DNA from: Micromonospora sediminicola
GTDB taxonomy: Bacteria > Actinomycetota > Actinomycetes > Mycobacteriales > Micromonosporaceae
Direction of reading: 5' to 3'
Assembly (NCBI RefSeq): GCF_900089585.1
Contig: NZ_FLRH01000003.1
Span: forward strand, 1,721,001 to 1,785,000
DNA length: 64,000 nucleotides
Positions 1 through 64,000 of the stretch are shown here, in pieces. Under the pieces are notes generated by a model. The model was not told the origin of the DNA. It made no database searches and worked only from the letters and a program-made list of their open reading frames with translations. The translations under genes were made by a program, and so were the position numbers. Within the stretch, counting starts at the first letter, position 1. The number at the start of each line of letters is the position of its first letter.

Positions 1-497
1 TGGGCGGCCGGCACCGGCACGTCGTCGCGCCCCTGCACCAGCAGCACCGGCACGCCCGAGCCGAGGTGGGTGGCGACGGTCGCGTCCGTGGTGGCCGGAT
101 CGCCGGCGGCCGGCGGGTGGCCCAGCAGGTCGGTCCACGGGTCGTCGCCGGGGGGACGGTGGCGCCGCTGCTCCGGGTCGAGCGGGTCCACCGGAGCCCA
201 GTACGCCAGCGCGCCCGCCACGTCGCCTGGCCGGTCCACCCCGCGCAACGCGACCTGGAGGGCGAGCATCCCACCGGCCGAGTCGCCGCCGACCAGCAGC
301 GGCAGGTCGCCCGCCCGGGCCGCCCGCGCGGCGGCACGGACGTCGTCGAGCTGCGCCGGCCAGCGGGCCTGGTGCGAGAAGCGGTAGCCCGCCGGCACCA
401 CCCGCAGCCCGAGCGACGCGAGCGCCGCGCCGTCCTCGTGGGCCCGGGCCCGCCAGCCCCCGCCGTGGATCCAGAGCAGCACGCCGCGTTCGGTCAT
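1..497 (-). CDS. alpha/beta hydrolase (HSL/carboxylesterase type), 3' end cut by window
   Basis: The reverse strand reads an open frame from an ATG at 497 that runs off the left edge (165 codons visible). Near the N-terminus is an HGGGW oxyanion-hole motif, followed by the nucleophile elbow GDSAGG and then a VLLVQGRDD strand that would carry the catalytic Asp. The catalytic His lies outside the window. This order is typical of hormone-sensitive-lipase-like esterases, and kynurenine formamidases share the HGGGW/GDSAGG layout, so substrate cannot be assigned. A CACGAT hexamer lies 6 nt before the ATG (504-509), which fits a leaderless start. The plus-strand ORFs over this stretch are its shadows. 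Confidence 0.8.
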   Translation of the reverse strand, partial: MTERGVLLWIHGGGWRARAHEDGAALASLGLRVVPAGYRFSHQARWPAQLDDVRAAARAARAGDLPLLVGGDSAGGMLALQVALRGVDRPGDVAGALAYWAPVDPLDPEQRRHRPPGDDPWTDLLGHPPAAGDPATTDATVATHLGSGVPVLLVQGRDDVPVPAA

Positions 498-596
498 CCC
501 GCCATCGTGACGGTGGCCGGGCCGGGGGACCACCCCGGTCTGCGCAGGGCAGAGCGGCCCTACGGTCGCGTAACCTACCCGGGGTAAAGTTACCGG

Positions 597-1349
597 ATGC
601 CGGAGCTCGTGTACCCGCCCGTGATCACCGCCGCCAAGACGATGTTCCGCGCCCTCGACCTGCGCCTGGACGTGCAGGGCAGCGACCATGTGCCGCGCAC
701 CGGTGGCGCCGTGTTGGCGTCCAACCACGTGAGCTACCTCGACTTCATCTTCTGCGGCTACGGCGCGCACGAGTCCCGCCGGCTGGTCCGGTTCATGGCC
801 AAGGACAGCGTCTTCCGGCACCGGATCTCCGGGCCGCTGATGCGCGGCATGAAGCACATCCCGGTCAACCGCGCCGCCGGCGCCGGGTCCTACGCCGCCG
901 CGGTCGGCGCGTTGCGCCGGGGCGAGGTGGTCGGCGTCTTCCCGGAGGCGACGATCAGCCGCTCCCTCACCGTGAAGGACCTGAAGAACGGCGCCGCCCG
1001 GATGGCGCAGGAGGCCGGTGTGCCGCTGCTGCCGGTCGCGCTCTGGGGCACCCAGCGGCTGTGGACCAAGGGCCGCCCGCGCACGCTGACCCGCCGGCAC
1101 ACCCCGATCACCATCCTGGTGGGGGAGCCGATGGACCCGGCCGCCTACCCGGACGGCACCGCCATGACGGCCGACCTGCGCACCCGCCTGTCGGCGCTGG
1201 TCGACCGCGCCCAGCGGGAATACCCGGACCAGCCGGCCGGCCCGGACGACGCGTGGTGGCAGCCGGCGCACCTGGGCGGCAGCGCGCCCACCCCGGAGCA
1301 GGCCGCCGAGCTGGACCGGTCGGACCGCCGCTCCCGCAGCACCTCCTGA
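597..1349 (+). CDS. 1-acyl-sn-glycerol-3-phosphate acyltransferase family (PlsC-like)
   Basis: 250 aa, the usual size for a PlsC-type acyltransferase that moves an acyl chain onto lysophosphatidic acid or a related acceptor in phospholipid synthesis at the membrane. The catalytic HX4D motif is at residues 44-49 (NHVSYLD), an IPVNR block follows, and the glycerophosphate-binding segment appears as VFPEATIS, a variant of the common FPEGTRS. No clear membrane-spanning helix is present, so it would be membrane-associated. A TAAAGT -10 box at 585-590 ends 6 nt before the ATG, suggesting a leaderless mRNA. The acceptor is not determinable from sequence. Confidence 0.85.
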   Translation: MPELVYPPVITAAKTMFRALDLRLDVQGSDHVPRTGGAVLASNHVSYLDFIFCGYGAHESRRLVRFMAKDSVFRHRISGPLMRGMKHIPVNRAAGAGSYAAAVGALRRGEVVGVFPEATISRSLTVKDLKNGAARMAQEAGVPLLPVALWGTQRLWTKGRPRTLTRRHTPITILVGEPMDPAAYPDGTAMTADLRTRLSALVDRAQREYPDQPAGPDDAWWQPAHLGGSAPTPEQAAELDRSDRRSRSTS

Positions 1350-1422
1350 TCCTCCGCGCCCCCGCCGCCCAGCCCCGGCGGGCGGGGACGGCGGTCGGCG
1401 GAACGGCGGCCGGGGAGAGGCG

Positions 1423-2166
1423 TCAGCAGGCGGAGCCGGGCTGGTCGCGGACCGGGAAGTCGGTCACCGGCCAGGCGGGCGTGTCCACCGCCAGCGGGCG
1501 GTAGTAGTCGTCCCGGGACAGGAACTCCACCGGCAGCGAGCCCGGCAACGTCACCGCGCCGAGCGTCGGACCGGGGGACGCGGCCACCCGGGTGGCGAGG
1601 GCGTCGCGTTCCGGCGGGGACAGGTCCACCAGGTCCGGGTGGGCCAGCCGGAACCCGGCCACCGACCGGCGTACCTGCCGGGCCAGCGCGGTGACCAGGT
1701 CGACCGGGCCGATGAGCGCGAGCGCCGGCTGCCGGATGGTCCGCAGTGCGTCGCAGACCACGCGCAGCTCCGCGGTGTCGTCGCCGACCTCGGCCAGCTC
1801 CAGTCGGGACGGCCACTGCCAGCGGATCTGACCGCTGACCAGACGGGACAGCCGGACGGTACGCCGGTGCCGGGCGTCCGTGCGGCTGTCCCGCCCGGGG
1901 ACCAGGGACAGTTCGGAGCCGGTGCAGACGTACGCCAGCCGCCGGTCGGTCACCGTGACGGACGCCGGGGCGGGCAACGCCCAGCAGCGCACGTCCTCGG
2001 TCGGGCCGAGCAGGTGACCGGCGACCGGCAGCCGGTGCTGGCCGAGCAGCCGCTCGCCCGGCTCGGGCACCAGCGCGTAGCGCCGGTCGAGCACGGGACG
2101 GGTGGGGTCGTCGTCGGCGTCGAACCGGTGCGGCCCGATGAAGAAGGGTGCGGCGTCCTCCGGCAC
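1423..2166 (-). CDS. conserved hypothetical protein
   Basis: I do not recognise a defined family. The protein is soluble, about 247 aa, with a beta-rich middle (ASVTVTDRRLAYVC) that resembles PH-like or scramblase-type folds and a helical C-terminal half. The GTG at 2166 is preferred because GGGAGG lies 7 nt upstream. The frame stays open much farther upstream, but that extension overlaps the response regulator and is non-coding in style; an ATG at 2232 is the alternative. It lies downstream of a two-component system on the same strand with a 74-nt gap and may be co-transcribed. Confidence 0.6.
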   Translation of the reverse strand: MPEDAAPFFIGPHRFDADDDPTRPVLDRRYALVPEPGERLLGQHRLPVAGHLLGPTEDVRCWALPAPASVTVTDRRLAYVCTGSELSLVPGRDSRTDARHRRTVRLSRLVSGQIRWQWPSRLELAEVGDDTAELRVVCDALRTIRQPALALIGPVDLVTALARQVRRSVAGFRLAHPDLVDLSPPERDALATRVAASPGPTLGAVTLPGSLPVEFLSRDDYYRPLAVDTPAWPVTDFPVRDQPGSAC

Positions 2167-2240
2167 GGTACGACCTCCCGGTGACGGTTGGCGATACTGA
2201 CGAGCCTCGCGGATTCCTGGGGTGATTGTCATGACAGCCG

Positions 2241-2957
2241 TTAGGGGGTCGGCCGGTCGGCCGACGCCTGCGACCGGTAGATGCCGATATCTTCCGGTCG
2301 GACGAGGCCGTCCTCGATCGCCCGGGCGAGGAGCGCCGCCTTGGTGGCGGCCGGACGCCCCGCCCGGGTGTACTTGATGCGCGCCCGGTCGACGTACTGC
2401 TTCACGGTGTGCTCGCTGATCTGCATCCGCCGGGCCACCGACGCCTTCGACATCGACTGGAACCACAGCAGCAGCGCCTCACGTTCCTTGTCCGACAGGG
2501 ACGGACGGTCCGGCCGCGCGTCACCGACCATCGCCCCGGCCAGCGCCGGCGGCACGTACGGGCGGTCGCTCGCCGCGGCGAGCACGGTGGCCACGCAGTG
2601 CTCGCGTCCCTCGTGCTTGGCCAGGAACGCGATCGCCCCCGCGTCCAGCGCGGCCAGCATGGTCTGCGGGTCGGTGTGCTCGGAGTAGACCACCACCCGC
2701 CACCCGGCCGCGCTCAACTCGGCCAGCTTGTCGAGCACCATCCGCCCGTGCAGGCGCAGGTCGAGCAGCACCACCTCGGCGTCCGGCGCCGCCCGCAGCA
2801 CCGCGTCCGGGTCGTCCCCGGTGGCCAGCACCCGCAACCGTGGCTCCGTGGCCAACCAGGCGCGCACCCCGTCGATGACGACGGGATGGTCGTCCACGAT
2901 CGCCACCCCGACCGCCCGTCCCGCGTTCACATCCGCCGCCAGCGGGTCTGCGTCCAT
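2241..2957 (-). CDS. LuxR/NarL-family response regulator
   Basis: 238 aa with a receiver domain (about 17-130) and a C-terminal LuxR-type helix-turn-helix (about 154-215). Acidic pocket D22-D23, phosphoacceptor D66 in VVLLDLRLH and conserved K114 are present. The HTH region (LSDKEREALLLW, then SEHTVKQYV) is typical of NarL regulators. The ATG at 2957 has GGGGAG 5 nt upstream. The start lies inside the 3' end of the upstream sensor gene (31-nt overlap), so the two are translationally coupled. It should be phosphorylated by the adjacent kinase and control transcription; no target is evident. Confidence 0.88.
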   Translation of the reverse strand: MDADPLAADVNAGRAVGVAIVDDHPVVIDGVRAWLATEPRLRVLATGDDPDAVLRAAPDAEVVLLDLRLHGRMVLDKLAELSAAGWRVVVYSEHTDPQTMLAALDAGAIAFLAKHEGREHCVATVLAAASDRPYVPPALAGAMVGDARPDRPSLSDKEREALLLWFQSMSKASVARRMQISEHTVKQYVDRARIKYTRAGRPAATKAALLARAIEDGLVRPEDIGIYRSQASADRPTP

Positions 2958-4129
2958 CTGATCTCCCCGTCCCGCTCGTGCAGATGCTCCACCGACCCGT
3001 CCCCGCCCGGTGGGGCGACGCCGTCGTCCGGGCCGTCGTGGTCCGGTGTCACCAGGCTGACCACCACCTCGTCCGGGCCGGCGACCACGGTCAGCCGGGC
3101 CCACCCTCGGGCGCCGGCGAGCGCCGCCGTCAGCGGGTCGGCCAGGCCCCGGCGCACCTCGACCGGCAGCGTCGGCGGGGTGCCGACCGCGACCAGCTCG
3201 ATCGGCAGGCCGTTCCGCTCGGCCAGGTCGGCGGCGGCGCGCAACTCGTGCAGCAGCGGGTCGGGCACGTCGTCCGACTCGGCGATCAACCGGCGCAGCC
3301 GGGCCGCGGCCAGCACCGCGCGGCGGCGTACCGCCGGGTCGGCCGGATCGGCGTCCCCGGCGGCCAGGGCGGCCAGCACCTCCTCGGCCGTGCCGCTGAC
3401 CAGCGCGAGCCGTTCCTGCCGTTCGCCGCGGGCCCGCTCGGCGGCCTCGCGCTCCGCGGCCACGGCCAGCACCGCCGCGGCGGTGCCGGCCCGGTCCCGG
3501 ACCAGGGCGGTCAGCGCCGCCGCGCCGGCGAAGACCGCCACCGGCAGGGTGGAGGTGCCGTAGACGTACATCGCGTAGCGGCTCAGGTCGGCCGGCGCGG
3601 TCGCGCCGTGGAGCACGACGGCGGCCAGCGCGATCGTCGCGTGCGCGGCGAGCAGCGCGAGCAGCCAGCGCACCGGCCGCCGCCAGAGCACCAGCAGGAA
3701 GAACCAGGCCAGGCCGCCCCACACCCAGTTGGCGGAGGTGAACAGGAACCGCCCGCCGGCCGCCGCGAACACCGCCGCGTCGACCACCAGCAGCACCGCG
3801 GCCAGTGGCCCGGCCGGGGGCAGGCCGCCACGCAGCAGGCGTACGCCGGTCGCGACGCCGACCAACGCGGTCACCAGCCAACCGGCGGCCACCACCGCCG
3901 GGGCGGCCATCCCGGGACCGGCCGCCAGCACCGCCGGCAGCCCGATCGCCAGGTGCCAGGCGAGCGCGATGACGACCGCGACGACCCGGGCGCCCCGGTC
4001 CGACGCGTCCGCCACCGCGTGCGCCTCCGGCGGGGCGGAGGCGGTCCCGGAACGCGCCGCCGGCCGGGGCCGGGGCAGGGCACGCGGCGCGGCGCCGGTG
4101 GTCACCGCCGTACCCGCCTCAGTCGTCAT
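2927..4129 (-). CDS. membrane sensor-like protein, degenerate histidine-kinase partner
   Basis: 400 aa. The first half has about five to six hydrophobic helices (residues about 45-215). A charged helical linker follows, then a C-terminal part that looks like an eroded HATPase domain. I see neither the dimerisation histidine motif (xxxRDLHD) nor the N-box or DxGxG signature that the upstream kinase has, so catalysis is doubtful. It starts 11 nt inside the 3' end of that kinase gene and overlaps the response regulator by 31 nt, so the three form one operon. A role as accessory sensor or pseudokinase modulating the true kinase is inference. Confidence 0.65.
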   Translation of the reverse strand: MTTEAGTAVTTGAAPRALPRPRPAARSGTASAPPEAHAVADASDRGARVVAVVIALAWHLAIGLPAVLAAGPGMAAPAVVAAGWLVTALVGVATGVRLLRGGLPPAGPLAAVLLVVDAAVFAAAGGRFLFTSANWVWGGLAWFFLLVLWRRPVRWLLALLAAHATIALAAVVLHGATAPADLSRYAMYVYGTSTLPVAVFAGAAALTALVRDRAGTAAAVLAVAAEREAAERARGERQERLALVSGTAEEVLAALAAGDADPADPAVRRRAVLAAARLRRLIAESDDVPDPLLHELRAAADLAERNGLPIELVAVGTPPTLPVEVRRGLADPLTAALAGARGWARLTVVAGPDEVVVSLVTPDHDGPDDGVAPPGGDGSVEHLHERDGEIRWTQTRWRRM

Positions 4130-5291
4130 TCGACCACTCCAACCGGATTCCGGTGCCGGCGCCAGGGGCGGAGGTCACCACCGCCCGGCCGTCCACGGTG
4201 GCCATCCGACCGTGGATCGACTCGCGCAGCCCGTACCGGTGGGCCGGGACCGTGGTCGGATCGAAGCCGGGACCGTCGTCGACCACCTCGACCACGACGG
4301 CGCGCCCCTCGCGGGCCAGGCGCAGCGTGGTGGTCGCGCCGGGCGCGTGCCGGGCGACGTTGGCCAGCGCGGCGGCGGCGCTGTCCGCGAGCGCCGCGGC
4401 GACCTCGGCCGGCACCCGGCACGGCGCCAGCGTCGCGGCCACGGTCAGCTCGGGCATCCCGGCCAGGACCGCGCGGAGCCGCTCGTCCAGGTCCACGTCG
4501 CCGGTCGCGGTCCGCGCGCCGGCCAGCGCGGTGAGGGTACGCAGGTCCGCCGCGCACCGTTCGCGCAACGCCGCCGAGCTGCCCGGAACCGCGCCGAGCC
4601 CGACCATGGTGAGCGTCCCCAGCACGGTGTCGTGCAGGTCCCGGTGGTGCCGCCGTTCGGCCTCGCGCGCGCTACGGGCCACCACCGCCTCGTGGGAGAG
4701 GCGCTGGTAGTCCGCGAACGCCGCGTCGGCCCGTCCGATCCGCCGGCGCATCACCGCCGTCATCACCGCCGTGCAGCCGGTCTGCACCAGCAGCGTGCCG
4801 GTGTGCGCCCGAGCCTCGACCGGGTTCCCGGCCATCGTGGCCCCGGTGGCGTAGGCGGCGGTCACCAGCAGGCCGGCCGGCACCGACCAGCGGGCCGGGG
4901 CGGTCGCCTGCGCGTTGATGACCGTGGTGCTGGCGAGCACCGCGACCCAGCTCGCCTCGCCCGGGAGCACCTCCGGGGCGACCAGCCAGGGCAGGGCGAG
5001 GACGGCGGCGGTGGTCAGCGCCACGTCACCGGCGACCAGCGCGCCGCCGATGCCGTGTCGCAGCGCGCGCAAGGCGTACCAGCCGGACCAGGCGGTGAGC
5101 AGCGCGACGGCGGGCAGCAGCAGCGCCACCCGCACCGGCGGTGTTCGCACGGACAGCGCGACGACCGCGCCGACCAGGCCGCAGGTGAGTCGCAGCAACG
5201 CGGGCAGCGTGGTGAAGACCAGGGTGAACGCGCCGCCCGCCGGACGGTCCAGGGGCGACCGGGACAGGGGCGTGGCGGCAGCGACCGGCAT
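4119..5291 (-). CDS. sensor histidine kinase (HisKA_3/NarL-type partner)
   Basis: 390 aa from the ATG at 5291, preceded by GAAGGA. The first 180 residues form about six membrane helices. Then come a coiled segment and the phosphoacceptor motif HHRDLHDTVLG (H220), the N-box around N311 (ALANVARH), a G-box VDDGPGFDP (338-345) and a second glycine block GLRESIHGRM, all typical of kinases that pair with LuxR-type regulators. An in-frame ATG at 5381 would add 30 atypical residues and is not favoured. It begins a three-gene operon of kinase, degenerate partner and regulator with overlapping ends. The signal sensed is unknown. Confidence 0.85.
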   Translation of the reverse strand: MPVAAATPLSRSPLDRPAGGAFTLVFTTLPALLRLTCGLVGAVVALSVRTPPVRVALLLPAVALLTAWSGWYALRALRHGIGGALVAGDVALTTAAVLALPWLVAPEVLPGEASWVAVLASTTVINAQATAPARWSVPAGLLVTAAYATGATMAGNPVEARAHTGTLLVQTGCTAVMTAVMRRRIGRADAAFADYQRLSHEAVVARSAREAERRHHRDLHDTVLGTLTMVGLGAVPGSSAALRERCAADLRTLTALAGARTATGDVDLDERLRAVLAGMPELTVAATLAPCRVPAEVAAALADSAAAALANVARHAPGATTTLRLAREGRAVVVEVVDDGPGFDPTTVPAHRYGLRESIHGRMATVDGRAVVTSAPGAGTGIRLEWSNDD

Positions 5292-5418
5292 CGGGGAGGT
5301 GTCCTTCCGGCAGCGACCCGGCCGGGTCCGCACGGCATAGATTGACGCCGGAGAATAACATACCTTTTCGGAATTGGTCACCCTCGGTACGCGGCGCGTC
5401 GCTGCCGTACCCCCGGGG

Positions 5419-6219
5419 TCAGGCGCGTGCGACCGCGAGCAGGTGCGCGCTGGCCCCGAGCACCGACCAGTCCCGTTCGAACGTCTCGGCGCAGGCCACC
5501 GCGTCCTCGAACAACCGCTCGGACGGGGCGGTGTCGAGCGCGTTCAGCAGCGGCCAGAGCGGACCCTCCACCCCGTACACGGTCGGGTCGGGCAACCCGG
5601 CCGCGGTGAACTCGCCGACCAGTTCGTCCGGCCGATGGAAGTACGCGGTGGTGAAGCCCGTGCGCGGGTCGTTCACCCCGGTCGCGTACTCCTCCCGCAG
5701 CAGCCAGCGGTTCTCGTCGTCCACCAGGCCCCGCGCGGTCAGGTCGATCAGGGCCGCGTTGCGGCTGATCACGGCCGCCACCACCGGCCCACCCGGCCGG
5801 GTCAGCCGCGCCGCCTCCCGCAGCGCCGCCACCCGGTCCGCCCGGTCGGGCAGGTGGTAGAGCGGGCCCAGCAGCAGCGTCGCGTCGGCCACCGCGTCCG
5901 GCAGCGGCACCGCCCGGGCGTCCCCGACCGTGGCCGTGACCAGCGGAAACGCGGCCCGCGCGGCGGCCACGTGCGCGGGCACCAGGTCGACCAGGTGCAC
6001 CCGGTGACCGGCGGCGGCGAGCGGGCCCGCGTAGGCTCCCGGCCCGCCGCCGATGTCCAGCACGTCGGCGGGCGGGGCGGGCAGCAGCCGGGCCAGCAGG
6101 TCACGGGTGCGCCGGCCCTCCAGCCGCCCCTGCGGCGACCGGTCGAGCCGGTCCGCCTCGACGAAGACGTCGGTGTAGTAGGTGCGGATGTCCGGCTCGG
6201 GTGGACGGTGTGCGGGCAT
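5419..6219 (-). CDS. class I SAM-dependent methyltransferase
   Basis: 266 aa. Motif I VLDIGGGPGAY is at residues 53-63, an acidic residue after the next strand (HLVDLVP) would bind the ribose of SAM, and a later LLGPLYHLPD segment matches motif IV of the UbiE/Methyltransf_11 type. No metal-binding or RNA-binding domain is attached, so a small-molecule substrate is likely but unknown. It stands alone between the two-component operon and a divergently oriented lipoprotein-like gene. Confidence 0.85.
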   Translation of the reverse strand: MPAHRPPEPDIRTYYTDVFVEADRLDRSPQGRLEGRRTRDLLARLLPAPPADVLDIGGGPGAYAGPLAAAGHRVHLVDLVPAHVAAARAAFPLVTATVGDARAVPLPDAVADATLLLGPLYHLPDRADRVAALREAARLTRPGGPVVAAVISRNAALIDLTARGLVDDENRWLLREEYATGVNDPRTGFTTAYFHRPDELVGEFTAAGLPDPTVYGVEGPLWPLLNALDTAPSERLFEDAVACAETFERDWSVLGASAHLLAVARA

Positions 6220-6292
6220 CCGTCGATGGTCGCCGAGAAGCGGACGACCGGCATCCGGTTTACGGGTTGACCGGGCTCCCTACCCTGCCGGC

Positions 6293-6733
6293 ATGGCGTA
6301 CGAGCCGGCCATGGTGCCACCGAAGAAGTCCAGGCGGACGCTGTTCATCGTGCTGGGTGTGGTGCTCGCCCTCTGCTGCTCGGGCGGCGTCGTGGGTGGC
6401 TTCGTCCTCTACCGGGTGGCGCAGGACGCCACCGGTCCGGCCCGCGCCACCGTGGACACCTTCGCCGGCGCGATCGTCGCCCGCGACTATCCGGCCGCCT
6501 ACCGGCTGTTCTGCGCCGACGTGCGCGACCGGCTCGGCGAGGCGGACTTCGCCCGGCAGCAGTCCGCCCAGCCGGAGCTGACCGGCTACGAGATCGTCGG
6601 GTTGAACGTCACGAACAACAACGGCCGGGTACGCGGCTCGGCGAACGTCCGCTTCACCCCGCGCGACGGCGTCGCCGTCAACCAGGTCCTCCCGCTGGTC
6701 AAGGAAGACGGGGACTGGCGGATCTGCGACTGA
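6293..6733 (+). CDS. membrane-anchored DUF4878-like protein
   Basis: 146 aa. The N-terminus is short and basic (PPKKSRR), followed by one hydrophobic helix at about 16-40 containing two adjacent cysteines, then an extracytoplasmic domain of about 100 residues. That domain (VDTFAGAIVARDYPAAYRLF, ending in KEDGDWRICD) resembles the small NTF2-like/DUF4878 domains of actinobacterial surface proteins. A TACCCT box at 6281-6286 ends 6 nt before the ATG, suggesting a leaderless start and excluding the longer upstream frame. Its 3' end overlaps the convergent hydrolase by 35 nt. Function unknown. Confidence 0.7.
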   Translation: MAYEPAMVPPKKSRRTLFIVLGVVLALCCSGGVVGGFVLYRVAQDATGPARATVDTFAGAIVARDYPAAYRLFCADVRDRLGEADFARQQSAQPELTGYEIVGLNVTNNNGRVRGSANVRFTPRDGVAVNQVLPLVKEDGDWRICD

Positions 6734-7550
6734 GCCACGCCAGCGCCGGCTCGGCGTGCCGCAGCACAGAGACGTGCCCGTCCTCGGGGAAGGTGCGCAG
6801 CTCGGCGGCGGGGCAGCGGTCGGCCAGCCACCGCGCGTGCGCCACCGGCGCGATGCCGTCGCGCTCGCCGTGCACCAGCAGCACCGGCGCGGTGACGGCG
6901 GCCGGGTCGAAGCCCCACGGCCGCACATATGCCAGGTCGTCGGCGATCGACCCGTCGGGGCCGGCCGCCACCGCCGGGCCGACCACACTGTCGAACCAGG
7001 ACCACTCGGCGTGCAGCGCGGCCAGGTCGGCCTCGGTGAACTCCGGGTCGTACTCGACGTCGGACGCCTCGTGCGCCTCCTTGGCCGCCCGCCCGGCAGC
7101 GGCGGCGCGGAGTGCCGCCACCCCCGACGGCACCATGCCGGCGAACCAGTCCAGCCCGGCCGCGCCGTAGGGCGCGAGCCCGGCGCCGACCACCACCGCG
7201 ACCACCCGGTCGGCCAGCAACGCGCCGCAGGCCAGGGCGTGCGGGCCACCGCCGGAGTGGCCCATCGTCGCGAACCGGTCGAGACCCAGCGCGTCGGCCA
7301 CCGCCGCCACGTCGCCCGCCACCGAGGCGACGTCGCGGTCGGGCAGCGGGGTCGACCCGCCGTAGCCCGGGCGGTCGTGCGACACCCAGCGCAGGCCGAG
7401 CCGGTCGGCGGCGGCGAACAGCGGCGCGGGCGGGGCGCCGACGTTCGGCGTGCCGTGGTGCCAGAACACCGGCAGCCGGTCCGCCCCACCCGTGTCGTAG
7501 ACGTGCAGGGTGCGGCCGTCGGGCAGGCGGAGATCGGTCTCGGTCACCAT
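6699..7550 (-). CDS. alpha/beta hydrolase
   Basis: 283 aa. An HHGTPN oxyanion segment, the DRPGYGGS turn, the nucleophile elbow GHSGGG, a VHGERDG strand with the catalytic Asp and a final EDGHVS carrying the His make a complete triad. Family members include haloperoxidase-like and proline-iminopeptidase-like enzymes; substrate is not inferable. A TAGGCT box (7557-7562, reverse strand) lies 6 nt before the ATG. It overlaps the 3' end of the preceding plus-strand gene by 35 nt, tail to tail. Confidence 0.85.
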   Translation of the reverse strand: MVTETDLRLPDGRTLHVYDTGGADRLPVFWHHGTPNVGAPPAPLFAAADRLGLRWVSHDRPGYGGSTPLPDRDVASVAGDVAAVADALGLDRFATMGHSGGGPHALACGALLADRVVAVVVGAGLAPYGAAGLDWFAGMVPSGVAALRAAAAGRAAKEAHEASDVEYDPEFTEADLAALHAEWSWFDSVVGPAVAAGPDGSIADDLAYVRPWGFDPAAVTAPVLLVHGERDGIAPVAHARWLADRCPAAELRTFPEDGHVSVLRHAEPALAWLSRRSASPRLP

Positions 7551-7601
7551 GCGGGGAGCCTACGGGCGGCGGGCGACACTTCCGGCCGCTATGGTCGGCG
7601 C
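7551..7601. promoter_or_regulatory. compact divergent leaderless promoters
   Basis: The 51 nt between the divergent hydrolase and acetyltransferase carry two back-to-back -10 boxes: TAGGCT for the minus-strand gene (7557-7562) and TATGGT for the plus-strand gene (7590-7595). Each ends exactly 6 nt before its start codon. No Shine-Dalgarno sequence is seen for either gene. Both mRNAs are inferred to be leaderless. Confidence 0.55.
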
Positions 7602-8150
7602 GTGACCGGGGCGGGCAGGGCCGACGGCGTACCGGCGGTGCGGCTGCGGCCGGTCGCCGGGGAGGATCTGGCGATGTTCCGCCGGTTCGCCACCGAACCC
7701 GGCCTGATCGGCCTGGACTGGACCGGCTTCACCGACCCGCAGGCCCCGGCCCGGCGCTTCGCCCTCGACGGCTGGCTGGGCCCGGAGAACAGCCGGCTGA
7801 TGGTCGAGGTGACCGACGAGCGGACGGCGGCCGGCTTCGTCGGCTGGGGCCGGCGCGACTTCGGCGGCCCCAGCTGGTGCTGGGAGGTCGGCATCGCGTT
7901 GCTGCCCGAGTGGCGGGGCCGGGGGATCGGCGCGCGGGCGCAGGCGATGCTCTGCGACTACCTGTTCACGCACACGCCGGTGCAGCGGATCCAGGCCGGC
8001 ACCCACCCGGAGAACACGGCCGAGCAGCGGGCGCTGGTGCGGGCCGGCTTCCGGTTGGAGGGCGTGGTGCGGGCGTGCGAGTTCCGGGACGGCCGCTGGT
8101 GCGACGGCCTGCTCTACAGCCGACTCCGCACCGACCCACCCCCATCCTGA
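7602..8150 (+). CDS. GNAT-family N-acetyltransferase
   Basis: 182 aa from a GTG chosen because TATGGT sits 6 nt upstream; the upstream open frame is antisense to the hydrolase. Acetyl-CoA-binding motif A reads LLPEWRGRGIGARAQAML (the Q/RxxGxG/A signature), preceded by a core strand and followed by HPENTAEQRALVRAGFRLEG, which is typical of RimJ/RimL-like acetyltransferases acting on N-termini or small amines. It is not linked in an operon. Confidence 0.85.
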   Translation: MTGAGRADGVPAVRLRPVAGEDLAMFRRFATEPGLIGLDWTGFTDPQAPARRFALDGWLGPENSRLMVEVTDERTAAGFVGWGRRDFGGPSWCWEVGIALLPEWRGRGIGARAQAMLCDYLFTHTPVQRIQAGTHPENTAEQRALVRAGFRLEGVVRACEFRDGRWCDGLLYSRLRTDPPPS

Positions 8151-8200
8151 CGTTTGCCGCCCCCGGTGGTTGTGCCGTGGGAGCCGCTACCGTGACCGGC

Positions 8201-8740
8201 ATGGGGGACGACGCGCGGCCGGTCGAGGTGGTGCGCTACGACCCGAGCTGGCCGGCGCGCTTCGAGGCCGAGCGACTGCTGCTGTCGGACGCGCTGCCCA
8301 CCACGCTCGGGATCGAGCACATCGGGTCCACCAGCGTCCCGGGGCTGATGGCGAAGCCGATCATCGACATCCAGGCGGTGGTGCCCGAGGTCGACGACGT
8401 GCTCGCCGACCTCGCACCGCTTCGACGTCTCGGCTACGTCCATCGACCGCTGGCCTTCCCGGCGGACGGTGACCACCTCTTCCTCGTGAAGGACACGGCC
8501 GGTCGGCGGAGCCAGCACCTGCACGTCTTCCGCGTGACGTCCGGGGCGCCGGAGGAGAACCGGCTCTTCCGCGCCTACCTGACGACCCACCCGGGCGCGG
8601 CCCGACGCTACGAGGCCGCCAAGCTGCGCGCGGCCGAGCGGCACCCCGACAGCCGGGCCCGGTACGCCCTCGCGAAGGAAGAGGAATTCCTGCGGCTGCT
8701 GACCGAGGCCCGGCTGTGGGGCCGGTCCGGTGACGACTGA
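8201..8740 (+). CDS. GrpB-like nucleotidyltransferase-fold protein (UPF0157)
   Basis: 179 aa. The family hallmark, an HIGSTSVPGLMAKPIIDIQ segment, is present: the GSTSVPG loop and the KPIIDI acidic strand are those of the pol-beta-like nucleotidyltransferase fold. A later HLHVF strand and a helical C-terminus ending in a KEEEFLRLL segment also match GrpB proteins, which run 160-190 aa. Activity in the family is poorly defined. The ATG is preceded by TACCGT (8188-8193) with 7 nt between, suggesting leaderless translation. Confidence 0.85.
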   Translation: MGDDARPVEVVRYDPSWPARFEAERLLLSDALPTTLGIEHIGSTSVPGLMAKPIIDIQAVVPEVDDVLADLAPLRRLGYVHRPLAFPADGDHLFLVKDTAGRRSQHLHVFRVTSGAPEENRLFRAYLTTHPGAARRYEAAKLRAAERHPDSRARYALAKEEEFLRLLTEARLWGRSGDD

Positions 8741-8781
8741 GCCGACTGTCGGTCCGCGGGTTGCACCCCTGGTTGCTCGTG

Positions 8782-9219
8782 TCAGTCCGGCGGTGGGGCG
8801 AAGGGACGGCGCCGAGGCTGCCGCAGCTCCCACTCGGCCGGGCACAGGTGGGCCCAGGCCCCCGACGTCACCGATCCCATCTCGGGCAGCGCGGAGCCCC
8901 ACCGTGGCGAGCGACCCGCGAGGTGCTGCTCGTAGCGCTGGTAGACCGCGTGGAAGTGGTACCGCGCATCCGTCCGCCACAGGGCGTACGGCTGGTCGCG
9001 CATCCAGTCGCACGCCGCCTCGCCCTCGGCGACCAGATCGGCGGCGGGCGGCAGCACCGGTACGGGGTCGTCGCTCCCCGGATCGCCGTACCGCTTGAGG
9101 TAGGCGAGGTAACCGTCCTCGTCCCTGGGGTGGGCGAGGTGGACGCCGAGGACGGTGGCCGGCGCCACCAGCGCGCCGGCCAGCGCGACACCGAGCGCGA
9201 TCCGTAGGCGCTTCCGCAT
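8782..9219 (-). CDS. secreted or membrane-anchored small protein (DUF732-like)
   Basis: 145 aa. A basic start (MRKRLR) and a hydrophobic segment at about 7-27 form a signal peptide or anchor. The exported part, with two cysteines (EAACDWM and HLCPAEW) that may form a disulfide, resembles small actinobacterial secreted proteins. A TAGCCT box (9227-9232 on the reverse strand) lies 7 nt before the ATG. It ends convergently with the GrpB-like gene. Function unknown. Confidence 0.6.
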   Translation of the reverse strand: MRKRLRIALGVALAGALVAPATVLGVHLAHPRDEDGYLAYLKRYGDPGSDDPVPVLPPAADLVAEGEAACDWMRDQPYALWRTDARYHFHAVYQRYEQHLAGRSPRWGSALPEMGSVTSGAWAHLCPAEWELRQPRRRPFAPPPD

Positions 9220-9334
9220 ACCGCAGAGGCTAGGCCCACGACGCCCGATCCTGATCGGACGAACGGCGGTGGCGTCGTCGACACGAGCCGCCTACCGTTG
9301 ACGAGGCGCGACTTCGTCCGGACGGGGAGGACCG

Positions 9335-10555
9335 ATGCCGCCGTACGAGGGACAGCGACCGTTCGTCGCGTTCGGCGACCGGCCCATGACGGTCATGCGG
9401 CAGGCCTACGCGGTGGCGGTGCGCAACGGTTCGAGCAGCGTCGGCACCCTCGACCTGCTGTGCCGCGTGGCCCCGTACCAGAGGTCGGTCCCGCCGTGGC
9501 TGTTCGCGGGCGCCAACGGCGCGAACCTCATGCGGATCGTCGCCGACCCGCGCCGCCTTCCGGCCGGGCGGTCCGTCGGCGAGCTGGTGACGCAGCCCGT
9601 CGGCGAGTTCGACGCCGAGGTCCGGGCCGCGCTGCGTGAGGTCGAGTGGAGCGTCCACCGCCGGCCGGACAGGCGCGGCAGGGCCGACCCGCCGGCTCCG
9701 CAGGACCTTCCGACATGGACGAACGGCGCCCGGGTCGCGTTGACCGGCGCCCTGCGGGCGGCGCGCGACGGCCGGACACCGTTCGCCAACCTGTCCCACC
9801 TCGTGCTCGGCATCCTGGAACTGCCCACCTGCGACGGAACCCGCTACGTCTTCCCGTACGAACACGCCCGCACCGAGGCCGTCGACCGGTTGCGTACCGA
9901 CCCGGCCATGCGCCGGGCCGACGACCCCCATCCGGACCTCGACGTGGAGAGGCTCGCGGTGTCGCCGGGTGCCGGGTCGCTGGGCGCCCGACTCGCGGGA
10001 AGGTTGTTCGCCCGCATGTCCCGACTGAGCCGCGTCGGACCCGTCCTGGCCGGAGTCGAGGTCGAGGCGAGGCGACAGGCGGTCCGGCTGGGCCACGGCG
10101 TGATCGGGCCGCCGCACATGCTGCTCGCCCTTCTCACCCACGACGACACGCTCGCCGCGGCCCGGATCCCGCTGACCGCCGAACACGCCAGCCGTAACCG
10201 GGGCGCGGCCGTCCTCCGTGCCCACGGCGTCGACGCCGACCGTGTGCGCGACCTGGCCTCGCGACGTGGCGCTCCCGAGGAGCCGCCCGCCGAGGCGCTC
10301 ACCGGGCAACTGGGCAGCCTGCGCCCGGGCGACCCGTTCACGGGCACGGACGTCACGGCCGCGATGGCACGGGCGATGGAGATGTCGCTCGCCCGCCGCC
10401 ACCCCGACACCGGCACCAGTCATCTTCTGCTGGCGTTGGTCGAGGACGACGCCGGCGAGGCCGCCGCGATCCTGCGCGAACTCGGCGTCGACCCGGAGTC
10501 GGTGCGCGCGCGGGTCGAGCAGGACCTCCGCGCCGCGCCGACCGCCTGGGCGTGA
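9335..10555 (+). CDS. Clp N-terminal repeat protein without AAA module
   Basis: 406 aa. Four Clp-N half-repeats are visible at about 17-45, 131-162, 240-270 and 341-400; each has an alanine-rich helix then a glycine turn and an HLLLAL-type helix (clearest: GPPHMLLALL and TSHLLLALVEDD). This is two Clp_N domains, the substrate- and adaptor-binding part of ClpC/ClpB, with no Walker motifs. GGGGAGG at 9324-9330 precedes the ATG. Stand-alone Clp-N proteins can bind damaged or arginine-phosphorylated proteins or act as adaptors, but the role here is unknown. Confidence 0.75.
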   Translation: MPPYEGQRPFVAFGDRPMTVMRQAYAVAVRNGSSSVGTLDLLCRVAPYQRSVPPWLFAGANGANLMRIVADPRRLPAGRSVGELVTQPVGEFDAEVRAALREVEWSVHRRPDRRGRADPPAPQDLPTWTNGARVALTGALRAARDGRTPFANLSHLVLGILELPTCDGTRYVFPYEHARTEAVDRLRTDPAMRRADDPHPDLDVERLAVSPGAGSLGARLAGRLFARMSRLSRVGPVLAGVEVEARRQAVRLGHGVIGPPHMLLALLTHDDTLAAARIPLTAEHASRNRGAAVLRAHGVDADRVRDLASRRGAPEEPPAEALTGQLGSLRPGDPFTGTDVTAAMARAMEMSLARRHPDTGTSHLLLALVEDDAGEAAAILRELGVDPESVRARVEQDLRAAPTAWA

Positions 10556-10575
10556 CCGGGGCCGTCGGGCGTGGC

Positions 10576-11055
10576 TCAGAGGCAGATCCAGCAGTAGATG
10601 CTGTCCCCGCTCGCGCGCGCTCGCCGGGCCAGCCCGACGAACTCCCGCAGACGCGACAGCATGACCTCCGGCTGCGTGTCGCTGTAGTACGACAGCTCCT
10701 CGATCTGCGACCATCGCTCGGCCAGGTCCGGCAAGCGGTCGTCGGGGATCCCGGCGAGAGCGTCCCGGGCGCGTTCGCCCAGCACGACGACCCAGGGTCC
10801 CTCGTACTCGCGGTCCTGCGCGACGCCGTCCGGCCAGACGAGTCGATCCCCGACCAGGTCGGTGGACCACGGCACGTCGAGGGCGAACGCGACGACCTTG
10901 CCGAGGACGACGGCTGGATCGATCGCCGCGCCGTCCACGGCATCCGCGACGGGGGAGTCTCCCGCCCGCACCACGGGTCCGCCGTCGATGGCGGCCATCA
11001 GCTTCGCGACGGCCTCGTCGTCGGGAGCGCGAAAGTAGTCGTACAGAACACCCAC
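10576..11055 (-). CDS. conserved hypothetical protein
   Basis: 159 aa, not assigned to a family. It starts MGVLYDYFRAPDDEAV, a pattern seen in small soluble actinobacterial proteins, and ends with a Cys-containing tail (SIYCWICL). It is acidic, with no signal peptide or membrane helix. The GTG start has GGAGG 5 nt upstream. It converges on the Clp-N gene with a 20-nt gap and opens a run of small or damaged genes reaching the tRNA-Arg. Confidence 0.6.
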   Translation of the reverse strand: MGVLYDYFRAPDDEAVAKLMAAIDGGPVVRAGDSPVADAVDGAAIDPAVVLGKVVAFALDVPWSTDLVGDRLVWPDGVAQDREYEGPWVVVLGERARDALAGIPDDRLPDLAERWSQIEELSYYSDTQPEVMLSRLREFVGLARRARASGDSIYCWICL

Positions 11056-11224
11056 AGGAGCCTCCGGTCGGACGTCGTGCCGCCGCCGGCGGGCGACCGG
11101 GAGAACATATCCGAACGGCTGTACGGGGGCCGTCGCCCGCGCAGGGTGTCTGCCGGTGCCCGGGAGTCTCGGCCCCAGCGCCGTCGGCTTTCGCGCGGTA
11201 CGCCCCGGCGTCCGTCGCCGCGCC

Positions 11225-11479
11225 TCAGCGGCACAGATCGCCGGGGTAGGCGTCCAGCTGGCCGGTCTTCCGCCTCACCACGAGGTGATACTGCGGCGTG
11301 CGGTGCTCAGGTGGTCCGAAGTCCTCGACCCAGATCGTCTCTCCGGCCTGGACCAGGACCGGGCGCTCGGGCACGAAGTTGCGCCACTCGGTGAGCAGCG
11401 TCAAGCGGTCCGCCTGCTCGGGCCCTGTCCGGTAGGGCCTGTTCACGCGGGGCCCCGGGTATCGGTTCTTCTTGCCCAT
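11225..11479 (-). CDS. small hypothetical protein
   Basis: 84 aa, starting MGKKNRYPGPRVNRPY and rich in Arg, Tyr and Pro. It has a possible beta-rich core (VQAGETIWVEDFG, QYHLVVRRKTG). It begins 3 nt after the stop of the HAD gene on the same strand, so the pair is probably co-transcribed. No family recognised. Confidence 0.5.
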   Translation of the reverse strand: MGKKNRYPGPRVNRPYRTGPEQADRLTLLTEWRNFVPERPVLVQAGETIWVEDFGPPEHRTPQYHLVVRRKTGQLDAYPGDLCR

Positions 11480-11482
11480 GTC

Positions 11483-11941
11483 TCACCGCCGTCGCTCGCA
11501 CGCCTGGTCGGCCGCCGTGTCGGGCACGCCAACGCCTCGCAGTACCTCGACAGCGGCCACCACGTCCGTGACGGTGCGGTCGGGCGGAGCGAGTTCCGCC
11601 GGCCAGTCCTTGCCTCGGCTGACCCAGATGGTGGCGAGCCCTGCCGCGCGGCCACCCTCGACATCAAGTACAGGGCTGTCACCGATCGCCCAGCCCCCGC
11701 CCCGCAGATCGAGGCCGCACCCACGGGCCGCCGCTTCGAAGATCTCGCGTGCTGGCTTCCGGATGCCCAACTCTCCGGAAACTGCCCAGGCATCGACGCA
11801 TCGGTCCAGCCCGGTACGCCTGATCTTCCCCAGCTGATTGTCGGCCTGACCGTTGGTCACGATCGCGACCGCCCAGCGCCGGAATGCCTCCGAACGGTCC
11901 ACGAGCGTGTTGTCGAGATCGAAGAGCGCCAACCGCTGCAT
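11483..11941 (-). CDS. HAD-family hydrolase lacking the cap domain
   Basis: 152 aa versus roughly 220-240 for the family. Motif I FDLDNTLVD (about residues 7-15), motif II VTNGQ, the motif III lysine in GIRKP and motif IV GDSP are all present. However, motif I runs directly into the strand before motif II: the text passes from SEAFRRWA to VAIVTNG with no cap module. This looks like an in-frame deletion of about 80-90 residues around nt 11860-11875. ATG 11941 is chosen over an in-frame TTG three codons upstream. The catalytic core could fold, but activity is uncertain. Confidence 0.7.
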   Translation of the reverse strand: MQRLALFDLDNTLVDRSEAFRRWAVAIVTNGQADNQLGKIRRTGLDRCVDAWAVSGELGIRKPAREIFEAAARGCGLDLRGGGWAIGDSPVLDVEGGRAAGLATIWVSRGKDWPAELAPPDRTVTDVVAAVEVLRGVGVPDTAADQACERRR

Positions 11942-12078
11942 GGTCAACAACCGTACCGAGCGGTTGAGGCGGATCTCCTCGTCGGGCAGTCGTCAGCCCC
12001 GTCCAGCCTGTCCCGAACGGTGGCAAGGTGGAGCCCACCTGCTCGCGGCCGCGTGTGCCGTACACGGCCTTCAGCTCG

Positions 12079-12596
12079 TCAGTCGGCGGCCACCTCCACA
12101 ACTTCCTCCCCTCGCCGAACGGCGGCTCGAAGCTCTGGAGGTAGCGGTCCAGCAGGTCGTCGGTGATCGGAAAAGCGGCGTTGGCGTCGAAGCGCTCAGC
12201 TCGCGCGTGGAGACGCTGTCGCAGCAGCGCCGGGTCGGTCTTCAGGTAGACGAGGCGCCAACGGGCCCCGGCCTGCTCGACCAGCTCCTTGTATGCCTGC
12301 CGACGTGACCGTTGCCAGAAGCTGGAGTCGATGACGACGTTGCGGCGCTGTGCGATGAGTGAGAGCAACCGCTCCCGCACAGCCTGCCTCGCGACTTCGG
12401 TGTGCATCTCGTACTGGTCGGGCTCGTAGTCGATGCCGTAGCGACCGAAGCGACGCCAGATCTCCTCATCGACGGACAGGCGGACGTAACCCATGGCCTC
12501 GAGGCCGTTGGCGAATGTCGTCTTTCCCGCGCCAGCCACCCCGCACATCAGGACCACCTCAGGTTGTTCAGGAAGCCCTGCTTCGTCCGCTCTCAT
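12079..12596 (-). pseudogene. P-loop kinase (AAA_33/zeta-like), frameshifted near the 3' end
   Basis: Walker A GVAGAGKTTFA near the N-terminus, a VIDSSFWQRSRRQ segment, and lid arginines around LRQRLHAR identify a small nucleotide kinase of the AAA_33 type. After EPPFGEG the frame loses sense and would run on to 11679, through the HAD gene. In the next frame the text continues EEVVEVAAD and stops at 12079-12081, a normal end for this family. The cause is a four-G run (12108-12111 on the plus strand) where five would keep frame: a one-base deletion or a sequencing error. The ATG at 12596 is uncertain; the frame stays open upstream. Confidence 0.65.
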
Positions 12597-12757
12597 GGTC
12601 GCCAGGGTGGCGGACAGGACCGGCGCTGTCGCCTGGAATTCGGCTACGAAGCCGCGAAGCACGCCTTCGGCTGACTCGGCCGCACGAATGGCGGTACGGA
12701 GGCCGTGGAGATCTTCCCGACCCGGATCGGGAAGCCGCTGACCTGTGGTGGGGAGGG

Positions 12758-12830
12758 TGCGCCCGGCAGGATTCGAACCTGCGGCCTTGGGATTAGAAGT
12801 CCCCTGCTCTATCCGCTGAGCTACGGGCGC
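12758..12830 (-). tRNA. tRNA-Arg (anticodon TCT)
   Basis: The reverse strand folds as a full tRNA: acceptor GCGCCCG pairs with CGGGCGC, the D-arm has AGCTCAGCGG, the anticodon loop CTTCTAA gives TCT (decodes AGA), and the T-arm has GGTTCGAATCC. The discriminator is A and CCA is not fully encoded. This rare-codon tRNA sits beside two damaged genes, a common place for integration and decay. Confidence 0.95.
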
Positions 12831-12999
12831 GCGCCGACGATCGTCGCGCCAAGAGGGTACCGCCGGCTCCGGCCCGCCCGGGGGTACGGGTCGGCGCGTC
12901 CACGTCGTCGCCCAGCGTCCCATGCCGGGGCCCCGCCCGGCATCCCGGTTCCGGCGGGTCCCGGGCCGGCGGCCACGGCGCGGTCCGTACCCTCGGCGG

Positions 13000-13734
13000 A
13001 TGCTGCTCGACCAGGAAACCGAGAACGAGATCGTCTTCGAGCTGTGCCAGCTGCTCGGGCGGGCCATCCTGCCCGTCACCGGGTCGGCGGGACCCGGCGC
13101 GGCGGTCGGCACGGTCGGCACCGCCTTCTTCTACAGCGAGCTGGTCGGCGCGACCGACGACGGGGAGGTCGCGCACGAGTGGCTGCTCACCGCGGACCCG
13201 GTCACCGCTTCCGCGTACGGGGAGATCGGACTGCGGCCGAGCGTCACCGACCCGGCGGAGGGGGCGGAGGAGCCGATCGAGCTGCCCGGCTTCGCCGACC
13301 ACTGGCTGCACCTGCCGGATCTGGGGCTGGCCGCGATGCCCACCGGCAGGCTGCACGGCTACGCCGACGACCGGGGCTGGCGCTGGCGTACCCAGCAGGT
13401 GACCGAGGCGGTGGCCGCGCCGGCCGACGCGGTCGCCCGGATCGGCGCGGCGCCCGCCTCGGCGTTCGTGCTGGCCCTGGGCGTGGGGGAGGACGGGTCG
13501 CGGCCCCTGGAGGCGGTGGTCGAGCGGGTCGCGCGGGACGGCGACGAGGTGCGGGTCACCCGCGAGCTGCCCGCCGGGTACGTGGGCGCGCCGGTGTTCG
13601 CGGTCGAGGCCGGGCCGGACGGCGGGCCGGCGCTGCGCTGCCTGGGCGTGCTGCTGCCGCCCGGCGGGGGCGGGCACCCGGTCGCGACGTTCGACCGGAT
13701 CCGGGCGGCGCTCGCCGAGGTGGTCGACGGCTGA
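13000..13734 (+). CDS. conserved hypothetical, possible inactive trypsin-like fold
   Basis: 244 aa from the ATG at 13000, with TACCCT (12988-12993) 6 nt upstream. The text VGTVGTAFFYS followed by EWLLTADPVT resembles the start of trypsin-like peptidases (GTGFF then LLTNRHVV). The catalytic His is absent, and the C-terminal YVGAPVFAV lacks a GxSG serine. I therefore see at most a non-catalytic relative; the similarity is weak and the protein may be unrelated. It converges with a hydrolase gene 5 nt away. Confidence 0.6.
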   Translation: MLLDQETENEIVFELCQLLGRAILPVTGSAGPGAAVGTVGTAFFYSELVGATDDGEVAHEWLLTADPVTASAYGEIGLRPSVTDPAEGAEEPIELPGFADHWLHLPDLGLAAMPTGRLHGYADDRGWRWRTQQVTEAVAAPADAVARIGAAPASAFVLALGVGEDGSRPLEAVVERVARDGDEVRVTRELPAGYVGAPVFAVEAGPDGGPALRCLGVLLPPGGGGHPVATFDRIRAALAEVVDG

Positions 13735-13739
13735 CCTGG

Positions 13740-14765
13740 TCAGCCGTCGGCGGTCGCCCCGGCCGGCTCGTCGGCCGGCCGGCGCGGGGCCGGCGGCGTG
13801 GACTCCGGCTCGGTCGGCCCGGCCCGGAGGAAACCCTCCGCCCAGCGCCCGACCTCCGCGAAGACCTTCTCGCGTACGACGGGACTGGACAGCGTGAGGT
13901 CGTGCAGCCCGCCGTCGAAGCGGGCCAGGGTGACGTGCCGCCCGAGGCGGGGCGCCCAGCGCACCATGTGCTCGACGTCGAGCACCGCGTCGGCGAGCGT
14001 GGCGTTGTCGTGCCACTTCGCGCCCCGGAAACTGCGGGTGGAGCAGGCCAGCAGCACCGGCACCGGGATGTCGAGGCCGGCCCGCAGCCGGCGCTGGCCG
14101 GCCCGGATCGCGTTGATCCAGCCGGCCCGGACCGGGAACCCGGCGAGCGGCTTCCAGGCCAGGTCGTAGCGCCACTCGCCCCGGTGGTCGGCGTGCAGGC
14201 TCTCGCCGTACACCGTGCCCAGCCCGAACGGCAGGATGCGCTGCGGCGCCCGACGGCCCAGGCGGGAGACGGCGGCCGCGAGGGGTCGGCGGACCACCCA
14301 GGGGGCGTTGATGTCGAAGAAGGGGCTGTTGAGCACGATGCCGTCGACCAGGCCGGCGTCGCGTCGGGCGTCCGCCCACAGCGAGATGATCAGGCCGCCG
14401 GTGGAGTGGCCCATGGCGAGCAGGGTGTCGTGCCCCTCCTCGGCCCGGATGATCTCGGCCGCGGCGTCCAGCTCGGGGAAGTAGTCGGCCAGGTCGCGGC
14501 AGAAGTTCGGGGTCTGGTGCGGCAGCAGGCTGCGCCCGTACTTGCGCAGGTCGAGGGCGTAGAAGTCCCACCCGCGCTCGGCGAAGAAGTCGGCCACGTG
14601 GGTCTGGAAGAAGTAGTCGACGAAGCCGTGCACGTAGAGCACGGCGCGGCCGGTCGGGCGGTCGGCCCGCCGGCGGACCAGGGTGGCGACCACCGGTCCC
14701 TCGTCGTCGGTGCCCAGGTCGATCGTCCGCCGCTCGTAGGGCGCTCCCAGCACGTCCGGTTCCAC
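13740..14765 (-). CDS. alpha/beta hydrolase, serine aminopeptidase S33/monoacylglycerol-lipase type
   Basis: 341 aa from a GTG at 14765; TACCGT (14773-14778, reverse strand) is 7 nt upstream, favouring this over an in-frame ATG at 14819. A YVHGFVDYFF oxyanion loop, the nucleophile elbow GHSTGG, a long lid with SPFFDINAPW, and a closing GGLHDLTLS with the His fit the Hydrolase_4 (lysophospholipase/monoglyceride lipase) family. The C-terminus is Pro/Glu-rich and disordered. Substrate unknown. Confidence 0.82.
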   Translation of the reverse strand: MEPDVLGAPYERRTIDLGTDDEGPVVATLVRRRADRPTGRAVLYVHGFVDYFFQTHVADFFAERGWDFYALDLRKYGRSLLPHQTPNFCRDLADYFPELDAAAEIIRAEEGHDTLLAMGHSTGGLIISLWADARRDAGLVDGIVLNSPFFDINAPWVVRRPLAAAVSRLGRRAPQRILPFGLGTVYGESLHADHRGEWRYDLAWKPLAGFPVRAGWINAIRAGQRRLRAGLDIPVPVLLACSTRSFRGAKWHDNATLADAVLDVEHMVRWAPRLGRHVTLARFDGGLHDLTLSSPVVREKVFAEVGRWAEGFLRAGPTEPESTPPAPRRPADEPAGATADG

Positions 14766-14801
14766 GACCGCGACGGTACGCCGCCTCGCTACCCGGCGGT
14801 A

Positions 14802-14834
14802 GCCCCCGCCCGCCGGCACCGTGCGGGCGGGGGC
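14802..14834 (-). terminator. GC-rich hairpin downstream of the RaiA-like gene
   Basis: A perfect 12-bp inverted repeat, GCCCCCGCCCGC at 14802-14813 and its complement at 14823-14834, with a 9-nt loop. It lies just beyond the stop codon of the minus-strand gene ending at 14844. There is no U-run, as is usual for high-GC actinobacterial terminators. Confidence 0.65.
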
Positions 14835-14843
14835 GTACGGGGC

Positions 14844-15254
14844 TCAGGCGGTCTCGGCGTCCTCGCGCGCGGCGGCCTGCAGCGGGACGTCCTCGGGCTG
14901 GTCGACCGCGCGCAGGTGCTTGTTGCTGCGCGGCTCCTGCCGGGTCTTCGCGTCGTTGAGCTTGCGGCGCAGGTCGTCCCGGACGTCGTTGAGCGCGGCG
15001 TGCAGGTCCTCCTCCGTCGAGGTGGTGACGATCTTCTGCCGGCCGGCCACCCAGCACTCCAGGGTCACCTTCTGACCCCGGGCCTCGCGGTCCTTGACCG
15101 ACACCTCCAGCTCGGTCGCGTCGGCGTGGAAGCCGGCGAGCCGGGCGTCAAGCGTCGCGAACTGCTCGGCGATCCAGTTGCGGTCGCCCTGGGAGAACCC
15201 GGCACCGACCCGCAGGCACTCGGCCACGGTCGCGGGGTTCGCCACGGCGCTCAT
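14844..15254 (-). CDS. ribosome hibernation/RaiA (HPF)-like protein
   Basis: 136 aa from the ATG at 15254. The pattern of alternating strands and helices, with LEVSVKDRE then LECWVAGRQKIVTTSTEEDLHAALNDVRDDLRRKL (shown only in outline), matches the short RaiA/HPF fold: a beta sheet, a conserved DL-A and a basic amphipathic helix. Short HPF proteins bind the 30S A/P sites and silence ribosomes in stationary phase; that role is by family only. The C-terminal 30 residues are charged. A perfect hairpin follows the stop. Confidence 0.6.
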   Translation of the reverse strand: MSAVANPATVAECLRVGAGFSQGDRNWIAEQFATLDARLAGFHADATELEVSVKDREARGQKVTLECWVAGRQKIVTTSTEEDLHAALNDVRDDLRRKLNDAKTRQEPRSNKHLRAVDQPEDVPLQAAAREDAETA

Positions 15255-15538
15255 CGCCCTGCCTCGCGGACGTCTCGGAGAAGCATCGGCGCTCCCTTTC
15301 TCTCGGTTGATCAAGTACTTACCCAGCCGGCGTGATTCCGGAACGCCCTCCGCCGGTCACATTCCGATCATGTGTCGCCGCAGGTCGGCGTCGTAGGGTC
15401 CGTGGTCCTAGCAGATCGGGACCTTGATCAGGGGGTTGTCCACAAGGCGGTCCGTCGTCCACAGGCGGGGCGCCGGCGGTCGCACCGACCGGGCGAAGCG
15501 GCCACGCTCTGCCGGACAAGCCGATCCCTGGAGGGGCG

Positions 15539-16474
15539 ATGTTCGATACGTACGTCACGATCGTCGGCAACGTGCTGACCGCGCCGGAATGGCGCCGGAC
15601 CACCCAGAGCGGGACACTGGTGGCCAACTTCAAGGTGGCCTCGACCGCCCGCCGGCTCGACCGCGACAGTGGCCGCTGGGTGGACGGCAACAGCCTGCGG
15701 GTGCGGGTCAACTGCTGGCGCCGGCTGGCCGAGGGGGTGGCCGCTTCGGTGGCGGTCGGCGACCCGGTGGTCGTCGCCGGCCGTCTCTACACCCGCGACT
15801 GGACCGACGAGGCCGGCACCCACCGCACGCTCTACGAGCTGGAGGCGGTGGCGGTCGGGCACGACCTGTCCCGGGGGCGGGCCCGCTTCCTGCGCAACCA
15901 GCCCCGCGCCGCCACCAGCTCGGTCGAGGACGCGGAGGCGGAGCAGCGGGTGCACGGCGAGGCGACCGAGCCGGTGCCCGACGCGCAGGCCCCGGCCACG
16001 TTCGACCACCGGCCGTTCGACGACGACTTCCCGCCGCCGGAGTTCGGGGCGGCGCGGGTCGGTCTCACCGGCAGGATCGAGCGGGCCGGCGAGTCCGACC
16101 CGTTCGACGCCCGCCCCGACGTGGCCGGCGGGCTCGACGGCGCGGGCGGCGCCCACGGCGGGCTCGGCCGCGCCGAGAGCCGGCCGGGCGGTGGGGACGG
16201 TCGGTTCGACGGCGTGGTCCCCGACCGGGACGCCTGGCCCACCGGCCCGGACGCGGGCGAGCACGACGAGTTGGCGGCCGACGACGGCGACGAGCCGGTC
16301 GAGGTCGGGGACGACGAGTTGGCCGAGGTCGACCCGCCGGAGGCCGACCGCGCGGGCGGCCACGAGCCGGGCGACCCCGGGCCGGGTGACGGGAGCGCGG
16401 GTGGCGCGGGCACGGGCGGCGTCGGGCCCGCCCCGGGTCGTCGCGGACGGCGACGGACCCCGGTGCCCGCCTGA
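15539..16474 (+). CDS. single-stranded DNA-binding protein paralogue with long acidic tail
   Basis: 311 aa. Residues 1-115 are an SSB OB-fold (DTYVTIVGNVLTAPEWR, LVANFKVAST, VNCWRRLAEGVAASVAVGD). The remaining 195 residues are low-complexity, rich in Asp, Gly, Glu, Pro and Ala. The usual SSB C-terminal tip (DDDIPF) is not at the end; a look-alike FDDDFPPPEF lies internally at 160-169 and the protein ends in a basic RRGRRRTPVPA. GGAGGGGCG precedes the ATG. It is probably a paralogue of the housekeeping SSB that sits with rpsF/rplI; neither of those genes is here. Confidence 0.8.
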   Translation: MFDTYVTIVGNVLTAPEWRRTTQSGTLVANFKVASTARRLDRDSGRWVDGNSLRVRVNCWRRLAEGVAASVAVGDPVVVAGRLYTRDWTDEAGTHRTLYELEAVAVGHDLSRGRARFLRNQPRAATSSVEDAEAEQRVHGEATEPVPDAQAPATFDHRPFDDDFPPPEFGAARVGLTGRIERAGESDPFDARPDVAGGLDGAGGAHGGLGRAESRPGGGDGRFDGVVPDRDAWPTGPDAGEHDELAADDGDEPVEVGDDELAEVDPPEADRAGGHEPGDPGPGDGSAGGAGTGGVGPAPGRRGRRRTPVPA

Positions 16475-16498
16475 GCGTCCGGGCCGTGCGAACGGGGG

Positions 16499-16532
16499 CG
16501 CGGGGTGGCGACGACGACGTGGCCACCCCGCG
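16499..16532 (+). terminator. hairpin after the SSB-like gene
   Basis: Inverted repeat CGCGGGGTGGC (16499-16509) and GCCACCCCGCG (16522-16532) with a 12-nt loop, 24 nt past the stop of the SSB-like gene. No T-tract follows. It lies before the cobD ribosome-binding site. Confidence 0.6.
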
Positions 16533-16567
16533 GTACGGCTAGGCTGGCCGGCCGGAGGTGGTGACGG

Positions 16568-17641
16568 GTGCGGCAGGCGACCGCCATGGCGAACGCGACC
16601 GGGCTGGTGGCGGGCTACGCGCTCGACGCGCTGCTCGGCGACCCGCGCCGGTGGCATCCGGTGGCCGGCTTCGGCCGGTCTGCGGGCGCGCTGGAGCGCC
16701 GGCTCTACCGCCCCGACCGGTCGGCCGGCGCCGCGTTCACCGCGCTCGCGGTCGGCGCGCCGGTGCTGCTCGGCGCCGCCGCCACGCTGGCCACCCGCCG
16801 GCATCCGGCCGCCCGGGCCGCGCTGGTCGCCGCCGGCACCTGGACGGTGCTGGGCGGGCGCACGCTGCGGCACGAGTCCCGGGTGATGGCACGGGCGCTG
16901 CGTTGGGCCGACCTGCCCGCCGCGCGGGCCCGCCTCGGTCACCTCTGCGGCCGCGACCCGTCCGCCCTCGACGAGCCCGAGCTGGCCCGGGCCACCGTCG
17001 AGTCGGTCGCCGAGAATACCTCCGACGCGGTGGTCGCTCCCCTGGTGTGGGGTGCGGTCGCCGGGCTGCCCGGCCTGCTCGGCTACCGGGCGGCGAACAC
17101 GCTCGACGCCATGGTCGGCCACCGCTCGCCCCGCTACGCGCGCTTCGGCACCCCGGCCGCCCGCCTGGACGACCTGCTCAACCTCGTGCCGTCCCGCCTG
17201 ACCGGGCTGCTCACGGTGGCCGTCGCCCCGGTGGCGCACGGCGACCGCGCGGCCGCCTGGCACGTCTGGCGGCGGGACCGGGCCGACCACCCCAGCCCGA
17301 ACGCGGGCCAGTGCGAGGCGGCCATGGCGGGCGCGCTCGGCGTCCGGCTCGGCGGGCGCAACGTCTACTTCGGTCGCTCCGAGACGCGGCCGTTCCTCGG
17401 CGACGGCCCCCGCCCGGAGGCGCGGCACCTGAAGCGGGCCGCCCGCATCTCCGGCGCGGTCGGGGTGGCCGCGCTCGGCCTGGCCGCGCTCTACCCGGTG
17501 ACCGTCGGCCGGCTGGCCGGCGCCACCGGCCGCGCCGCGGCGCGCGGGCTCCTGCGCGCCGCCGGCGGCCGGTCCACCGCCGGCCGCGTCCTCGCCGGCT
17601 CGGCCCCGGTGGGCGGCGGGCGGCGGGGGAGCGGGCGGTGA
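16568..17641 (+). CDS. cobD: adenosylcobinamide-phosphate synthase CobD/CbiB
   Basis: 357 aa integral membrane protein that attaches the aminopropanol arm to adenosylcobyric acid. Family signatures include [19 protein letters not shown] at the N-terminus, [18 protein letters not shown] in the middle, [16 protein letters not shown] and [19 protein letters not shown]. Several hydrophobic segments are present. The GTG start has GGAGGTGG upstream. Its stop overlaps the cobQ start by 4 nt (GTGA), so the two are translated as a pair. The C-terminal 40 residues are Gly/Arg-rich. Confidence 0.93.
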
Positions 17642-19182
17642 GCGGCGGGCTGCTGGTCGCCGGCACCACCTCGGACGCCGGCAAGAGCGTGGTCACCGCC
17701 GGCATCTGCCGCTGGCTGCGCCGCCGGGGCGTCCGGGTGGCCCCGTTCAAGGCGCAGAACATGTCCAACAACTCGGCGGTGGTGGTCGGCCCGGACGGCC
17801 GGGGCGGCGAGCTGGGCCGGGCCCAGGCGATGCAGGCCGCCGCCTGCGGGCTGACGCCCGACCTGCGTTTCAACCCGGTGCTGCTCAAGCCCGGCAGCGA
17901 CCACGCCAGCCAGGTGGTGCTGCTCGGCGAGGCGGTCGACACGGTCACCGCCGGCAACTTCCACACGCTGCGGCCCCGGCTCGCCGACACGGCGTACGCG
18001 GCGCTGGCCGAACTGCGGTCCGAGTACGACGTGGTGATCTGCGAGGGCGCCGGCAGCCCGGCCGAGATCAACCTGCGCGCGGGCGACTACGTCAACCTGG
18101 GCCTGGCCCGGCAGGCCGGCCTGCCCACGGTCGTGGTCGGCGACATCGACCGGGGCGGGGTCTTCGCGTCGATGTTCGGCACGGTCGCGCTGCTCGACGC
18201 CGCCGACCAGGCGCTGGTCGCCGGCTTCGTGATCAACAAGTTCCGGGGCGACCTCGGGCTGCTCCGACCCGGGCTCGACATGCTGCGCCAGGTCACCGGC
18301 CGTCCGACGTACGGGGTGCTGCCCTGGGCGCTCGACCTGTGGCTGGACGCGGAGGACTCGCTGGCCTACGGGCGGGTGCTCGGCCGTCCGGCGGCGCCGC
18401 GGGGCACCGACTGGCTCGACGTGGCGGTGGTCCGGCTGCCCCGGATCAGCAACGCCACCGACGTCGAGGCGCTCGCCACCGAGCCGGGCGTGCGGGTCCG
18501 ACTGACCGTGGAGCCGGCCGAGCTGGCCGCCGCCGACCTGGTGGTGCTCCCGGGCTCCAAGTCCACCGTCGCCGACCTGGCCTGGCTGCGCGAGACCGGC
18601 CTGGCCGACGCCGTCCGGGCGCACGCCGCCGCCAACCGGCCGCTGCTCGGCATCTGCGGCGGCTTCCAGATGCTGGCCCGGGCCGTCCACGACCCGGTGG
18701 AGAGCCGCCGGGGCACCGTCCCCGGCCTCGGGCTGCTCCCCATCGAGATCACCTTCGACGAGCGCAAGACGGTGCGCCGCGCGGTCGGCACCGCCGCCGG
18801 AGACGTGCCGGTGCACGGCTACGAGATCCACCACGGGCGGGTCTCGGCCGCCGACCCGGGTCTGCCGCCGCTGCTGCGCCACGCCGACGGCACCGGCGAG
18901 GGCGCCCGGCTCGGCGCGGTGTACGGCACCCACTGGCACGGCACGTTCGAGTCGGACGCGTTCCGCCGCCGCTTCCTCACCGAGGTGGCCGAGGCGGCCG
19001 GGCGGACCGGCTTCAAGGTCGCGCCGGACACCTCGTTCGCCGCCGCCCGGGAGCGGACCCTGGACCTGCTCGGCGACCTGGTCGAGGAGCACGTCGACAC
19101 GGACGCGCTCTGGCGGCTGATCGAATCCGGCCCTCCGCCGGGCCTGCCGTTCGTGCCACCTGGCGCGCCGGAGACACCGTGA
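17638..19182 (+). CDS. cobQ: cobyric acid synthase CobQ/CbiP
   Basis: 514 aa, full length for the family. The amidoligase half has a P-loop-like [16 protein letters not shown] and the substrate segment [13 protein letters not shown]. The C-terminal glutaminase domain has GICGGFQML with nucleophile C340 and a late [10 protein letters not shown]-like HWHGTFE region. It amidates adenosylcobyrinic acid a,c-diamide at b, d, e and g using glutamine. It is coupled to cobD by a GTGA overlap. The intact nucleophile contrasts with the CobB encoded 6 kb downstream. Confidence 0.93.
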
Positions 19183-19216
19183 CCGCGCGGTTCGGGCGGG
19201 GACCGGTCGGCGTGAC

Positions 19217-19618
19217 TCAGTGGCGCACGTCGGCCGGCCGGTCGGACATCGGCAGCCCGGCCTCCCGCCAGCCCTGCACCCCGCCGATCATGTCGGTCGC
19301 CTGCCGCAGGCCCAGCGTCTGCAGGCTGGCGGCGGCCAGGCTGGAGCTGTAGCCCTCCCGGCAGACCACCACGATCTCGCGGTCGTACCCGGTCGCCTCC
19401 GGGATGCGCCAGGCGCTGGCCGGGTCGAGCCGCCACTCCAGCACGGTGCGGTCGATGACGATCGCGCCGGGCAGCTCACCCTCCTCGCGGCGCTGCGCCT
19501 CGGTACGCGTGTCGATGAGCAGCGCGCCGCCGCGGACCGCCTCGACGGTCTCGTGCGGGGTGAGCCGGCGGAGACCGGCGCGGGCCTGTTCCAGGAGGGC
19601 GTCGACGCCCGGACACAT
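19217..19618 (-). CDS. rhodanese-like domain protein
   Basis: 133 aa single rhodanese domain. LLIDTRTEAQRREEGELPGA is the entry motif and VVVCREGYSSSLAA holds the active-site cysteine with a six-residue loop, as in single-domain sulfurtransferases of the PspE/GlpE kind. It would pass sulfane sulfur to an acceptor such as cyanide or a protein thiol. The ATG at 19618 is chosen; an upstream GTG adds one residue. It converges with cobQ and is divergent from the next kinase gene. Confidence 0.82.
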   Translation of the reverse strand: MCPGVDALLEQARAGLRRLTPHETVEAVRGGALLIDTRTEAQRREEGELPGAIVIDRTVLEWRLDPASAWRIPEATGYDREIVVVCREGYSSSLAAASLQTLGLRQATDMIGGVQGWREAGLPMSDRPADVRH

Positions 19619-19729
19619 CACGTCATGGAGCACCCCCCGATCATGCCCAGGGTGCCGCCACGCCGCCCGGTGAACGGGCCCGCCCGGGTCGCAGGATCCA
19701 GCGGACGGGGGAACGTTAGCGTCGGTCGG

Positions 19730-20395
19730 GTGAACGTGGCGGTGGTCGAGGCGTACGCCGGTCTGGCCGGGCGGGTGCTGGCCGGGCCGGCGCGGTTGGG
19801 GCGTACCCGCCTGGTGGCGGTCGACGGGCCGAGCGGCGCGGGCAAGAGCGTGTTCGCGACGCGCCTCGCGGACGCCCTCGCGGCGCGGGCCGGCGGGGAC
19901 CGGCCGCCGCTGGTGCGCACCGACGACCTGCTCGACGGCTGGGACGACCAGCTCACCTTCTGGACCCGGCTGGAGGAATGGGTGCTCGGGCCGGTGCGGG
20001 CCGGGCGGCCGGGCGGCTACCGGCGCTACAGCTGGGTCCGCCGCCGCTTCCTGGACCGGGTGACGGCGGTGCCGGCCGGGGCGGTGCTGATCGTGGAGGG
20101 GGTGAGCGCCGCCCGCGCCCTGGTGCGCCCCGAGCTGACCCTGTCGGTGCTGGTCACCGCGCCGGCCGAGCTGCGGCTGTCCCGCGCGCTGGCCCGCGAC
20201 GGCGCGCAGGTCCTGCCGGAGCTGCGGCGGTGGCACGCGGGGGAGCGGGCGCACTTCGCCGCCGACGGCACGGTGGCGGCGGTGGACCTGGTCGTCGACG
20301 GCGCGCCGGCGGTGCCGCACGACCCGGACCGCTACTACGTGCGGTTCGGCCGGCGACCGGGCTCGGGTAAGGCCGGCATACGATTCCGGTCATGA
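19730..20395 (+). CDS. uridine kinase-like P-loop kinase
   Basis: 221 aa. Walker A is VAVDGPSGAGKSVFA, followed by VRTDDLLDGWDD (the acidic substrate loop of the uridine kinase/phosphoribulokinase group), a YRRYSWVRR segment and VLIVEGVSAAR (Walker B-like). A RLSRALARDG region would be the lid. The GTG at 19730 follows TAGCGT (19717-19722) by 7 nt. It overlaps the next gene by 4 nt (ATGA). Nucleoside specificity is not evident. Confidence 0.75.
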   Translation: MNVAVVEAYAGLAGRVLAGPARLGRTRLVAVDGPSGAGKSVFATRLADALAARAGGDRPPLVRTDDLLDGWDDQLTFWTRLEEWVLGPVRAGRPGGYRRYSWVRRRFLDRVTAVPAGAVLIVEGVSAARALVRPELTLSVLVTAPAELRLSRALARDGAQVLPELRRWHAGERAHFAADGTVAAVDLVVDGAPAVPHDPDRYYVRFGRRPGSGKAGIRFRS

Positions 20396-21753
20396 CCTCA
20401 CCGATCATCTCCGAGTCCGAGGTGCGGGCCGCCGTCGAGCGCGAACTGCCCGGCGTCCGTGCCGACCTCGAACGCCTCGTCCGCATCCCGGGCATCGCCT
20501 TCGAGGGCTTCGACCACTCGCACGTGGAGCGCTCCGCCGAGGCGGTGGCCGAACTGCTGCGCGGCTGCGGTCTCGACACCCGGATCGTCCGGTCGGGCGG
20601 CCAGCCGGCGGTGATCGGGACGAGGGCGGCCCCGCCCGGCGCGCCCACCGTGCTGCTCTACGCGCACCACGACGTGCAGCCGGTCGGTGACCTGTCGCTG
20701 TGGGAGTCCGACCCGTTCGAGCCGGTGGAGCGCGACGGCCGCCTCTACGGCCGGGGCGCCGCCGACGACAAGGCGGGCATCATGGCGCACGTCGCCGCGC
20801 TGCGCGCGTTCGGCGACCGGCTCCCGGTCGGCGTGGTGCTCTTCATCGAGGGCGAGGAGGAGTACGGCTCGGACTCGCTGGAGCGGCTGCTCGCCGAGCA
20901 CCGCGACGAGCTGGCCTCCGACGTCATCGTGATCGCCGACTCCGCCAACTGGGACATCGGGGTGCCGGCGCTGACCACCTCGCTGCGCGGCATCGTGAAC
21001 TGCTTCGTGGAGGTGCGCACGCTGGAGCACGCGGTGCACAGTGGCATGTTCGGCGGGGCCGTGCCGGACGCGCTCACCGCGCTGGTGAGGCTGCTCGGCA
21101 CGCTGCACGACGACGCCGGTGACGTGGCGGTGGAGGGCCTGGCCGCCCGCGAGGGCGCCAGCGTCGACTACCCGGAGGACCGGTTCCGGGCCGAGGCCGG
21201 CCTGGTCGACGGCGCGCGGTTGTTCGGCACCGGCCGGATCACCGACCGGCTCTGGACCAAGCCGGCGCTGGCGATCCTGGGCGTCGACGCGCCGTCCACC
21301 GGCGAGGCCCCGAACGCGCTGGTGCCGTCCGCCAGGGCCAAGCTGAGCGTACGGCTGGCGCCCGGCGACGACCCGAAGAAGGCGTACGCGGCGCTGACCG
21401 CCCACCTGGAGCGGCACGCGCCGTGGGGCGCGCGGGTGACGGTGACGTTCGAGCACGACGGTTCGCCGTGTGTCATCGACGCGACCGGCCCGATGTTCGA
21501 CGCGGCGCGGGCGGCGTTCCGGGGCGCCTGGGACGGCACCGACCCGGTGGACATCGGGGTGGGCGGCTCGATCCCGTTCATCGCCACGTTCCAGGAGATG
21601 TTCCCGCGGGCGGCGATCCTGGTGACCGGCGTGGAGGACCCGCACGCCCGGGCACACGGGCCGAACGAGAGCCTGCACCTGGGCGAGTTCGCCCGGGTCT
21701 GCCTGGCCGAGGCGTTGCTGCTGGCCAAGGTGGCCGAGGCGGGCCGCGCCTGA
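20392..21753 (+). CDS. M20-family dipeptidase/metallopeptidase
   Basis: 453 aa. Metal ligands are in LLYAHHDVQPV (His, Asp), GRGAADDKAG (bridging Asp), IEGEEEYGS (catalytic Glu and ligand Glu) and a late ARAHGPNESLHL (His). A dimerisation domain begins with the HSGMFGG segment. This arrangement is the CNDP-like/M20 dipeptidase type, a cytosolic di-zinc enzyme. The ATG overlaps the upstream kinase stop, yet TACGAT also lies 7 nt before it (20379-20384), so it may have its own leaderless transcript. Confidence 0.9.
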   Translation: MTSPIISESEVRAAVERELPGVRADLERLVRIPGIAFEGFDHSHVERSAEAVAELLRGCGLDTRIVRSGGQPAVIGTRAAPPGAPTVLLYAHHDVQPVGDLSLWESDPFEPVERDGRLYGRGAADDKAGIMAHVAALRAFGDRLPVGVVLFIEGEEEYGSDSLERLLAEHRDELASDVIVIADSANWDIGVPALTTSLRGIVNCFVEVRTLEHAVHSGMFGGAVPDALTALVRLLGTLHDDAGDVAVEGLAAREGASVDYPEDRFRAEAGLVDGARLFGTGRITDRLWTKPALAILGVDAPSTGEAPNALVPSARAKLSVRLAPGDDPKKAYAALTAHLERHAPWGARVTVTFEHDGSPCVIDATGPMFDAARAAFRGAWDGTDPVDIGVGGSIPFIATFQEMFPRAAILVTGVEDPHARAHGPNESLHLGEFARVCLAEALLLAKVAEAGRA

Positions 21754-21844
21754 CCGGCGCGCGTTCGGTGTCGAAACCGTAACTTCGGGATGGATGTCGG
21801 AGTTTGCGGTGTGTCGGCCGGCGGGGTGTTATAGCCTTTCGAAC

Positions 21845-22051
21845 ATGCGTACGAACGACGAGATGGCGCGGCTCCAGGCCGCCGTCCGTGCTCTGGGGGA
21901 CGTCGACGTCTCCGCGTGGCCCGAGGCCACGCTCAAGGAACAGCTCGGTGAGCTCTCCGCCACGCTGGTCACCCTCGACGCGTTGCTGACCCGGGTCGCC
22001 GACGGCGTGCGCGGGCGCGGCCTGCGCGTCGAGGAGCCGGTCTCGGCCTGA
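21845..22051 (+). CDS. small helical hypothetical protein
   Basis: 68 aa from the ATG at 21845; TAGCCT (21832-21837) is 7 nt upstream, which argues against the longer upstream frame. The chain is entirely helical (MARLQAAVRALGDVDVS, LKEQLGELSATLVTLDALL), like the first helices of actinobacterial DUF222/13E12 proteins, but it ends before any further domain. It could be a stand-alone helical protein. Function unknown. Confidence 0.55.
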   Translation: MRTNDEMARLQAAVRALGDVDVSAWPEATLKEQLGELSATLVTLDALLTRVADGVRGRGLRVEEPVSA

Positions 22052-22220
22052 CCTCCGTCCCGGTCCCGGAGCGATCCGGGCCCGTCCCCGGGCGCGCGGC
22101 CCGGCGACCGGCACGCCCGGGTCGTCGCGTCCGAGCTTCCGGCGGTCCCGGCGACACCCGTGCGGTGCGCCGGGCCGCCGGAAGCGCCTCGCCGGCACAG
22201 GTGACTGGCAGGATGTGCAC

Positions 22221-23804
22221 GTGCGTTTCGCGGAGCTGGCGGCCACCTCGGCCGCGGTCGGCGCCACCGGCGGCCGTCGGGCCAAGGTGGAGCTGCTGGC
22301 CGCCGCGTTGCGCGCGCTCGATCCGGGCGAGATCCCGGCCGGCGCCGGCTACCTCGCCGGCGAGCTGCGCCAGCGCCAGACCGGCGTCGGCTGGGCGGGT
22401 CTGCGTGACCTGCCCCCGCCGGCGACCGAGCCCACCCTGACCGTGGCCGGGGTCGACGCGGCGATCGAGGAGATCTCCCGGGTCGGCGGCGCCGGCTCCC
22501 AGGCGCGGCGGCGTGAGCTGGTCGGCCGGCTCTTCGCCGCGGCGACCGCCGACGAGCAACGCCTGCTGGTCGGCCTGTTCCGGGGTGAGCTGCGTCAGGG
22601 CGCCCAGGCCGGCCTGCTCACCGAGGCGGTGGCCCGGGCCGCCGACGTGCCGGTCACCGCCGTGCGGCGCGCGCTGCTGCTCGCCGGCGACCTGCGGGCG
22701 GTGGCGGTCGCGGCGCTCACCGGCGGCGCCGCCGCGCTGGCCGGGTTCGGGCTCCAGGTGGGCCGGCCGCTCGCGCCGATGCTGGCGCAGAGCGCGCCCT
22801 CGGTCGACGAGGCCCTCACCGCCACCGGCCTCCCCGCCGTGGTCGACGTCAAGCTCGACGGCATCCGCATCCAGGTGCACCGCTCCGGGCAGGACATCGC
22901 GGTGTTCACCCGCAGTCTCGACGAGATCACCGGCCGGCTGCCCGAGGTGGTGGCCGCCGTCCGCGCGCTGCCCGCCCGCGAGCTGGTACTCGACGGCGAG
23001 GCGATCGGGCTGGACGCCACCGGCCGTCCACTGCCGTTCCAGGAGACGTCCAGCCGCGCGGCCCGGCGCACCACGCCCAGCACCACCGGCCGCACCCCGG
23101 TCGCGCCCGCCGTGCTGGCCGCCGCCGAGCGCACCGGCGAGCCGGTGCTGACGCCGTACTTCTTCGACCTGCTGCACCTCGACGGCGCCGACCTGATCGA
23201 CGCGCCGGGCCGCGAGCGCTGGGCGGCGCTGGCCGGGGCGGTCGACCCGTCGCTGCTGGTCGGCCGGGTCGAGGTGGACGACGTGGCGCAGGCCGGCGCG
23301 GCGTTCGCGGCGGCGGTCGACGCCGGTCAGGAAGGGGTCGTGGTCAAGGATCCCGCCGCGCCCTACGACGCGGGCCGGCGCGGCTCGGCCTGGGTCAAGG
23401 TCAAGCCCCGGCACACGCTCGACCTGGTGGTGCTCGCGGTCGAGTGGGGCAGCGGCCGGCGTCAGGGCTGGCTGTCCAACCTGCACCTCGGCGCCCGCGA
23501 CCCGGGCACCGGCGAGTTCGTCATGCTCGGCAAGACGTTCAAGGGGCTCACCGACGAGCTGCTGCGCTGGCAGACCGAGCGCTTCCTGTCGTTGGCCGTG
23601 GAGAAGGGCGACTGGGTGGTGCGGGTCCGGCCGGAGCAGGTGGTCGAGATCGCCTTCGACGGGGTGCAGACCAGCAGCCGCTACCCGGGCGGGATGGCGC
23701 TGCGTTTCGCCCGCGTGGTGCGCTACCGGGACGACAAGACCGCCGCCGAGGCGGACACGATCGACGCGGTGCGGGCGATCCACGCCGGTCGGGTCACCGG
23801 CTGA
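22221..23804 (+). CDS. ATP-dependent DNA ligase (LigB type)
   Basis: 527 aa. An N-terminal alpha-helical DNA-binding domain (1-170) is followed by the adenylation domain. Motif I is VDVKLDGIRIQVH with nucleophile K211, motif III-like segments are LVLDGEAIGL and PYFFDLLHLDG, motif IV is EGVVVKDP and motif V is WVKVKP. The OB-fold domain ends with VEIAFDGVQTSSRYPGG. These single-polypeptide actinobacterial ligases are extra to NAD-dependent LigA and non-essential where tested. Start GTG 22221 follows CAGGAT (22209-22214) by 6 nt; a GTG two codons upstream is possible. Confidence 0.9.
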   Translation: MRFAELAATSAAVGATGGRRAKVELLAAALRALDPGEIPAGAGYLAGELRQRQTGVGWAGLRDLPPPATEPTLTVAGVDAAIEEISRVGGAGSQARRRELVGRLFAAATADEQRLLVGLFRGELRQGAQAGLLTEAVARAADVPVTAVRRALLLAGDLRAVAVAALTGGAAALAGFGLQVGRPLAPMLAQSAPSVDEALTATGLPAVVDVKLDGIRIQVHRSGQDIAVFTRSLDEITGRLPEVVAAVRALPARELVLDGEAIGLDATGRPLPFQETSSRAARRTTPSTTGRTPVAPAVLAAAERTGEPVLTPYFFDLLHLDGADLIDAPGRERWAALAGAVDPSLLVGRVEVDDVAQAGAAFAAAVDAGQEGVVVKDPAAPYDAGRRGSAWVKVKPRHTLDLVVLAVEWGSGRRQGWLSNLHLGARDPGTGEFVMLGKTFKGLTDELLRWQTERFLSLAVEKGDWVVRVRPEQVVEIAFDGVQTSSRYPGGMALRFARVVRYRDDKTAAEADTIDAVRAIHAGRVTG

Positions 23805-23808
23805 CGGA

Positions 23809-24624
23809 TCAGGTGGCGGCGGGCTCGGCGGCCCGGTCCACCGGCTCGCGCGGGCCGTCCAGGCCGGCCCGTCGACGCGCCTCCCGGCGGGCCACCCAGC
23901 CGTAGCCGACCAGGCTCATCACCGCGAAGATCCACCACTGCCAGACGTAGCCGAAGTTCTGCCAGTTGTTGGTGTGCCCGATCGGCACCGCCTGGAACGC
24001 CGGGTCGGCGGCCGGGGTCTGCCCGTCGAGCAGCACGTAACCGCCGGTCACCGGGTAGGGCAGCTGCTTCGCCAGGCGGGGGATGACGATCCGCCGGGCC
24101 TCCAGCTTGCCGTCGCGCCGGTCCACCCCGCCGCCACCGCTCTCGCTGCCGACCACCCGGCCGGTGACGGTGACCTCGCCGGTCGGCGCGGCCGGCACGG
24201 ACGGCTGGGCGGTGGCGCCGGCGCCCGGCGCGGGCGGGACCCACCCGCGGTCGACCAGCACCGCGCTGCCGTCGGCCAGCACCAGCGGCGTGAGCACCTC
24301 GAAGCCGACCTTGTTGTCCACGGTCCGGCCCCGGATCAGCACGACGTTCGCGGTGTCGTAGCGGCCGGTGGCGGTGACCCGGCTCCAGGTGAGCCGCTCG
24401 GCCGGGGCGGGACCGACGCTGCCCGGGCCACCGGTCGGTGCGGGCAGCGCGTCGCGCAGCGGCGCGGGGGTCATCGTGGCGCCGGCGTCGATCCGGTCGT
24501 TGATCGCCGACCGGCCCCGGTAGCGGTCCAGCTGCCAGTTGCCCAGGAACACCATCACCGTGGCGGCCACCAGCGTCAGCGCGAGGTAGCCGAGCCAGCG
24601 CGGGGTCAGCAGGAACCGGTACAC
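23809..24624 (-). CDS. SURF1-family cytochrome oxidase assembly protein
   Basis: 271 aa with two membrane helices: one near the N-terminus (WLGYLALTLVAATVMVFLG) and one near the C-terminus (WWIFAVMSLVGYG). Between them is the extracytoplasmic SURF1 domain with LGNWQLDRYRGR, VLIRGRTVDNKVGFEVLTP and LVDRGWVP. SURF1 proteins aid haem a insertion into aa3 oxidase. GTG 24624 follows TAGCCT (24633-24638, reverse strand); a GTG at 24657 is an alternative. Its 3' end is 4 nt from the convergent DNA ligase. Confidence 0.88.
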   Translation of the reverse strand: MYRFLLTPRWLGYLALTLVAATVMVFLGNWQLDRYRGRSAINDRIDAGATMTPAPLRDALPAPTGGPGSVGPAPAERLTWSRVTATGRYDTANVVLIRGRTVDNKVGFEVLTPLVLADGSAVLVDRGWVPPAPGAGATAQPSVPAAPTGEVTVTGRVVGSESGGGGVDRRDGKLEARRIVIPRLAKQLPYPVTGGYVLLDGQTPAADPAFQAVPIGHTNNWQNFGYVWQWWIFAVMSLVGYGWVARREARRRAGLDGPREPVDRAAEPAAT

Positions 24625-24759
24625 GTTGGCCAAGGCTACCCGTATGAGCGGGGCCACTCGCGGCTGCCGGGCGGAACGGGACGCTCCGCGGCCGACGGGC
24701 GCCGGGGCGGACGGGTATGGTCACGCGGGCGGAAATCACCCCGGACCCAGGAGTCGATG

Positions 24760-26130
24760 ATGACCGACGTGCCGCGCGTCGTGCTGAGCGCGCCCTCCTC
24801 CGGGCACGGCACCGGTGCCCTCTCCCTCGGCCTGCTCGCCGCCCTCGCCGAGCGCGGCGTGCCGGTGGCCGGCTTCAAGGTCGGGCCGGACCAGGTGGAC
24901 GCGGCGTACCTGGGGCTGGCCGCCGGTCGCCCCGGCCGCACGCTGGACCCCCGGCTGGTCGGCCCGGAGCGGGTCGCGCCGCTCTTCGCGCACGGCGCGG
25001 CCGGCGCCGGGTTCGCGCTGGTCCAGGGCACCATGGGGCTCTACGACTCGGTCGCCGGTCGGCCGGAGAGCGAGTCCACCGCCGCCGTGGCCACCGCGCT
25101 GCGCAGCCCGGTGGTGCTGGTCGTGGACGTCGCCGCGATGGGGCAGTCGGTGGCCGCGCTGGTGCACGGCTTCCGCTCCTACGACGAGCAGCTCTGGCTG
25201 GGTGGCGTGATCCTCAACCGGGTGGCCTCGCCCCGGCACGAGACGCTGCTGCGCGAGGCGCTCGACGACGTGGGGGTGCCGGTCTACGGCGCGCTGCGTC
25301 GGCACGAGCTGCCCCCGGTGCTGCCCGCCCGCCGGCACGGCGCCGCGCCCGTGGTGCGCGGTGACGCCGAGGCCGAGCGCGGCGTGCGCCGGCTCGGTGA
25401 GGCGGTCGCCGCCACCGTCGACCTGGACCGGCTGCTGGCGCTGGCCCGGTCCGCTCCCGCCCTGACCGTGGAGCCCTGGTCGCCGGAGCCGGCGGACGGT
25501 CCGTCCGCCCCGGCGGAGCGGCCGGTGGTGGCGCTGGCCGGCGGCCCGGCCGGCAGCTACAGCCATCCGGAGGTCGCCGAGCTGCTGCGGGCCGCCGGCG
25601 CCGAGGTGGTCACGCTCGACCCGCTGCGCGACGAGGCGCTGCCCGCCGGGGCCCGCGCGCTGGTCGTCGGCGGCGGGCTCCCCGAGACGTACGCGGAGCA
25701 GCTCTCCGCCAACCGCCGGCTGTGCATCGCGGTGGCCGAGCTGGCCCGGTCGGGCCGTCCGGTGGTCGCCGAGGGGGCGGGCCTGCTCTGGCTGGCGCGC
25801 GAGTTGGACGGCCTGCCGATGTGCGGCGTGCTCGACGCGGTCGGCACGGTCCGCGACGGCCTGGTGGTCGGATACCGGGACGCGACGGCGGTCACCGGCA
25901 GCGTGGTGGCGCCGGCCGGCGCGGCCGTGACCGGGCACAAGCAGCACGCCGCCGTGCTCACCCCGCGCGCCGGTGACCAACCGGCCTGGCGCTGGGACGG
26001 CGGCACCCCGGAGGGCTTCGTCCGCCACGGTGTGCACGCCTCGCAGCTGGTGCCGCACTGGGCCGCGCTTCCGGGCGTCGCGTCCCGCCTGGTGGCCGCC
26101 GCGTTGGCGCCCTCGGCGGCCCTGGCGTGA
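24760..26130 (+). CDS. cobB: cobyrinic acid a,c-diamide synthase CobB/CbiA, glutaminase Cys missing
   Basis: 456 aa. The amidoligase domain begins VVLSAPSSGHGTGALSLG and has FKVGPDQVDAAYL and ALVQGTMGLYD. The C-terminal GATase domain keeps VVGGGLPETYAEQL and a GVHASQL histidine region, but the expected AECAG nucleophile reads AEGAGLLWL: residue 339 is Gly (GGG at 25774-25776). The ligase would have to use free ammonia, or another subunit must supply it. AGGAG lies 6 nt before ATG 24760; an ATG one codon earlier exists. It overlaps the following acetyltransferase by GTGA. Confidence 0.9.
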   Translation: MTDVPRVVLSAPSSGHGTGALSLGLLAALAERGVPVAGFKVGPDQVDAAYLGLAAGRPGRTLDPRLVGPERVAPLFAHGAAGAGFALVQGTMGLYDSVAGRPESESTAAVATALRSPVVLVVDVAAMGQSVAALVHGFRSYDEQLWLGGVILNRVASPRHETLLREALDDVGVPVYGALRRHELPPVLPARRHGAAPVVRGDAEAERGVRRLGEAVAATVDLDRLLALARSAPALTVEPWSPEPADGPSAPAERPVVALAGGPAGSYSHPEVAELLRAAGAEVVTLDPLRDEALPAGARALVVGGGLPETYAEQLSANRRLCIAVAELARSGRPVVAEGAGLLWLARELDGLPMCGVLDAVGTVRDGLVVGYRDATAVTGSVVAPAGAAVTGHKQHAAVLTPRAGDQPAWRWDGGTPEGFVRHGVHASQLVPHWAALPGVASRLVAAALAPSAALA

Positions 26131-26696
26131 TCGGTCAGGTGGCGGTACGCCGGTTCCCGGCGCTGACCGTCTCCACCCCGCGGACCGAGGTGCGCCGGCT
26201 GGTCGCGACGGACGCGGCGGCGGTCGACGAGGTGTTCGGCGACCGGCAGACCCAGCGGTGGCTGCCGCTGGCCGAGGCGGCCGGGCAGATCGACGGGCGG
26301 GCGTGGTGCACGGAGCTGGCCCGGCAGCGGCGGGACAGCGGCGACGGCGACCACTGGGCGGTGGTCCGTCGGGAGGACCAGCGCGTGGTGGGGTGCCTGT
26401 GGACCCGCCGCACCGACTGGGGCGCCCGGCTCACCGAGGTGTCGTACGCGATCGCGCCGCACGCCCGCGGCTACGGCCTGGCCGCCGAGGCGGTGGACGC
26501 GGTGGCCATCGCGCTGATCCTGGAGCACGGATTCCACCGGGTGGAGCTGCGGGTGGCGCCCGGCAACGTCGCGTCCCGGCGGGTGGCCGAGAAGGCCGGT
26601 TTCAGCTACGAGGGCCTGTTGCGCAACGCCGGTTTCGTCCGCGGCGCCCGGGTGGACCTGGAGTTGTGGTCCTTCGTCGCCGCCGACCTCCGCTGA
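26127..26696 (+). CDS. GNAT-family N-acetyltransferase (RimJ/RimL type)
   Basis: 189 aa with a GTG start coupled to cobB by a 4-nt overlap. Motif A reads IAPHARGYGLAAEAVDAVA and is followed by LRVAPGNVASRRVAEKAGFSYEG and LLRNAGFVRG, typical of ribosomal-protein or amine acetyltransferases. No obvious cobalamin function; linkage to cobB may be positional only. Confidence 0.83.
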   Translation: MIGQVAVRRFPALTVSTPRTEVRRLVATDAAAVDEVFGDRQTQRWLPLAEAAGQIDGRAWCTELARQRRDSGDGDHWAVVRREDQRVVGCLWTRRTDWGARLTEVSYAIAPHARGYGLAAEAVDAVAIALILEHGFHRVELRVAPGNVASRRVAEKAGFSYEGLLRNAGFVRGARVDLELWSFVAADLR

Positions 26697-26711
26697 GCCC
26701 CCTCCCACGTC

Positions 26712-26765
26712 GATCAAGGAGTTCGCGTCGGGGACCACGCGATCCCGGACGCAAACTCCTTGATC
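26712..26765. repeat. 18-bp inverted repeat between convergent genes
   Basis: GATCAAGGAGTTCGCGTC at 26712-26729 faces GACGCAAACTCCTTGATC at 26748-26765, with one mismatch and an 18-nt loop. It lies between the convergent acetyltransferase and PBP genes and could terminate transcription in both directions. Its AT-containing, non-GC-clamped arms are unlike the simple hairpin terminators elsewhere in the window, so a dispersed intergenic repeat is also possible. Confidence 0.7.
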
Positions 26766-26802
26766 AACTGACCCGGGCGCACCCCCGGGCGGAACGTGGG
26801 GC

Positions 26803-28935
26803 TCAGCCGACGATCTGGTCGGAGGGCGGGGTGAACTGGCGGGACGGCTGGCCCTTGAGGGCGTCGCGCAGCGTCTGCGCCACCGCGTTCACCGGGATCT
26901 GCGACTGCCCGTCGCCCACCGCGTTGAACGGATTGTCCGGGTCGGCGATGAAGCTCGCCGCCGCCAGCTCCGGCGTGTAGCCGACGAACCAGGCGGACCG
27001 GGTGCTGTCGGTCGTACCCGTCTTGCCGGCGACCGGGCGGCCGACCGTGCCCCGCACGCTGTCGGCCGTCGACCAGCCGCCACAGCTCCCCTTGGCCGGG
27101 GTGTCCCCGGTCGGGCAGCGCGCCGCGTCGGTGGCGGCCCGGGCCGCGTCCGCGTTCACCACCTGCCGGCACCGGGGCTTGGCGATCTCCCGTTGCACCC
27201 CGCCGGCGGTGGAGTAGGTGGCCGGCGTGCCGTCCCGGTTCATGATCGCGTTGACCGGGATCGCCTCGCAGTAGCGCCCGTCGGCGGCGATCGCCGCGTA
27301 CGCGTTCGCCATCTCCAGCGGGGTGGCGTCGGAGACGCCCAGCGTGAACGCGCCCCACTTCTTCGCCTTGGCCGGCGACGCCTGCTCCTTGTCCACGTCG
27401 GTCCGCCAGCGCAGGCCCAGCTGCTCGGCCAGCCGCACCCCGGCGTCCGCGCCGATCTTCTCCTCCAGCTGGATGAAGTAGGTGTTCACCGACTTGCCGA
27501 AGCCGGACCACATGGTCTGCCGGCCGGTCATCGCGCCACTGGCGTTGGACGGCGCCCAGCCGTCGTAGACCGCCGACTTGTACGTGTACGGCGAGTCGTA
27601 GGCGGTGGACAGCGGCATCCCGGCGTTGAGCGCGGCGAGCATCGGGAACATCTTGAACGTCGAGCCGGCCTGGTAGCCGGGGAGCGACCCGCCGCCCAGC
27701 AGCGGCGCCACCGTGTTCGGGTAGTTCGCCTTGACCTTCGGGCCGGCCTCGGGGTTCGAGCTGTTCGGGTTCTCCGCCAGGTCCAGCGAGTAGTTCCGGT
27801 TGACCGCCATCGCCTTGATCCGGCCGGTGCCGGGTTCGGCGACCACGATGCCGTTGGCGAACGGGCTGCCGGTGTTGTCCTTGGCGCCCACGTTCTTCTC
27901 CGCCGCCGCCTGGGTCTTCGGGTCGAGGGCGAGCACGATCCGGTAGCCGCCGCGCCGCAGCTTGTCCATCCGTTCCAGGCGGTTCTCGCCGAACGCGGGC
28001 TGCGCGCTCCACCAGTTCTTCAGGTAGTCGCAGTAGAAGCCCCAGCTGCGGTGCCCGCCGTCGATCGCGGCGCAGTCGTTCGGCGGGGTGGTCAGCTTCA
28101 GCTTGATCGGCTGGCCCTTGGCCGCCGCGGCGGCGTCCGGCGACAGGTAGCCGAGGCGGGCCATGTTGTCGAGCACGTAGTTGCGCCGGCCGGTGGCGTC
28201 CTTCTGGTCGGAGGTGATCGGGTCGTACTCCGAGGGGGACTTCACCAGGCCGGCCAGCGTGGCCGCCTCGACCGGGGTGAGGGTGGCCGGCGTCTTGGAG
28301 AAGAAGATCTGCGCGGCGGCGTAGATCCCGTAGGCGCGGTGGCCGAAGTAGGCCGAGTTGAGATAGCGCTCCAGGATCTGGTCCTTGCTCAGGTGCTTCT
28401 CGATGTCCAGCGCCATGCGCATCTCCTTGACCTTGCGCAGGCTGGTCTGCTGGGTGGCCTCCTGGACCTCCCGCGGTGTGGTCGCGCTGTCCCGCAGGGC
28501 CATCCGGACGTACTGCATGGTCAGCGTCGAGGCGCCCTGGGAGACGCCGCCGGAGCGGGCGTTGGACACGAACGCGCGCGCCACGCCCTTCGGGTCGACG
28601 CCGTGGTGCTGGTAGAAGCGGTTGTCCTCGGCGGCGACGATCGCCTGCTGGATGTTCGGCGACATGTTCTCGATCTTGGTGTACTGCCGGTACTCCTCGT
28701 AGAACATGGTCAGCACGGTCTTGCCGTCGGGCGCGTAGACGTACGACGTCTCGGCCGGCAGCGCGGTCTTGAGGATGTTCGTCTTCTGTTCCACGGCGTG
28801 CGCGGTGGCCTTGGCGCCGATGCCGGTGACGGCGACGAGCGGGTACAACGCGGCGGCGACGACGATGCCGGCGATCAGCCCGGCGCGGAGAAGGGGCACG
28901 GCACGACCAGCGGAGGCAAGGGGTCGGTTGCTCAC
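26803..28935 (-). CDS. bifunctional class A penicillin-binding protein
   Basis: 710 aa. A single N-terminal membrane anchor (about 15-37) is followed by a GT51 glycosyltransferase with EDNRFYQHHGVD (catalytic E103) and SQGASTLTMQ (132-141). The transpeptidase has SxxK as STFK (S425-K428), SVN (482-484) and KTG (638-640). It polymerises lipid II and cross-links peptidoglycan outside the membrane. GTG start with TAGCTT 6 nt upstream (28942-28947); a perfect 19-bp palindrome lies just beyond. No C-terminal PASTA domain is present. Confidence 0.93.
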   Translation of the reverse strand: MSNRPLASAGRAVPLLRAGLIAGIVVAAALYPLVAVTGIGAKATAHAVEQKTNILKTALPAETSYVYAPDGKTVLTMFYEEYRQYTKIENMSPNIQQAIVAAEDNRFYQHHGVDPKGVARAFVSNARSGGVSQGASTLTMQYVRMALRDSATTPREVQEATQQTSLRKVKEMRMALDIEKHLSKDQILERYLNSAYFGHRAYGIYAAAQIFFSKTPATLTPVEAATLAGLVKSPSEYDPITSDQKDATGRRNYVLDNMARLGYLSPDAAAAAKGQPIKLKLTTPPNDCAAIDGGHRSWGFYCDYLKNWWSAQPAFGENRLERMDKLRRGGYRIVLALDPKTQAAAEKNVGAKDNTGSPFANGIVVAEPGTGRIKAMAVNRNYSLDLAENPNSSNPEAGPKVKANYPNTVAPLLGGGSLPGYQAGSTFKMFPMLAALNAGMPLSTAYDSPYTYKSAVYDGWAPSNASGAMTGRQTMWSGFGKSVNTYFIQLEEKIGADAGVRLAEQLGLRWRTDVDKEQASPAKAKKWGAFTLGVSDATPLEMANAYAAIAADGRYCEAIPVNAIMNRDGTPATYSTAGGVQREIAKPRCRQVVNADAARAATDAARCPTGDTPAKGSCGGWSTADSVRGTVGRPVAGKTGTTDSTRSAWFVGYTPELAAASFIADPDNPFNAVGDGQSQIPVNAVAQTLRDALKGQPSRQFTPPSDQIVG

Positions 28936-28941
28936 GGGGTC

Positions 28942-28969
28942 AAGCTATGACATTTCCGATTCGGAAATG
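28942..28969 (-). promoter_or_regulatory. PBP promoter with palindromic operator candidate
   Basis: TAGCTT (28942-28947, reverse strand) lies 6 nt before the PBP GTG and is the probable -10 box. Immediately upstream, 28951-28969 is a perfect palindrome, CATTTCCGA-T-TCGGAAATG (9-bp arms, 1-nt centre), covering about -15 to -33. Its position favours binding by a dimeric regulator. It is AT-richer than its surroundings. Confidence 0.6.
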
Positions 28970-29056
28970 AGAAGAACTCATAAACCGGCGGGTCGTGACG
29001 CGACCCACGCCGGGATGCGCTGTCCCGGGCGGCGGCTTCCCGGCAGGATCGCGGAC

Positions 29057-30139
29057 ATGCCCGCACCACCGACCGGGAGCGCCGCCGCTCTCGACGAGCC
29101 CGACCTGGGCCACCACGGGGACTCCGAGGCCACGCCCGGCCTGGTCGACCTGGCCGTCAACGTGCGCCGCGCGCCGATGCCCGAGTGGCTGGCCGACCCG
29201 CTGACCGCCGCCCTGGGCGAGCTGGCCGCGTACCCGGACCCGACGCCCGCCCGCGCCGCCGTCGCTCACCGGCACGGGCGACCCCCGGACGAGGTACTCC
29301 TCACCGCCGGCGCCGCCGAGGGTTTCGTGCTGATCGCCCGCGCGCTGCGCGACGCCCGCCACCCGGTGGTGGTGCACCCGCAGTTCACCGAACCGGAGGC
29401 CGCCCTGCGCGCCGCCGGCCACCGGGTGGACCGGGTCCTGCTCGACCCCGCCGACGACTTCCGGCTCGACCCGGCCCGGATACCCGCCGACGCCGACCTG
29501 GTCATGGTCGGCAACCCCACCAACCCGACGTCGGTGCTGCACCCGGCGGACACGATCGCCGCCCTCGCCCGCCCCGGCCGGGTGCTGGTGGTCGACGAGG
29601 CGTTCGCCGACACCACCGCCGCGCCCGGCGTCGACGGCGAGCCCGAGTCCCTGGCCGCCCGGCGCGACCTGCCCGGCCTGGTGGTGGTGCGCAGCCTCAC
29701 CAAGACCTGGGGGCTGGCCGGGCTGCGGATCGGCTACCTGCTCGGCGACGCCGCGCTGCTGGCCCGGTTCGCCGCCGCCCAGCCGCTCTGGGCGGTCTCC
29801 ACCCCGGCGCTCGCCGCCGCCACCGCCTGCGCCGCCCCGGTCGCCGTCGCGGCCGAACGCGCGATCGCCGCCGGGCTCGCCGCCGACCGCGACCACCTGG
29901 TGACCCGCCTGTCCGGCCTGCCCGGGGTACGCGTGGCGGGCCGCCCGGCCAGCGCCTTCGTGCTGATCCACCGCGCCGGCGCCGCCGACGTGCGGGAGCG
30001 GCTGCGGGAGCAGGGTTGGGCGGTCCGCCGGGGTGACACGTTCCCCGGGCTCGGCCCGGACTGGCTCCGGATCGCGGTACGCGACCGGGCCACCACCGAC
30101 GCGTTCATCGAGACGCTGGCACGGATCCTGGAGGCATGA
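29057..30139 (+). CDS. cobC: PLP aminotransferase, CobC-like (threonine-phosphate decarboxylase family)
   Basis: 360 aa fold-type I class I/II enzyme. VMVGNPTNPTSVL, VVDEAFADTT and RSLTKTWGLAGLRIGYLLG (Schiff-base Lys) mark the PLP site. The N-terminal LVDLAVNVRRAPMPEWL segment matches CobC/Rv2231c-like proteins, which resemble histidinol-phosphate aminotransferase and the decarboxylase that makes aminopropanol phosphate for cobalamin. Its overlap with cobT (ATGA) supports that role over HisC. CAGGAT (29044-29049) is 7 nt before the ATG. Confidence 0.8.
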   Translation: MPAPPTGSAAALDEPDLGHHGDSEATPGLVDLAVNVRRAPMPEWLADPLTAALGELAAYPDPTPARAAVAHRHGRPPDEVLLTAGAAEGFVLIARALRDARHPVVVHPQFTEPEAALRAAGHRVDRVLLDPADDFRLDPARIPADADLVMVGNPTNPTSVLHPADTIAALARPGRVLVVDEAFADTTAAPGVDGEPESLAARRDLPGLVVVRSLTKTWGLAGLRIGYLLGDAALLARFAAAQPLWAVSTPALAAATACAAPVAVAAERAIAAGLAADRDHLVTRLSGLPGVRVAGRPASAFVLIHRAGAADVRERLREQGWAVRRGDTFPGLGPDWLRIAVRDRATTDAFIETLARILEA

Positions 30140-31278
30140 TGCTGGAGTCCACCGTCGCGGCGATCCGGCCGCTCGACGAGGCGGCCATGGCGGCCGCGCG
30201 TGAGTTGCAGGGCCGGCTGACCAAGCCCGCCGGCTCGCTCGGCGCCCTGGAGCCGCTCTCGGTACGCCTCGCCGGGCTGGCCGGCGCCTGCCCGCCGCCG
30301 CTGCCCGACCAGGCCGCGGTGGCGATCTTCGCCGGGGACCACGGCGTGCACGCCCAGGGCGTGACCCCGTGGCCGCAGGAGGTCACCGCCCAGATGATCG
30401 GCAACTTCCTGGCCGGCGGCGCGGTGGTCAACGCGTTCGCCCGGCAGGCCGGCGCCTCGGTCACCGTGGTCGACGTCGGCGTGGCCACCCCGCTGTCGGT
30501 CACCCCGCCCGACCCGGCGGCGCGCGCCGCCGACCCGGCCGGCCCGTCCGCGCTCACCGTCGACGTCGTCGCGACGCCCGCCGACCCGGACGGGCCGCGC
30601 CTGGTGGCCGCGAACGTCCGCGCCGGCACCCGCGACATGACCGTCACCGCCGCGCTCACCCGGGACGAGGCCCGGGCGGCGGTGGAGACCGGCATCCGGG
30701 TCGCCGACGAGCTGGTCGACGGCGGCGCGGGCATCCTGCTCACCGGCGACATGGGCATCGGCAACACCACCCCGGCCGCCGCGCTGGTCGCCGTGTTCGC
30801 CGGGGCGGACGCGGCGGCGGCGACGGGCCGGGGCACCGGCGTGGACGACGAGACGTACGCGCGCAAGGTCGCCGTGGTCCGGGCCGCGCTGGCCCGGCAC
30901 ACGCCCGACCCGGCCGACCCGCTGGGCGTGCTCGCCTCGGTCGGCGGGCTGGAGCACGCCGCGCTGGCCGGCCTGATCCTCGGCGCCGCCGCGCGTCGGG
31001 TGCCGGTGCTGCTCGACGGCGTGATCGCGGTCAGCGCCGCGCTGGCCGCCGCCGCGTTCGCGCCGGACGCGGTCGGCGCCATGGTCGCCGGGCACCGCAG
31101 CGCCGAGCCGGGCGCCACGGCGGCGCTGCGGCACCTCGGGCTCGATCCGCTGATCGACCTGGGACTGCGCCTCGGTGAGGGCACCGGGGCCCTGCTCGCC
31201 CTGCCGGTCGTCACCGGCGCCGTCCGGGTGCTGCACGAGGTGGCCACGTTCGACGCGGCCGGGGTGGCCGAGAAGTGA
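30136..31278 (+). CDS. cobT: nicotinate-nucleotide-dimethylbenzimidazole phosphoribosyltransferase
   Basis: 380 aa. RLTKPAGSLGALEPL and AIFAGDHGVHAQGVTPWPQ at the N-terminus, LLTGDMGIGNTTPAAAL in the middle and LGLRLGEGTGALLALP with the catalytic Glu near the C-terminus identify CobT. It activates the lower base of cobalamin as alpha-ribazole phosphate. It is translationally coupled at both ends, by ATGA to the cobC-like gene and GTGA to cysG, so cobC-cobT-cysG form one operon. Confidence 0.93.
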   Translation: MMLESTVAAIRPLDEAAMAAARELQGRLTKPAGSLGALEPLSVRLAGLAGACPPPLPDQAAVAIFAGDHGVHAQGVTPWPQEVTAQMIGNFLAGGAVVNAFARQAGASVTVVDVGVATPLSVTPPDPAARAADPAGPSALTVDVVATPADPDGPRLVAANVRAGTRDMTVTAALTRDEARAAVETGIRVADELVDGGAGILLTGDMGIGNTTPAAALVAVFAGADAAAATGRGTGVDDETYARKVAVVRAALARHTPDPADPLGVLASVGGLEHAALAGLILGAAARRVPVLLDGVIAVSAALAAAAFAPDAVGAMVAGHRSAEPGATAALRHLGLDPLIDLGLRLGEGTGALLALPVVTGAVRVLHEVATFDAAGVAEK

Positions 31279-32528
31279 GTGAGCCGGCCCCGGAGGCGTC
31301 GCCCAGCCCGTACCCCCTGGGGTTGCGGCTGGCCGGCCGGCGCGTGGTCGTGGTGGGCGGGGGAGCGGTCGCCACCCGGCGGGTGCCCGCGCTGCTCGAC
31401 GCGGGCGCGGACGTCCTGCTGGTGTCGCCCGAGCTGACCCCGGCGCTGCGCGCGCACGCCGACGCCGGCCGGCTGCGCTGGGAGCCGCGCCGGTTCGCCC
31501 CCGGCGACCTGGACGGCGCCTGGCTGGTCCAGGTGGCGGTGGACGACCGGGTGGCCGCCGCGGCGGTCAGCGCGGCCGCGGCCGAACGGCGGATCTTCTG
31601 CGTCCGCGCCGACGACCGGGCCGCCGCCAGCGCCTGGACGCCCGCCGTGACCCGGCACGGCCCGGTGACCGTGGCCGTCCTCGGCGGCGGCGACCCGCGC
31701 CGGGCGATGACCGTCCGCAACGCCGTCCGCGACCTCCTGGGCGCAAGGAAGGGCCCCTTGTTAACGCCTCCGGTAGAGGAAGGGGCCCCTTTTAACACCA
31801 CGGGCGGTCGGGTTGCGCTGGTGGGCGCCGGGCCGGGCGATCCGGAGCTGATCACCGTGAAGGGCTGGCGGCTGCTCACCGAGGCCGAGGTGGTGGTCGC
31901 CGACCGGCTCGTCCCGGGGCTGCTCCTGGACGAGTTGCGGCCGGACGTCGAGCTGGTGGACGCCTCGAAGATCCCGTACGGGCCGTCGCGCACCCAGGAG
32001 GAGATCAACCGCATCCTGGTGGACCGGGCCCGGGCCGGCAAGGTGGTGGTCCGGCTCAAGGGCGGCGACCCGTACGTCTTCGGGCGCGGCGGCGAGGAGT
32101 TGCTGGCCTGCGCCGAGGCCGGTGTGCCGGTGACCGTGGTCCCGGGGGTCACCAGCGCGGTCGCGGTGCCCGGGGTGGCCGGCGTGCCGGTGACCCACCG
32201 GGGCGTGGCGCACGAGTTCACCGTGGTCTCCGGACACGTCGCACCGGATTCGCCGGCGTCGCTCGTGCGCTGGGAGGCCCTGGCCGGGCTGCGCGGCACG
32301 CTGGTGGTCCTGATGGGCCTGAAGAACCTGGCCGCGATCGCCGCCACCCTGATCGCGCACGGCAAGCCGGCCGACACCCCGGCCGCGGTGATCCAGGAGG
32401 GCACCACCGCCGCCCAGCGGACGCTGCGCTCAACCCTCGCCACGGTCGCCGCCGACGTCGAGGCCGCCGCGCTGCGCCCGCCCGCGATCGTGGTGATCGG
32501 CGACGTGGTCCACGCCCTGACCCCCTGA
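31275..32528 (+). CDS. cysG: sirohaem synthase: precorrin-2 dehydrogenase fused to uroporphyrinogen-III methyltransferase
   Basis: 417 aa. Residues 1-155 are the NAD-dependent dehydrogenase/ferrochelatase half (RRVVVVGGGAVATRRV). Residues 178-417 are the SUMT half, with VALVGAGPGDPELITVKG, VRLKGGDPYVFGRGGEE and VPVTHRGV. The linker, residues 158-174, is encoded by a 52-bp dispersed repeat (31745-31796) read in frame. It makes precorrin-2 and can continue to sirohaem, feeding both cobalamin and sulfite/nitrite reductase cofactors. GTG start overlaps the cobT stop. Confidence 0.92.
   Translation: MSEPAPEASPSPYPLGLRLAGRRVVVVGGGAVATRRVPALLDAGADVLLVSPELTPALRAHADAGRLRWEPRRFAPGDLDGAWLVQVAVDDRVAAAAVSAAAAERRIFCVRADDRAAASAWTPAVTRHGPVTVAVLGGGDPRRAMTVRNAVRDLLGARKGPLLTPPVEEGAPFNTTGGRVALVGAGPGDPELITVKGWRLLTEAEVVVADRLVPGLLLDELRPDVELVDASKIPYGPSRTQEEINRILVDRARAGKVVVRLKGGDPYVFGRGGEELLACAEAGVPVTVVPGVTSAVAVPGVAGVPVTHRGVAHEFTVVSGHVAPDSPASLVRWEALAGLRGTLVVLMGLKNLAAIAATLIAHGKPADTPAAVIQEGTTAAQRTLRSTLATVAADVEAAALRPPAIVVIGDVVHALTP
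31745..31796 (+). repeat. 52-bp GGGGCCCC/TTAAC dispersed repeat inside cysG
   Basis: The unit begins AAGGAAGGGCCCC, has TTAACGCCTCCGGTAGAGG in the middle and ends GGGGCCCCTTTTAAC. Its first 35 nt match 63966-64000 apart from three positions, and the full unit aligns without gaps to the reverse complement of 46001-46052 (about three quarters identical). Here it is wholly coding, in the linker between the two CysG domains. Confidence 0.85.
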
Positions 32529-32538
32529 CGCCCGCCAA

Positions 32539-32619
32539 CCTCGCCGATCGTGCACTTGGCGCCCGAGAGATGCCCGTTGTGCCCCCTTTGCTGGGGCAGC
32601 AAGTGCAAGATCGCCGAGG
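32539..32619. repeat. 20-bp inverted repeat between convergent genes
   Basis: CCTCGCCGATCGTGCACTTG (32539-32558) faces CAAGTGCAAGATCGCCGAGG (32600-32619) with two mismatches. A second, inner hairpin (GCCCC and GGGGC around CTTTGCT) lies in the loop. It sits between convergent cysG and the trehalose-phosphatase fusion, where a bidirectional terminator is expected, but the arms are long and not GC-only. Confidence 0.7.
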
Positions 32620-32658
32620 ACGGGGCGGCGGGGGAGCGGGTCCCCCGCCGCCGTCAGG

Positions 32659-35259
32659 TCACTGCTTGAGCATGTTGTCCAGCAGCAGGGCGCAGCGGAT
32701 CAGGCCCAGATGGCTGTAGGCCTGGGGGTGGTTGCCCAGGCCCCGCTCGGCGAGCGGGTCGTACTGCTCGGGCAGCAGGCCCGTGGGGCCGGCCGTGTCG
32801 ACCATCTGGGTGAACAGCTCCTCGGCGTCGGTGCGGCGGCCGGTGCGCAGGTACGCCTCGATCAGCCACGCCGTGCAGATGTGGAAGCCGCCCTCCCGGC
32901 CGGGCAGGCCGTCGTCCCAGTGGTAGCGGTAGACGACCGGGCCGCTGCGCAGGTCCGCCTCGATCTTCAGCACGGTGGAGAGGAAGCGCGGATCGTCGCC
33001 GGCGAGCAGGCCGGAGATGCCGATCCAGAGCGACGAGGCGTCCATCTCCTCGTACCCGTACGCGACGCTGTACGCCTCGGCCTCCGGGTGCCAGCCGTGC
33101 TCCAACACGTTGGCGGCGATCCGGTCGCGCAGCTCGACCCACTCCGGCCGGTCCTCGCCGCCGTGCTGACGCACCACGTGCAGCGCCCGGTCGACGGTCA
33201 TCCAGAGCATGACCTTGGAGAAGACGTGGTGCCGGGGTGGGAGGCGGGCCTCCCAGATGCCGTGGTCGGGCTCGTGCCAGCGGCGGCGTACCGCCTCGAC
33301 CATGTTCTCCAGCACCCGCCACTCGTCGTCGCGGACCGAGCCCCGGGCGTCGGCCACCGCGGCGATCAGGTCGGCGACCGGGCCGAAGACGTCGAGCTGG
33401 AGCTGGTGGTTCGCCAGGTTGCCGACCCGGACCGGCCGGGAGCCGGCGTAGCCGGGCAGCGTGTCGATGACCGCCTCGGCGCCCAGCTCGTAGCCGTCGA
33501 CGGTGTAGAGCGGGTGCAACCGCTCCGGATGGCCGCCGGTGCGGTCGACCACGCCGTCGATCCAGCGCAGCAGCCCCTCGGCCTCCTCGGTGGAGCCGAG
33601 GTCGACCAGCGCGCGGGCGGTCATCGCCGCGTCCCGCAGCCAGCAGTAGCGGTAGTCCCAGTTGCGGACCCCGCCCAGTTCCTCGGGGAGCGACGTGGTC
33701 GCCGCGGCGAGGATCGAGCCGGTCGGCTCGTGGCAGAGCCCGCGCAGCGTCAGCGCGCTGCGGGCGACCAGGTCCCGGGCGGTGGCGGGCAGCCGCAGCG
33801 AGGCCACCCAGTCCTTCCAGGGCTGCTCGGCGGCGGTCTGCCGCTCGTGCACCGGCAGCCGGTGCGGCTCCAGGCTCTGCGTGCCGAAGCGCAGCTCCAG
33901 CACCACCTGACCGCCGGCGGCGGAGAGGTCCACCACCGCCTTCGCGGTCTCGTAGCCGGCGTCGTTGGTGACCTCCCACTCGACGCCGGGGGAGTGCAAC
34001 GCGACCGGCTCGTTGGAGCCGAGCACCAGCAGACCGTCGTCGAGCGGCTGGAGCTGGACCGCCACCTGACCGAACTCGGGGCGCGGGGCGAACTCGACCC
34101 GGGCCCGCCCGGTGCCGCTGAGCACGCGGACCAGGGTCGAGTCGCCGCTGACCACGACCGGGTCGTCCGGGGTCGTCTCCCGGACGGGCAGGTCCAGCCA
34201 GTCGGTGACGGTCAGGCCGGACCAGCGGGTCTCCACGGTCATGGTGTTGCTGCGGTAACGCTGGCCCAGTGGGATGCCGCCGCGCTCCGGGCCGACGGTG
34301 AAGTGCCCGGCCGGGCTGCCGCCGACCAGGTCGGCGAAGATCGCCGCCGAGTCCGGCTTCGGGTGACACAGCCAGGTGATCTTGGCTTCGGGCGTGACCA
34401 GCGCGACGGTACGGCCGTTGGCCAGCATCGAGTGCCGCTCGATCGGCACCGCCCGCTCGCCGAAGAGCCAGTGCCGCCGGGTCTCCAGCAGCAGGCCGAG
34501 CGCCCGGGCCGCCTCGATCGGCTCGGCCACCCGGTAGTCCGCCTGGGTCTCCCCGGGGCCGATCTTGATGCCGACGTCCGGCCCGTGCAGGTTGCCGAAG
34601 GCGTTCTCGTCGGTGACGTCGTCGCCGATGAAGAGCACCGCGCTGGCCGCGAGCTGGGTCCGGAGCTGGTCGACGGCGGTGCCCTTGTGGGTGGCGACCA
34701 CCGACAGCTCGATGACCTCCTTGCCCTGGGTGACGGTGACGTCCTCCCAGGTCGCGGGCCCGCTGCGGACCGCCTCGACGGCGGCGGCGGCGATCTGCGG
34801 GTCGACCCCACGGGTGTGCACGGCCACGCTCGCCGGCTTGCGCTCCAGGCGGACCCCCGGATGCGCGGCGGCGATGTCCCGCAGCACCTCGCGGAGCCGG
34901 TGCCGGACCGCGATCAGCTCCGGGGTGAGCCGCTCGACGAAGCCGATGTCGAACTCCGAGCCGTGGCTGCCGACGAGGTGCACCTCGCTGGGCAGCCGGG
35001 AGAGCGTGGCCAGGTCACGCAGCGCGCGACCGGAGACCACCGCGACGCTGGTCTGCGGCAACGAGGCCAGCGCGCGCACCGCGGCGACCGACTCGGGCAG
35101 CGGCACGGCCTTGCTCGGGTCCTCGACGATCGGGGCGAGCGTGCCGTCGTAGTCGCAGGCGACGAGGAGCTGGGGCATCCGGGCGATGCGGCCGATGGCG
35201 GCACGCAGTTCCGGGTCCAGCGCGCCACCGTGGGCGGTGGCGGTTGCGGGCGAGGTCAC
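32659..35259 (-). CDS. otsB: trehalose-6-phosphate phosphatase fused to GH15 glucoamylase/trehalase-like domain
   Basis: 866 aa. Residues about 25-270 are a HAD phosphatase: DYDGTLAPI (motif I, two Asp), VVSGRAL, and [13 protein letters not shown] (motif IV). From about 290 the chain is a GH15 protein: a beta-rich N-terminal domain, then the (alpha/alpha)6 barrel with [27 protein letters not shown]-like and [13 protein letters not shown] segments. OtsB makes trehalose; mycobacterial GH15 relatives hydrolyse it. The gene overlaps otsA by ATGA. Whether the GH15 half cuts trehalose or another glucan is unproven. Confidence 0.88.
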
Positions 35260-36656
35260 GCCACCTCCGTATCGGGGACGCCGAGCTCGCTGAGGAACGA
35301 CTTGGCCCAGTGGCCCACGTCGTGGCTGCGCAGATGGCGCTGCATGACGCGCATCCGGCGGCGGGCCTCGGGTTTCTCGACGTGCACGGCCCGGAGCAAC
35401 GCGTCCTTGACCGCGTCCGGGTCGTGCGGGTTACACAGGAACGCCTGGCGCAGCTCGGTGGCGGCGCCGGCGAACTCACTGAGCACGAGCGCGCCGCCCT
35501 GGTCGGCGCGCGATGCGACGTACTCCTTGGCCACCAGATTCATTCCGTCTCGCAGCGGGGTCACCATCATCACGTCGGCCGCGACGTACATCGCGGCCAG
35601 TTCGGAGCGACTGTACGACTGATGCAGATAATGCACCGCCGGCACGCCGACCCGGCCGAATTCACCATTGATCCGGCCAACCTCGCGTTCCACCTTCACC
35701 CGAAGTGCCTGGTAGTGCTCCACGCGCTCGCGGCTGGGCGTGGCGACCTGCACCATAACCGCGTCGGGAACTGTCAACTTTCCGTCAGCAAGGAGTTCCC
35801 GGAAGGCCTTGAGGCGGAGTTCGATGCCCTTGGTGTAGTCGAGCCGGTCGACGCCCAGGATGATGGTCTTCGGGTTGCCCAGCTCCTCGCGGATCTGCTT
35901 GGCCCGGGCCTGGATCGCGGGGTCCTCGGCCAGCCGCTCCATCTCCCTGGTGTCGATCGAGATGGGGAACGCGCCCGCCTTCACCTGCCGGCCGTCGACC
36001 TGGATCATCTGCCCCTCGTAGCGCAGACCGAGCAGGTGCCGGGCCAGCCGGACGAAGTTCTGCGCCGCCAGCCGCTGCTGGAAGCCGACCAGGTCCGCGC
36101 CGAGCAGGCCGCGCAGGATCTCGGTGCGGAACGGCATCTGCATGAACAGCTCGATCGGCGGGAACGGAATGTGCAGGAAGAACCCGATCCGCAGGTCCGG
36201 ACGCAGCTCGCGGAGCATCGCCGGCACCAGCTGGAGCTGGTAGTCCTGCACCCAGACCGTGGCCCCCTCGGCCGCCACGTCGGCAGCGGCCTCCGCGAAC
36301 CGGGCGTTGACCAACCGGTACGCCTCGCGCCAGCGCCGCTTGTAGGCCGGCGTCTCCACCGCGTCGTGGTAGAGCGGCCAGATGGTCGCGTTCGACTGGC
36401 CCTCGTAGTAACGCTCCAGCTCCTCGGCGCTCAACGGCACCGGGTGCAGCCGGATCCCCTCCAGGTCGAACGGCTCGGGCGCGGCGCCGGTGCCGCCGGC
36501 CCACCCGACCCACGTGCCCTGGTGCTCGGCGAGCACCGGGTGCAGTGCGGTCACCAGGCCGCCCGGGCTGCGCCGCCACTGCCGCCCCTCGGGTGTGCTC
36601 ACCTCGTCGACCGGCAGGCGGTTGGCCACTACGACAAAGGAGCTACGGACGGTCAC
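35256..36656 (-). CDS. otsA: trehalose-6-phosphate synthase OtsA
   Basis: 466 aa GT20 enzyme joining UDP- or GDP-glucose to glucose-6-phosphate. VVVANRLPV begins the protein, SPGGLVTAL is the sugar-phosphate loop, and [32 protein letters not shown] and [15 protein letters not shown] are all conserved. GTG 36656 has GGAGGT 8 nt upstream. It is the first gene of a two-gene operon with the phosphatase-GH15 fusion, coupled by a 4-nt overlap, so phosphate removal and synthesis are made in step. Confidence 0.95.
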
Positions 36657-36964
36657 GATCGGCCACCTCCGGGTATGACGGGTCCACCGCGATGAGCGTA
36701 CTGAGCGTAGCTGCGGCGTCTGATCCCCCGTGCCGGAGTTCCCTACCCGTCCCAGAACCGCCGAACCCTCCGCGTGATCTTGTCGACACCCCGGCCTCGT
36801 ACGCCGCTGGGGTGGGGTGATGTGGGCGGGGCCGCCCGTACCTGTCAGGATTGACGACGGCGTGCGCGCGGCCGGCCCCCGGCCGGCGGCGGCGGGCGGA
36901 GATCGACGCCCGCGCCTCGCGCCCCGCAAGCCCGCGATCGCAACCGACGGAGGTAGCCCGCACC
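36657..36964. other. 308-nt divergent intergenic region (otsA / ettA)
   Basis: No convincing gene is seen. It must hold promoters for otsA (leftward) and the ABC-F gene (rightward). The ribosome-binding sites at both ends are clear: GGAGGT before otsA and GGAGGT at 36949-36954 before ettA. I see no strong operator palindrome and no riboswitch-like structure; -10 boxes are ambiguous. Confidence 0.6.
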
Positions 36965-38641
<1,677 letters not shown>

Positions 38642-38654
38642 CCGGTGCTGACCC

Positions 38655-39098
38655 TTGTCTGACCGGTTCGTCTACCACTGCGCGCTGCGCTGGTCCGACC
38701 TGGACGCGTACGGCCACGTCAACAACGCCCGCTTCCTCACGCTCTACGAGGAGGCCCGGGTGGCGATGATGTTCGCCGGCGGCCGGGCGTGGGGGGTGGG
38801 CTCGTTCGCCGACGGTGTGGTCATCCGCCGGCACGAGGTCGACTACCTGCGCCCGGTCGACTACGCGCTCGGCCGGGCCACCGCGGAGGCGGCGCCCACC
38901 GTGCGGATCGAACTCTGGGTCGACGAGATCCGCGCCGCGTCCTTCTCGGTCGCCTACGAGCTCTACGACGGCGACGCGCTGGCCGGCACCGCCCGGTCGG
39001 TGCTGGTGCCGTTCGACCTGTCCGCGCAGCGGCCGCGCCGGATCGCGCCCGAGGAGCGGGCGTTCCTGCTCCGCTACGCCCCCGGGCTGACCGGATGA
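38655..39098 (+). CDS. acyl-CoA thioesterase (4HBT hotdog fold)
   Basis: 147 aa. LRWSDLDAYGHVNNARFLTLYEEAR is the YbgC/FcbC-type hotdog signature with the catalytic Asp, and VDYLRPVDYA begins the second half. It hydrolyses acyl-CoA of unspecified chain. The start is a TTG 13 nt after the ettA stop; no Shine-Dalgarno sequence is evident, so translation may depend on re-initiation. It overlaps the next gene by ATGA. Confidence 0.85.
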   Translation: MSDRFVYHCALRWSDLDAYGHVNNARFLTLYEEARVAMMFAGGRAWGVGSFADGVVIRRHEVDYLRPVDYALGRATAEAAPTVRIELWVDEIRAASFSVAYELYDGDALAGTARSVLVPFDLSAQRPRRIAPEERAFLLRYAPGLTG

Positions 39099-39763
39099 CC
39101 GGGCCGGCGGCCGGGCACGGGCTGACCGGGGTGGCCGACGCCGGCGCGTTCCTGGCCCGGCTGGTCCGGCTCGACCCGGCCTCCCCGGTCCGGCTCCGGC
39201 CGGTGCCCGGCGTCGGCCGTACGGCGCTCTGGGCCCACCTGCCCTGGGACGTGCTCGTGGTGCGCAGCGTGCCCGGCACGGCGTCCGGCGACGTCACGGT
39301 CGCCGCCGGGGAACTCCTGGCCGAACTCTCGTCCGGCGGGGACGGGCTGCCGCGGCGGCGGGACGACGCCTGGCGCTGGCCGTTGCCGCCGCCGGCCAGC
39401 CGGCCGGTGGAGGTGCTGCCCGGCGGGGAGGTGCGCCGGATCGCCGAGGCGGCGGCCGGGACGCTGCGCGAGGCGGCGGCGCACGGGGTGGCCGGGCGGG
39501 CGGTCGGCCAGCGCGTGCTGCGCGACGCGCTGCTGGACCACGTCGCGGTGGTGGTCACCCCGGACGAGGCGCCGCAGGCACCGGTGGAGGTGTCCCAGCG
39601 GTTGGTGCAGGGCGTGGTCCGGATGGGCTTCGTCGGCGCGGGCGACGTTCAGGTGCGGGTGGCCGGCCGTTGGGTCGGACTCGTCGGTCCGTACGGGGCG
39701 GCGTGGTCGCGGACCGTTGCGGATCTTGCACTGACGCCTACCCGGGCTCATCCGAACGGCTGA
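39095..39763 (+). CDS. conserved actinobacterial hypothetical protein
   Basis: 222 aa. I recognise no domain. It is soluble, with LWAHLPWDVLVVRSVPGTASGDVTVAAGELL-like alternating strands (outline only) and a helical segment, GQRVLRDALLDHVAVVVTP. Start ATG overlaps the thioesterase stop by 4 nt, so it belongs to an ettA-thioesterase-hypothetical operon. Confidence 0.65.
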   Translation: MTGPAAGHGLTGVADAGAFLARLVRLDPASPVRLRPVPGVGRTALWAHLPWDVLVVRSVPGTASGDVTVAAGELLAELSSGGDGLPRRRDDAWRWPLPPPASRPVEVLPGGEVRRIAEAAAGTLREAAAHGVAGRAVGQRVLRDALLDHVAVVVTPDEAPQAPVEVSQRLVQGVVRMGFVGAGDVQVRVAGRWVGLVGPYGAAWSRTVADLALTPTRAHPNG

Positions 39764-39894
39764 CCCCGCATCGTTCTTCCGGGCTGGGGCGGTCGTTGGG
39801 GGGATGCCTCCTGCCGGCTGTCCGGGTACCGTCCATCCTCGGATCCAACGCACCGTAGGCGGCTGGATCCGCTGGGGAGTGAGGTGCGCGAGCG

Positions 39895-40479
39895 ATGCCG
39901 TGGTGGTCATGGCGCCCCGGTCCCGCCGGTGGCGGCGATCCGGAGACTCGAAGCGGGACCACAGTGGACGACACCGTCCGGGTCGGGCCACCGGCCCCGC
40001 GCCAGCCGGGAGACGACACGGCGGCGCCCGAGCGGCCGGTCATCGCCGACATGCCGGCCACGGTCGCCCCGGTCACCCTCCGCCGGGTCTGCGACGCGCT
40101 CGACCTGCTCGACGTGCGCTACCTGGCCGACGGCGACGGCAACCTGCTCGCCATGTGGGAGCGGCACGCCGTGCTGGTCGCGCTGGAGGGCCCGGAGGAC
40201 GAGATCCTGGTGATGCGGGCCCGTCCTCACGCGACGGTGCCGCCGGACTGGGCCGACCGGGCCTACCGGGTGGTCAACGAGTGGAACCACACCCGACGGT
40301 TCTGCAAGGCCTACATCGGCGACCCGACCGAGCGGGGGCAGCTCCCGATCTACGCCGAGCTGCAGGTGCCGCTCGGCGCCGGCACCCACGACGCGCTGCT
40401 GGTCGAGATGCTCGACTGCGGCGCCGCGGTGGCCACCACGTTCGTCGACTGGCTGCACGACGAGGGCGCCCTGCTCTGA
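39895..40479 (+). CDS. YbjN-domain protein (type III secretion chaperone-like fold)
   Basis: 194 aa from ATG 39895, with GAGGTG about 8 nt upstream; a GTG at 39964 would remove 23 low-complexity residues and is an alternative. Residues about 60-190 match YbjN proteins: LRRVCDALDLLDVRYLADGDGNLLAMWE, RVVNEWNHTRRFCKAYIGD and LQVPLGAGTHDALLVEML (shortened here to key parts). Such proteins are small mixed folds of unclear regulatory function, common in actinobacteria. It converges with the globin gene. Confidence 0.72.
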   Translation: MPWWSWRPGPAGGGDPETRSGTTVDDTVRVGPPAPRQPGDDTAAPERPVIADMPATVAPVTLRRVCDALDLLDVRYLADGDGNLLAMWERHAVLVALEGPEDEILVMRARPHATVPPDWADRAYRVVNEWNHTRRFCKAYIGDPTERGQLPIYAELQVPLGAGTHDALLVEMLDCGAAVATTFVDWLHDEGALL

Positions 40480-40498
40480 CTCCCCACCGGGCCGTCGG

Positions 40499-40906
40499 TC
40501 AGCCGGCGGCCGGGTCCTCCATCACGTTCACCATGAAATAGGCGGCCCGCTCCAGGTAGTCCCAGAGCGCGGCGGCGAGCTGCGGCGGCAGGTCCAGCTC
40601 GTCCACCGCCCGGCGCATGTGACGCAGCCAGGCGTCCCGCTCGGCCGCGCCGATGCGGAACGGGGCGTGCCGCATCCGCAGTCGCGGGTGGCCGCGCTGC
40701 TCGGAGTAGGTGTGCGGGCCGCCCCAGTACTGGACCAGGAAGAGGGTCAGCCGGTCCGCCGCCGGGCCCAGGTCCTCCTCCGGATACATCGGCCGCAGCA
40801 GCGGGTCGTCGGCGACGCCGGCGTAGAACACGTCCACCAGCTTGCGGAAGGCCGGTTCACCGCCGATCGCCTCGAAGAGCGTCATCGACTCGCCTGGGGA
40901 AGTCAC
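40499..40906 (-). CDS. glbO: group II truncated haemoglobin (trHbO-like)
   Basis: 135 aa. Proximal H80 in RMRHAPFRIG, B10 tyrosine Y28 in VFYAGV, the YPEEDLGPA CD-loop segment and QYWGGPHTYSEQRGHPRLR are those of group II truncated globins. Mycobacterial GlbO handles oxygen and NO/peroxide; that role is inferred. GTG start with CAGGAT (40913-40918, reverse strand) 6 nt upstream, so probably leaderless. An ATG seven codons in is a weaker choice. Confidence 0.93.
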   Translation of the reverse strand: MTSPGESMTLFEAIGGEPAFRKLVDVFYAGVADDPLLRPMYPEEDLGPAADRLTLFLVQYWGGPHTYSEQRGHPRLRMRHAPFRIGAAERDAWLRHMRRAVDELDLPPQLAAALWDYLERAAYFMVNVMEDPAAG

Positions 40907-40963
40907 GCTTCCATCCTGCCAGGTGCGCCCCGGCCACCGCCCCCGCCCGCCGGGCGGCGCCGG

Positions 40964-42331
40964 TCACGTCACCGCGTGCCGGCGTCGCCCGTGCTCCCGC
41001 CCCCGGTCGCCCCCTCCCGGCCCCCGGGCCGGGGTGTGCGCCCGCGCGGCGCTGGACTCGGCCTGGGCGGTCTCGACGGCCGCCTGGATCGTCGCCGGGC
41101 GGGGCCAGGTGGCCGCCGCCACGAGCATCAGGAGCACCCCCGCCGCACTCCAGACCCCGACGACCGCCGGGATGGAGAAGCGCTCGGCCAGCGCGCCGGT
41201 GGCCAGCACCGCGCCTCCCTGGATGACCTGCGTGCCGCTGGCCATCACCCCGAACGCCCGCGCCCGGTAGCCGTCCGGGAGGGCCTGCACGAAGAGGCTG
41301 TTGGCGACCGGGACGATCCCGGCGACCGCGAAGCCGCACGCGGCGGCGAGCAGGGCCACCACGGCCGGCGGCGGGTCGAGCAGCGCGGGCACGAGCGCGG
41401 CCGGCGCGAGCACCGCCAGTGGCGGCAGCAGGGTCAACCGGCGGGTCGGACCGACCAGCCGCGCGATGAGGATCCCGCCGATGACGTAGCCGACCGGGTT
41501 GGCCGCCATGATCAGCGCCTGCGCGGTGCCGGCGTCCATGCCGCCGCCGGTGCGCTCGGCGGCCCAGCCGGCGGCGAGGCCCTCGGGGACGATCGAGAAG
41601 ACCATCGCGCTGAACACCAGCACCGCGATGGCGCGCAGCACCGGTCGCTCGAAGACGATCCGGAAGCCCTCGGCGGTCTCCCGCAGCAGGTGGCTGCGGG
41701 GCCCCGCGGCCAGCGCCGGCGCCCGGTCCCGCAGGCCGAACCGGACCAGGAGGGCCGACAGGGCGAACGTGCCGGCGTTGATCAGCAGCGCGGTGCTCGG
41801 GTTGAGCGCCGCGATGGTCGCGCCGGCGAGGTAGCCGACGACCTGGGCGGTCTGGACGGCGCTGGTGGAGGCGGTGAGGCCCACCACCAGCCGGTCGCCT
41901 TCGAGGATGTGCGGCAACAACGCCGAACGCGCGGCCTGGCTCGGCGGGTTGGCCAGCGTCGCCACGAAGATCAGGACGAGGATCGCCCAGGCCGGCATGA
42001 ACGGCATCGCGACCAGCACCATCAGCGCCATCCGGATGAGGTCGCAGAGGACCATCACGCGGCGGTAGCGGTGCCGCTCGGCCAGCGCCGACAGCAGCGG
42101 GCCGCCGATCAGCCAGGGCAGGTAGCTGGCCGCGAAGGCGGCGGCGGAGAGGGCGACCGAGCGGGTCTCCTGGAGGACCAGCACCGTGAGCGCGGCCTTG
42201 GCGAGGTAGTCACCGATCCAGGAGAGGACGTTGGCGGCGAAGAGCGCGCGGAACTCGGACTGACCGAACACGTCGCGGAAGGTGGCCGGACCCTCCTGGT
42301 CGGGTCGCTCGTCGGACACCGTCGCCTCCAT
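40964..42331 (-). CDS. MFS transporter (enterobactin-exporter-like MFS_3 type)
   Basis: 455 aa with about 12 hydrophobic helices. The N-terminal half has FRALFAANVLSWIGDYLAK and a charged ERHRYRRVMVLCD loop between helices 2 and 3, as in the MFS_3 group of drug or siderophore exporters. The C-terminal 45 residues are hydrophilic (Ala, Arg and Gly-rich). AGGA lies before the ATG. No neighbouring biosynthetic genes suggest a substrate. Confidence 0.85.
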   Translation of the reverse strand: MEATVSDERPDQEGPATFRDVFGQSEFRALFAANVLSWIGDYLAKAALTVLVLQETRSVALSAAAFAASYLPWLIGGPLLSALAERHRYRRVMVLCDLIRMALMVLVAMPFMPAWAILVLIFVATLANPPSQAARSALLPHILEGDRLVVGLTASTSAVQTAQVVGYLAGATIAALNPSTALLINAGTFALSALLVRFGLRDRAPALAAGPRSHLLRETAEGFRIVFERPVLRAIAVLVFSAMVFSIVPEGLAAGWAAERTGGGMDAGTAQALIMAANPVGYVIGGILIARLVGPTRRLTLLPPLAVLAPAALVPALLDPPPAVVALLAAACGFAVAGIVPVANSLFVQALPDGYRARAFGVMASGTQVIQGGAVLATGALAERFSIPAVVGVWSAAGVLLMLVAAATWPRPATIQAAVETAQAESSAARAHTPARGPGGGDRGREHGRRRHAVT

Positions 42332-42566
42332 CGTTCCTGGTCGACCACTTGTGATGGCCCGGCCGGGAACCGTCGTCAGATCAACCGATCAGCGAGGACA
42401 GGAGCACACTCCCCGGTGGAGTGCGTTCACCGGATTCTGCCCGATCGTCTGACAACTGGCTAGGGCGAACGGATTGATCGTCGCATCTCCGACTGAACGA
42501 ACGGACGATACCCGAGGGGCCGCGCGACGCGCGACCCCCGGAAATCGTCCGTCCGGTACGGGTACG

Positions 42567-43670
42567 TCAGGTGGCGCCGCCGGTGCCCGTCCCCTCCGGC
42601 CGCGGCGGCGGCGAGGGCTGCGGCGGCAGGCCGGGGAAGAGCCGGGCCGCCGCGATGCGGGCCGTGATCCCCGAGTTCTCCAGCGCCTCCGCGAGGCGCC
42701 GGCGCAGCTCGCGACCGACCGCGAACTGCCCCTCGGCGGTGGTCTTGACCACGGTACGGATCACCGCTCCGTCGACCGTCATCTGCTCCACACCGAGTAC
42801 CTCCGGCTGCTCCACGATCTCCGGTGCCAGCTCCGGGTCCAGCGCCACCGACGCCGCCGCGGTCCGCAGCACCGCGGTGGCCTCCTCGGTGCCGGCGAAG
42901 CCGATCGGCAGGTCCACCACGACCAGCGCCCAGCCCTGGCTCTTGTTGCCGACCCGGACGATCTCGCCGTTGCGGATGTACCAGAGCACGCCCCGGCCGT
43001 CCCGGACCGTGGTCACCCGCAGGCCCACCGCCTCCACCACGCCGGTCGCCTCGCCGAGGTCGACTGTGTCGCCCACGCCGTACTGGTCCTCGATCAGCAT
43101 GAACAGGCCGGCGATCAGGTCCTTGACCAGGCTCTGCGCGCCGAAGCCGAGGGCCACGCCGGCGATGCCCGCGCTCGCCAGCAGCGGGGCCAGGTCGAAG
43201 CTGAACTCCTTGAGCACCATCAGCAGCGCGATGCCGAAGACGAACGCGGTGACCATGCTGCGCAGCACCGACCCGATCGCCTCGGCGCGCTGCCGGCGCC
43301 GCTCCGGCACGAACTGCTCCGGGTCGAGGGTGGCGCTGGGGATCCGCTCCCGCAGCGGGCGGAGCATGGTCGGCACCGCGCCGTGGGTGGTGGTGCGCAC
43401 CAGCCGGTTGATGGTGCGGTGCAACGCCCAGCGCGCGGCCACCGCGAGCAGCAGGATCAGCGCGATCCGCAGCGGTTTCAGCAGGATCCAGTAGCTGCCC
43501 TCGGCGAACCAGCTCGACCCGGTCAGGTCGTAGATGTTGCGGCACAGGGGGTCGGTCCGGCAGTCGATCGACGGGGACGGGCTGGAGCTGGGACTCGGGC
43601 TGGGCTCGGACGCGGCGGCCAGCGCGCGCAGCGTCAGATCGGCGGCACTCACCCTGCTTTCGTACCGCAC
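42567..43670 (-). CDS. MscS-family mechanosensitive channel
   Basis: 367 aa. A Ser/Pro-rich N-terminus (SEPSPSPSSSPSPS) precedes three membrane helices (about 62-82, 136-158, 162-190). The last is the Gly/Ala-rich pore helix LLASAGIAGVALGFGAQSLVKD, followed by the beta domain with YGVGDTVDLGEATGVVEAVGLR. The cytoplasmic domain ends in a Pro-rich tail. Such channels release solutes on hypo-osmotic shock. The GTG at 43670 has an in-frame GTG six codons later as an alternative. Confidence 0.9.
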   Translation of the reverse strand: MRYESRVSAADLTLRALAAASEPSPSPSSSPSPSIDCRTDPLCRNIYDLTGSSWFAEGSYWILLKPLRIALILLLAVAARWALHRTINRLVRTTTHGAVPTMLRPLRERIPSATLDPEQFVPERRRQRAEAIGSVLRSMVTAFVFGIALLMVLKEFSFDLAPLLASAGIAGVALGFGAQSLVKDLIAGLFMLIEDQYGVGDTVDLGEATGVVEAVGLRVTTVRDGRGVLWYIRNGEIVRVGNKSQGWALVVVDLPIGFAGTEEATAVLRTAAASVALDPELAPEIVEQPEVLGVEQMTVDGAVIRTVVKTTAEGQFAVGRELRRRLAEALENSGITARIAAARLFPGLPPQPSPPPRPEGTGTGGAT

Positions 43671-43934
43671 GGGCGGCGCGCGCCCACCGCGGACCCACCC
43701 CGGACGGCGTCGGCGGGTCGACGATCATCCCGGGCGGAACCGGTCATCGTGGCACGGCGGGGTCAGGCTTGCCGGGGGTACCCCGGATTAGTGCGTGCAA
43801 TCCGGGGCGCGATCAGGGACTATTGGCGCAACGGACGTCGGTGGTCCCGGCCGGCGCTCGGGGCCGTCGCGCGCTGTCGCGGGCGGTCCCGGCGTGCAGG
43901 CGGCGGGAGCGGCTGGACCGGGAGGGTGAGCGCG

Positions 43935-44474
43935 ATGCCTGACATACGACCCACGGCGGGCTCCGGTGCACTCGTTCTCAACGCCACCTACGAGCCCCTG
44001 TGCGTCGTGTCGGTGCGTCGTGCCGCGATCCTCGTGCTCTCCGCCAAGGCCGTCTGCGTGGCCGACGGCGAGGGCATCCTGCACAGCGCCCGCAACGCCC
44101 TCCCGGTGCCCTCGGTGGTGCGGTTGACCCGCTACGTCCGGGTGCCCTACCGCACCCACGTGGGGCTGTCCCGCCGGGCGATCTTCGCCCGCGACGGGTG
44201 GCGGTGCGCCTACTGTCGCGGGCCGGCGGAGACCATCGACCACGTCTTCCCGCGCAGCCGGGGCGGCCGCCACGCGTGGGAGAACGTGGTCGCCGCCTGC
44301 GCCCGGTGCAACCACACCAAGGGCGACAAGACCCCGGCCGAGCTGGGCTGGCGGCTGCACCACCTGCCGGCGGCGCCGAAGGGCAACGCCTGGCGGGTGC
44401 TGGGCCACCGCGCGCCCGACCCCCGCTGGGCGGACTGGCTCGACCTGCGTGAGCCCGAGGTCGAAGCGGCCTGA
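43935..44474 (+). CDS. HNH endonuclease-domain protein
   Basis: 179 aa from ATG 43935 with GGGAGGG upstream; the much longer upstream open frame is antisense to mscS. An N-terminal region, LVLNATYEPLCVVSVRRA, is shared by a widespread actinobacterial HNH family. The nuclease core is DGWRCAYCRGPAETIDHVFP (first CxxC and catalytic His), then ENVVAACARCNHTKGDKTP (Asn, second CxxC, His). It is a likely metal-dependent nuclease; the DNA target is unknown. Confidence 0.88.
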   Translation: MPDIRPTAGSGALVLNATYEPLCVVSVRRAAILVLSAKAVCVADGEGILHSARNALPVPSVVRLTRYVRVPYRTHVGLSRRAIFARDGWRCAYCRGPAETIDHVFPRSRGGRHAWENVVAACARCNHTKGDKTPAELGWRLHHLPAAPKGNAWRVLGHRAPDPRWADWLDLREPEVEAA

Positions 44475-44480
44475 CGGCGC

Positions 44481-45392
44481 TCAGCGGGCCTGGACCAGCG
44501 ACGCGTAGACCACCAGGTTGTCGGCGTACCCGGTCTCGCCGCCCACCCAGCGCCCGCCGCAGGTGATCAACCGCAGGTTGGGGCGGCTGAAGTCGCCGTA
44601 GACGTCCTCCACCGGCAGCTTCTCCTTGCCGTACCGCTCGATCGAGGTCACCTCGAAGACCGCCACCGACCGGTCCTGCCGGGTCACCTCGATCCGGTCG
44701 CCGTCGTCGAGTTCCTTCAGCCCGTGGAAGACGGCCGGTCCGGTGGTGGTGTCGACGTGCCCGACCAGCACCGCCGGCCCGTACTGGCCGGGGGTGGGGC
44801 CCTGGTCGTACCAGCCGACCTCGCCGGCGCGGCTCACGTCCGGCACCGCGATGCTGCCGTCGGGCGCGATGCCGACCCGGTGCACCGGCGCGCGCAGGTC
44901 GAGCTTGCCGATTCGGAGGTCGGTCGGCGGGCTGGCGGGCAGCACCGGGAACTTCTTCGGCGGCGGTCGCAGCCCGGCCACGATCCGGTCCGGCAGCACG
45001 CTGACCCCGGTCACCCGTTCCACCCCGAGCATGGCCACGATCAGCGCCATCAGGCTCGCCACCACCAGCACCGGGGCGCCGGGGCCGCGCCCCGGGGCGT
45101 ACCGGCGGGTGGTGGTCCGGCCGGGGCGGGCGGTGACCGGCCGGCCCTGTGGGTCGGCGGTGGCGACGCTGGCCGAGAAGGCGTGCCCGGCGGCGTGGGC
45201 GAACCGGCGGGCGGCGCGGGACGTCAGTCGCAGCGCGGCCCGGAGCCGCCGCCGGGCCCGGTCCCGGTCGCACCCGCGCCCCGCCTCGACGGCGACGGGC
45301 GGGTGCGCGATGCCGCGCCGTCCGGTGCCGCCGGGGCGGCGTCGGGGCGGCTGCGGTCCGGTGCGGGTGTGGCGTCGCGGTGAGCGGGCCAT
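44481..45392 (-). CDS. class F sortase
   Basis: 303 aa. A long Arg-rich cytoplasmic N-terminus (1-105) precedes one membrane helix (LVVASLMALIVAMLGV) and an extracellular sortase domain of about 170 residues. The catalytic His is in LVGHVDTTTGPAVF and the Cys in LRLITCGG. I cannot place the catalytic Arg with confidence. It lies 13 nt downstream of a gene for a signal-peptide protein with a C-terminal anchor, its likely substrate. Confidence 0.85.
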   Translation of the reverse strand: MARSPRRHTRTGPQPPRRRPGGTGRRGIAHPPVAVEAGRGCDRDRARRRLRAALRLTSRAARRFAHAAGHAFSASVATADPQGRPVTARPGRTTTRRYAPGRGPGAPVLVVASLMALIVAMLGVERVTGVSVLPDRIVAGLRPPPKKFPVLPASPPTDLRIGKLDLRAPVHRVGIAPDGSIAVPDVSRAGEVGWYDQGPTPGQYGPAVLVGHVDTTTGPAVFHGLKELDDGDRIEVTRQDRSVAVFEVTSIERYGKEKLPVEDVYGDFSRPNLRLITCGGRWVGGETGYADNLVVYASLVQAR

Positions 45393-45405
45393 GGCCGCAC
45401 CCCGG

Positions 45406-45921
45406 TCAGACGCGGCTACCGGACTTGCGGCGGGCGCCCACGCCGGCCACCACGGCCACCGCCACCAGGCCGCCGACCAGCAGCAGCGAGCCGGCGCCCC
45501 GGCCGCCGCCGGCGGTGCCCCCGCCGCCGGTCGCCGGGCCCTTGCTCGGCTGGCTCATGTTCAGCACGGTGAGCATGGTGGAAGCGGTGTTGCCGTTGGA
45601 GCAGTCGAGGTTCACCGGGTAGTCGCCGGGCGCCTTGTTGCCGGGCACCGTGGTCGAGCCGGTCAGGAAGCCGTTGTCCGGCCGCAGCATCACCCGGCCG
45701 CCGAAGGCGTCCGAGGTGACCTGGGCCTGGCGGTTGTTGCTGTTGTCGCAGCCGGCCCGGATGGTCACCCGGGAGCCGGCCTGGACGCTGTTCGGCGTCA
45801 CCTCGATGAACACGCTCTCCCCGGCCCGGGCCGGTACGGCGGTGGTCAGGACGAACGCCGCGACCAGGCCGACCAGGCCCAGGACGGACGACAACACGCG
45901 GTGTGACAGGAGCCCTCGCAT
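45406..45921 (-). CDS. secreted C-terminally anchored protein, probable sortase substrate
   Basis: 171 aa. An N-terminal signal peptide (about 1-33, ending AVPARA) precedes an extracellular Ig-like beta domain (IEVTPNSVQAGSRVTIRAGCDN, second Cys in NLDCSNGN, likely disulfide). At the C-terminus a Gly-rich spacer (SKGPATGGGG) leads to a hydrophobic helix and a basic tail (GARRKSGSRV). That is a sorting-signal layout without LPxTG; GPATG may be the recognition motif. It is co-oriented with the class F sortase gene 13 nt downstream. Confidence 0.8.
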   Translation of the reverse strand: MRGLLSHRVLSSVLGLVGLVAAFVLTTAVPARAGESVFIEVTPNSVQAGSRVTIRAGCDNSNNRQAQVTSDAFGGRVMLRPDNGFLTGSTTVPGNKAPGDYPVNLDCSNGNTASTMLTVLNMSQPSKGPATGGGGTAGGGRGAGSLLLVGGLVAVAVVAGVGARRKSGSRV

Positions 45922-46000
45922 GGTTCCCCCCTCCCGGTGCGTCGGTGCACCGGAATCCTGCTGACGGGCAGCGAGGGCTGCGTTCCCGGACGGCGGGGGT

Positions 46001-46053
46001 GTTAACAGGGGGCCCCGCCCATACCGGAAGCGTTAAGCGGGGGCCCCGCCTTT
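46001..46053 (-). repeat. GGGGCCCC/TTAAC dispersed repeat overlapping the Lrp 3' end
   Basis: Read on the reverse strand the unit begins AAAGGCGGGGCCCCCGC, continues TTAACGCTTCCGGTAT and ends GGGGCCCCCTGTTAAC. It aligns gap-free over 52 nt to the cysG copy, with the same spacing of the two GGGGCCCC blocks. The first 21 nt encode the last six residues and the stop codon of the Lrp regulator. Confidence 0.8.
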
Positions 46054-46479
46054 CACGACCGGGTGCCAGGCCAGCGGGGTGGAGAGCACCATCGTGCTGG
46101 ACGGCTGGCCGTACGGGGCGAGCCGGTCGATGACCTCCTCGAACTCGCCCATCGACCCGGCCGCGACCTTGAGGAAGCTGCACGCGTCACCGGTGATCCG
46201 GTGGATCTCCATGATCTCCGGCCACTGCGCCACCCGGGGGTCGTTGAGGATGCAGCGCGAGCCGTAACAGGACATTCGGATCAGCGCCAGCACGGTCCGC
46301 CCGGCCCGGGTGAGGTCCACGTGGGCGTGGTAACCGGTGATCACCCCGGACTCCTCCAGCCGCCGGACCCGCTCCGCGACCGCCGGCGGGGACAGGTGCA
46401 CCCGGCGGGACAACTCGCTGTAGGAGAGCCGGGCGTCGGCCTGGAGCTCGCGCAGCAGCGCCCAGTCCATGTCGTCCAC
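46033..46479 (-). CDS. Lrp/AsnC-family regulator, likely of the kynurenine operon
   Basis: 148 aa. An N-terminal winged HTH (LLRELQADARLSYSELSRRV, LSPPAVAERVRRLEESGVI) precedes a RAM/AsnC ligand domain with IHRITGDACSFLKV. The C-terminus KGGAPA and stop come from a dispersed repeat. AAGGAAGG lies before the GTG at 46479; an ATG three codons later is possible. It is divergent from tryptophan dioxygenase with a 147-nt shared region, the layout of KynR-type control by kynurenine; that ligand is inferred. Confidence 0.88.
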   Translation of the reverse strand: MDDMDWALLRELQADARLSYSELSRRVHLSPPAVAERVRRLEESGVITGYHAHVDLTRAGRTVLALIRMSCYGSRCILNDPRVAQWPEIMEIHRITGDACSFLKVAAGSMGEFEEVIDRLAPYGQPSSTMVLSTPLAWHPVVKGGAPA

Positions 46480-46626
46480 GCGGCGACCTTCCTTACGTTA
46501 AGTCGGCGACCCGAGATGCTTTCAGGTCGTGAGGTCAGACCACCTTACCGCCGTTGAACAGGCATTCCATCCGCGCCCGGACCGGCGAGATCATGGCGTC
46601 TACCCCGCGTACGGACGGAGAAGACG
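46480..46626. promoter_or_regulatory. divergent control region lrp / tryptophan operon
   Basis: 147 nt between the divergent regulator and the 11-gene tryptophan degradation operon. It carries AAGGAAGG for the regulator, GGAGAAG for tryptophan dioxygenase, and a less GC-rich stretch (about 46493-46560) where Lrp operators and promoters are expected. I do not see one clear palindrome. Confidence 0.5.
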
Positions 46627-47505
46627 GTGGAACAGACGACGGCGGTGCGCCCGGCCACCTCGCAGCAGCGGGCGGCCCGAGCGGCACGCAACGGTGGCGA
46701 GCCGACGCTGGAGTTCGCCGACCGCGTGCCCTACGACGCGTACGTGCACGCGAGCACGCTGCACCGGCTCCAGCAGCCGCTCAGCGACGATCCGGGCGAG
46801 ATGTCCTTCCTGATGGTCAGCCAGATCATGGAGCTGTACTTCAAGCTGACCTGCCACGAGCTGCGGCACGCCCAGCGCGAGGTGCGGGCCAACCGGATCT
46901 GGGAGGCGCTGCCCCCGCTGCGCCGGGCCGCGCTGCACCTGGAGGGGCTGAACGCGGCCTGGCAGGGGCTGCGCTGGATGACGCCGGCCGACTTCAACCG
47001 GTTCCGCGACCGGCTCGGTGAGGGTTCCGGCTTCCAGTCCGCGATGTACCGCCAGCTGGAGTTCCTGCTCGGCCTGCGGGACCCGGCGCTGATCCGTCCG
47101 TTCCGCCGGCAGACCGACGTGCACGCCGAGCTGACCGCCGCGCTGGCCACGCCGAGCCTCTGGGACGACGTGGTGGCGCTGCTCGCCCGCCGCGGCTTCG
47201 ACCTGCCCGACGAGCTGCTGGACCGGGACGTCGCGGCCGAGCACGAGCCGCACCCCGGCGTCGAGGCGGCCTGGGTGCGCGTCTACGCCGACAGCGGCCC
47301 GGACAACCACCTGCGCCTGCTCGGCGACGCGCTGACCGAGGTGGCCGAGCAGTTCGGCGACTGGCGCTGGAACCACGTCAAGGCGGTGCAGCGGACCATG
47401 GGCGCCAAGGTCGGCAGCGGCGGTTCGGCCGGCCTGGCATGGTTGCAGCGCAGCATGGCCCGGGTCGTCTTCCCGGAGCTGTGGTCGGCCCGTACCGCTA
47501 TGTGA
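46627..47505 (+). CDS. kynA: tryptophan 2,3-dioxygenase
   Basis: 292 aa haem enzyme opening the indole ring of L-tryptophan to N-formylkynurenine. Hallmarks are EMSFLMVSQIMELYFKL, FRDRLGEGSGFQSAMYRQLEF and WRWNHVKAVQRTMG with the probable axial H250, followed by KVGSGGSAGLAWL. The first 25 residues are variable. GTG start with GGAGAAG upstream. It is the first gene of the operon; kynureninase follows after 14 nt. Confidence 0.95.
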   Translation: MEQTTAVRPATSQQRAARAARNGGEPTLEFADRVPYDAYVHASTLHRLQQPLSDDPGEMSFLMVSQIMELYFKLTCHELRHAQREVRANRIWEALPPLRRAALHLEGLNAAWQGLRWMTPADFNRFRDRLGEGSGFQSAMYRQLEFLLGLRDPALIRPFRRQTDVHAELTAALATPSLWDDVVALLARRGFDLPDELLDRDVAAEHEPHPGVEAAWVRVYADSGPDNHLRLLGDALTEVAEQFGDWRWNHVKAVQRTMGAKVGSGGSAGLAWLQRSMARVVFPELWSARTAM

Positions 47506-47519
47506 CCGGAGAGAACAGC

Positions 47520-48854
47520 ATGCACACCCCCGAGAGCGAAGCCCACCGGCGGGACGCCGCCGATCCCGGCCACCGCCACCTGTTCCACGTGCCGCCGGCC
47601 GAGGGCGGGCGCCATCCCGACGTGGCGTACCTGGCCGGCAACTCGCTGGGCCTGCAACCCCGGGCCACCCGGGACGAACTCGTCGCCGACCTGGACGCCT
47701 GGCGCCGACTCGGCGTGGAGGGGCACCTGGAGGCGGAGCGGGCCTGGCTGCCGTACCACGAGCTGTTGACCGCACCGGCCGCGCGCCTGGTCGGCGCGCT
47801 GCCCACCGAGACCGTGGTGATGAACTCCCTCACGGTCAACCTGCACCTGCTGATGGTCAGCTTCTACCGCCCAGCGGGGGAGCGCACGACGATCGTCATC
47901 GAGGACAGCGCGTTCCCGTCGGACAGCTACGCGGTGCGCAGCCAGGCCCGCTTCCACGGCCTCGACCCGGGCGCCACGGTGGTGCGGCTCAAGCCCCGCC
48001 CCGGCAGCGACACGCTGGGCACGCAGGACGTCCTGGACTACCTGGCCCGCGAGGGGCACACGGTCGCGCTGCTGCTGCTCGGCGGCGTCAACTACCTGAC
48101 CGGCGAGCTGATGGACATTCCGGCGATCACCGCCGCCGGCCGGGCCGCCGGGGCGGTCGTCGGCTGGGACCTGGCGCACGCCGCCGGCAACGTGCCGCTG
48201 GCGCTGCACGACTGGGACGTCGACTTCGCCGCCTGGTGCTCGTACAAATACCTGAACTCCGGCCCGGGTGCCCTGGGCGGCGTCTTCGTCCACGAGCGAC
48301 ACCACGGCGACCCCTCGCTGCCGAGGTTCGAGGGCTGGTGGAGCACCGAGGCGGCCACCCGGTTCGAGATGACACCGGTGTCCCGGCCGCCGGCCACCGT
48401 CGAGGCGTGGCAGATCTCCAACCCGCCGATCTTCGCGATGGGCCCGGTGCGCACCTCGCTGGAGCTGTTCGACTCCGTCGGCATGCCCGCGCTGCGCGAG
48501 CGCAGCCTGCGGCTGACCGGCTGGCTGGAGGAACTGCTCGACGAGGTGACCCCGGGTCGGCCGCTGACCGTGGTCACCCCCCGCGACCCGGCCCGCCGCG
48601 GGTGCCAGCTCTCCGTCCGCATCGGTACGGGCAGCGCGAACGAGCTGACCAAGCGGCTGCGACACGAGCACGGCGTGATCGCCGACGCCCGGGAGCCGGA
48701 CATCGTCCGGTTCGCCCCGGTGCCCCTCTACTCGACGTACCACGACTGCTGGCGCGTCGCCGACGCGCTCGCCGCGACCGTGCCGGTGAGCGCGAGGAGT
48801 GAGCCGGGTTTGCGAGCCCCGCAGTCGCGAACGGAAGGCGGGCATTCCCGATGA
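47520..48854 (+). CDS. kynU: kynureninase with repeat-encoded C-terminal extension
   Basis: 444 aa PLP enzyme cleaving (3-hydroxy)kynurenine to (3-hydroxy)anthranilate and alanine. LAGNSLGLQPRAT, VVMNSLTVNLHLLM, VGWDLAHAAGNVPL and the Schiff-base lysine in WCSYKYLNSGPG (K243) are conserved. GGAGAG precedes ATG 47520. The last about 22 residues, from [12 protein letters not shown] onward, come from a 51-bp repeat read through in frame and extend past the usual end. The stop overlaps kmo (ATGA). Confidence 0.93.
   Translation: MHTPESEAHRRDAADPGHRHLFHVPPAEGGRHPDVAYLAGNSLGLQPRATRDELVADLDAWRRLGVEGHLEAERAWLPYHELLTAPAARLVGALPTETVVMNSLTVNLHLLMVSFYRPAGERTTIVIEDSAFPSDSYAVRSQARFHGLDPGATVVRLKPRPGSDTLGTQDVLDYLAREGHTVALLLLGGVNYLTGELMDIPAITAAGRAAGAVVGWDLAHAAGNVPLALHDWDVDFAAWCSYKYLNSGPGALGGVFVHERHHGDPSLPRFEGWWSTEAATRFEMTPVSRPPATVEAWQISNPPIFAMGPVRTSLELFDSVGMPALRERSLRLTGWLEELLDEVTPGRPLTVVTPRDPARRGCQLSVRIGTGSANELTKRLRHEHGVIADAREPDIVRFAPVPLYSTYHDCWRVADALAATVPVSARSEPGLRAPQSRTEGGHSR
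48786..48836 (+). repeat. 51-bp repeat, copy A, at the kynureninase 3' end
   Basis: Begins GTGAGCGCGAGGAGTGAGCC and ends GCAGTCGCGAACGGAA; identical over all 51 nt to 55280-55330. Here it is read within kynU and adds [16 protein letters not shown] to its C-terminus. It lies 14 nt before the kmo start. Confidence 0.9.
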
Positions 48855-50182
48855 GCACGGAGCGCGACGAGGTCGCGGTGGTCGGCGCCGGGTTGGCCGG
48901 CTGCCTGCTGGCCTGCTTCCTGGCCCGGCGCGGCTACCCGGTGGCCCTCTACGAGCGGCGGCCGGACCCGCGGACCGGCACCGTCGAGCGGGGCCGCTCG
49001 ATCAACCTGGCGCTCTCCGAGCGCGGGCTGGACGCGCTGCGCCGCATCGGCCTGGACGAGCAGGTGATGGCGGACGCCCTGCCGATGCGCGGCCGGATGA
49101 TCCACCCGGTCGAGGGCGAGTCGCAGTTCCAGTCGTACAGCGTCTCCGGGGACCGGGCGATCAACTCGATCAGCCGGGGCGCGCTGAACAACGCGCTGCT
49201 CGACGCCGCGACCGCGCTGCCGGGCGTGCGGGTCGCGTTCGACCACCGGCTGGTCGGCCTCGACCCGGTCGGCGGCGAGATGACGTTCGAGACCCCGCAG
49301 GGCAAGGTCACCGCCACTGCGTCGGTCGTCCTCGGCGCCGACGGCGCCGGCTCCGCGGTGCGCGGGCAGCTGCTCGCGTACGGGGGCCTGACCGAGAGCC
49401 TGGACTTCCTCGACTACGGCTACAAGGAGCTGACCATCCCGCCGATCGGCGGGGAGTTCGCGCTCGACCCGGGCGCGCTGCACATCTGGCCGCGCGGCAC
49501 CTCCATGATGATCGCGCTGCCGAACCCGGACCGCTCCTTCACCTGCACGCTGTTCTGGCCCACCCACGGCACCCGCAGCTTCGCGTCGCTGAGCAGCCCC
49601 GCCGCGATCGAGCGGTTCTTCGCCGACCACTACCCGGACCTGGTCCCGCTCGCCCCGAACCTGGTCGACGACTACCAGCACAACCCGGTCGGGGTCCTCG
49701 GCACAGTGCGCTGCACGCCGTGGCAGGTGGCCGGCCGGGTCGGCCTGCTCGGCGACGCGGCGCACGCCATCGTGCCGTTCTACGGCCAGGGCGCGAACTG
49801 CGCCTTCGAGGACGTGGTCGAGCTGGACCGCTGCCTCGACGAGTGCGACGACGAGTGGGCCGCCGCGCTGCCGCTGTTCCAGCACCGCCGGCAGGACGAC
49901 GCGGAGGCGATCGCCCGGATGGCGCTGGCCAACTTCGTGGAGATGCGGGACAAGGTCACCTCGCCGGTGTTCCGGACCCGCAAGAAGGTCGAGCACGCGC
50001 TGGAACGCGCGCTGCCCGGCCGCTACGTCTCCCAGTACGAGCTGGTCTCCTTCTCCACCACCCCGTACGCGCGGGTGCGCCGCCGGGTGCGCCGGCAGTA
50101 CGCGGTCGTCGGCGCGGTCGCGGCCGGCGCGGCGGCGCTGCTGGCCGCCGGGGTCGGCGCGGCGCTGGGGCGGCGGCGATGA
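48851..50182 (+). CDS. kmo: kynurenine 3-monooxygenase
   Basis: 443 aa FAD hydroxylase turning kynurenine into 3-hydroxykynurenine. The N-terminal dinucleotide fold has VVGAGLAGCLLA (G12-G17), then RGRSINLALSERG and the second FAD motif LLGDAAHAIVPFYGQGANCAFED near residue 300. The C-terminus ends in a hydrophobic Ala/Gly helix (about 415-438) plus RRR, a probable membrane anchor like that of eukaryotic KMO. Coupled by ATGA at both ends. Confidence 0.94.
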   Translation: MSTERDEVAVVGAGLAGCLLACFLARRGYPVALYERRPDPRTGTVERGRSINLALSERGLDALRRIGLDEQVMADALPMRGRMIHPVEGESQFQSYSVSGDRAINSISRGALNNALLDAATALPGVRVAFDHRLVGLDPVGGEMTFETPQGKVTATASVVLGADGAGSAVRGQLLAYGGLTESLDFLDYGYKELTIPPIGGEFALDPGALHIWPRGTSMMIALPNPDRSFTCTLFWPTHGTRSFASLSSPAAIERFFADHYPDLVPLAPNLVDDYQHNPVGVLGTVRCTPWQVAGRVGLLGDAAHAIVPFYGQGANCAFEDVVELDRCLDECDDEWAAALPLFQHRRQDDAEAIARMALANFVEMRDKVTSPVFRTRKKVEHALERALPGRYVSQYELVSFSTTPYARVRRRVRRQYAVVGAVAAGAAALLAAGVGAALGRRR

Positions 50183-51684
50183 CGCTCTGGGACCCCCGGC
50201 TGATGGCCGGGCACGCGCCGGACGGCCCCGGCCTGCTGCGCAACTTCGTCGGCGGCGCGTTCGTCGACGCCGGGACCCGGTTCACCAAGCGCAGCCCGGT
50301 CACCGGCGAGCCGGTGTTCGAGGTCGTCGAGGCATCCTCGTCGGTGGTCGACGACGCGGTGGCCGCCGGCCGGGCGGCGCTGCGCGGCCCGTGGGGCCGG
50401 ATGGGGGAGCGGGAACGCGCCGAGGTGCTGCGCCGGGTCGCCGACGAGCTGGAACGGCGCTTCGACGACCTGGTCGCGGCCGAGGTGGCGGACACCGGCA
50501 AGTCCATCTCGCAGGCCCGCACGCTGGACATCCCACGCGGCGCGGCCAACTTCCGGGCGTTCGCCGAGATCGTGGCGACCGCGCCGACCGAGTCGTTCAC
50601 CACCGTCACCCCGACCGGCGGCCGGGCGCTCAACTACGCGGTCCGCAAGCCGGTCGGCGTGGTCGCGGTGATCGTGCCGTGGAACCTGCCGCTGCTGCTG
50701 CTCACCTGGAAGGTCGCCCCGGCGCTCGCCTGCGGCAACGCCGTGGTGGTCAAGCCCAGCGAGGAGACCCCGGCCTCGGCCACGCTGCTCGCCGAGGTGA
50801 TGGCCGCGGCCGGCGTGCCCGACGGCGTGTTCAACCTGGTGCACGGCTTCGGGCCCGGCTCGGCCGGCGAGCACCTGACCCGGCACCCCGGCGTCGACGC
50901 GATCACGTTCACCGGCGAGTCGGCCACCGGCAGCGCGATCATGCGGGCCGCGGCCGACGGGGTGAAGGCGGTCAGCTTCGAGCTGGGCGGCAAGAACGCC
51001 GGCCTGGTCTTCGCCGACGCCGACCTGGACGCGGCGGTCGCCGGCTCGGTCCGCTCCAGCTTCACCAACGGCGGCCAGGTGTGCCTCTGCACCGAACGGA
51101 TCTACGTGCAGCGGCCGGTGTTCGAGGAGTTCACCGCGCGGCTGGCCAAGCGCGCCGACGAGTTGGCGTACGGCTGGCCGGCCGACGAGGCGACGGTGAA
51201 CATGCCGCTGATCTCGCACGGCCACCGGGACAAGGTGCTCGGCCACTACGCGCTGGCCCGCACCGAGGGCGCCGAGGTCCGCGCCGGCGGTGGCACGCCG
51301 CGCTTCGGCGACGCCCGCGACGGCGGGGCGTACGTGCAGCCGACGGTGCTCACCGGCCTCGGGCCGGACGCCCGGACCAACCAGGAGGAGGTCTTCGGTC
51401 CGCTGGTGCACGTCGCGCCGTTCGACGACGAGGACGAGGCCTACGCGCTGGCCAACGGCACCGAGTACGGCCTGGCGGCGACCGTCTGGACCCGGGACGT
51501 GGGCCGGGCGCACCGGGCCGGGTCCCGACTGGACGCCGGCATCGTCTGGGTCAACACCTGGTTCCTGCGCGACCTGCGCACCCCGTTCGGCGGGGTGAAG
51601 GCGTCCGGCGTGGGCCGGGAGGGCGGCGTGCACTCGCTCGACTTCTACTCCGAGTTGACCAACGTCTGCGTGGACCTCTCATGA
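50179..51684 (+). CDS. 2-aminomuconate 6-semialdehyde dehydrogenase (ALDH family)
   Basis: 501 aa. VIVPWNLPLLLLTWKVAPAL and VVKPSEETP form the NAD site, E268 in FELGGKNAG is the general base and C302 in NGGQVCLCTER the nucleophile. The family (HmsDH/AMSDH) oxidises the semialdehyde left after ACMS decarboxylation, and the operon context supports this over other ALDH roles. It begins inside the kmo stop (ATGA); the hydratase start codon lies in or just after its stop. Confidence 0.9.
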   Translation: MTLWDPRLMAGHAPDGPGLLRNFVGGAFVDAGTRFTKRSPVTGEPVFEVVEASSSVVDDAVAAGRAALRGPWGRMGERERAEVLRRVADELERRFDDLVAAEVADTGKSISQARTLDIPRGAANFRAFAEIVATAPTESFTTVTPTGGRALNYAVRKPVGVVAVIVPWNLPLLLLTWKVAPALACGNAVVVKPSEETPASATLLAEVMAAAGVPDGVFNLVHGFGPGSAGEHLTRHPGVDAITFTGESATGSAIMRAAADGVKAVSFELGGKNAGLVFADADLDAAVAGSVRSSFTNGGQVCLCTERIYVQRPVFEEFTARLAKRADELAYGWPADEATVNMPLISHGHRDKVLGHYALARTEGAEVRAGGGTPRFGDARDGGAYVQPTVLTGLGPDARTNQEEVFGPLVHVAPFDDEDEAYALANGTEYGLAATVWTRDVGRAHRAGSRLDAGIVWVNTWFLRDLRTPFGGVKASGVGREGGVHSLDFYSELTNVCVDLS

Positions 51685-51728
51685 GTGAGAATGGCCGGCG
51701 TCCCGAGGACAGTGAGCGAGGAGCCGAC

Positions 51729-52523
51729 ATGACAGTGGACATCGAGGCCGCCAACCGGGAACTCGCGGTGGCCCGGCAGGACGGGAAGCCCTGCCCGCCG
51801 CTGCGCGGCCGGCTGCTGCCCGAGGGCGACGTCGAGGCCGCGTACCAGGTGCAGCAGGTCTACACCCGGCAACGGCTGGGCAAGGGACACCGCCGCGTCG
51901 GCGCGAAGATCGGCCTGACGTCGCGGACCGTGCAGGAGAGCTTCGGCGTCTTCCAGCCCGACTTCGGGGTGCTCTTCGACGACATGGCCGTCGGGGACGG
52001 CGTCGAGGTGCCGATCGGCCGGCTGCTCCAGCCGCGGGTGGAGGCGGAGATCGCCTTCGTGCTCGGCGCCGACCTGCCGGACGAGCGGGTCACCACCGTC
52101 GACCTGATCCGGGCGGTGGACCACGTGCTGCCGGCCATCGAGATCGTCGACTCGCGGATCGCCGACTGGGACATCTCCATCGTGGACACGGTGGCGGACA
52201 ACGCCTCCAGCGGGCTGTTCGTGCTCGGCACCGCACCCCGGCGGCTCGCCGACGTGGACCTGCGGCTGTGCGGGATGGTGCTGGAGCACGCCGGTGAGCC
52301 GGTCTCGGTCGGCGCGGGCGCGGCCTGCCTCGGCAATCCGCTGCACGCGTTGCAGTGGCTGGCCGGCACCATGGCCCGCGCCGGTGACCCGCTGAAGGCC
52401 GGGGACGTGGTGCTCTCCGGCGCGCTCGGCCCGATGGTGCCGGTCACCCCCGGCGCCGCGTACGAGGCGCGCATCTCCGGGCTCGGCTCGGTGCGTATTT
52501 GCTTCTCCCGGGAGGTTTCGTGA
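51729..52523 (+). CDS. 2-oxopent-4-enoate hydratase
   Basis: 264 aa FAH-fold enzyme (MhpD/DmpE type). [34 protein letters not shown] and [16 protein letters not shown] are family signatures, with metal-binding Glu residues in VEAEIAF. It adds water to oxopentenoate to give 4-hydroxy-2-oxovalerate. ATG 51729 has AGGAG 6 nt upstream. An in-frame ATG at 51681, overlapping the ALDH stop, would add 16 residues; that stretch contains GTGAGCGAGGAGC-like text reminiscent of the 51-bp repeat. Confidence 0.9.
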
Positions 52524-53458
52524 CCACGACAGGTGTGGCGGTGCTGGGGTCGGGCAACATCGGCACCGACCTGATGATCAAGGTGCTGCGGCTCAGTGAG
52601 AGCCTGCGCATGGTGGCGATGGCCGGCATCGACCCGGCCTCCGACGGCCTGGCCCGGGCCCGTCGGCTCGGCGTCACGACCACCGCCGAGGGCGTCGACG
52701 GGCTGGTCGCGCTGCCCGAGTTCGCCGACGTCCAGCTCGTCTTCGACGCCACCTCGGCCGGCGCGCACCAGCGGCACGACGAGGTGCTGCGCGCACACGG
52801 CCGTACGGTCGTCGACCTGACGCCGGCGGCGATCGGCCCGTACGTGGTGCCGCCGGTGAACCTCGACGAGCACCTGCGCGAGCCGAACGTCAACATGGTC
52901 ACCTGCGGCGGCCAGGCCACCGTGCCGATCGTGCACGCGGTCGGCCGGGTCACCCCGGTCGCGTACGGCGAGATCGTCGCCTCGATCGCCTCGAAGTCGG
53001 CCGGGCCGGGCACCCGGGCCAACATCGACGAGTTCACCGAGACCACCGCCCGGGCCATCGAGGTGGTCGGCGGCGCCGAACGCGGCAAGGCCATCATCGT
53101 GCTCAACCCGGCCGACCCGCCGCTGCTCATGCGCGACACGGTCTACTGCCTCTGCCCGGACGCCGACGCCGACCGGGGCACGATCGCCGCCTCGGTGGCC
53201 GACATGGTGGCGACCGTGCAGGAGTACGTGCCCGGCTACCGGCTCAAGCAGGACGTGCAGTTCGACGCCGTGGACACGTACGCGCCGGTGCTCGGCCGGC
53301 ACTTCACCGGCCTCCAGGTGTCGGTGTTCCTGGAGGTTTCCGGCGCCGGGCACTACCTGCCCGCGTACGCCGGCAACCTGGACATCATGACGTCGGCCGC
53401 GCTGCGGACCGCCGAGCGGCTGGTGGCGCTGCGCGCGCCGGAGGTGAGCGCCCGATGA
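52520..53458 (+). CDS. mhpF: acetaldehyde dehydrogenase (acylating)
   Basis: 312 aa. [17 protein letters not shown] is the NAD fold, [14 protein letters not shown] holds the catalytic Cys, and [15 protein letters not shown] is conserved. It converts acetaldehyde plus CoA to acetyl-CoA and works in a channelled complex with the aldolase encoded next. GGGAGG precedes the GTG, which overlaps the hydratase stop (GTGA); it overlaps the aldolase start by ATGA. Confidence 0.95.
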
Positions 53459-54513
53459 CCGACCTCTACATCCAGGACGTGACGCTGCGCGACGGCATGC
53501 ACGCCATCGGGCACCGCTACACCGTCGACCAGGTGCGGACCGTCGCCGCGGCGCTCGACGCCGCCGGCGTGGCCGCCATCGAGGTGGCGCACGGCGACGG
53601 CCTGGCCGGATCCAGCGTCAACTACGGGCACGGTGCCGCCGCCGACGCGGACTGGATCGCCGCCGCCGCGGAGGTGCTGACGAACGCGCGGCTCACCACG
53701 CTGCTGCTGCCCGGCATCGGCACCATCGCCGACCTGAAGGCGGCCAAGGCGCTCGGCGTGACCAGCGTGCGGATCGCCACCCACTGCACCGAGGCGGACA
53801 TCTCCGCCCAGCACATCGCCTGGGCCCGGGAGAACGACATGGACGTCTCCGGGTTCCTCATGATGTCGCACCTCAACGACCCGGCCGGGCTGGCCGCGCA
53901 GGCCAGGCTGATGGAGTCGTACGGGGCGCACTGCGTCTACGTCACCGACTCCGGCGGGCGACTGCTGATGTCCGACGTGGCGCAGCGGGTGGACGCGTAC
54001 CGGCAGGTGCTGGAACCGGAGACGGAGATCGGCATCCACGCGCACCACAACCTGTCGCTGGGCGTGGCGAACAGCGTGCTGGCGGTCGAGCACGGCCGGA
54101 TCCTCGGCGACGGCCCGCTCGGGTCCCCGGCCGGGCGGACCGTCCGGGTGGACGCGTCGCTGGCCGGCATGGGCGCCGGCGCGGGCAACGCCCCGCTGGA
54201 GGTCTTCGTGGCGGTCGCCGAGCTGCACGGCTGGAAGCACGGCTGCGACGTGTTCGCGCTGATGGACGCCGCCGACGACCTGGTCCGCCCGTTGCAGGAC
54301 CGGCCGGTCCAGGTCGACCGGGAGACGCTCTCCCTCGGGTACGCGGGCGTCTACTCCAGCTTCCTGCGCCACGCCGAGCGGGCGTCGGCCAAGTACGGGG
54401 TGGACGTGCGCTCGATCCTGGTCGAGCTGGGCCGCCGCCGGATGGTCGGCGGCCAGGAGGACATGATCGTGGACGTGGCACTCGACCTGGCCGCTAAGGA
54501 GAACAACTCATGA
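53455..54513 (+). CDS. mhpE: 4-hydroxy-2-oxovalerate aldolase
   Basis: 352 aa HMGL-like TIM barrel. [14 protein letters not shown] carries the catalytic Arg and metal Asp, [17 protein letters not shown] the metal histidines, and the C-terminal helical domain for partner binding includes [25 protein letters not shown]-type text. It splits hydroxyoxovalerate into pyruvate and acetaldehyde and passes the latter to MhpF. Coupled to both neighbours by ATGA. Confidence 0.95.
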
Positions 54514-55283
54514 TCGGGCCGGACATCGCCGGCATCGCGGAGAAGCTGGGTGCGGCGGCCGACGACGCCACCGCGATCCCGCAGCTCGCCGCCGAGACCG
54601 GCCTCGACGTCGACGCCGCGTACGCGGTGCAGACCGCGCTGGTGCAGCGCCGCCTGGACCGGGGTGAGCGGCTGGTCGGCCTCAAGATGGGGCTCACCAG
54701 CAAGGCCAAGATGGCCCAGGTCGGTGTGGACGAGGTGATCTGGGGCCGGCTGACCGACGTGATGCGGGTGCCCGACGGCGGCGGCGTCGACGTGAGCGCG
54801 TTCATCCACCCCCGGGTCGAGCCGGAGGTGGCGTTCCTGCTAAACCGGCTGCCCGACCCGGGCGAGCCGGTCGGCTCGTTCACCCGGGCGGTGCGCGCGG
54901 TCGCCCCGGCGATCGAACTGATCGACTCCCGGTACGCGAACTTCACCTTCTCCCTGCCGGACGTGGTCGCCGACAACACCTCGGCCGCCGCGTTCGTGGT
55001 CGGTCCCTGGTCGCCGGTGCCGGACGGGCTGGACAACCTCGGCGTGCTGCTGGAGATCGACGGGCGGGTGGCGCAGGTCGGGTCGACCGCCGCCATCCTC
55101 GGTGACCCGCGCCGCGCGCTCGACGAGGGCCTCCGGCTGGCCGGCCGGCACGGCGTCCGGCTGCGCAAGGGCTGGGTGTTCCTGGCCGGCGCGGCCACCG
55201 CCGCGGTGCCGCTACGCCCCGGGGCGCACGTCCGCGCCACTGTGGAGAAGCTGGGTTCCGCCTCCCTGAAGGCGCTCTCGTGA
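54510..55283 (+). CDS. 4-oxalocrotonate decarboxylase
   Basis: 257 aa, paralogous to the hydratase four genes upstream (FAH fold): [29 protein letters not shown] and [21 protein letters not shown]. In meta-cleavage pathways this decarboxylase forms a complex with the hydratase and turns 2-oxo-3-hexenedioate into oxopentenoate. Placement between aldolase and deaminase supports that assignment. Starts at an ATGA overlap and ends in GTGA with the RidA gene. Confidence 0.9.
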
Positions 55284-55330
55284 GCGCGAGGAGTGAGCCG
55301 GGTTTGCGAGCCCCGCAGTCGCGAACGGAA
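55280..55330 (+). repeat. 51-bp repeat, copy B, at the RidA 5' end
   Basis: Identical over 51 nt and in the same orientation and reading phase as 48786-48836. Here its first GTG is the start codon of the RidA gene, and its GTGA forms the coupling overlap with the decarboxylase stop. Confidence 0.9.
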
Positions 55331-55765
55331 AGCGGCCCGGCGACCGCCCGCGTGGTGGCCGGGAAGGCCGTGCCGCGGGGCGCGTTCCCGCACGTCAAGG
55401 TGGCCGGCGGGTTCGTCTTCGTCTCCGGCACGTCATCCCGCCGCCCGGACAACACGTTCGCCGGGGTGTCGGTGGACGAGTTCGGCACCACCGACCTGGA
55501 CATCCGGGAGCAGACCCGGGCCGTGGTCGGGAACATCCGGGACCTGCTCCGCTCGGTCGGCGCCGACCTGGCCGACCTGGTGCAGGTCACCAGCTACCTG
55601 GTCAACATGAACGACTTCGGTGGCTACAACGAGGTGTGGGCGGAGTTCTTCGACGCCACCGGGCCGACCCGGACCACGGTGGCCGTGCACCAGCTTCCGC
55701 ACCCGCACCTGCTGATCGAGATGCAGGCCGTCGCCCTACTTCCGTCGGGAGGTCCCCATGAGTGA
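55280..55765 (+). CDS. RidA-family 2-aminomuconate deaminase
   Basis: 161 aa. From about residue 25 it is a RidA/YjgF protein: [41 protein letters not shown] and a closing [13 protein letters not shown] with the substrate-binding Arg/Glu positions typical of the AmnD/NbaF deaminase group. The first 17 residues ([16 protein letters not shown] after the GTG) are encoded by a 51-bp repeat whose GTGA also overlaps the previous stop. Translation might instead begin at an internal GTG. Confidence 0.88.
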
Positions 55766-56282
55766 GATCGCCGAGCCGTTCAGCTTCTCCGGCTGGATCG
55801 GGGAGAACCAGCACCTGCTCAAGCCGCCGGTGGGCAACAAGGAGATGCTGCCCGGCAGCGACGACTTCATCGTCATGGTGGTGGGCGGCCCGAACCAGCG
55901 CACCGACTTCCACGTCGACCCGTACGAGGAGTTCTTCTACCAGGTCAAGGGCAACATGCACATCAACCTGATGCTGCCCGAGGGCCCGCGTACGGTGCAC
56001 GTGCGCGAGGGTCAGATGTGGATGCTCCCGCGTAACACCCCGCACTCGCCGCAGCGCCCCGAGGCCGGTTCGATCGGCATGGTGATCGAGCGGGTCCGCG
56101 AGGAGGGCACGCTGGAGAAGTTCCAGTGGTACTGCGCCGAGTGCCACCACAAGGTGCACGAGGTCGAGTTGCAGGTGCGCGACATCGCCGCCGACCTGCC
56201 CCCGGTCTTCGCCGCGTTCTACGCCGACGAGAAGGCCCGCACCTGCGACAACTGCGGCGCGCTGCACCCGGGCAAGGGCTGA
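55758..56282 (+). CDS. nbaC: 3-hydroxyanthranilate 3,4-dioxygenase
   Basis: 174 aa cupin. Metal ligands H52 and E58 in [12 protein letters not shown] and H96 in [10 protein letters not shown] match the bacterial enzyme with a one-residue offset. The C-terminal rubredoxin-like site has C126 and C129 (YCAEC) with C163 and C166 (TCDNC). It opens 3-hydroxyanthranilate to 2-amino-3-carboxymuconate semialdehyde. Overlaps RidA by 8 nt and the decarboxylase by 1 nt (TGATG). Confidence 0.96.
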
Positions 56283-57292
56283 TGCCGGTGCCGGTGGTGG
56301 ACGTGCACACGCACGTCGTACCGAAGGGGTGGCCGGACCTCGCCGCGGCGTGCGGCGGGTCCGGCTGGCCCTGGCTACGGGTGGACTCCGAGCGCGCCGC
56401 CATGATCATGGTGGGGGAGACGGAGTTCCGGCCGGTCGGCGCGCCGTGCTGGGACGCACCCACCCGCCTGGCCGACATGACCGCCGACGGTGTCGACGTG
56501 CAGGTCGTCTCGCCCACCCCGGTCTTCTTCAGCTACGACCGCCCGGCCGACCAGGCGGTCAAGGTGGCCCGGATCTTCAACGACCTCACCCTGGAGATCA
56601 CCGCCGCCGGCGGCGACCGGCTGGTGCCGTTCTGCCAGGTGCCGTTGCAGGACCCGGACGCCGCCTGCGCCGAGCTGGACCGCTGCCTGGCGGCCGGGCA
56701 CGCCGGCGTGGAGATCGGCAACCACGTCGGCGACCGCGACCTCGACGACGCGGGCATCGTGGCGTTCCTGACCCACTGCGCCGAGGTCGGGGCGCCGGTC
56801 TTCGTGCACCCGTGGGACATGCCCGGCGGGCCCCGGCTGGACCGGTGGATGGCCCGCTGGCTGACCGGGATGCCGGCGGAGACGCACCTGTCGGTGCTGG
56901 CGCTGATCCTCGGCGGCGTGTTCGACCGGGTGCCGGAGACGCTGCGGATCTGCTTCGCGCACGGCGGCGGCAGCTTCCCGTTCTGGCTGGGGCGCGCCGA
57001 CAACGCCTGGCACCGCCGTGGCGACCTGGTACGTGGGGCGTCCTCCGCGCCGCCCAGCTCCTACGTCGACCGGTTCAGCGTCGACTCGGTGGTGTTCGAC
57101 CCGGCCGCGCTGCGGCTGCTGGTGGACACCATGGGCGCCGACCGGGTGCTTCTCGGCAGCGACTACCCGTACCCGCTGGGGGAGCGGCCGGTCGGGCAGG
57201 TGGTGCACCGCTCCGACTTCCTCACCGACGCGCAGCGGGCCGCGCTGCTCGGCGGCAACGCCCTGCGCTTCCTCGGCCGAACCGATATATAA
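56282..57292 (+). CDS. nbaD: 2-amino-3-carboxymuconate-6-semialdehyde decarboxylase (ACMSD)
   Basis: 336 aa amidohydrolase-fold decarboxylase. Zinc ligands H9 and H11 (VDVHTHVVP), H176 (VFVHPWDMPGG) and D294 (LLGSDYPYPLGE), plus catalytic H227 in CFAHGGGSFPF, match the characterised Pseudomonas enzyme. It diverts ACMS from quinolinate formation towards aminomuconate semialdehyde. It is the last gene of the operon; the next gene starts 28 nt on with its own AT-rich promoter. Confidence 0.95.
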   Translation: MPVPVVDVHTHVVPKGWPDLAAACGGSGWPWLRVDSERAAMIMVGETEFRPVGAPCWDAPTRLADMTADGVDVQVVSPTPVFFSYDRPADQAVKVARIFNDLTLEITAAGGDRLVPFCQVPLQDPDAACAELDRCLAAGHAGVEIGNHVGDRDLDDAGIVAFLTHCAEVGAPVFVHPWDMPGGPRLDRWMARWLTGMPAETHLSVLALILGGVFDRVPETLRICFAHGGGSFPFWLGRADNAWHRRGDLVRGASSAPPSSYVDRFSVDSVVFDPAALRLLVDTMGADRVLLGSDYPYPLGERPVGQVVHRSDFLTDAQRAALLGGNALRFLGRTDI

Positions 57293-57320
57293 ATAGCTTA
57301 GAAGAGTATATAGTCGCTCC
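57284..57320 (+). promoter_or_regulatory. AT-rich vapBC promoter/operator
   Basis: A short AT-rich patch between the tryptophan operon and vapB. TATATAAATAGC is followed about 15 nt on by TATATAGT; the two TATATA elements form a spaced inverted repeat, a possible antitoxin operator. TATAGT (57309-57314) lies 6 nt before the GTG and serves as -10 box. Confidence 0.6.
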
Positions 57321-57539
57321 GTGAAGACTGTCATCGACCTTGACGACGAACTGCTCGAACGCGCCCGGCGTGAACTCGGCACAAAGAGCAAGAAGGACAC
57401 GATCCACGCGGCGTTGCGGCTGGTCGCCGAGCGCAGCGAGCGGATGGAGGCGATCCGGGAACTCCTGTCGGTCGATCGCGACTGGACCGGCATCGTCGGC
57501 GACGACAAGGTGCCCGCCAGCGAGAAGGACGCGGCGTGA
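57321..57539 (+). CDS. vapB: VapB-type antitoxin
   Basis: 72 aa. KTVIDLDDELLERARRELG then SKKDTIHAALRLV is a ribbon-helix-helix VapB of the type that pairs with PIN toxins, and the C-terminal acidic tail (LLSVDRDWTGIVGDD) would wrap the toxin. GTG start 6 nt after TATAGT. It overlaps vapC by GTGA, as is usual for such pairs, and should repress its own promoter. Confidence 0.88.
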   Translation: MKTVIDLDDELLERARRELGTKSKKDTIHAALRLVAERSERMEAIRELLSVDRDWTGIVGDDKVPASEKDAA

Positions 57540-57964
57540 GCGTCGCGGGCGGGCTCTATCTCATCGACACCTCGGCGTGGGCTCGACTCCGACTGCCCGT
57601 CGTGGCCAAGCGGGTGAGCGCCATCCTGGAGGAGGGCTTGGCCGCGACATGTCTGCCACTCGATCTCGAGGACGGTCGCAGCGCGCGGGACTTCCGGGAC
57701 GCGATGACCATCCGCGCCCGTCGCGCTCAGGTCATGGTCGACCTGCCGGTGACCGAGGCCGTCTCCACCCGTGCCCGGGACCTGCAACTCGCGCTCACCG
57801 CGCGGGGCCATCACCGGGCGGCGAGCCCGGTTGACCTCACGGTGGCGGCGGTCGCGGCGGAATACTCCGCGACCGTCCTCCACTATGACCGGGACTTCGA
57901 CCTGCTGGCGGACGTCGGTGGCCCCCGATCGGAGTGGGTGGCCCCGCCCGGGACCCTGTCCTGA
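57536..57964 (+). CDS. vapC: VapC-type PIN-domain toxin
   Basis: 142 aa PIN ribonuclease. Active-site acids: Asp in YLIDTSAW, the acidic cluster LDLEDGRSA, Asp in ASPVDLTVAAVA and the final acidic motif HYDRDFDLLA. Toxins of this family cut tRNA or rRNA when released from VapB. Start overlaps vapB. It is the only toxin-antitoxin pair seen in the window. Confidence 0.88.
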   Translation: MSVAGGLYLIDTSAWARLRLPVVAKRVSAILEEGLAATCLPLDLEDGRSARDFRDAMTIRARRAQVMVDLPVTEAVSTRARDLQLALTARGHHRAASPVDLTVAAVAAEYSATVLHYDRDFDLLADVGGPRSEWVAPPGTLS

Positions 57965-58105
57965 CCGCGCTCGGCCGCTGACCCGGCGGCCTCGGGGGCG
58001 TCTGTCAGGACGGGTCGGTGCGAAGGCGCAGGGTGCGCGGCTCGGTCGGGGTCACCTCGGTCGTGTCGTCCGACCGTCCGACCGCGCACCGGGCAGGATG
58101 GCGGA

Positions 58106-59562
<1,457 letters not shown>

Positions 59563-59566
<4 letters not shown>

Positions 59567-59925
59567 CCGTCCACCCGACCCGGAACATTCCTGGTCTCTC
59601 TTTCCGCCTGGGGGCGTTGGGATTGTCTGTTACCGAGACGTTGGTGGTCTTCGTCGGCATCCCGCTCGCCGCGGTGCTGGTGATCGCCGGGCTGGCGGCC
59701 GTCGGCAACCGTGGCAGCGGTGGCGGCGCCAAGCGCTACCGGCCGGGCCGGCCCTTCGACTTCACTCCGGTCTGGTTCCTGGGCCGTCCGGAGCAGCTGG
59801 CCGACTCGGCCGGCACGGCGCTGACCGCCGGGGCGCAGGCCCCGGCGCTGACCAGCCGCAAGCAGGAGCAGGCCGGCCGGGAGGCGCCGGCCGGTGGAAC
59901 CGGAGGCGCAAGTGACCGTTGGTGA
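59563..59925 (+). CDS. small membrane protein of unknown function
   Basis: 120 aa with one hydrophobic helix (about 25-48, LVVFVGIPLAAVLVIAGLAAV) and a hydrophilic cytoplasmic tail with RPGRPFDFTPVWFLG, a pattern seen in small actinobacterial proteins beside DUF5130 genes. GTG start overlaps the amidase stop; an internal TTG just before the helix is possible. It overlaps the DUF5130 gene by 14 nt. Confidence 0.7.
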
Positions 59926-60325
59926 AGCGCGGCCCACGACCGGGACGGGCACCCCGCCCGACGTGCTGGACGGGCCGTTCTCGACCCGGCAGCTGCTCCG
60001 CATCGACGAGGCGCTCCGCCTGGCCGACCAGGGCACCGGCCTGGTCTTCTCGGTCTACGTGGGCGGCCTCGACGAGCCGATCCGGGAGCACGCCGAGCGG
60101 CTGCACCGGCAGCTCGCCGAGCCGGACAAGTCGGTGCTGATCGCCGTGTCGCCCAACCAGCGGCAGCTGGAGATCGTCACCGGCAAGTACGCGCGCAAGC
60201 GCATCCCGGACACGTACGCCAAGCTGGCCGCGCTCTCCATGGTGGCCGCCTTCGGCGGCGGCGACCTTGCCGGCGGGGTCATCCAGGGCCTCGACCAGCT
60301 CGCCAGCCACGCCGGCAAGGGCTGA
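59912..60325 (+). CDS. DUF5130 (TPM-like) protein
   Basis: 137 aa from GTG 59912, with GGAGG 5 nt upstream. PFSTRQLLRIDEALRLADQGTGLVFSVYVGG and the later QRQLEIVTGKYARKRIPD and LSMVAAFGGGDLAGGV (each read in part) are those of actinobacterial DUF5130 proteins, related to the TPM/phosphatase-like fold. Co-transcribed with the membrane protein before it. A strong hairpin with TTT follows 22 nt after the stop. Function unknown. Confidence 0.8.
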   Translation: MTVGEARPTTGTGTPPDVLDGPFSTRQLLRIDEALRLADQGTGLVFSVYVGGLDEPIREHAERLHRQLAEPDKSVLIAVSPNQRQLEIVTGKYARKRIPDTYAKLAALSMVAAFGGGDLAGGVIQGLDQLASHAGKG

Positions 60326-60347
60326 GCACCCGCCCGCAGACACGACG

Positions 60348-60380
60348 AAGCCCGGCCCGCGTACGCGTGGGCCGGGCTTT
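60348..60380 (+). terminator. rho-independent terminator after DUF5130
   Basis: AAGCCCGGCCC (60348-60358) and GGGCCGGGCTT (60369-60379), a perfect 11-bp stem with a 10-nt loop, ending in a short T-run. It closes the amidase-membrane protein-DUF5130 operon. Confidence 0.85.
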
Positions 60381-60502
60381 CTCGTGGTCTCAGCGCGGCC
60401 AGGCGGAAGGGTCGAGCCGCATCGGCCACGGCTCGTCGATCCGCACCGGATCGTCCGGGCCACTCGTGAGTCGGCTGTCGCCCTCACGTCCCGACACGAC
60501 CA

Positions 60503-60548
60503 ACGGCCGGGGCCGGCGCGGGCTCCCGCCCACGCCGGCCCCGGCCGT
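60503..60548 (-). terminator. long hairpin after pepN
   Basis: A perfect 16-bp inverted repeat, ACGGCCGGGGCCGGCG (60503-60518) and its complement (60533-60548), with a 14-nt loop, 13 nt beyond the pepN stop. No U-tract. Probably terminates pepN. Confidence 0.75.
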
Positions 60549-60560
60549 CGTGCTCCCCGC

Positions 60561-63116
60561 TCAGGCGCTGCGGGCGTCCCGCTCCCGGGCCTTCAGCGCG
60601 CGGACCACGCCGTCGCGCCCCTCGGCCACCAGGCGGCGCAGCGACGCCGGCTGGCCGTCCCGGGCCAGCCAGGCGTCGGTCGCCGCGACCGTGTCCTCGT
60701 CGACCAGGTAGGCCGGGTAGGCGAGCTGCACGAACTCCTGCGCCGGTTCGCTGTCCCGCTGCGCCCACACCTGGTCGACGGTGGCGAAGTAGCGCTCCCG
60801 GTAGGGCGCGGTCAGTTCGACCTGCGCCGGGTGGGTGAGGCCCTGCAGCAGCGCCCGGTTGCGCCAGTTGGGCAGCGCGTCCGGGCCGGTGAGCTGCGCC
60901 CAGACCGCGGCCTTGTTCGCCTCGGTCGGCACCAGCGCGTACGCGTAGGCGGCCTCCCGCTCGCCGCTGGCCGTGCGGTCGCCCGCCAGCTCGGCGTCCA
61001 CCTCGGCCGTGCCCGCCGCGCCGTTGGCGACGAGCGCCTGCAGCACGGCCCAGCGCAGCTCGGTGTCGACGGTCAGCCCGTCCGGCACCCCGTTGCCGTC
61101 CAGCCAGCCGCGCAGCGTCGCCAGGTCCTCGCTGGAGCGGGCCGCGGAGGCGTACGCCCGGGCCCAGGCGAGCTGGAAGCCGCTGCCCGGCTCGGCCGCG
61201 GCGAGTGCGGTCCGCGCGGTGCGGGCCAGGTCCGCCCAGCCGGTCGGCGCCCACGCCGGGTCGGCGTAGAAGGTGAGCGCGGTGGTGGCCTGCCGCAGCG
61301 TGGCGGTCACCAGGTTGATGTCGGTCTCGGCGGTCAGTCCGGCCAGCACCAGCGCCACGTAGTCGCGGGCGGACAGCTCGGCGTCGCGGGTCATGTCCCA
61401 GGCGGCCGTCCAGCACAGCGCCCGGGCCAGCGACGAGTCGAAGCCGGAGATGTGCTGCACCACCGTCGACATGGACCGCTCGTCCAGGCGCAGCTTGGTG
61501 TAGGTGAGGTCCTCGTCGTTGAGCAGCAGCACGTCCGCGGCGGGCTTGCCGTGCAGCGCGGACAGCTCGGTCACCTCACCGGTCACGTCCGTCTCGACCA
61601 GCTCGCGGCGGACCAGGCGGCCGTCGGTCAGGTCGTAGAGACCCACTCCGATCCGGTGGGTACGCAGCGTCGGGTACCCGGCCGGCGCCTCCTGCCGGAC
61701 CAGCACCCGCTCGTACGCGCCGTCGGCGCCGATCGTCACCTCCGGGCGCAGCGTGTTGACCTGCGCCGTCTCCAGCCACTGGGCGGCGAACTTGCGCAGC
61801 TCCCGGCCGGAGGCCGCCTCCAGCTCGGAGAGCAGGTCGTCGAAGGTGGCGTTGCCCCAGGCGTGCTTGCCGAAGTAGGCGCGCAGGCCGGCCAGGAACG
61901 GCTCCTCACCCACGTACGCGACGAGCTGCTTGAGCACGCTGGCGCCCTTGGCGTACGTGATGCCGTCGAAGTTGACCTCGACGGCCTCCAGGTCCGGCAT
62001 CTCGCAGTAGACCGGGTGGGTGGAGGAGAGCTGGTCCTGCCGGTAGCCCCAGTTCTTGCGGATGGACAGGAACGTCGTCCAGGCGTCGGTGAATCGGGTG
62101 GCGTGGGTGTTGCACCAGTGGCTGGCCCACTCGGCGAACGACTCGTTCAGCCACAGGTCGTTCCACCAGCGCATGGTGACCAGGTCGCCGAACCACATGT
62201 GCGCCAGCTCGTGCAGGACCGTGTTGGCGCGCTGCTCGTACTCGAAGTCGGTGACCTGGGAGCGGAAGATGTAGTGCGACTCGGCGTGCGTGACGCAGCC
62301 GAAGTTCTCCATCGCGCCGGCGTTGAAGTCGGGCACCCAGAGCTGGTCGTACTTGGGCAGCGGGTAGCGGACGCCGAACTTCTCCTGGAAGAAGTCGAAA
62401 CCCTGCGTGGTGATCAGGTGCAGGTCGTCGGCGTCCAGGTGCGGCGCCATGCTGGCCCGGCAGAAGTAACCCATGTCGATGCCGTCGTGGGTGTGGCGCA
62501 CCTCGTGGTACGGCCCGGCGCACAGCGCGGTGATGTAGGTGCTCATCCGCTCCGAGACGGTGAAGTGCACCGTCTTCAGGCCCTCACCGGCGGCCTCCTC
62601 GCGCTCCACCGGCATGTTCGACACGACCCGCCAGTGGTCCGGGACGGTGGCGTGCCAGGTGTAGACGCTCTTCAGGTCGGGCTGGTCGAAGCAGGCGTAG
62701 ACCTTCTGCGCGTCGGCGGTCTCGAACTGGCTGTAGAGGTAGGTCTCGCCGTCCACCGGGTCGACCGTGCGGTGCAGACCCTGCCCGCTGTTCGAGTAGC
62801 CGAAGTCGGCGTCCACCACGAGCACGTTCTCGGCGGCCAGGCCGGTCAGCGTGAGGCCCTTCTCGGCGGACCAGTCGGACAGGTCGACCGGATCGCCGTT
62901 CAGCGTGGCCGAGCGCACCGACTCGGCGGCCGTCTCGATGAAGGTGGTCGCTCCCGGCTCGGTGCAGCGGAACCGGACCTCGGTCACCGAGCGGAACGTG
63001 CGGCCGGTGGGCTGCACGGCGGTCGACAGGTCAAGGCTGATGTCGTACCCGGTCACCTCGAGCAGGCGGGCCCGCTCGGTCGCCTCGACCTGGGTCAGGT
63101 TGCGCACTCCCGGCAC
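60561..63116 (-). CDS. pepN: aminopeptidase N (M1 family)
   Basis: 851 aa zinc aminopeptidase. GAMENFG substrate motif, HELAHMWFGDLVT plus WLNESFAEW giving the HEXXH-(18)-E zinc site, and the ERAP1-like C-terminal helical domain are all present. The family start VRNLTQVEATERARLL lies near the chosen GTG 63116, which has GGAG upstream; GTG 63107 is an alternative. The reading frame stays open up to 63548 but antisense to the next gene, so longer starts are unlikely. Cytosolic peptide breakdown. Confidence 0.93.
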   Translation of the reverse strand: MPGVRNLTQVEATERARLLEVTGYDISLDLSTAVQPTGRTFRSVTEVRFRCTEPGATTFIETAAESVRSATLNGDPVDLSDWSAEKGLTLTGLAAENVLVVDADFGYSNSGQGLHRTVDPVDGETYLYSQFETADAQKVYACFDQPDLKSVYTWHATVPDHWRVVSNMPVEREEAAGEGLKTVHFTVSERMSTYITALCAGPYHEVRHTHDGIDMGYFCRASMAPHLDADDLHLITTQGFDFFQEKFGVRYPLPKYDQLWVPDFNAGAMENFGCVTHAESHYIFRSQVTDFEYEQRANTVLHELAHMWFGDLVTMRWWNDLWLNESFAEWASHWCNTHATRFTDAWTTFLSIRKNWGYRQDQLSSTHPVYCEMPDLEAVEVNFDGITYAKGASVLKQLVAYVGEEPFLAGLRAYFGKHAWGNATFDDLLSELEAASGRELRKFAAQWLETAQVNTLRPEVTIGADGAYERVLVRQEAPAGYPTLRTHRIGVGLYDLTDGRLVRRELVETDVTGEVTELSALHGKPAADVLLLNDEDLTYTKLRLDERSMSTVVQHISGFDSSLARALCWTAAWDMTRDAELSARDYVALVLAGLTAETDINLVTATLRQATTALTFYADPAWAPTGWADLARTARTALAAAEPGSGFQLAWARAYASAARSSEDLATLRGWLDGNGVPDGLTVDTELRWAVLQALVANGAAGTAEVDAELAGDRTASGEREAAYAYALVPTEANKAAVWAQLTGPDALPNWRNRALLQGLTHPAQVELTAPYRERYFATVDQVWAQRDSEPAQEFVQLAYPAYLVDEDTVAATDAWLARDGQPASLRRLVAEGRDGVVRALKARERDARSA

Positions 63117-63336
63117 TGTTCGTCTCCATCCCACTCGTCTCGCCGCGCCCCGCGGCACCGGCCTCGCCCCGGTCCGCTCGTGGCGGCCGGCCGAAACCGA
63201 GTCTTCCATGCACACACCGCTTTCGGTGGCCGAGGTCACGCTCTCATTCCGGTACCGGTCGACGCGGCGCGGGGTGAGGATCGTAGGCGAAGGCGCCGGG
63301 CTCCCGGCGCGGGGAAAGTCGTGAAGGGATGACACC

Positions 63337-63960
63337 GTGACCGAACGTGTCACCGCGGACATGTGGTTCGACCCGCTGTGCCCGTGGGCGTGGATCACCT
63401 CCCGCTGGCTGCTGGAGGTCGAGCAGGTCCGGGACGTGGACATCCGGTTCCACGTGATGAGCCTGGCCGTGCTCAACGAGGGCCGGGACCTGCCCGAGGA
63501 GTACCAGGACCTGATGCGCAAGGGCTGGGGTCCGGTGCGGGTGTGCATCGCCGTCGAGCAGGCCCACGGGGCCGAGGCGCTGGCGAAGCTCTACACCGCC
63601 ATGGGCACCCGGATCCACCTCGGCAAGGAGGAGCTGGGTCGGGACATGCTGGTCGGCGCGCTCACCGATGTCGGCCTGGACCCGGCGCTCGCCGACGCGG
63701 CCGAGTCGACGCAGTACGACGACGCGCTGCGGGCCAGCCACGAGGCGGGCATGCGGCCGGTCGGCACCGAGGTGGGCACCCCGGTGGTCCACGCCCCGGG
63801 GCCGGACGGCCGGCAGGTGGCGTTCTTCGGTCCGGTGATCACGCCGGCGCCGAAGGGGGAGGCGGCCGGCCGCCTCTGGGACGGCGTGCTGCTGGTCTCC
63901 GCGACGCCGGGCTTCTACGAGCTCAAGCGCACCCGCACCCAGGGCCCCATCTTCGACTGA
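63337..63960 (+). CDS. DsbA-family protein, mycothiol-dependent nitroreductase-like
   Basis: 207 aa. ADMWFDPLCPWAWITSRWLLEV at the N-terminus, then FHVMSLAVLNEGRDLP, WGPVRVCIAVEQAHG and GTPVVHAPG match the Rv2466c family throughout. As I recall, the mycobacterial active site is CPWC; here it reads CPWA, so the resolving cysteine is missing and a monothiol mechanism with mycothiol is suggested. AAGGGATG precedes the GTG. Divergent from pepN; a dispersed repeat begins just after its stop. Confidence 0.88.
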   Translation: MTERVTADMWFDPLCPWAWITSRWLLEVEQVRDVDIRFHVMSLAVLNEGRDLPEEYQDLMRKGWGPVRVCIAVEQAHGAEALAKLYTAMGTRIHLGKEELGRDMLVGALTDVGLDPALADAAESTQYDDALRASHEAGMRPVGTEVGTPVVHAPGPDGRQVAFFGPVITPAPKGEAAGRLWDGVLLVSATPGFYELKRTRTQGPIFD

Positions 63961-63965
63961 GGGGT

Positions 63966-64000
63966 AAGGAAGGGCCCCCTCTTAACGCCTCCGGTAGAGG
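63966..64000 (+). repeat. GGGGCCCC/TTAAC dispersed repeat, cut by window
   Basis: AAGGAAGGGCCCCC, then CTTAACGCCTCCGGTAGAGG, identical at 32 of 35 positions to the first part of the cysG copy. It begins 6 nt after the DsbA-like gene's stop and runs off the right edge. Confidence 0.85.

Follow-up and report, generated by a model that had tools for sequence, protein, structure and literature searches.

Palindromic repeats read in frame within proteins have been considered a possible source of new peptides, and the cysG gene of Micromonospora sediminicola raises the matter in a direct form: is a dispersed repeat that is read through as part of a protein kept for the peptide that it encodes, or for its DNA? 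The gene lies in a stretch of 64,000 nucleotides (the window), for which an earlier note had proposed that an intergenic palindromic element was captured as the linker of CysG and exapted as peptide.

The repeat within cysG and its place in the protein

The cysG gene (31275..32528, plus strand; 417 aa with a GTG start, from the ORF list and Pfam) encodes a fused protein, NAD-binding of the precorrin-2 dehydrogenase type and tetrapyrrole methylase, whose best solved relatives are siroheme synthases (1pjq). The repeat copy occupies 31745..31799 on the plus strand (AAGGAAGGGCCCCTTGTTAACGCCTCCGGTAGAGGAAGGGGCCCCTTTTAACACC), running from AAGGAAGGGCCCC to CCTTTTAACACC, and its 55 bp, slightly more than the 52 bp previously assigned to it, lie wholly within the 417 codons. 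It is read in frame and without a stop as residues 158-175 (RKGPLLTPPVEEGAPFNT). Because the Pfam domains cover residues 17-124 (NAD_binding_7) and 180-391 (TP_methylase), the repeat sits between the two halves of an otherwise intact protein and forms part of the inter-domain linker, as the earlier note had said. Against a profile made from 98 other copies, the cysG copy scored 67.8 bits with a match spanning the whole repeat, and a covariance model, in which the cysG copy was itself included, matched at the same place (G000:C3:1752743-1752801). Its two hairpin arms fall at 31746..31793 (plus strand), where model columns 4-20 pair, imperfectly, with columns 35-51. An Rfam scan of five loci gave a single match, which was below the gathering score (31.1 vs 59 bits) and was not at the repeat.

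Together with the peptide, the repeat supplies an in-frame TTA leucine codon at residue 163 (31761..31763, plus strand). This triplet is scarce in the window, where the 12,635 codons of 29 coding-like open frames include 2 TTA. One of the two is residue 163 of CysG; the other, at 46005, precedes the likely start of its frame and was not counted as coding. The aligned remainder of CysG is without any further TTA in 60 of 61 genomes.

In a structure model of CysG, built with 24 sequences and having a mean pLDDT of 70 and a pTM of 0.38, residues 158-176 are predicted with pLDDT below 50 as neither helix nor strand, and are flanked by a helix (141-156) and a strand (179-186). The model fits a floppy inter-domain tether that would tolerate an in-frame insert.

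The element recurs in the window as had been claimed, with two matches to a 31-base pattern at up to 3 mismatches compared to none in 100 shuffles. The copy placed by the earlier note at 46001-46053 is real, although it is on the minus strand and more diverged. As delimited here (45998..46056), it gives the C-terminus VKGGAPA and a TAA stop to an AsnC/Lrp-type regulator gene (46033..46479, minus strand; PF13404 and PF01037), whose 3' end is within the repeat, by way of the left arm. The description of the repeat as dispersed and palindromic stands, and it is mostly found at gene ends; this copy is not purely intergenic. A third copy (L026; 63966..64000, plus strand) is cut by the window end and continues beyond it; a TGA at 63958-63960 begins 8 nt before its left end. 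In genome G064, the AsnC/Lrp-type gene lacks the repeat at the orthologous place and ends differently.

Anatomy and placement of the family

In the 6.9 Mb of the window genome (G000, five contigs), the core TTAACGCCTNNNGTAGAGG has 118 matches with up to 2 mismatches, compared to 2 for a reversed control. The set that we examined consists of 99 copies of at least 118, with two-mismatch places lying outside the set. Within these 99, the blocks AAGG, TTAAC, and GTAG are invariant or nearly so, although for TTAAC and GTAG this is partly because the search pattern required them. Among the matches listed, copies were sparse at about 2.6-4.3 Mb of G000:C3 relative to the rest of this largest contig.

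Alignment of the 99 copies revealed two complementary arms around a TTAAC...GTAGAG loop, and one long hairpin common to the set is supported, with mixed controls. The number of cells changed on both sides was 51, compared to 32.7 in shuffles (0/500 as high), and slid versions of the hairpin gave only 0-10 cells with two-sided changes. Paired cells amounted to 85.9% vs 84.7% in shuffles (again 0/500 as high). The covariation score of 0.089 was likewise reached by none of 500 shuffles, but it was higher at slides of +1 (0.111) and +3 (0.122), and neither covarying pairs nor pair types were more numerous in the 99-copy alignment than in shuffles (128 and 108 of 500, respectively). An arrangement of two local hairpins instead of the long one was rejected, its covariation being as in shuffles (254/500 as high). 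When six copies were folded singly, three were far below shuffles (z of -4.4, -4.6, and -5.6) and two slightly below (-1.3 and -1.7); the cysG copy folded alone was no better than shuffles (z -0.65). The near-invariant GTAG is located in the loop between the long arms and might be taken for a tag belonging to the right-hand half. Terminal inverted repeats are present and imperfect (GTGTAAGGAAGGG.../...CTTAACACC).

In 74 of the 99 copies, a sense upstream stop codon is found 1-11 nt before the left end, compared to 32 of 11880 random points taken 75-500 nt away. The favoured stop offsets, -1 (29 copies), -8 (18), and -3 (16), represent one per frame, and at -1 the AA of the element itself completes a TAA. 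With genes called by a simple codon score without annotation, 43 copies lie between convergent genes, 36 are 3' of a gene in sense and 8 in antisense, 6 are elsewhere, and 6 of the 99 examined, as judged by coding character on both sides, are inside ORFs; this last figure is the tally of coding versus non-coding copies that the earlier note had suggested. Just past the stop codon, a T-rich tract follows the hairpin, a terminator-like layout. This placement supports, short of proof, a putative role of the gene-end copies as terminators. At one orthologous site that is free of the element, an ordinary GC-rich hairpin was seen by eye after the same stop in five genomes (G095, G037, G085, G049, and G131); the L008 site in G064 looked similar by eye, with a match limited to the upstream flank at 69%. 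If the element is a terminator, it would constitute a mobile, sequence-conserved terminator family in Micromonospora, with a bearing on work on gene ends and expression.

Six copies (L001, L006, L009, L013, L016, and L021) are compound, with an element followed by an inverted extra half. In these, a gene that converges on the copy from the far side likewise has its end beside a left-type half.

The six read-through copies are in the genes for CysG, a CcdA/DsbD-like membrane protein (DsbD_TM match under its cut-off), a kinase-like protein (weak Pfam match, under cut-off), a UbiA-type protein, a carotenoid-synthesis protein of family PF04240 (CruF-type), and a P450-type protein. Three are read in sense and three in antisense, mostly in the frame that is free of stops in the orientation concerned; copy L004 is in a different frame, and its right end reads TTGTC rather than TTAAC. 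For cysG, the CcdA-like gene, and the CruF-type gene, the insert is in frame, the protein is otherwise intact, and insert-free orthologues exist. The cysG copy is not a single case.

The CruF-type gene offers a comparison of filled and empty sites. Among 30 genomes that we selected, it is filled in six (G000, G018, G072, G102, G127, and G141), a state that needs three changes on the tree, and the site measures 60 nt in the window genome compared to 15 nt in the empty G064. By eye, no target site duplication was seen at this filled/empty site or at the other sites inspected. The analysis found no mobiliser: a RAYT transposase (Y1_Tnp, PF01797) was considered and was rejected, as PF01797 has no match in the window genome itself. 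It is present in 44 of 151 genus genomes; repeat-rich genomes were listed both without it (G001, G003, G007, and G019) and with it (G006, G138, G139, and G150).

Fate of the cysG copy across Micromonospora

To follow the cysG copy in relatives, we used a linker profile built without the window copy and took a score of at least 40 bits as intact. The 61 genomes were that of the window and 60 picked by us, not at random, from 150 other genus genomes, with no row dropped from the counts. Orthologues with and without the segment were both found: 36 of the 61 scored at least 40 bits, 7 scored 17-39 bits, and 18 gave nothing. Among 80 named records, seven reached 40 bits, all of them Micromonospora (M. 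mirobrigensis, M. zingiberis, M. chalcea, M. phaseoli, and three further species), and every record from outside the genus was below 40, including those of Salinispora, Actinoplanes, Dactylosporangium, and Streptomyces. With the covariance model, matches to the element itself were obtained in 31 of 121 genomes and 10 of 44 genera of the family sample (E up to 1e-6). The cysG copy is therefore neither recent nor unique, and it occurs in a large part of the genus sample.

Its age alone could suggest an ancestral protein sequence that only resembles the repeat, and the earlier note had reasoned that the same linker peptide in distant actinobacteria, encoded by unrelated DNA, would speak for such an origin. 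This was not what we found. The non-Micromonospora linkers inspected are unrelated, those of Streptomyces and Actinoplanes being short, and Catellatospora and other records likewise have short unrelated linkers. Moreover, the DNA match extends over the whole repeat, and there are other genes in which this DNA is read through in reverse orientation. We give an ancestral origin practically no credence.

We then compared the state of the cysG copy with the abundance of the family in the same genome. Because a strict pattern missed diverged copies in G064, the family was recounted with the covariance model in 40 of the 61 genomes, chosen by us; at most 138 candidates were scored per genome, so that high counts are lower bounds. 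By this count, the cysG copy is intact in 15 of 19 rich genomes (at least 90 hits) and in 0 of 21 poor ones (fewer than 50). The other 21 genomes were classed as rich by the strict pattern (at least 2 hits), and in each of them the cysG copy is intact, which brings the figures to 36 of 40 rich and 0 of 21 poor. The TTA at this codon follows suit, being present in 34 of 40 repeat-rich and 0 of 21 repeat-poor genomes. The exceptions among rich genomes are G017, G041, and G091, which have no cysG copy, and G064, in which the copy is diverged.

The association holds when shared ancestry is taken into account. On a tree of three neighbouring genes, independent pairs of genomes that differ in richness differed in cysG the same way in 8.4 of 10 pairs and the opposite way in none (median p about 0.008). 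The corresponding test with the strict pattern agrees, with 8.5 of 11 pairs going the same way (median p 0.004); a pair going the opposite way was obtained once in each of two of 200 pairings and otherwise not at all. Loss in parallel in about eight or nine independent pairs turns the search for the responsible factor into a concrete question of gene presence.

Genome G064 could have been taken as free of the repeat, with a count of 0 by the strict pattern. We rejected this, as the profile gives 13 hits (E <1e-3), in diverged form, distributed over 12 places within 400 kb. Its diverged copies (L261-L280, in 400 kb) have, for example, GTAGCGG and GCAGAGG cores. At the L023 site, G064 has a half-size copy compared to the full copy in the window genome, as though the middle part between two GGGGCCCC repeats had dropped out.

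Residues and codons of the segment were compared among 33 of the 36 genomes with an intact copy (G025, G035, and G090 being left aside), a set that was chosen as intact and so favours the result. Residues of the segment differ between species more than those of the flanks (0.29 vs 0.11), yet where the residue is identical the codon is identical more often (0.89 in the segment vs 0.70 in the flanks). Even rare codons are kept in the segment, namely TTA in 32 of 33, AGG in 32 of 33, and GTA in 31 of 33.

In ten rich/rich sister pairs, all with intact copies and to that extent biased, 6 of 94 fourfold sites differ in the segment compared to 532 of 2700 elsewhere in cysG (p 5e-4); without a pair that shares a genome, the segment figure is 5 of 83. 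In eight rich/poor pairs, the segment differs at 20 of 48 sites and the rest at 367 of 2149 (p 7e-5). This excludes the pair G102/G064, since G064 is rich by the covariance model; with it, the figures are 20/56 and 406/2423. From these counts, the segment changes about 3 times more slowly than the flanking fourfold sites when the family is plentiful in both genomes and 2.4 times faster when it is scarce in one. The p values are indicative only, because we chose the pairs with the tree already in view and every rich/rich pair has intact copies.

In many species, the CcdA-like gene has the same peptide within the same loop, and a copy of at least 40 bits is present there in 17 of 20 rich genomes and 1 of 10 poor ones (G134). 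After correction for the tree, with 3.9 of six pairs going the same way and none the opposite, this was not significant (p 0.125).

We conclude that the cysG copy is conserved as DNA where the family is kept and is decayed or absent, with the reading frame retained, where the family is scarce. Because the residues vary, the codons are kept, and the segment decays where the family is scarce, it is apparently maintained as DNA along with the family. The earlier interpretation was therefore half right: the repeat has been captured as a linker, apparently held as DNA and not as an exapted peptide. It is this shared fate of coding copies with the rest of the family that makes the element of interest. 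Sister species with and without the family allow selection on the peptide to be separated from maintenance of the DNA, and the latter fits cysG better.

Competing explanations and known relatives

The reading we regard as probable is that of a dispersed Micromonospora gene-end hairpin element whose cysG copy is maintained as DNA, with the peptide as a tolerated passenger. The gene-end copies would then terminate transcription or form the 3' ends of mRNAs, and the element would have spread by replacing a little target DNA, leaving no target duplication. A few copies would have landed in genes and survived where a stop-free frame was used and the site was a floppy loop. In this way the inter-domain tether of CysG would have gained the peptide RKGPLLTPxVEEGxPxNT and a TTA codon, and something that acts on all copies together would maintain the copy in cysG. 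More tentatively, and with doubts that outweigh our confidence, we suggest that this something is one trans-acting factor reading all copies. Purifying selection on the cysG stretch would then operate at the level of DNA, indifferent to the protein; loss of the factor would lead to parallel erasure, including the cysG and CcdA-like copies, faster than drift at fourfold sites, and copies in the usual frame would plant a TTA wherever they are read.

Several other explanations were weighed against this gene-end element. That the repeat-encoded peptide is a functional linker under protein selection, as originally proposed, might seem to be favoured by the frame, which is kept in decayed copies too, and by the two intact domains of CysG. 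However, a kept frame is expected of any linker, and the linkers in other genus records differ freely in length and sequence, which, together with the predicted disorder of the segment, its variable residues and conserved synonymous choice, and the loss of the peptide along with the family in independent pairs, makes exaptation very unlikely. Scarcely better placed is gene conversion, in which other copies would repeatedly overwrite that in cysG. It would account for conservation with the family present and decay afterwards, and the core variant GGATTC found in cysG of several lineages is also found in other copies of G018, G072, and G102 and, in several genomes (e.g., G141 and G025), only outside cysG. 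Yet in at least eight genomes (G003, G005, G006, G054, G103, G138, G139, and G150) the sole exact GGATTC match is the one within the span of cysG, which is consistent with a core that was inherited vertically and not overwritten. The sharing of GGATTC noted above speaks the other way; conversion is disfavoured, and we hold it to be quite improbable.

Control specific to cysG could take the form of an attenuator or other regulatory RNA, in which the hairpin and its tail would end some transcripts between the two domains, or of regulation through the TTA codon, as bldA controls TTA codons in Streptomyces. The hairpin and T-rich tail common to gene-end copies are compatible with the former, and the prevalence of TTA at this codon in repeat-rich genomes, in a protein otherwise nearly devoid of it, with the latter. 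But the same repeat occurs in unrelated genes (CcdA-like, CruF-type, UbiA-type, and others), the cysG copy folds like shuffles, and its fate tracks the family and not cysG; we consider such control improbable. A motif recognised by a single trans-acting protein, for binding, chromosome organisation, or DNA uptake, with copies decaying upon its loss, agrees better with the co-decay across the tree, with DNA-level constraint in a coding region, and with the near-invariance of AAGG, TTAAC, and GTAG in the 99 copies, which in part stems from the search pattern. DNA uptake sequences are about 10 bp, much shorter than the 55-bp repeat. With about 100-140 copies, the family is also unlike uptake motifs in number, as these are present in hundreds to thousands per genome in the account available from PMC2346458. 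The likeness is in their coding and non-coding places and in inverted pairs that are predicted terminators (available portion of PMC3049150). Since the copies adjoin stop codons, which suggests that they serve at gene ends, and no candidate protein was identified, we regard a protein-binding or uptake-type motif as rather unlikely, if a reasonable contender.

Among described repeats, the gene-end element resembles REPs and RPEs. According to the portion of PMC3733652 available, REPs are located near the 3' ends of genes, often give stop codons, and are sometimes inside genes. The GTAG- and CGTC-tagged REPs described there are, like the element here, short palindromes 3' of genes or between convergent genes, with ends often supplying stop codons and with some in-frame copies. 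In being short, palindromic, multi-copy, and mostly extragenic, the element agrees with REPs. It differs in its 55-bp length with 17-bp arms and a conserved loop, in the lack of a RAYT-type PF01797 in its own genome, in stop abutment at three offsets, and in a coding copy whose state tracks the family across species. With a classical MITE it shares terminal inverted repeats, whereas target site duplication was not seen. Because the window genome lacks the RAYT family expected with GTAG REPs and no target duplication was seen, we assign the element neither to the GTAG REPs nor to the classical MITEs.

RPEs, as far as the accessible text of a review goes (PMC10969869), are about 150 bp long, lie inside ORFs in nearly half of cases, and are in frame in many Rickettsia proteins. 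The likeness, drawn from the descriptions in excerpts of PMC10969869 and PMC3733652, is that of a repeat in frame within unrelated proteins; here, in contrast, only the six ORF-internal copies are of this kind and most copies are at stop codons. The pneumococcal SPRITE repeat is terminator-like, with an 18 bp stem and enrichment at gene ends, in the part of PMC3049150 consulted, and shares with the present element a long stem, 3'-end enrichment, and a proposed co-option as terminator. SPRITE is AT-rich with a uridine-rich tract, whereas the Micromonospora repeat has GC-rich arms and a short TTCTTAAC-type tail, and coding copies are found here, with none described for SPRITE in that part of the paper. 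Given the REP, RPE, and SPRITE precedents, the kind of element is already known; this one behaves as a repeat of the REP/RPE type, placed as a terminator would be and with a putative function. Among the titles of the best matches in the open-licence literature, we found no such repeat described in Micromonospora and no precedent for coding and non-coding copies that share one fate among sister species; no open-licence paper combining 'Micromonospora' with 'miniature inverted-repeat' was found, and PMC3733652 does not mention Micromonospora, Salinispora, or Actinobacteria.

Finally, the window contains a second dispersed repeat (GAGCGCGAGGAGTGAGCC...GCGAGCCCCGCAGTCGCGAAC), with copies at 48786-48841 and 55280-55335 that are 98% identical. 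It has 40 matches in the window genome with up to 3 mismatches, compared to none for the reversed control, and several of these stand in short tandem runs with a spacing of about 59-60 nt. One copy (L142:6036-6080) is near the start of the CruF-type gene and is seemingly read as its N-terminus (15 residues).

Follow-up and report, generated by a model that had tools for sequence, protein, structure and literature searches.

What is a dispersed repeat doing in the last codons of a transcriptional regulator gene? In the window (the whole 64-kb stretch of DNA that was analyzed), a 19-mer scan gives three matches against 0.08 expected, and one of these lies across the 3′ end of a gene for an Lrp/AsnC-type regulator. 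The features discussed below are as follows:

46033..46479, minus strand: Lrp/AsnC-type regulator gene, with Pfam domains to residue 134 of 148
46033..46053, minus strand: repeat-encoded Lrp codons K-G-G-A-P-A and TAA, the first base of the K codon being external
46001..46052, minus strand: two-unit repeat element, behind and inside the Lrp gene end
46032..46052, minus strand: unit 1 (AAGGCGGGGCCCCCGCTTAAC), source of the Lrp stop via TTAA
46001..46021, minus strand: unit 2 (GGGCGGGGCCCCCTGTTAAC region), pairing partner of unit 1
31745..31796, plus strand: second copy, in frame within cysG, in the linker that joins the NAD-binding domain to the tetrapyrrole methylase domain
63966..64000, plus strand: third copy, 5 nt past a native TGA and truncated where the window ends

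The Lrp reading frame ends GTG AAA GGC GGG GCC CCC GCT TAA, and the codons from AAA onward occupy 46053-46033, with only the first base of AAA outside the repeat. Set against the unit positions, these codons bear out the proposal of the preliminary description that the repeat gives the regulator its C-terminus and its stop; the six extra residues KGGAPA and the TAA are repeat-derived. Since the Pfam domains of the 148-residue protein are confined to residues 2-134, the added tail lies outside them. The gap-free alignment over 52 nt with the cysG copy, claimed in the same description, also holds, at ∼77% identity by hand count. We note that the cysG copy has a counterpart at the homologous place in one genome of a sister pair (G034) and a decayed one in the other (G045), which indicates that it is old. 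A separate repeat family is present in the window at 48786-48841 and 55280-55335; its core, GAGTGAGCCGGGTTTGCGAGCCCCGCAGTCGCGAAC, has 38 genome matches, is often tandem with copies ∼59-60 nt apart, and encodes the C-terminal tail of kynureninase past the last Pfam domain of that protein.

The simplest objection is that KGGAPA is the ancestral Lrp C-terminus and resembles the repeat by accident. The orthologue tails and the genome-wide unit count refute this reading, and we assign it a negligible probability. Among 80 named Lrp orthologues, 15 carry the element, always at the Lrp 3′ end, and none was found elsewhere in the ∼6 kb per species around these genes. No orthologue lacking the repeat has a KGGAPA tail; GGAP tails occur only in the window copy and in five of the 15 element carriers, and the tails are unrelated where the element is absent. 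In the 6.9-Mb genome (nearest named species, M. maritima), the unit is matched 346 times with ≤3 mismatches allowed, 182 times on one strand and 164 on the other, versus a single match for the reversed pattern that served as control.

The other element-carrying orthologues show that the same repeat can end the gene in different ways. In L080 and L101 it is read in a different frame, which yields the tail KEGPPVNASGRGRAP(S/A)-TAA, and L091 and L109 appear to retain decayed versions of that tail; in L073, L075, and L077, the Lrp gene stops at the first TAA of the element. Mapped on the orthologue tree, element presence changes state 8 times, with at least 6 of the changes forced by well-supported branches. 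The element offsets at the Lrp end range from 427 to 469, and in L100 the element is an inverted pair. These differences in position and architecture make several independent arrivals at the Lrp gene end likely, and losses also contribute to the pattern. In the M. chalcea group (L064, L065, and L067, behind position 3420), Lrp ends VKAPR-TAG, a tail that may, at a guess, be a deletion remnant of the element.

The family as a whole consists of elements of ∼52 nt that occupy some 150 sites in the genome, if not more, each built from two near-palindromic 21-nt units, AAGGMRGGGSCCCYKSTTAAC, at a 31-nt spacing and with a spacer close to GCCTCCGGTA. A contiguous 1.2 Mb (C3:1200001-2400000) contains 46 elements, mostly tandem pairs; five inverted-pair and four triple elements occur in the same stretch. 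Most inverted pairs are near-perfect palindromes of about 50 nt around AGACGTCT; such versions were seen at position 3439 of L100 and, in this genome, at C3:1647424, 1653458, 2028942, and 2308209. Only 4 of the 46 elements lie within genes, with the remainder at gene ends or in intergenic DNA. Rfam 15 gives no element match above the gathering score, only a single weak, chance-like one, and we found no earlier description of the repeat or its sequence in the open-access literature, although it may have been described elsewhere.

The placement of the elements relative to stop codons is precise. With gene ends taken from our own codon-model predictions (a simple caller), a same-strand stop ends between −8 and +3 at 34 of the 55 outward AAGG tips, compared with 2.3% of random noncoding positions, in agreement with the earlier suggestion that the element often sits at gene ends. 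Three stop registers are seen: a TGA followed after about 5 nt by AAGG, a stop immediately 5′ of AAGG, and a T preceding AAGG that creates a TAA. In comparisons with an element-poor genome (G032) and an element-free one (G012), the native stop codon is unchanged in nearly all cases of the TGA register, and in the TAA register the gene ends 0-8 codons early. The further suggestion that the element provides in-frame stops through TTAA holds in its first part, as 13 of the 49 TAA stops in the 1.2 Mb lie inside elements, but the internal TTAA that is used after read-through in Lrp is rarely the source (2 of 55 tips, at +20). The stop is usually a native TGA kept a few nucleotides upstream or the tip TAA (T-AAGG). 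A diverged family in another genus has 18 of 30 tips in the same placement. Gene orientation matters as well: 21 of 187 convergent junctions hold an element, as do 19 of 704 tandem and 1 of 186 divergent junctions (Fisher tests, p = 4e-7 for the convergent excess and p = 0.006 for the divergent deficit).

What, then, is placed there? Covariation between the two units reaches 177 cells for the outer pairing (140 ± 7 when shuffled) and 183 cells for the inner pairing (142 ± 8), where the shuffles ignore the relatedness of the copies. It is stronger between the units than inside them, so a single hairpin is the best reading of the whole element. For a consensus-like element the folding energy is −50.7 kcal/mol (z = −8.8); the Lrp copy (46001-46052) is no more stable than shuffled versions of it (z = −0.86). 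No clean U-tract follows the stem, as the 3′ arm ends YKSTTAAC with short T stretches only. Hairpin energies were compared across 42 ortholog pairs (Wilcoxon p = 6e-5). Behind the stop, the element-poor relative folds at −30.6 kcal/mol, whereas this genome has the element, at −29.7 kcal/mol, followed by DNA at −22.7, which is like random DNA (−22.3); loss of the native hairpin before or after arrival of the element would fit this comparison equally. Native hairpins in this genome begin at a median of 11 nt from the stop, 45% of them within 8 nt. The convergent bias, the avoidance of divergent junctions, and the native hairpin that has no counterpart behind the element are most simply read as the element filling the terminator position.

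We therefore favor, with moderate confidence, the explanation that this REP-like dispersed repeat is a portable two-way 3′-end hairpin, a putative terminator or 3′ stabilizer. The two 21-nt units would pair to form a single long hairpin that sits at the usual position of a 3′-end hairpin, directly behind the stop and preferably between convergent genes, where it may stand in for the native hairpin and act as a terminator or 3′-end stabilizer in both directions. An element landing at the native stop, or a few codons before it, would bring its own stop in the tip TAA or the inner TTAA, and an early landing may add a C-terminal tail such as KGGAPA in Lrp. The alteration of proteins thus looks like a by-product of an element occupying the 3′-end hairpin position.

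The same placement could reflect a post-transcriptional device, in which a hairpin at the stop delays the release of ribosomes or keeps out 3′ exonucleases while termination occurs elsewhere. Most elements do lie within 8 nt of the stop. A share of REP elements is likewise found no more than 15 nt from a stop codon, and E. coli REPs less than 16 nt from the stop lower translation (PMC12306157). The bias toward convergent junctions and the near absence of a native 3′ hairpin behind the element point to transcript ends instead, and the hairpin is usable from either strand; on this evidence we regard the device as improbable. We give still less credence to a double-stranded site bound by a nucleoid protein or by some other DNA-binding protein, with TTAAC as the putative recognition part. 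The TTAAC motif is 89-99% conserved in a genome of 73% GC, and 81 of the 132 TTAA sites in the 1.2 Mb fall in elements that make up 0.24% of the sequence, but a binding site leaves the stop-codon precision and the missing native hairpin unexplained.

The distribution of the repeat raises a different alternative. Unit matches in 61 Micromonospora genomes are bimodal: 22 genomes have 93-528, 37 have 0-9, and two have 26-27. Other Micromonosporaceae genera show the same patchy presence. That many species do without the repeat weighs against the portable-hairpin explanation. On a tree of 30 genomes, there are at least 7 switches between element-rich and element-poor states, and the sister pair G034 and G045, whose DNA is ∼95% identical over the compared region, have 241 and 9 matches. 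Two of five G045 sites compared with G034 retain a recognizable decayed element, which points to erosion as part of the loss pattern, and two others have a different hairpin. Purging of TTAA or GGGCCC as a cause of poor genomes gave no clear signal in the small G032 and G012 samples. In another genus the unit is of a GGGCACC type; among L341-L370 it is AAGGAAGGGCACCTTCTTAAC and nearly uniform, which suggests a recent burst or homogenization.

Such a distribution is what a selfish mobile element of the REP or MITE type, with no function for the host, might produce, if purifying selection spared the copies at gene ends and built-in stops softened the damage in last codons. The bimodal copy number with its repeated switches, the several, seemingly independent arrivals at the end of Lrp (one of different architecture), the genus-specific unit variants, and the termini GGTGT..ACACC, which are roughly inverted in Micromonospora and have a GGTGT flank that is not conserved in the other genus, are all consistent with this idea. 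Neutral insertions farther past stops or in promoters should, however, be common and are rare, native hairpins are missing behind the elements, and covariation maintains the hairpin. Nor do the two enzyme families covered by our mobilizer search track the repeat. The Y1 transposase of RAYT systems (PF01797) is absent here and in most rich genomes and present in several zero-copy genomes, and reverse transcriptase (PF00078) is absent from this genome and many rich ones. We therefore consider a purely selfish element rather unlikely. The portable 3′-end hairpin would itself have moved in the past. Homologous positions without the element are found in relatives, and among those compared there was no clean empty site from which to read a target-site duplication. 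The net length change at 31 sites (a gain of ≥40 nt at 13 and of ≤15 nt at 11) makes them look like a mixture, some resembling insertions and others replacements.

Several known systems come close to this family. Rickettsia palindromic elements are small palindromic repeats incorporated into proteins. MIRUs, small repeats of actinobacteria, overlap stop codons, link the stop and start codons of adjacent genes, and form tandem arrays; the Micromonospora repeats differ in sitting at what we infer to be transcript ends. The REP/BIME elements of enterobacteria and pseudomonads are likewise short, GC-rich palindromes that number in the hundreds and occur in direct or inverted pairs, and the repeat described here shares their many short imperfect palindromes, their tandem, inverted, or triple arrangement, and a mainly extragenic location; it has another sequence, lies much tighter at the stop, regularly supplies stops, and, unlike RAYT-mobilized REPs, is linked to no Y1 transposase family. 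The enterobacterial RU-1, RU-2, and RU-3 repeats are also small palindromes incorporated into proteins (PMC2759123), but, in contrast to these and to the Rickettsia elements, coding is a minority outcome in Micromonospora, where the repeats mostly lie at gene ends. The DUS/USS of Neisseria and Pasteurellaceae are interspersed repeats tied to terminator hairpins behind genes (PMC1852404); the Micromonospora unit, for which no tie to DNA uptake was seen, is longer and forms direct as well as inverted pairs. The I-shaped U-poor terminators of actinomycetes, as in Streptomyces clavuligerus, have a strong GC stem at the transcript end and no U-tract (PMC8269248), but their sequences are gene-specific, whereas in Micromonospora one repeated sequence fills the position. 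The number of its copies, its palindromic units, and the way these pair and are placed make the repeat REP/BIME-like, and its putative function resembles that of the U-poor actinomycete terminators and of repeat-borne terminators such as DUS/USS.

A bolder version of the portable hairpin, which we advance only tentatively and think possible but doubtful, is that a lineage-specific trans-acting system distributes a standard hairpin among the stop codons of a genome, at the expense of native terminators; more than 100 genes would then share one 3′ end, and sister species would rapidly gain or lose the whole set. If this were true, a repeat family would be taking over a basic signal, the end of the transcript, gene by gene, with stop codons and protein tails supplied along the way. 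Sister species that are rich and poor in the element, such as G034 and G045, make this takeover idea testable.
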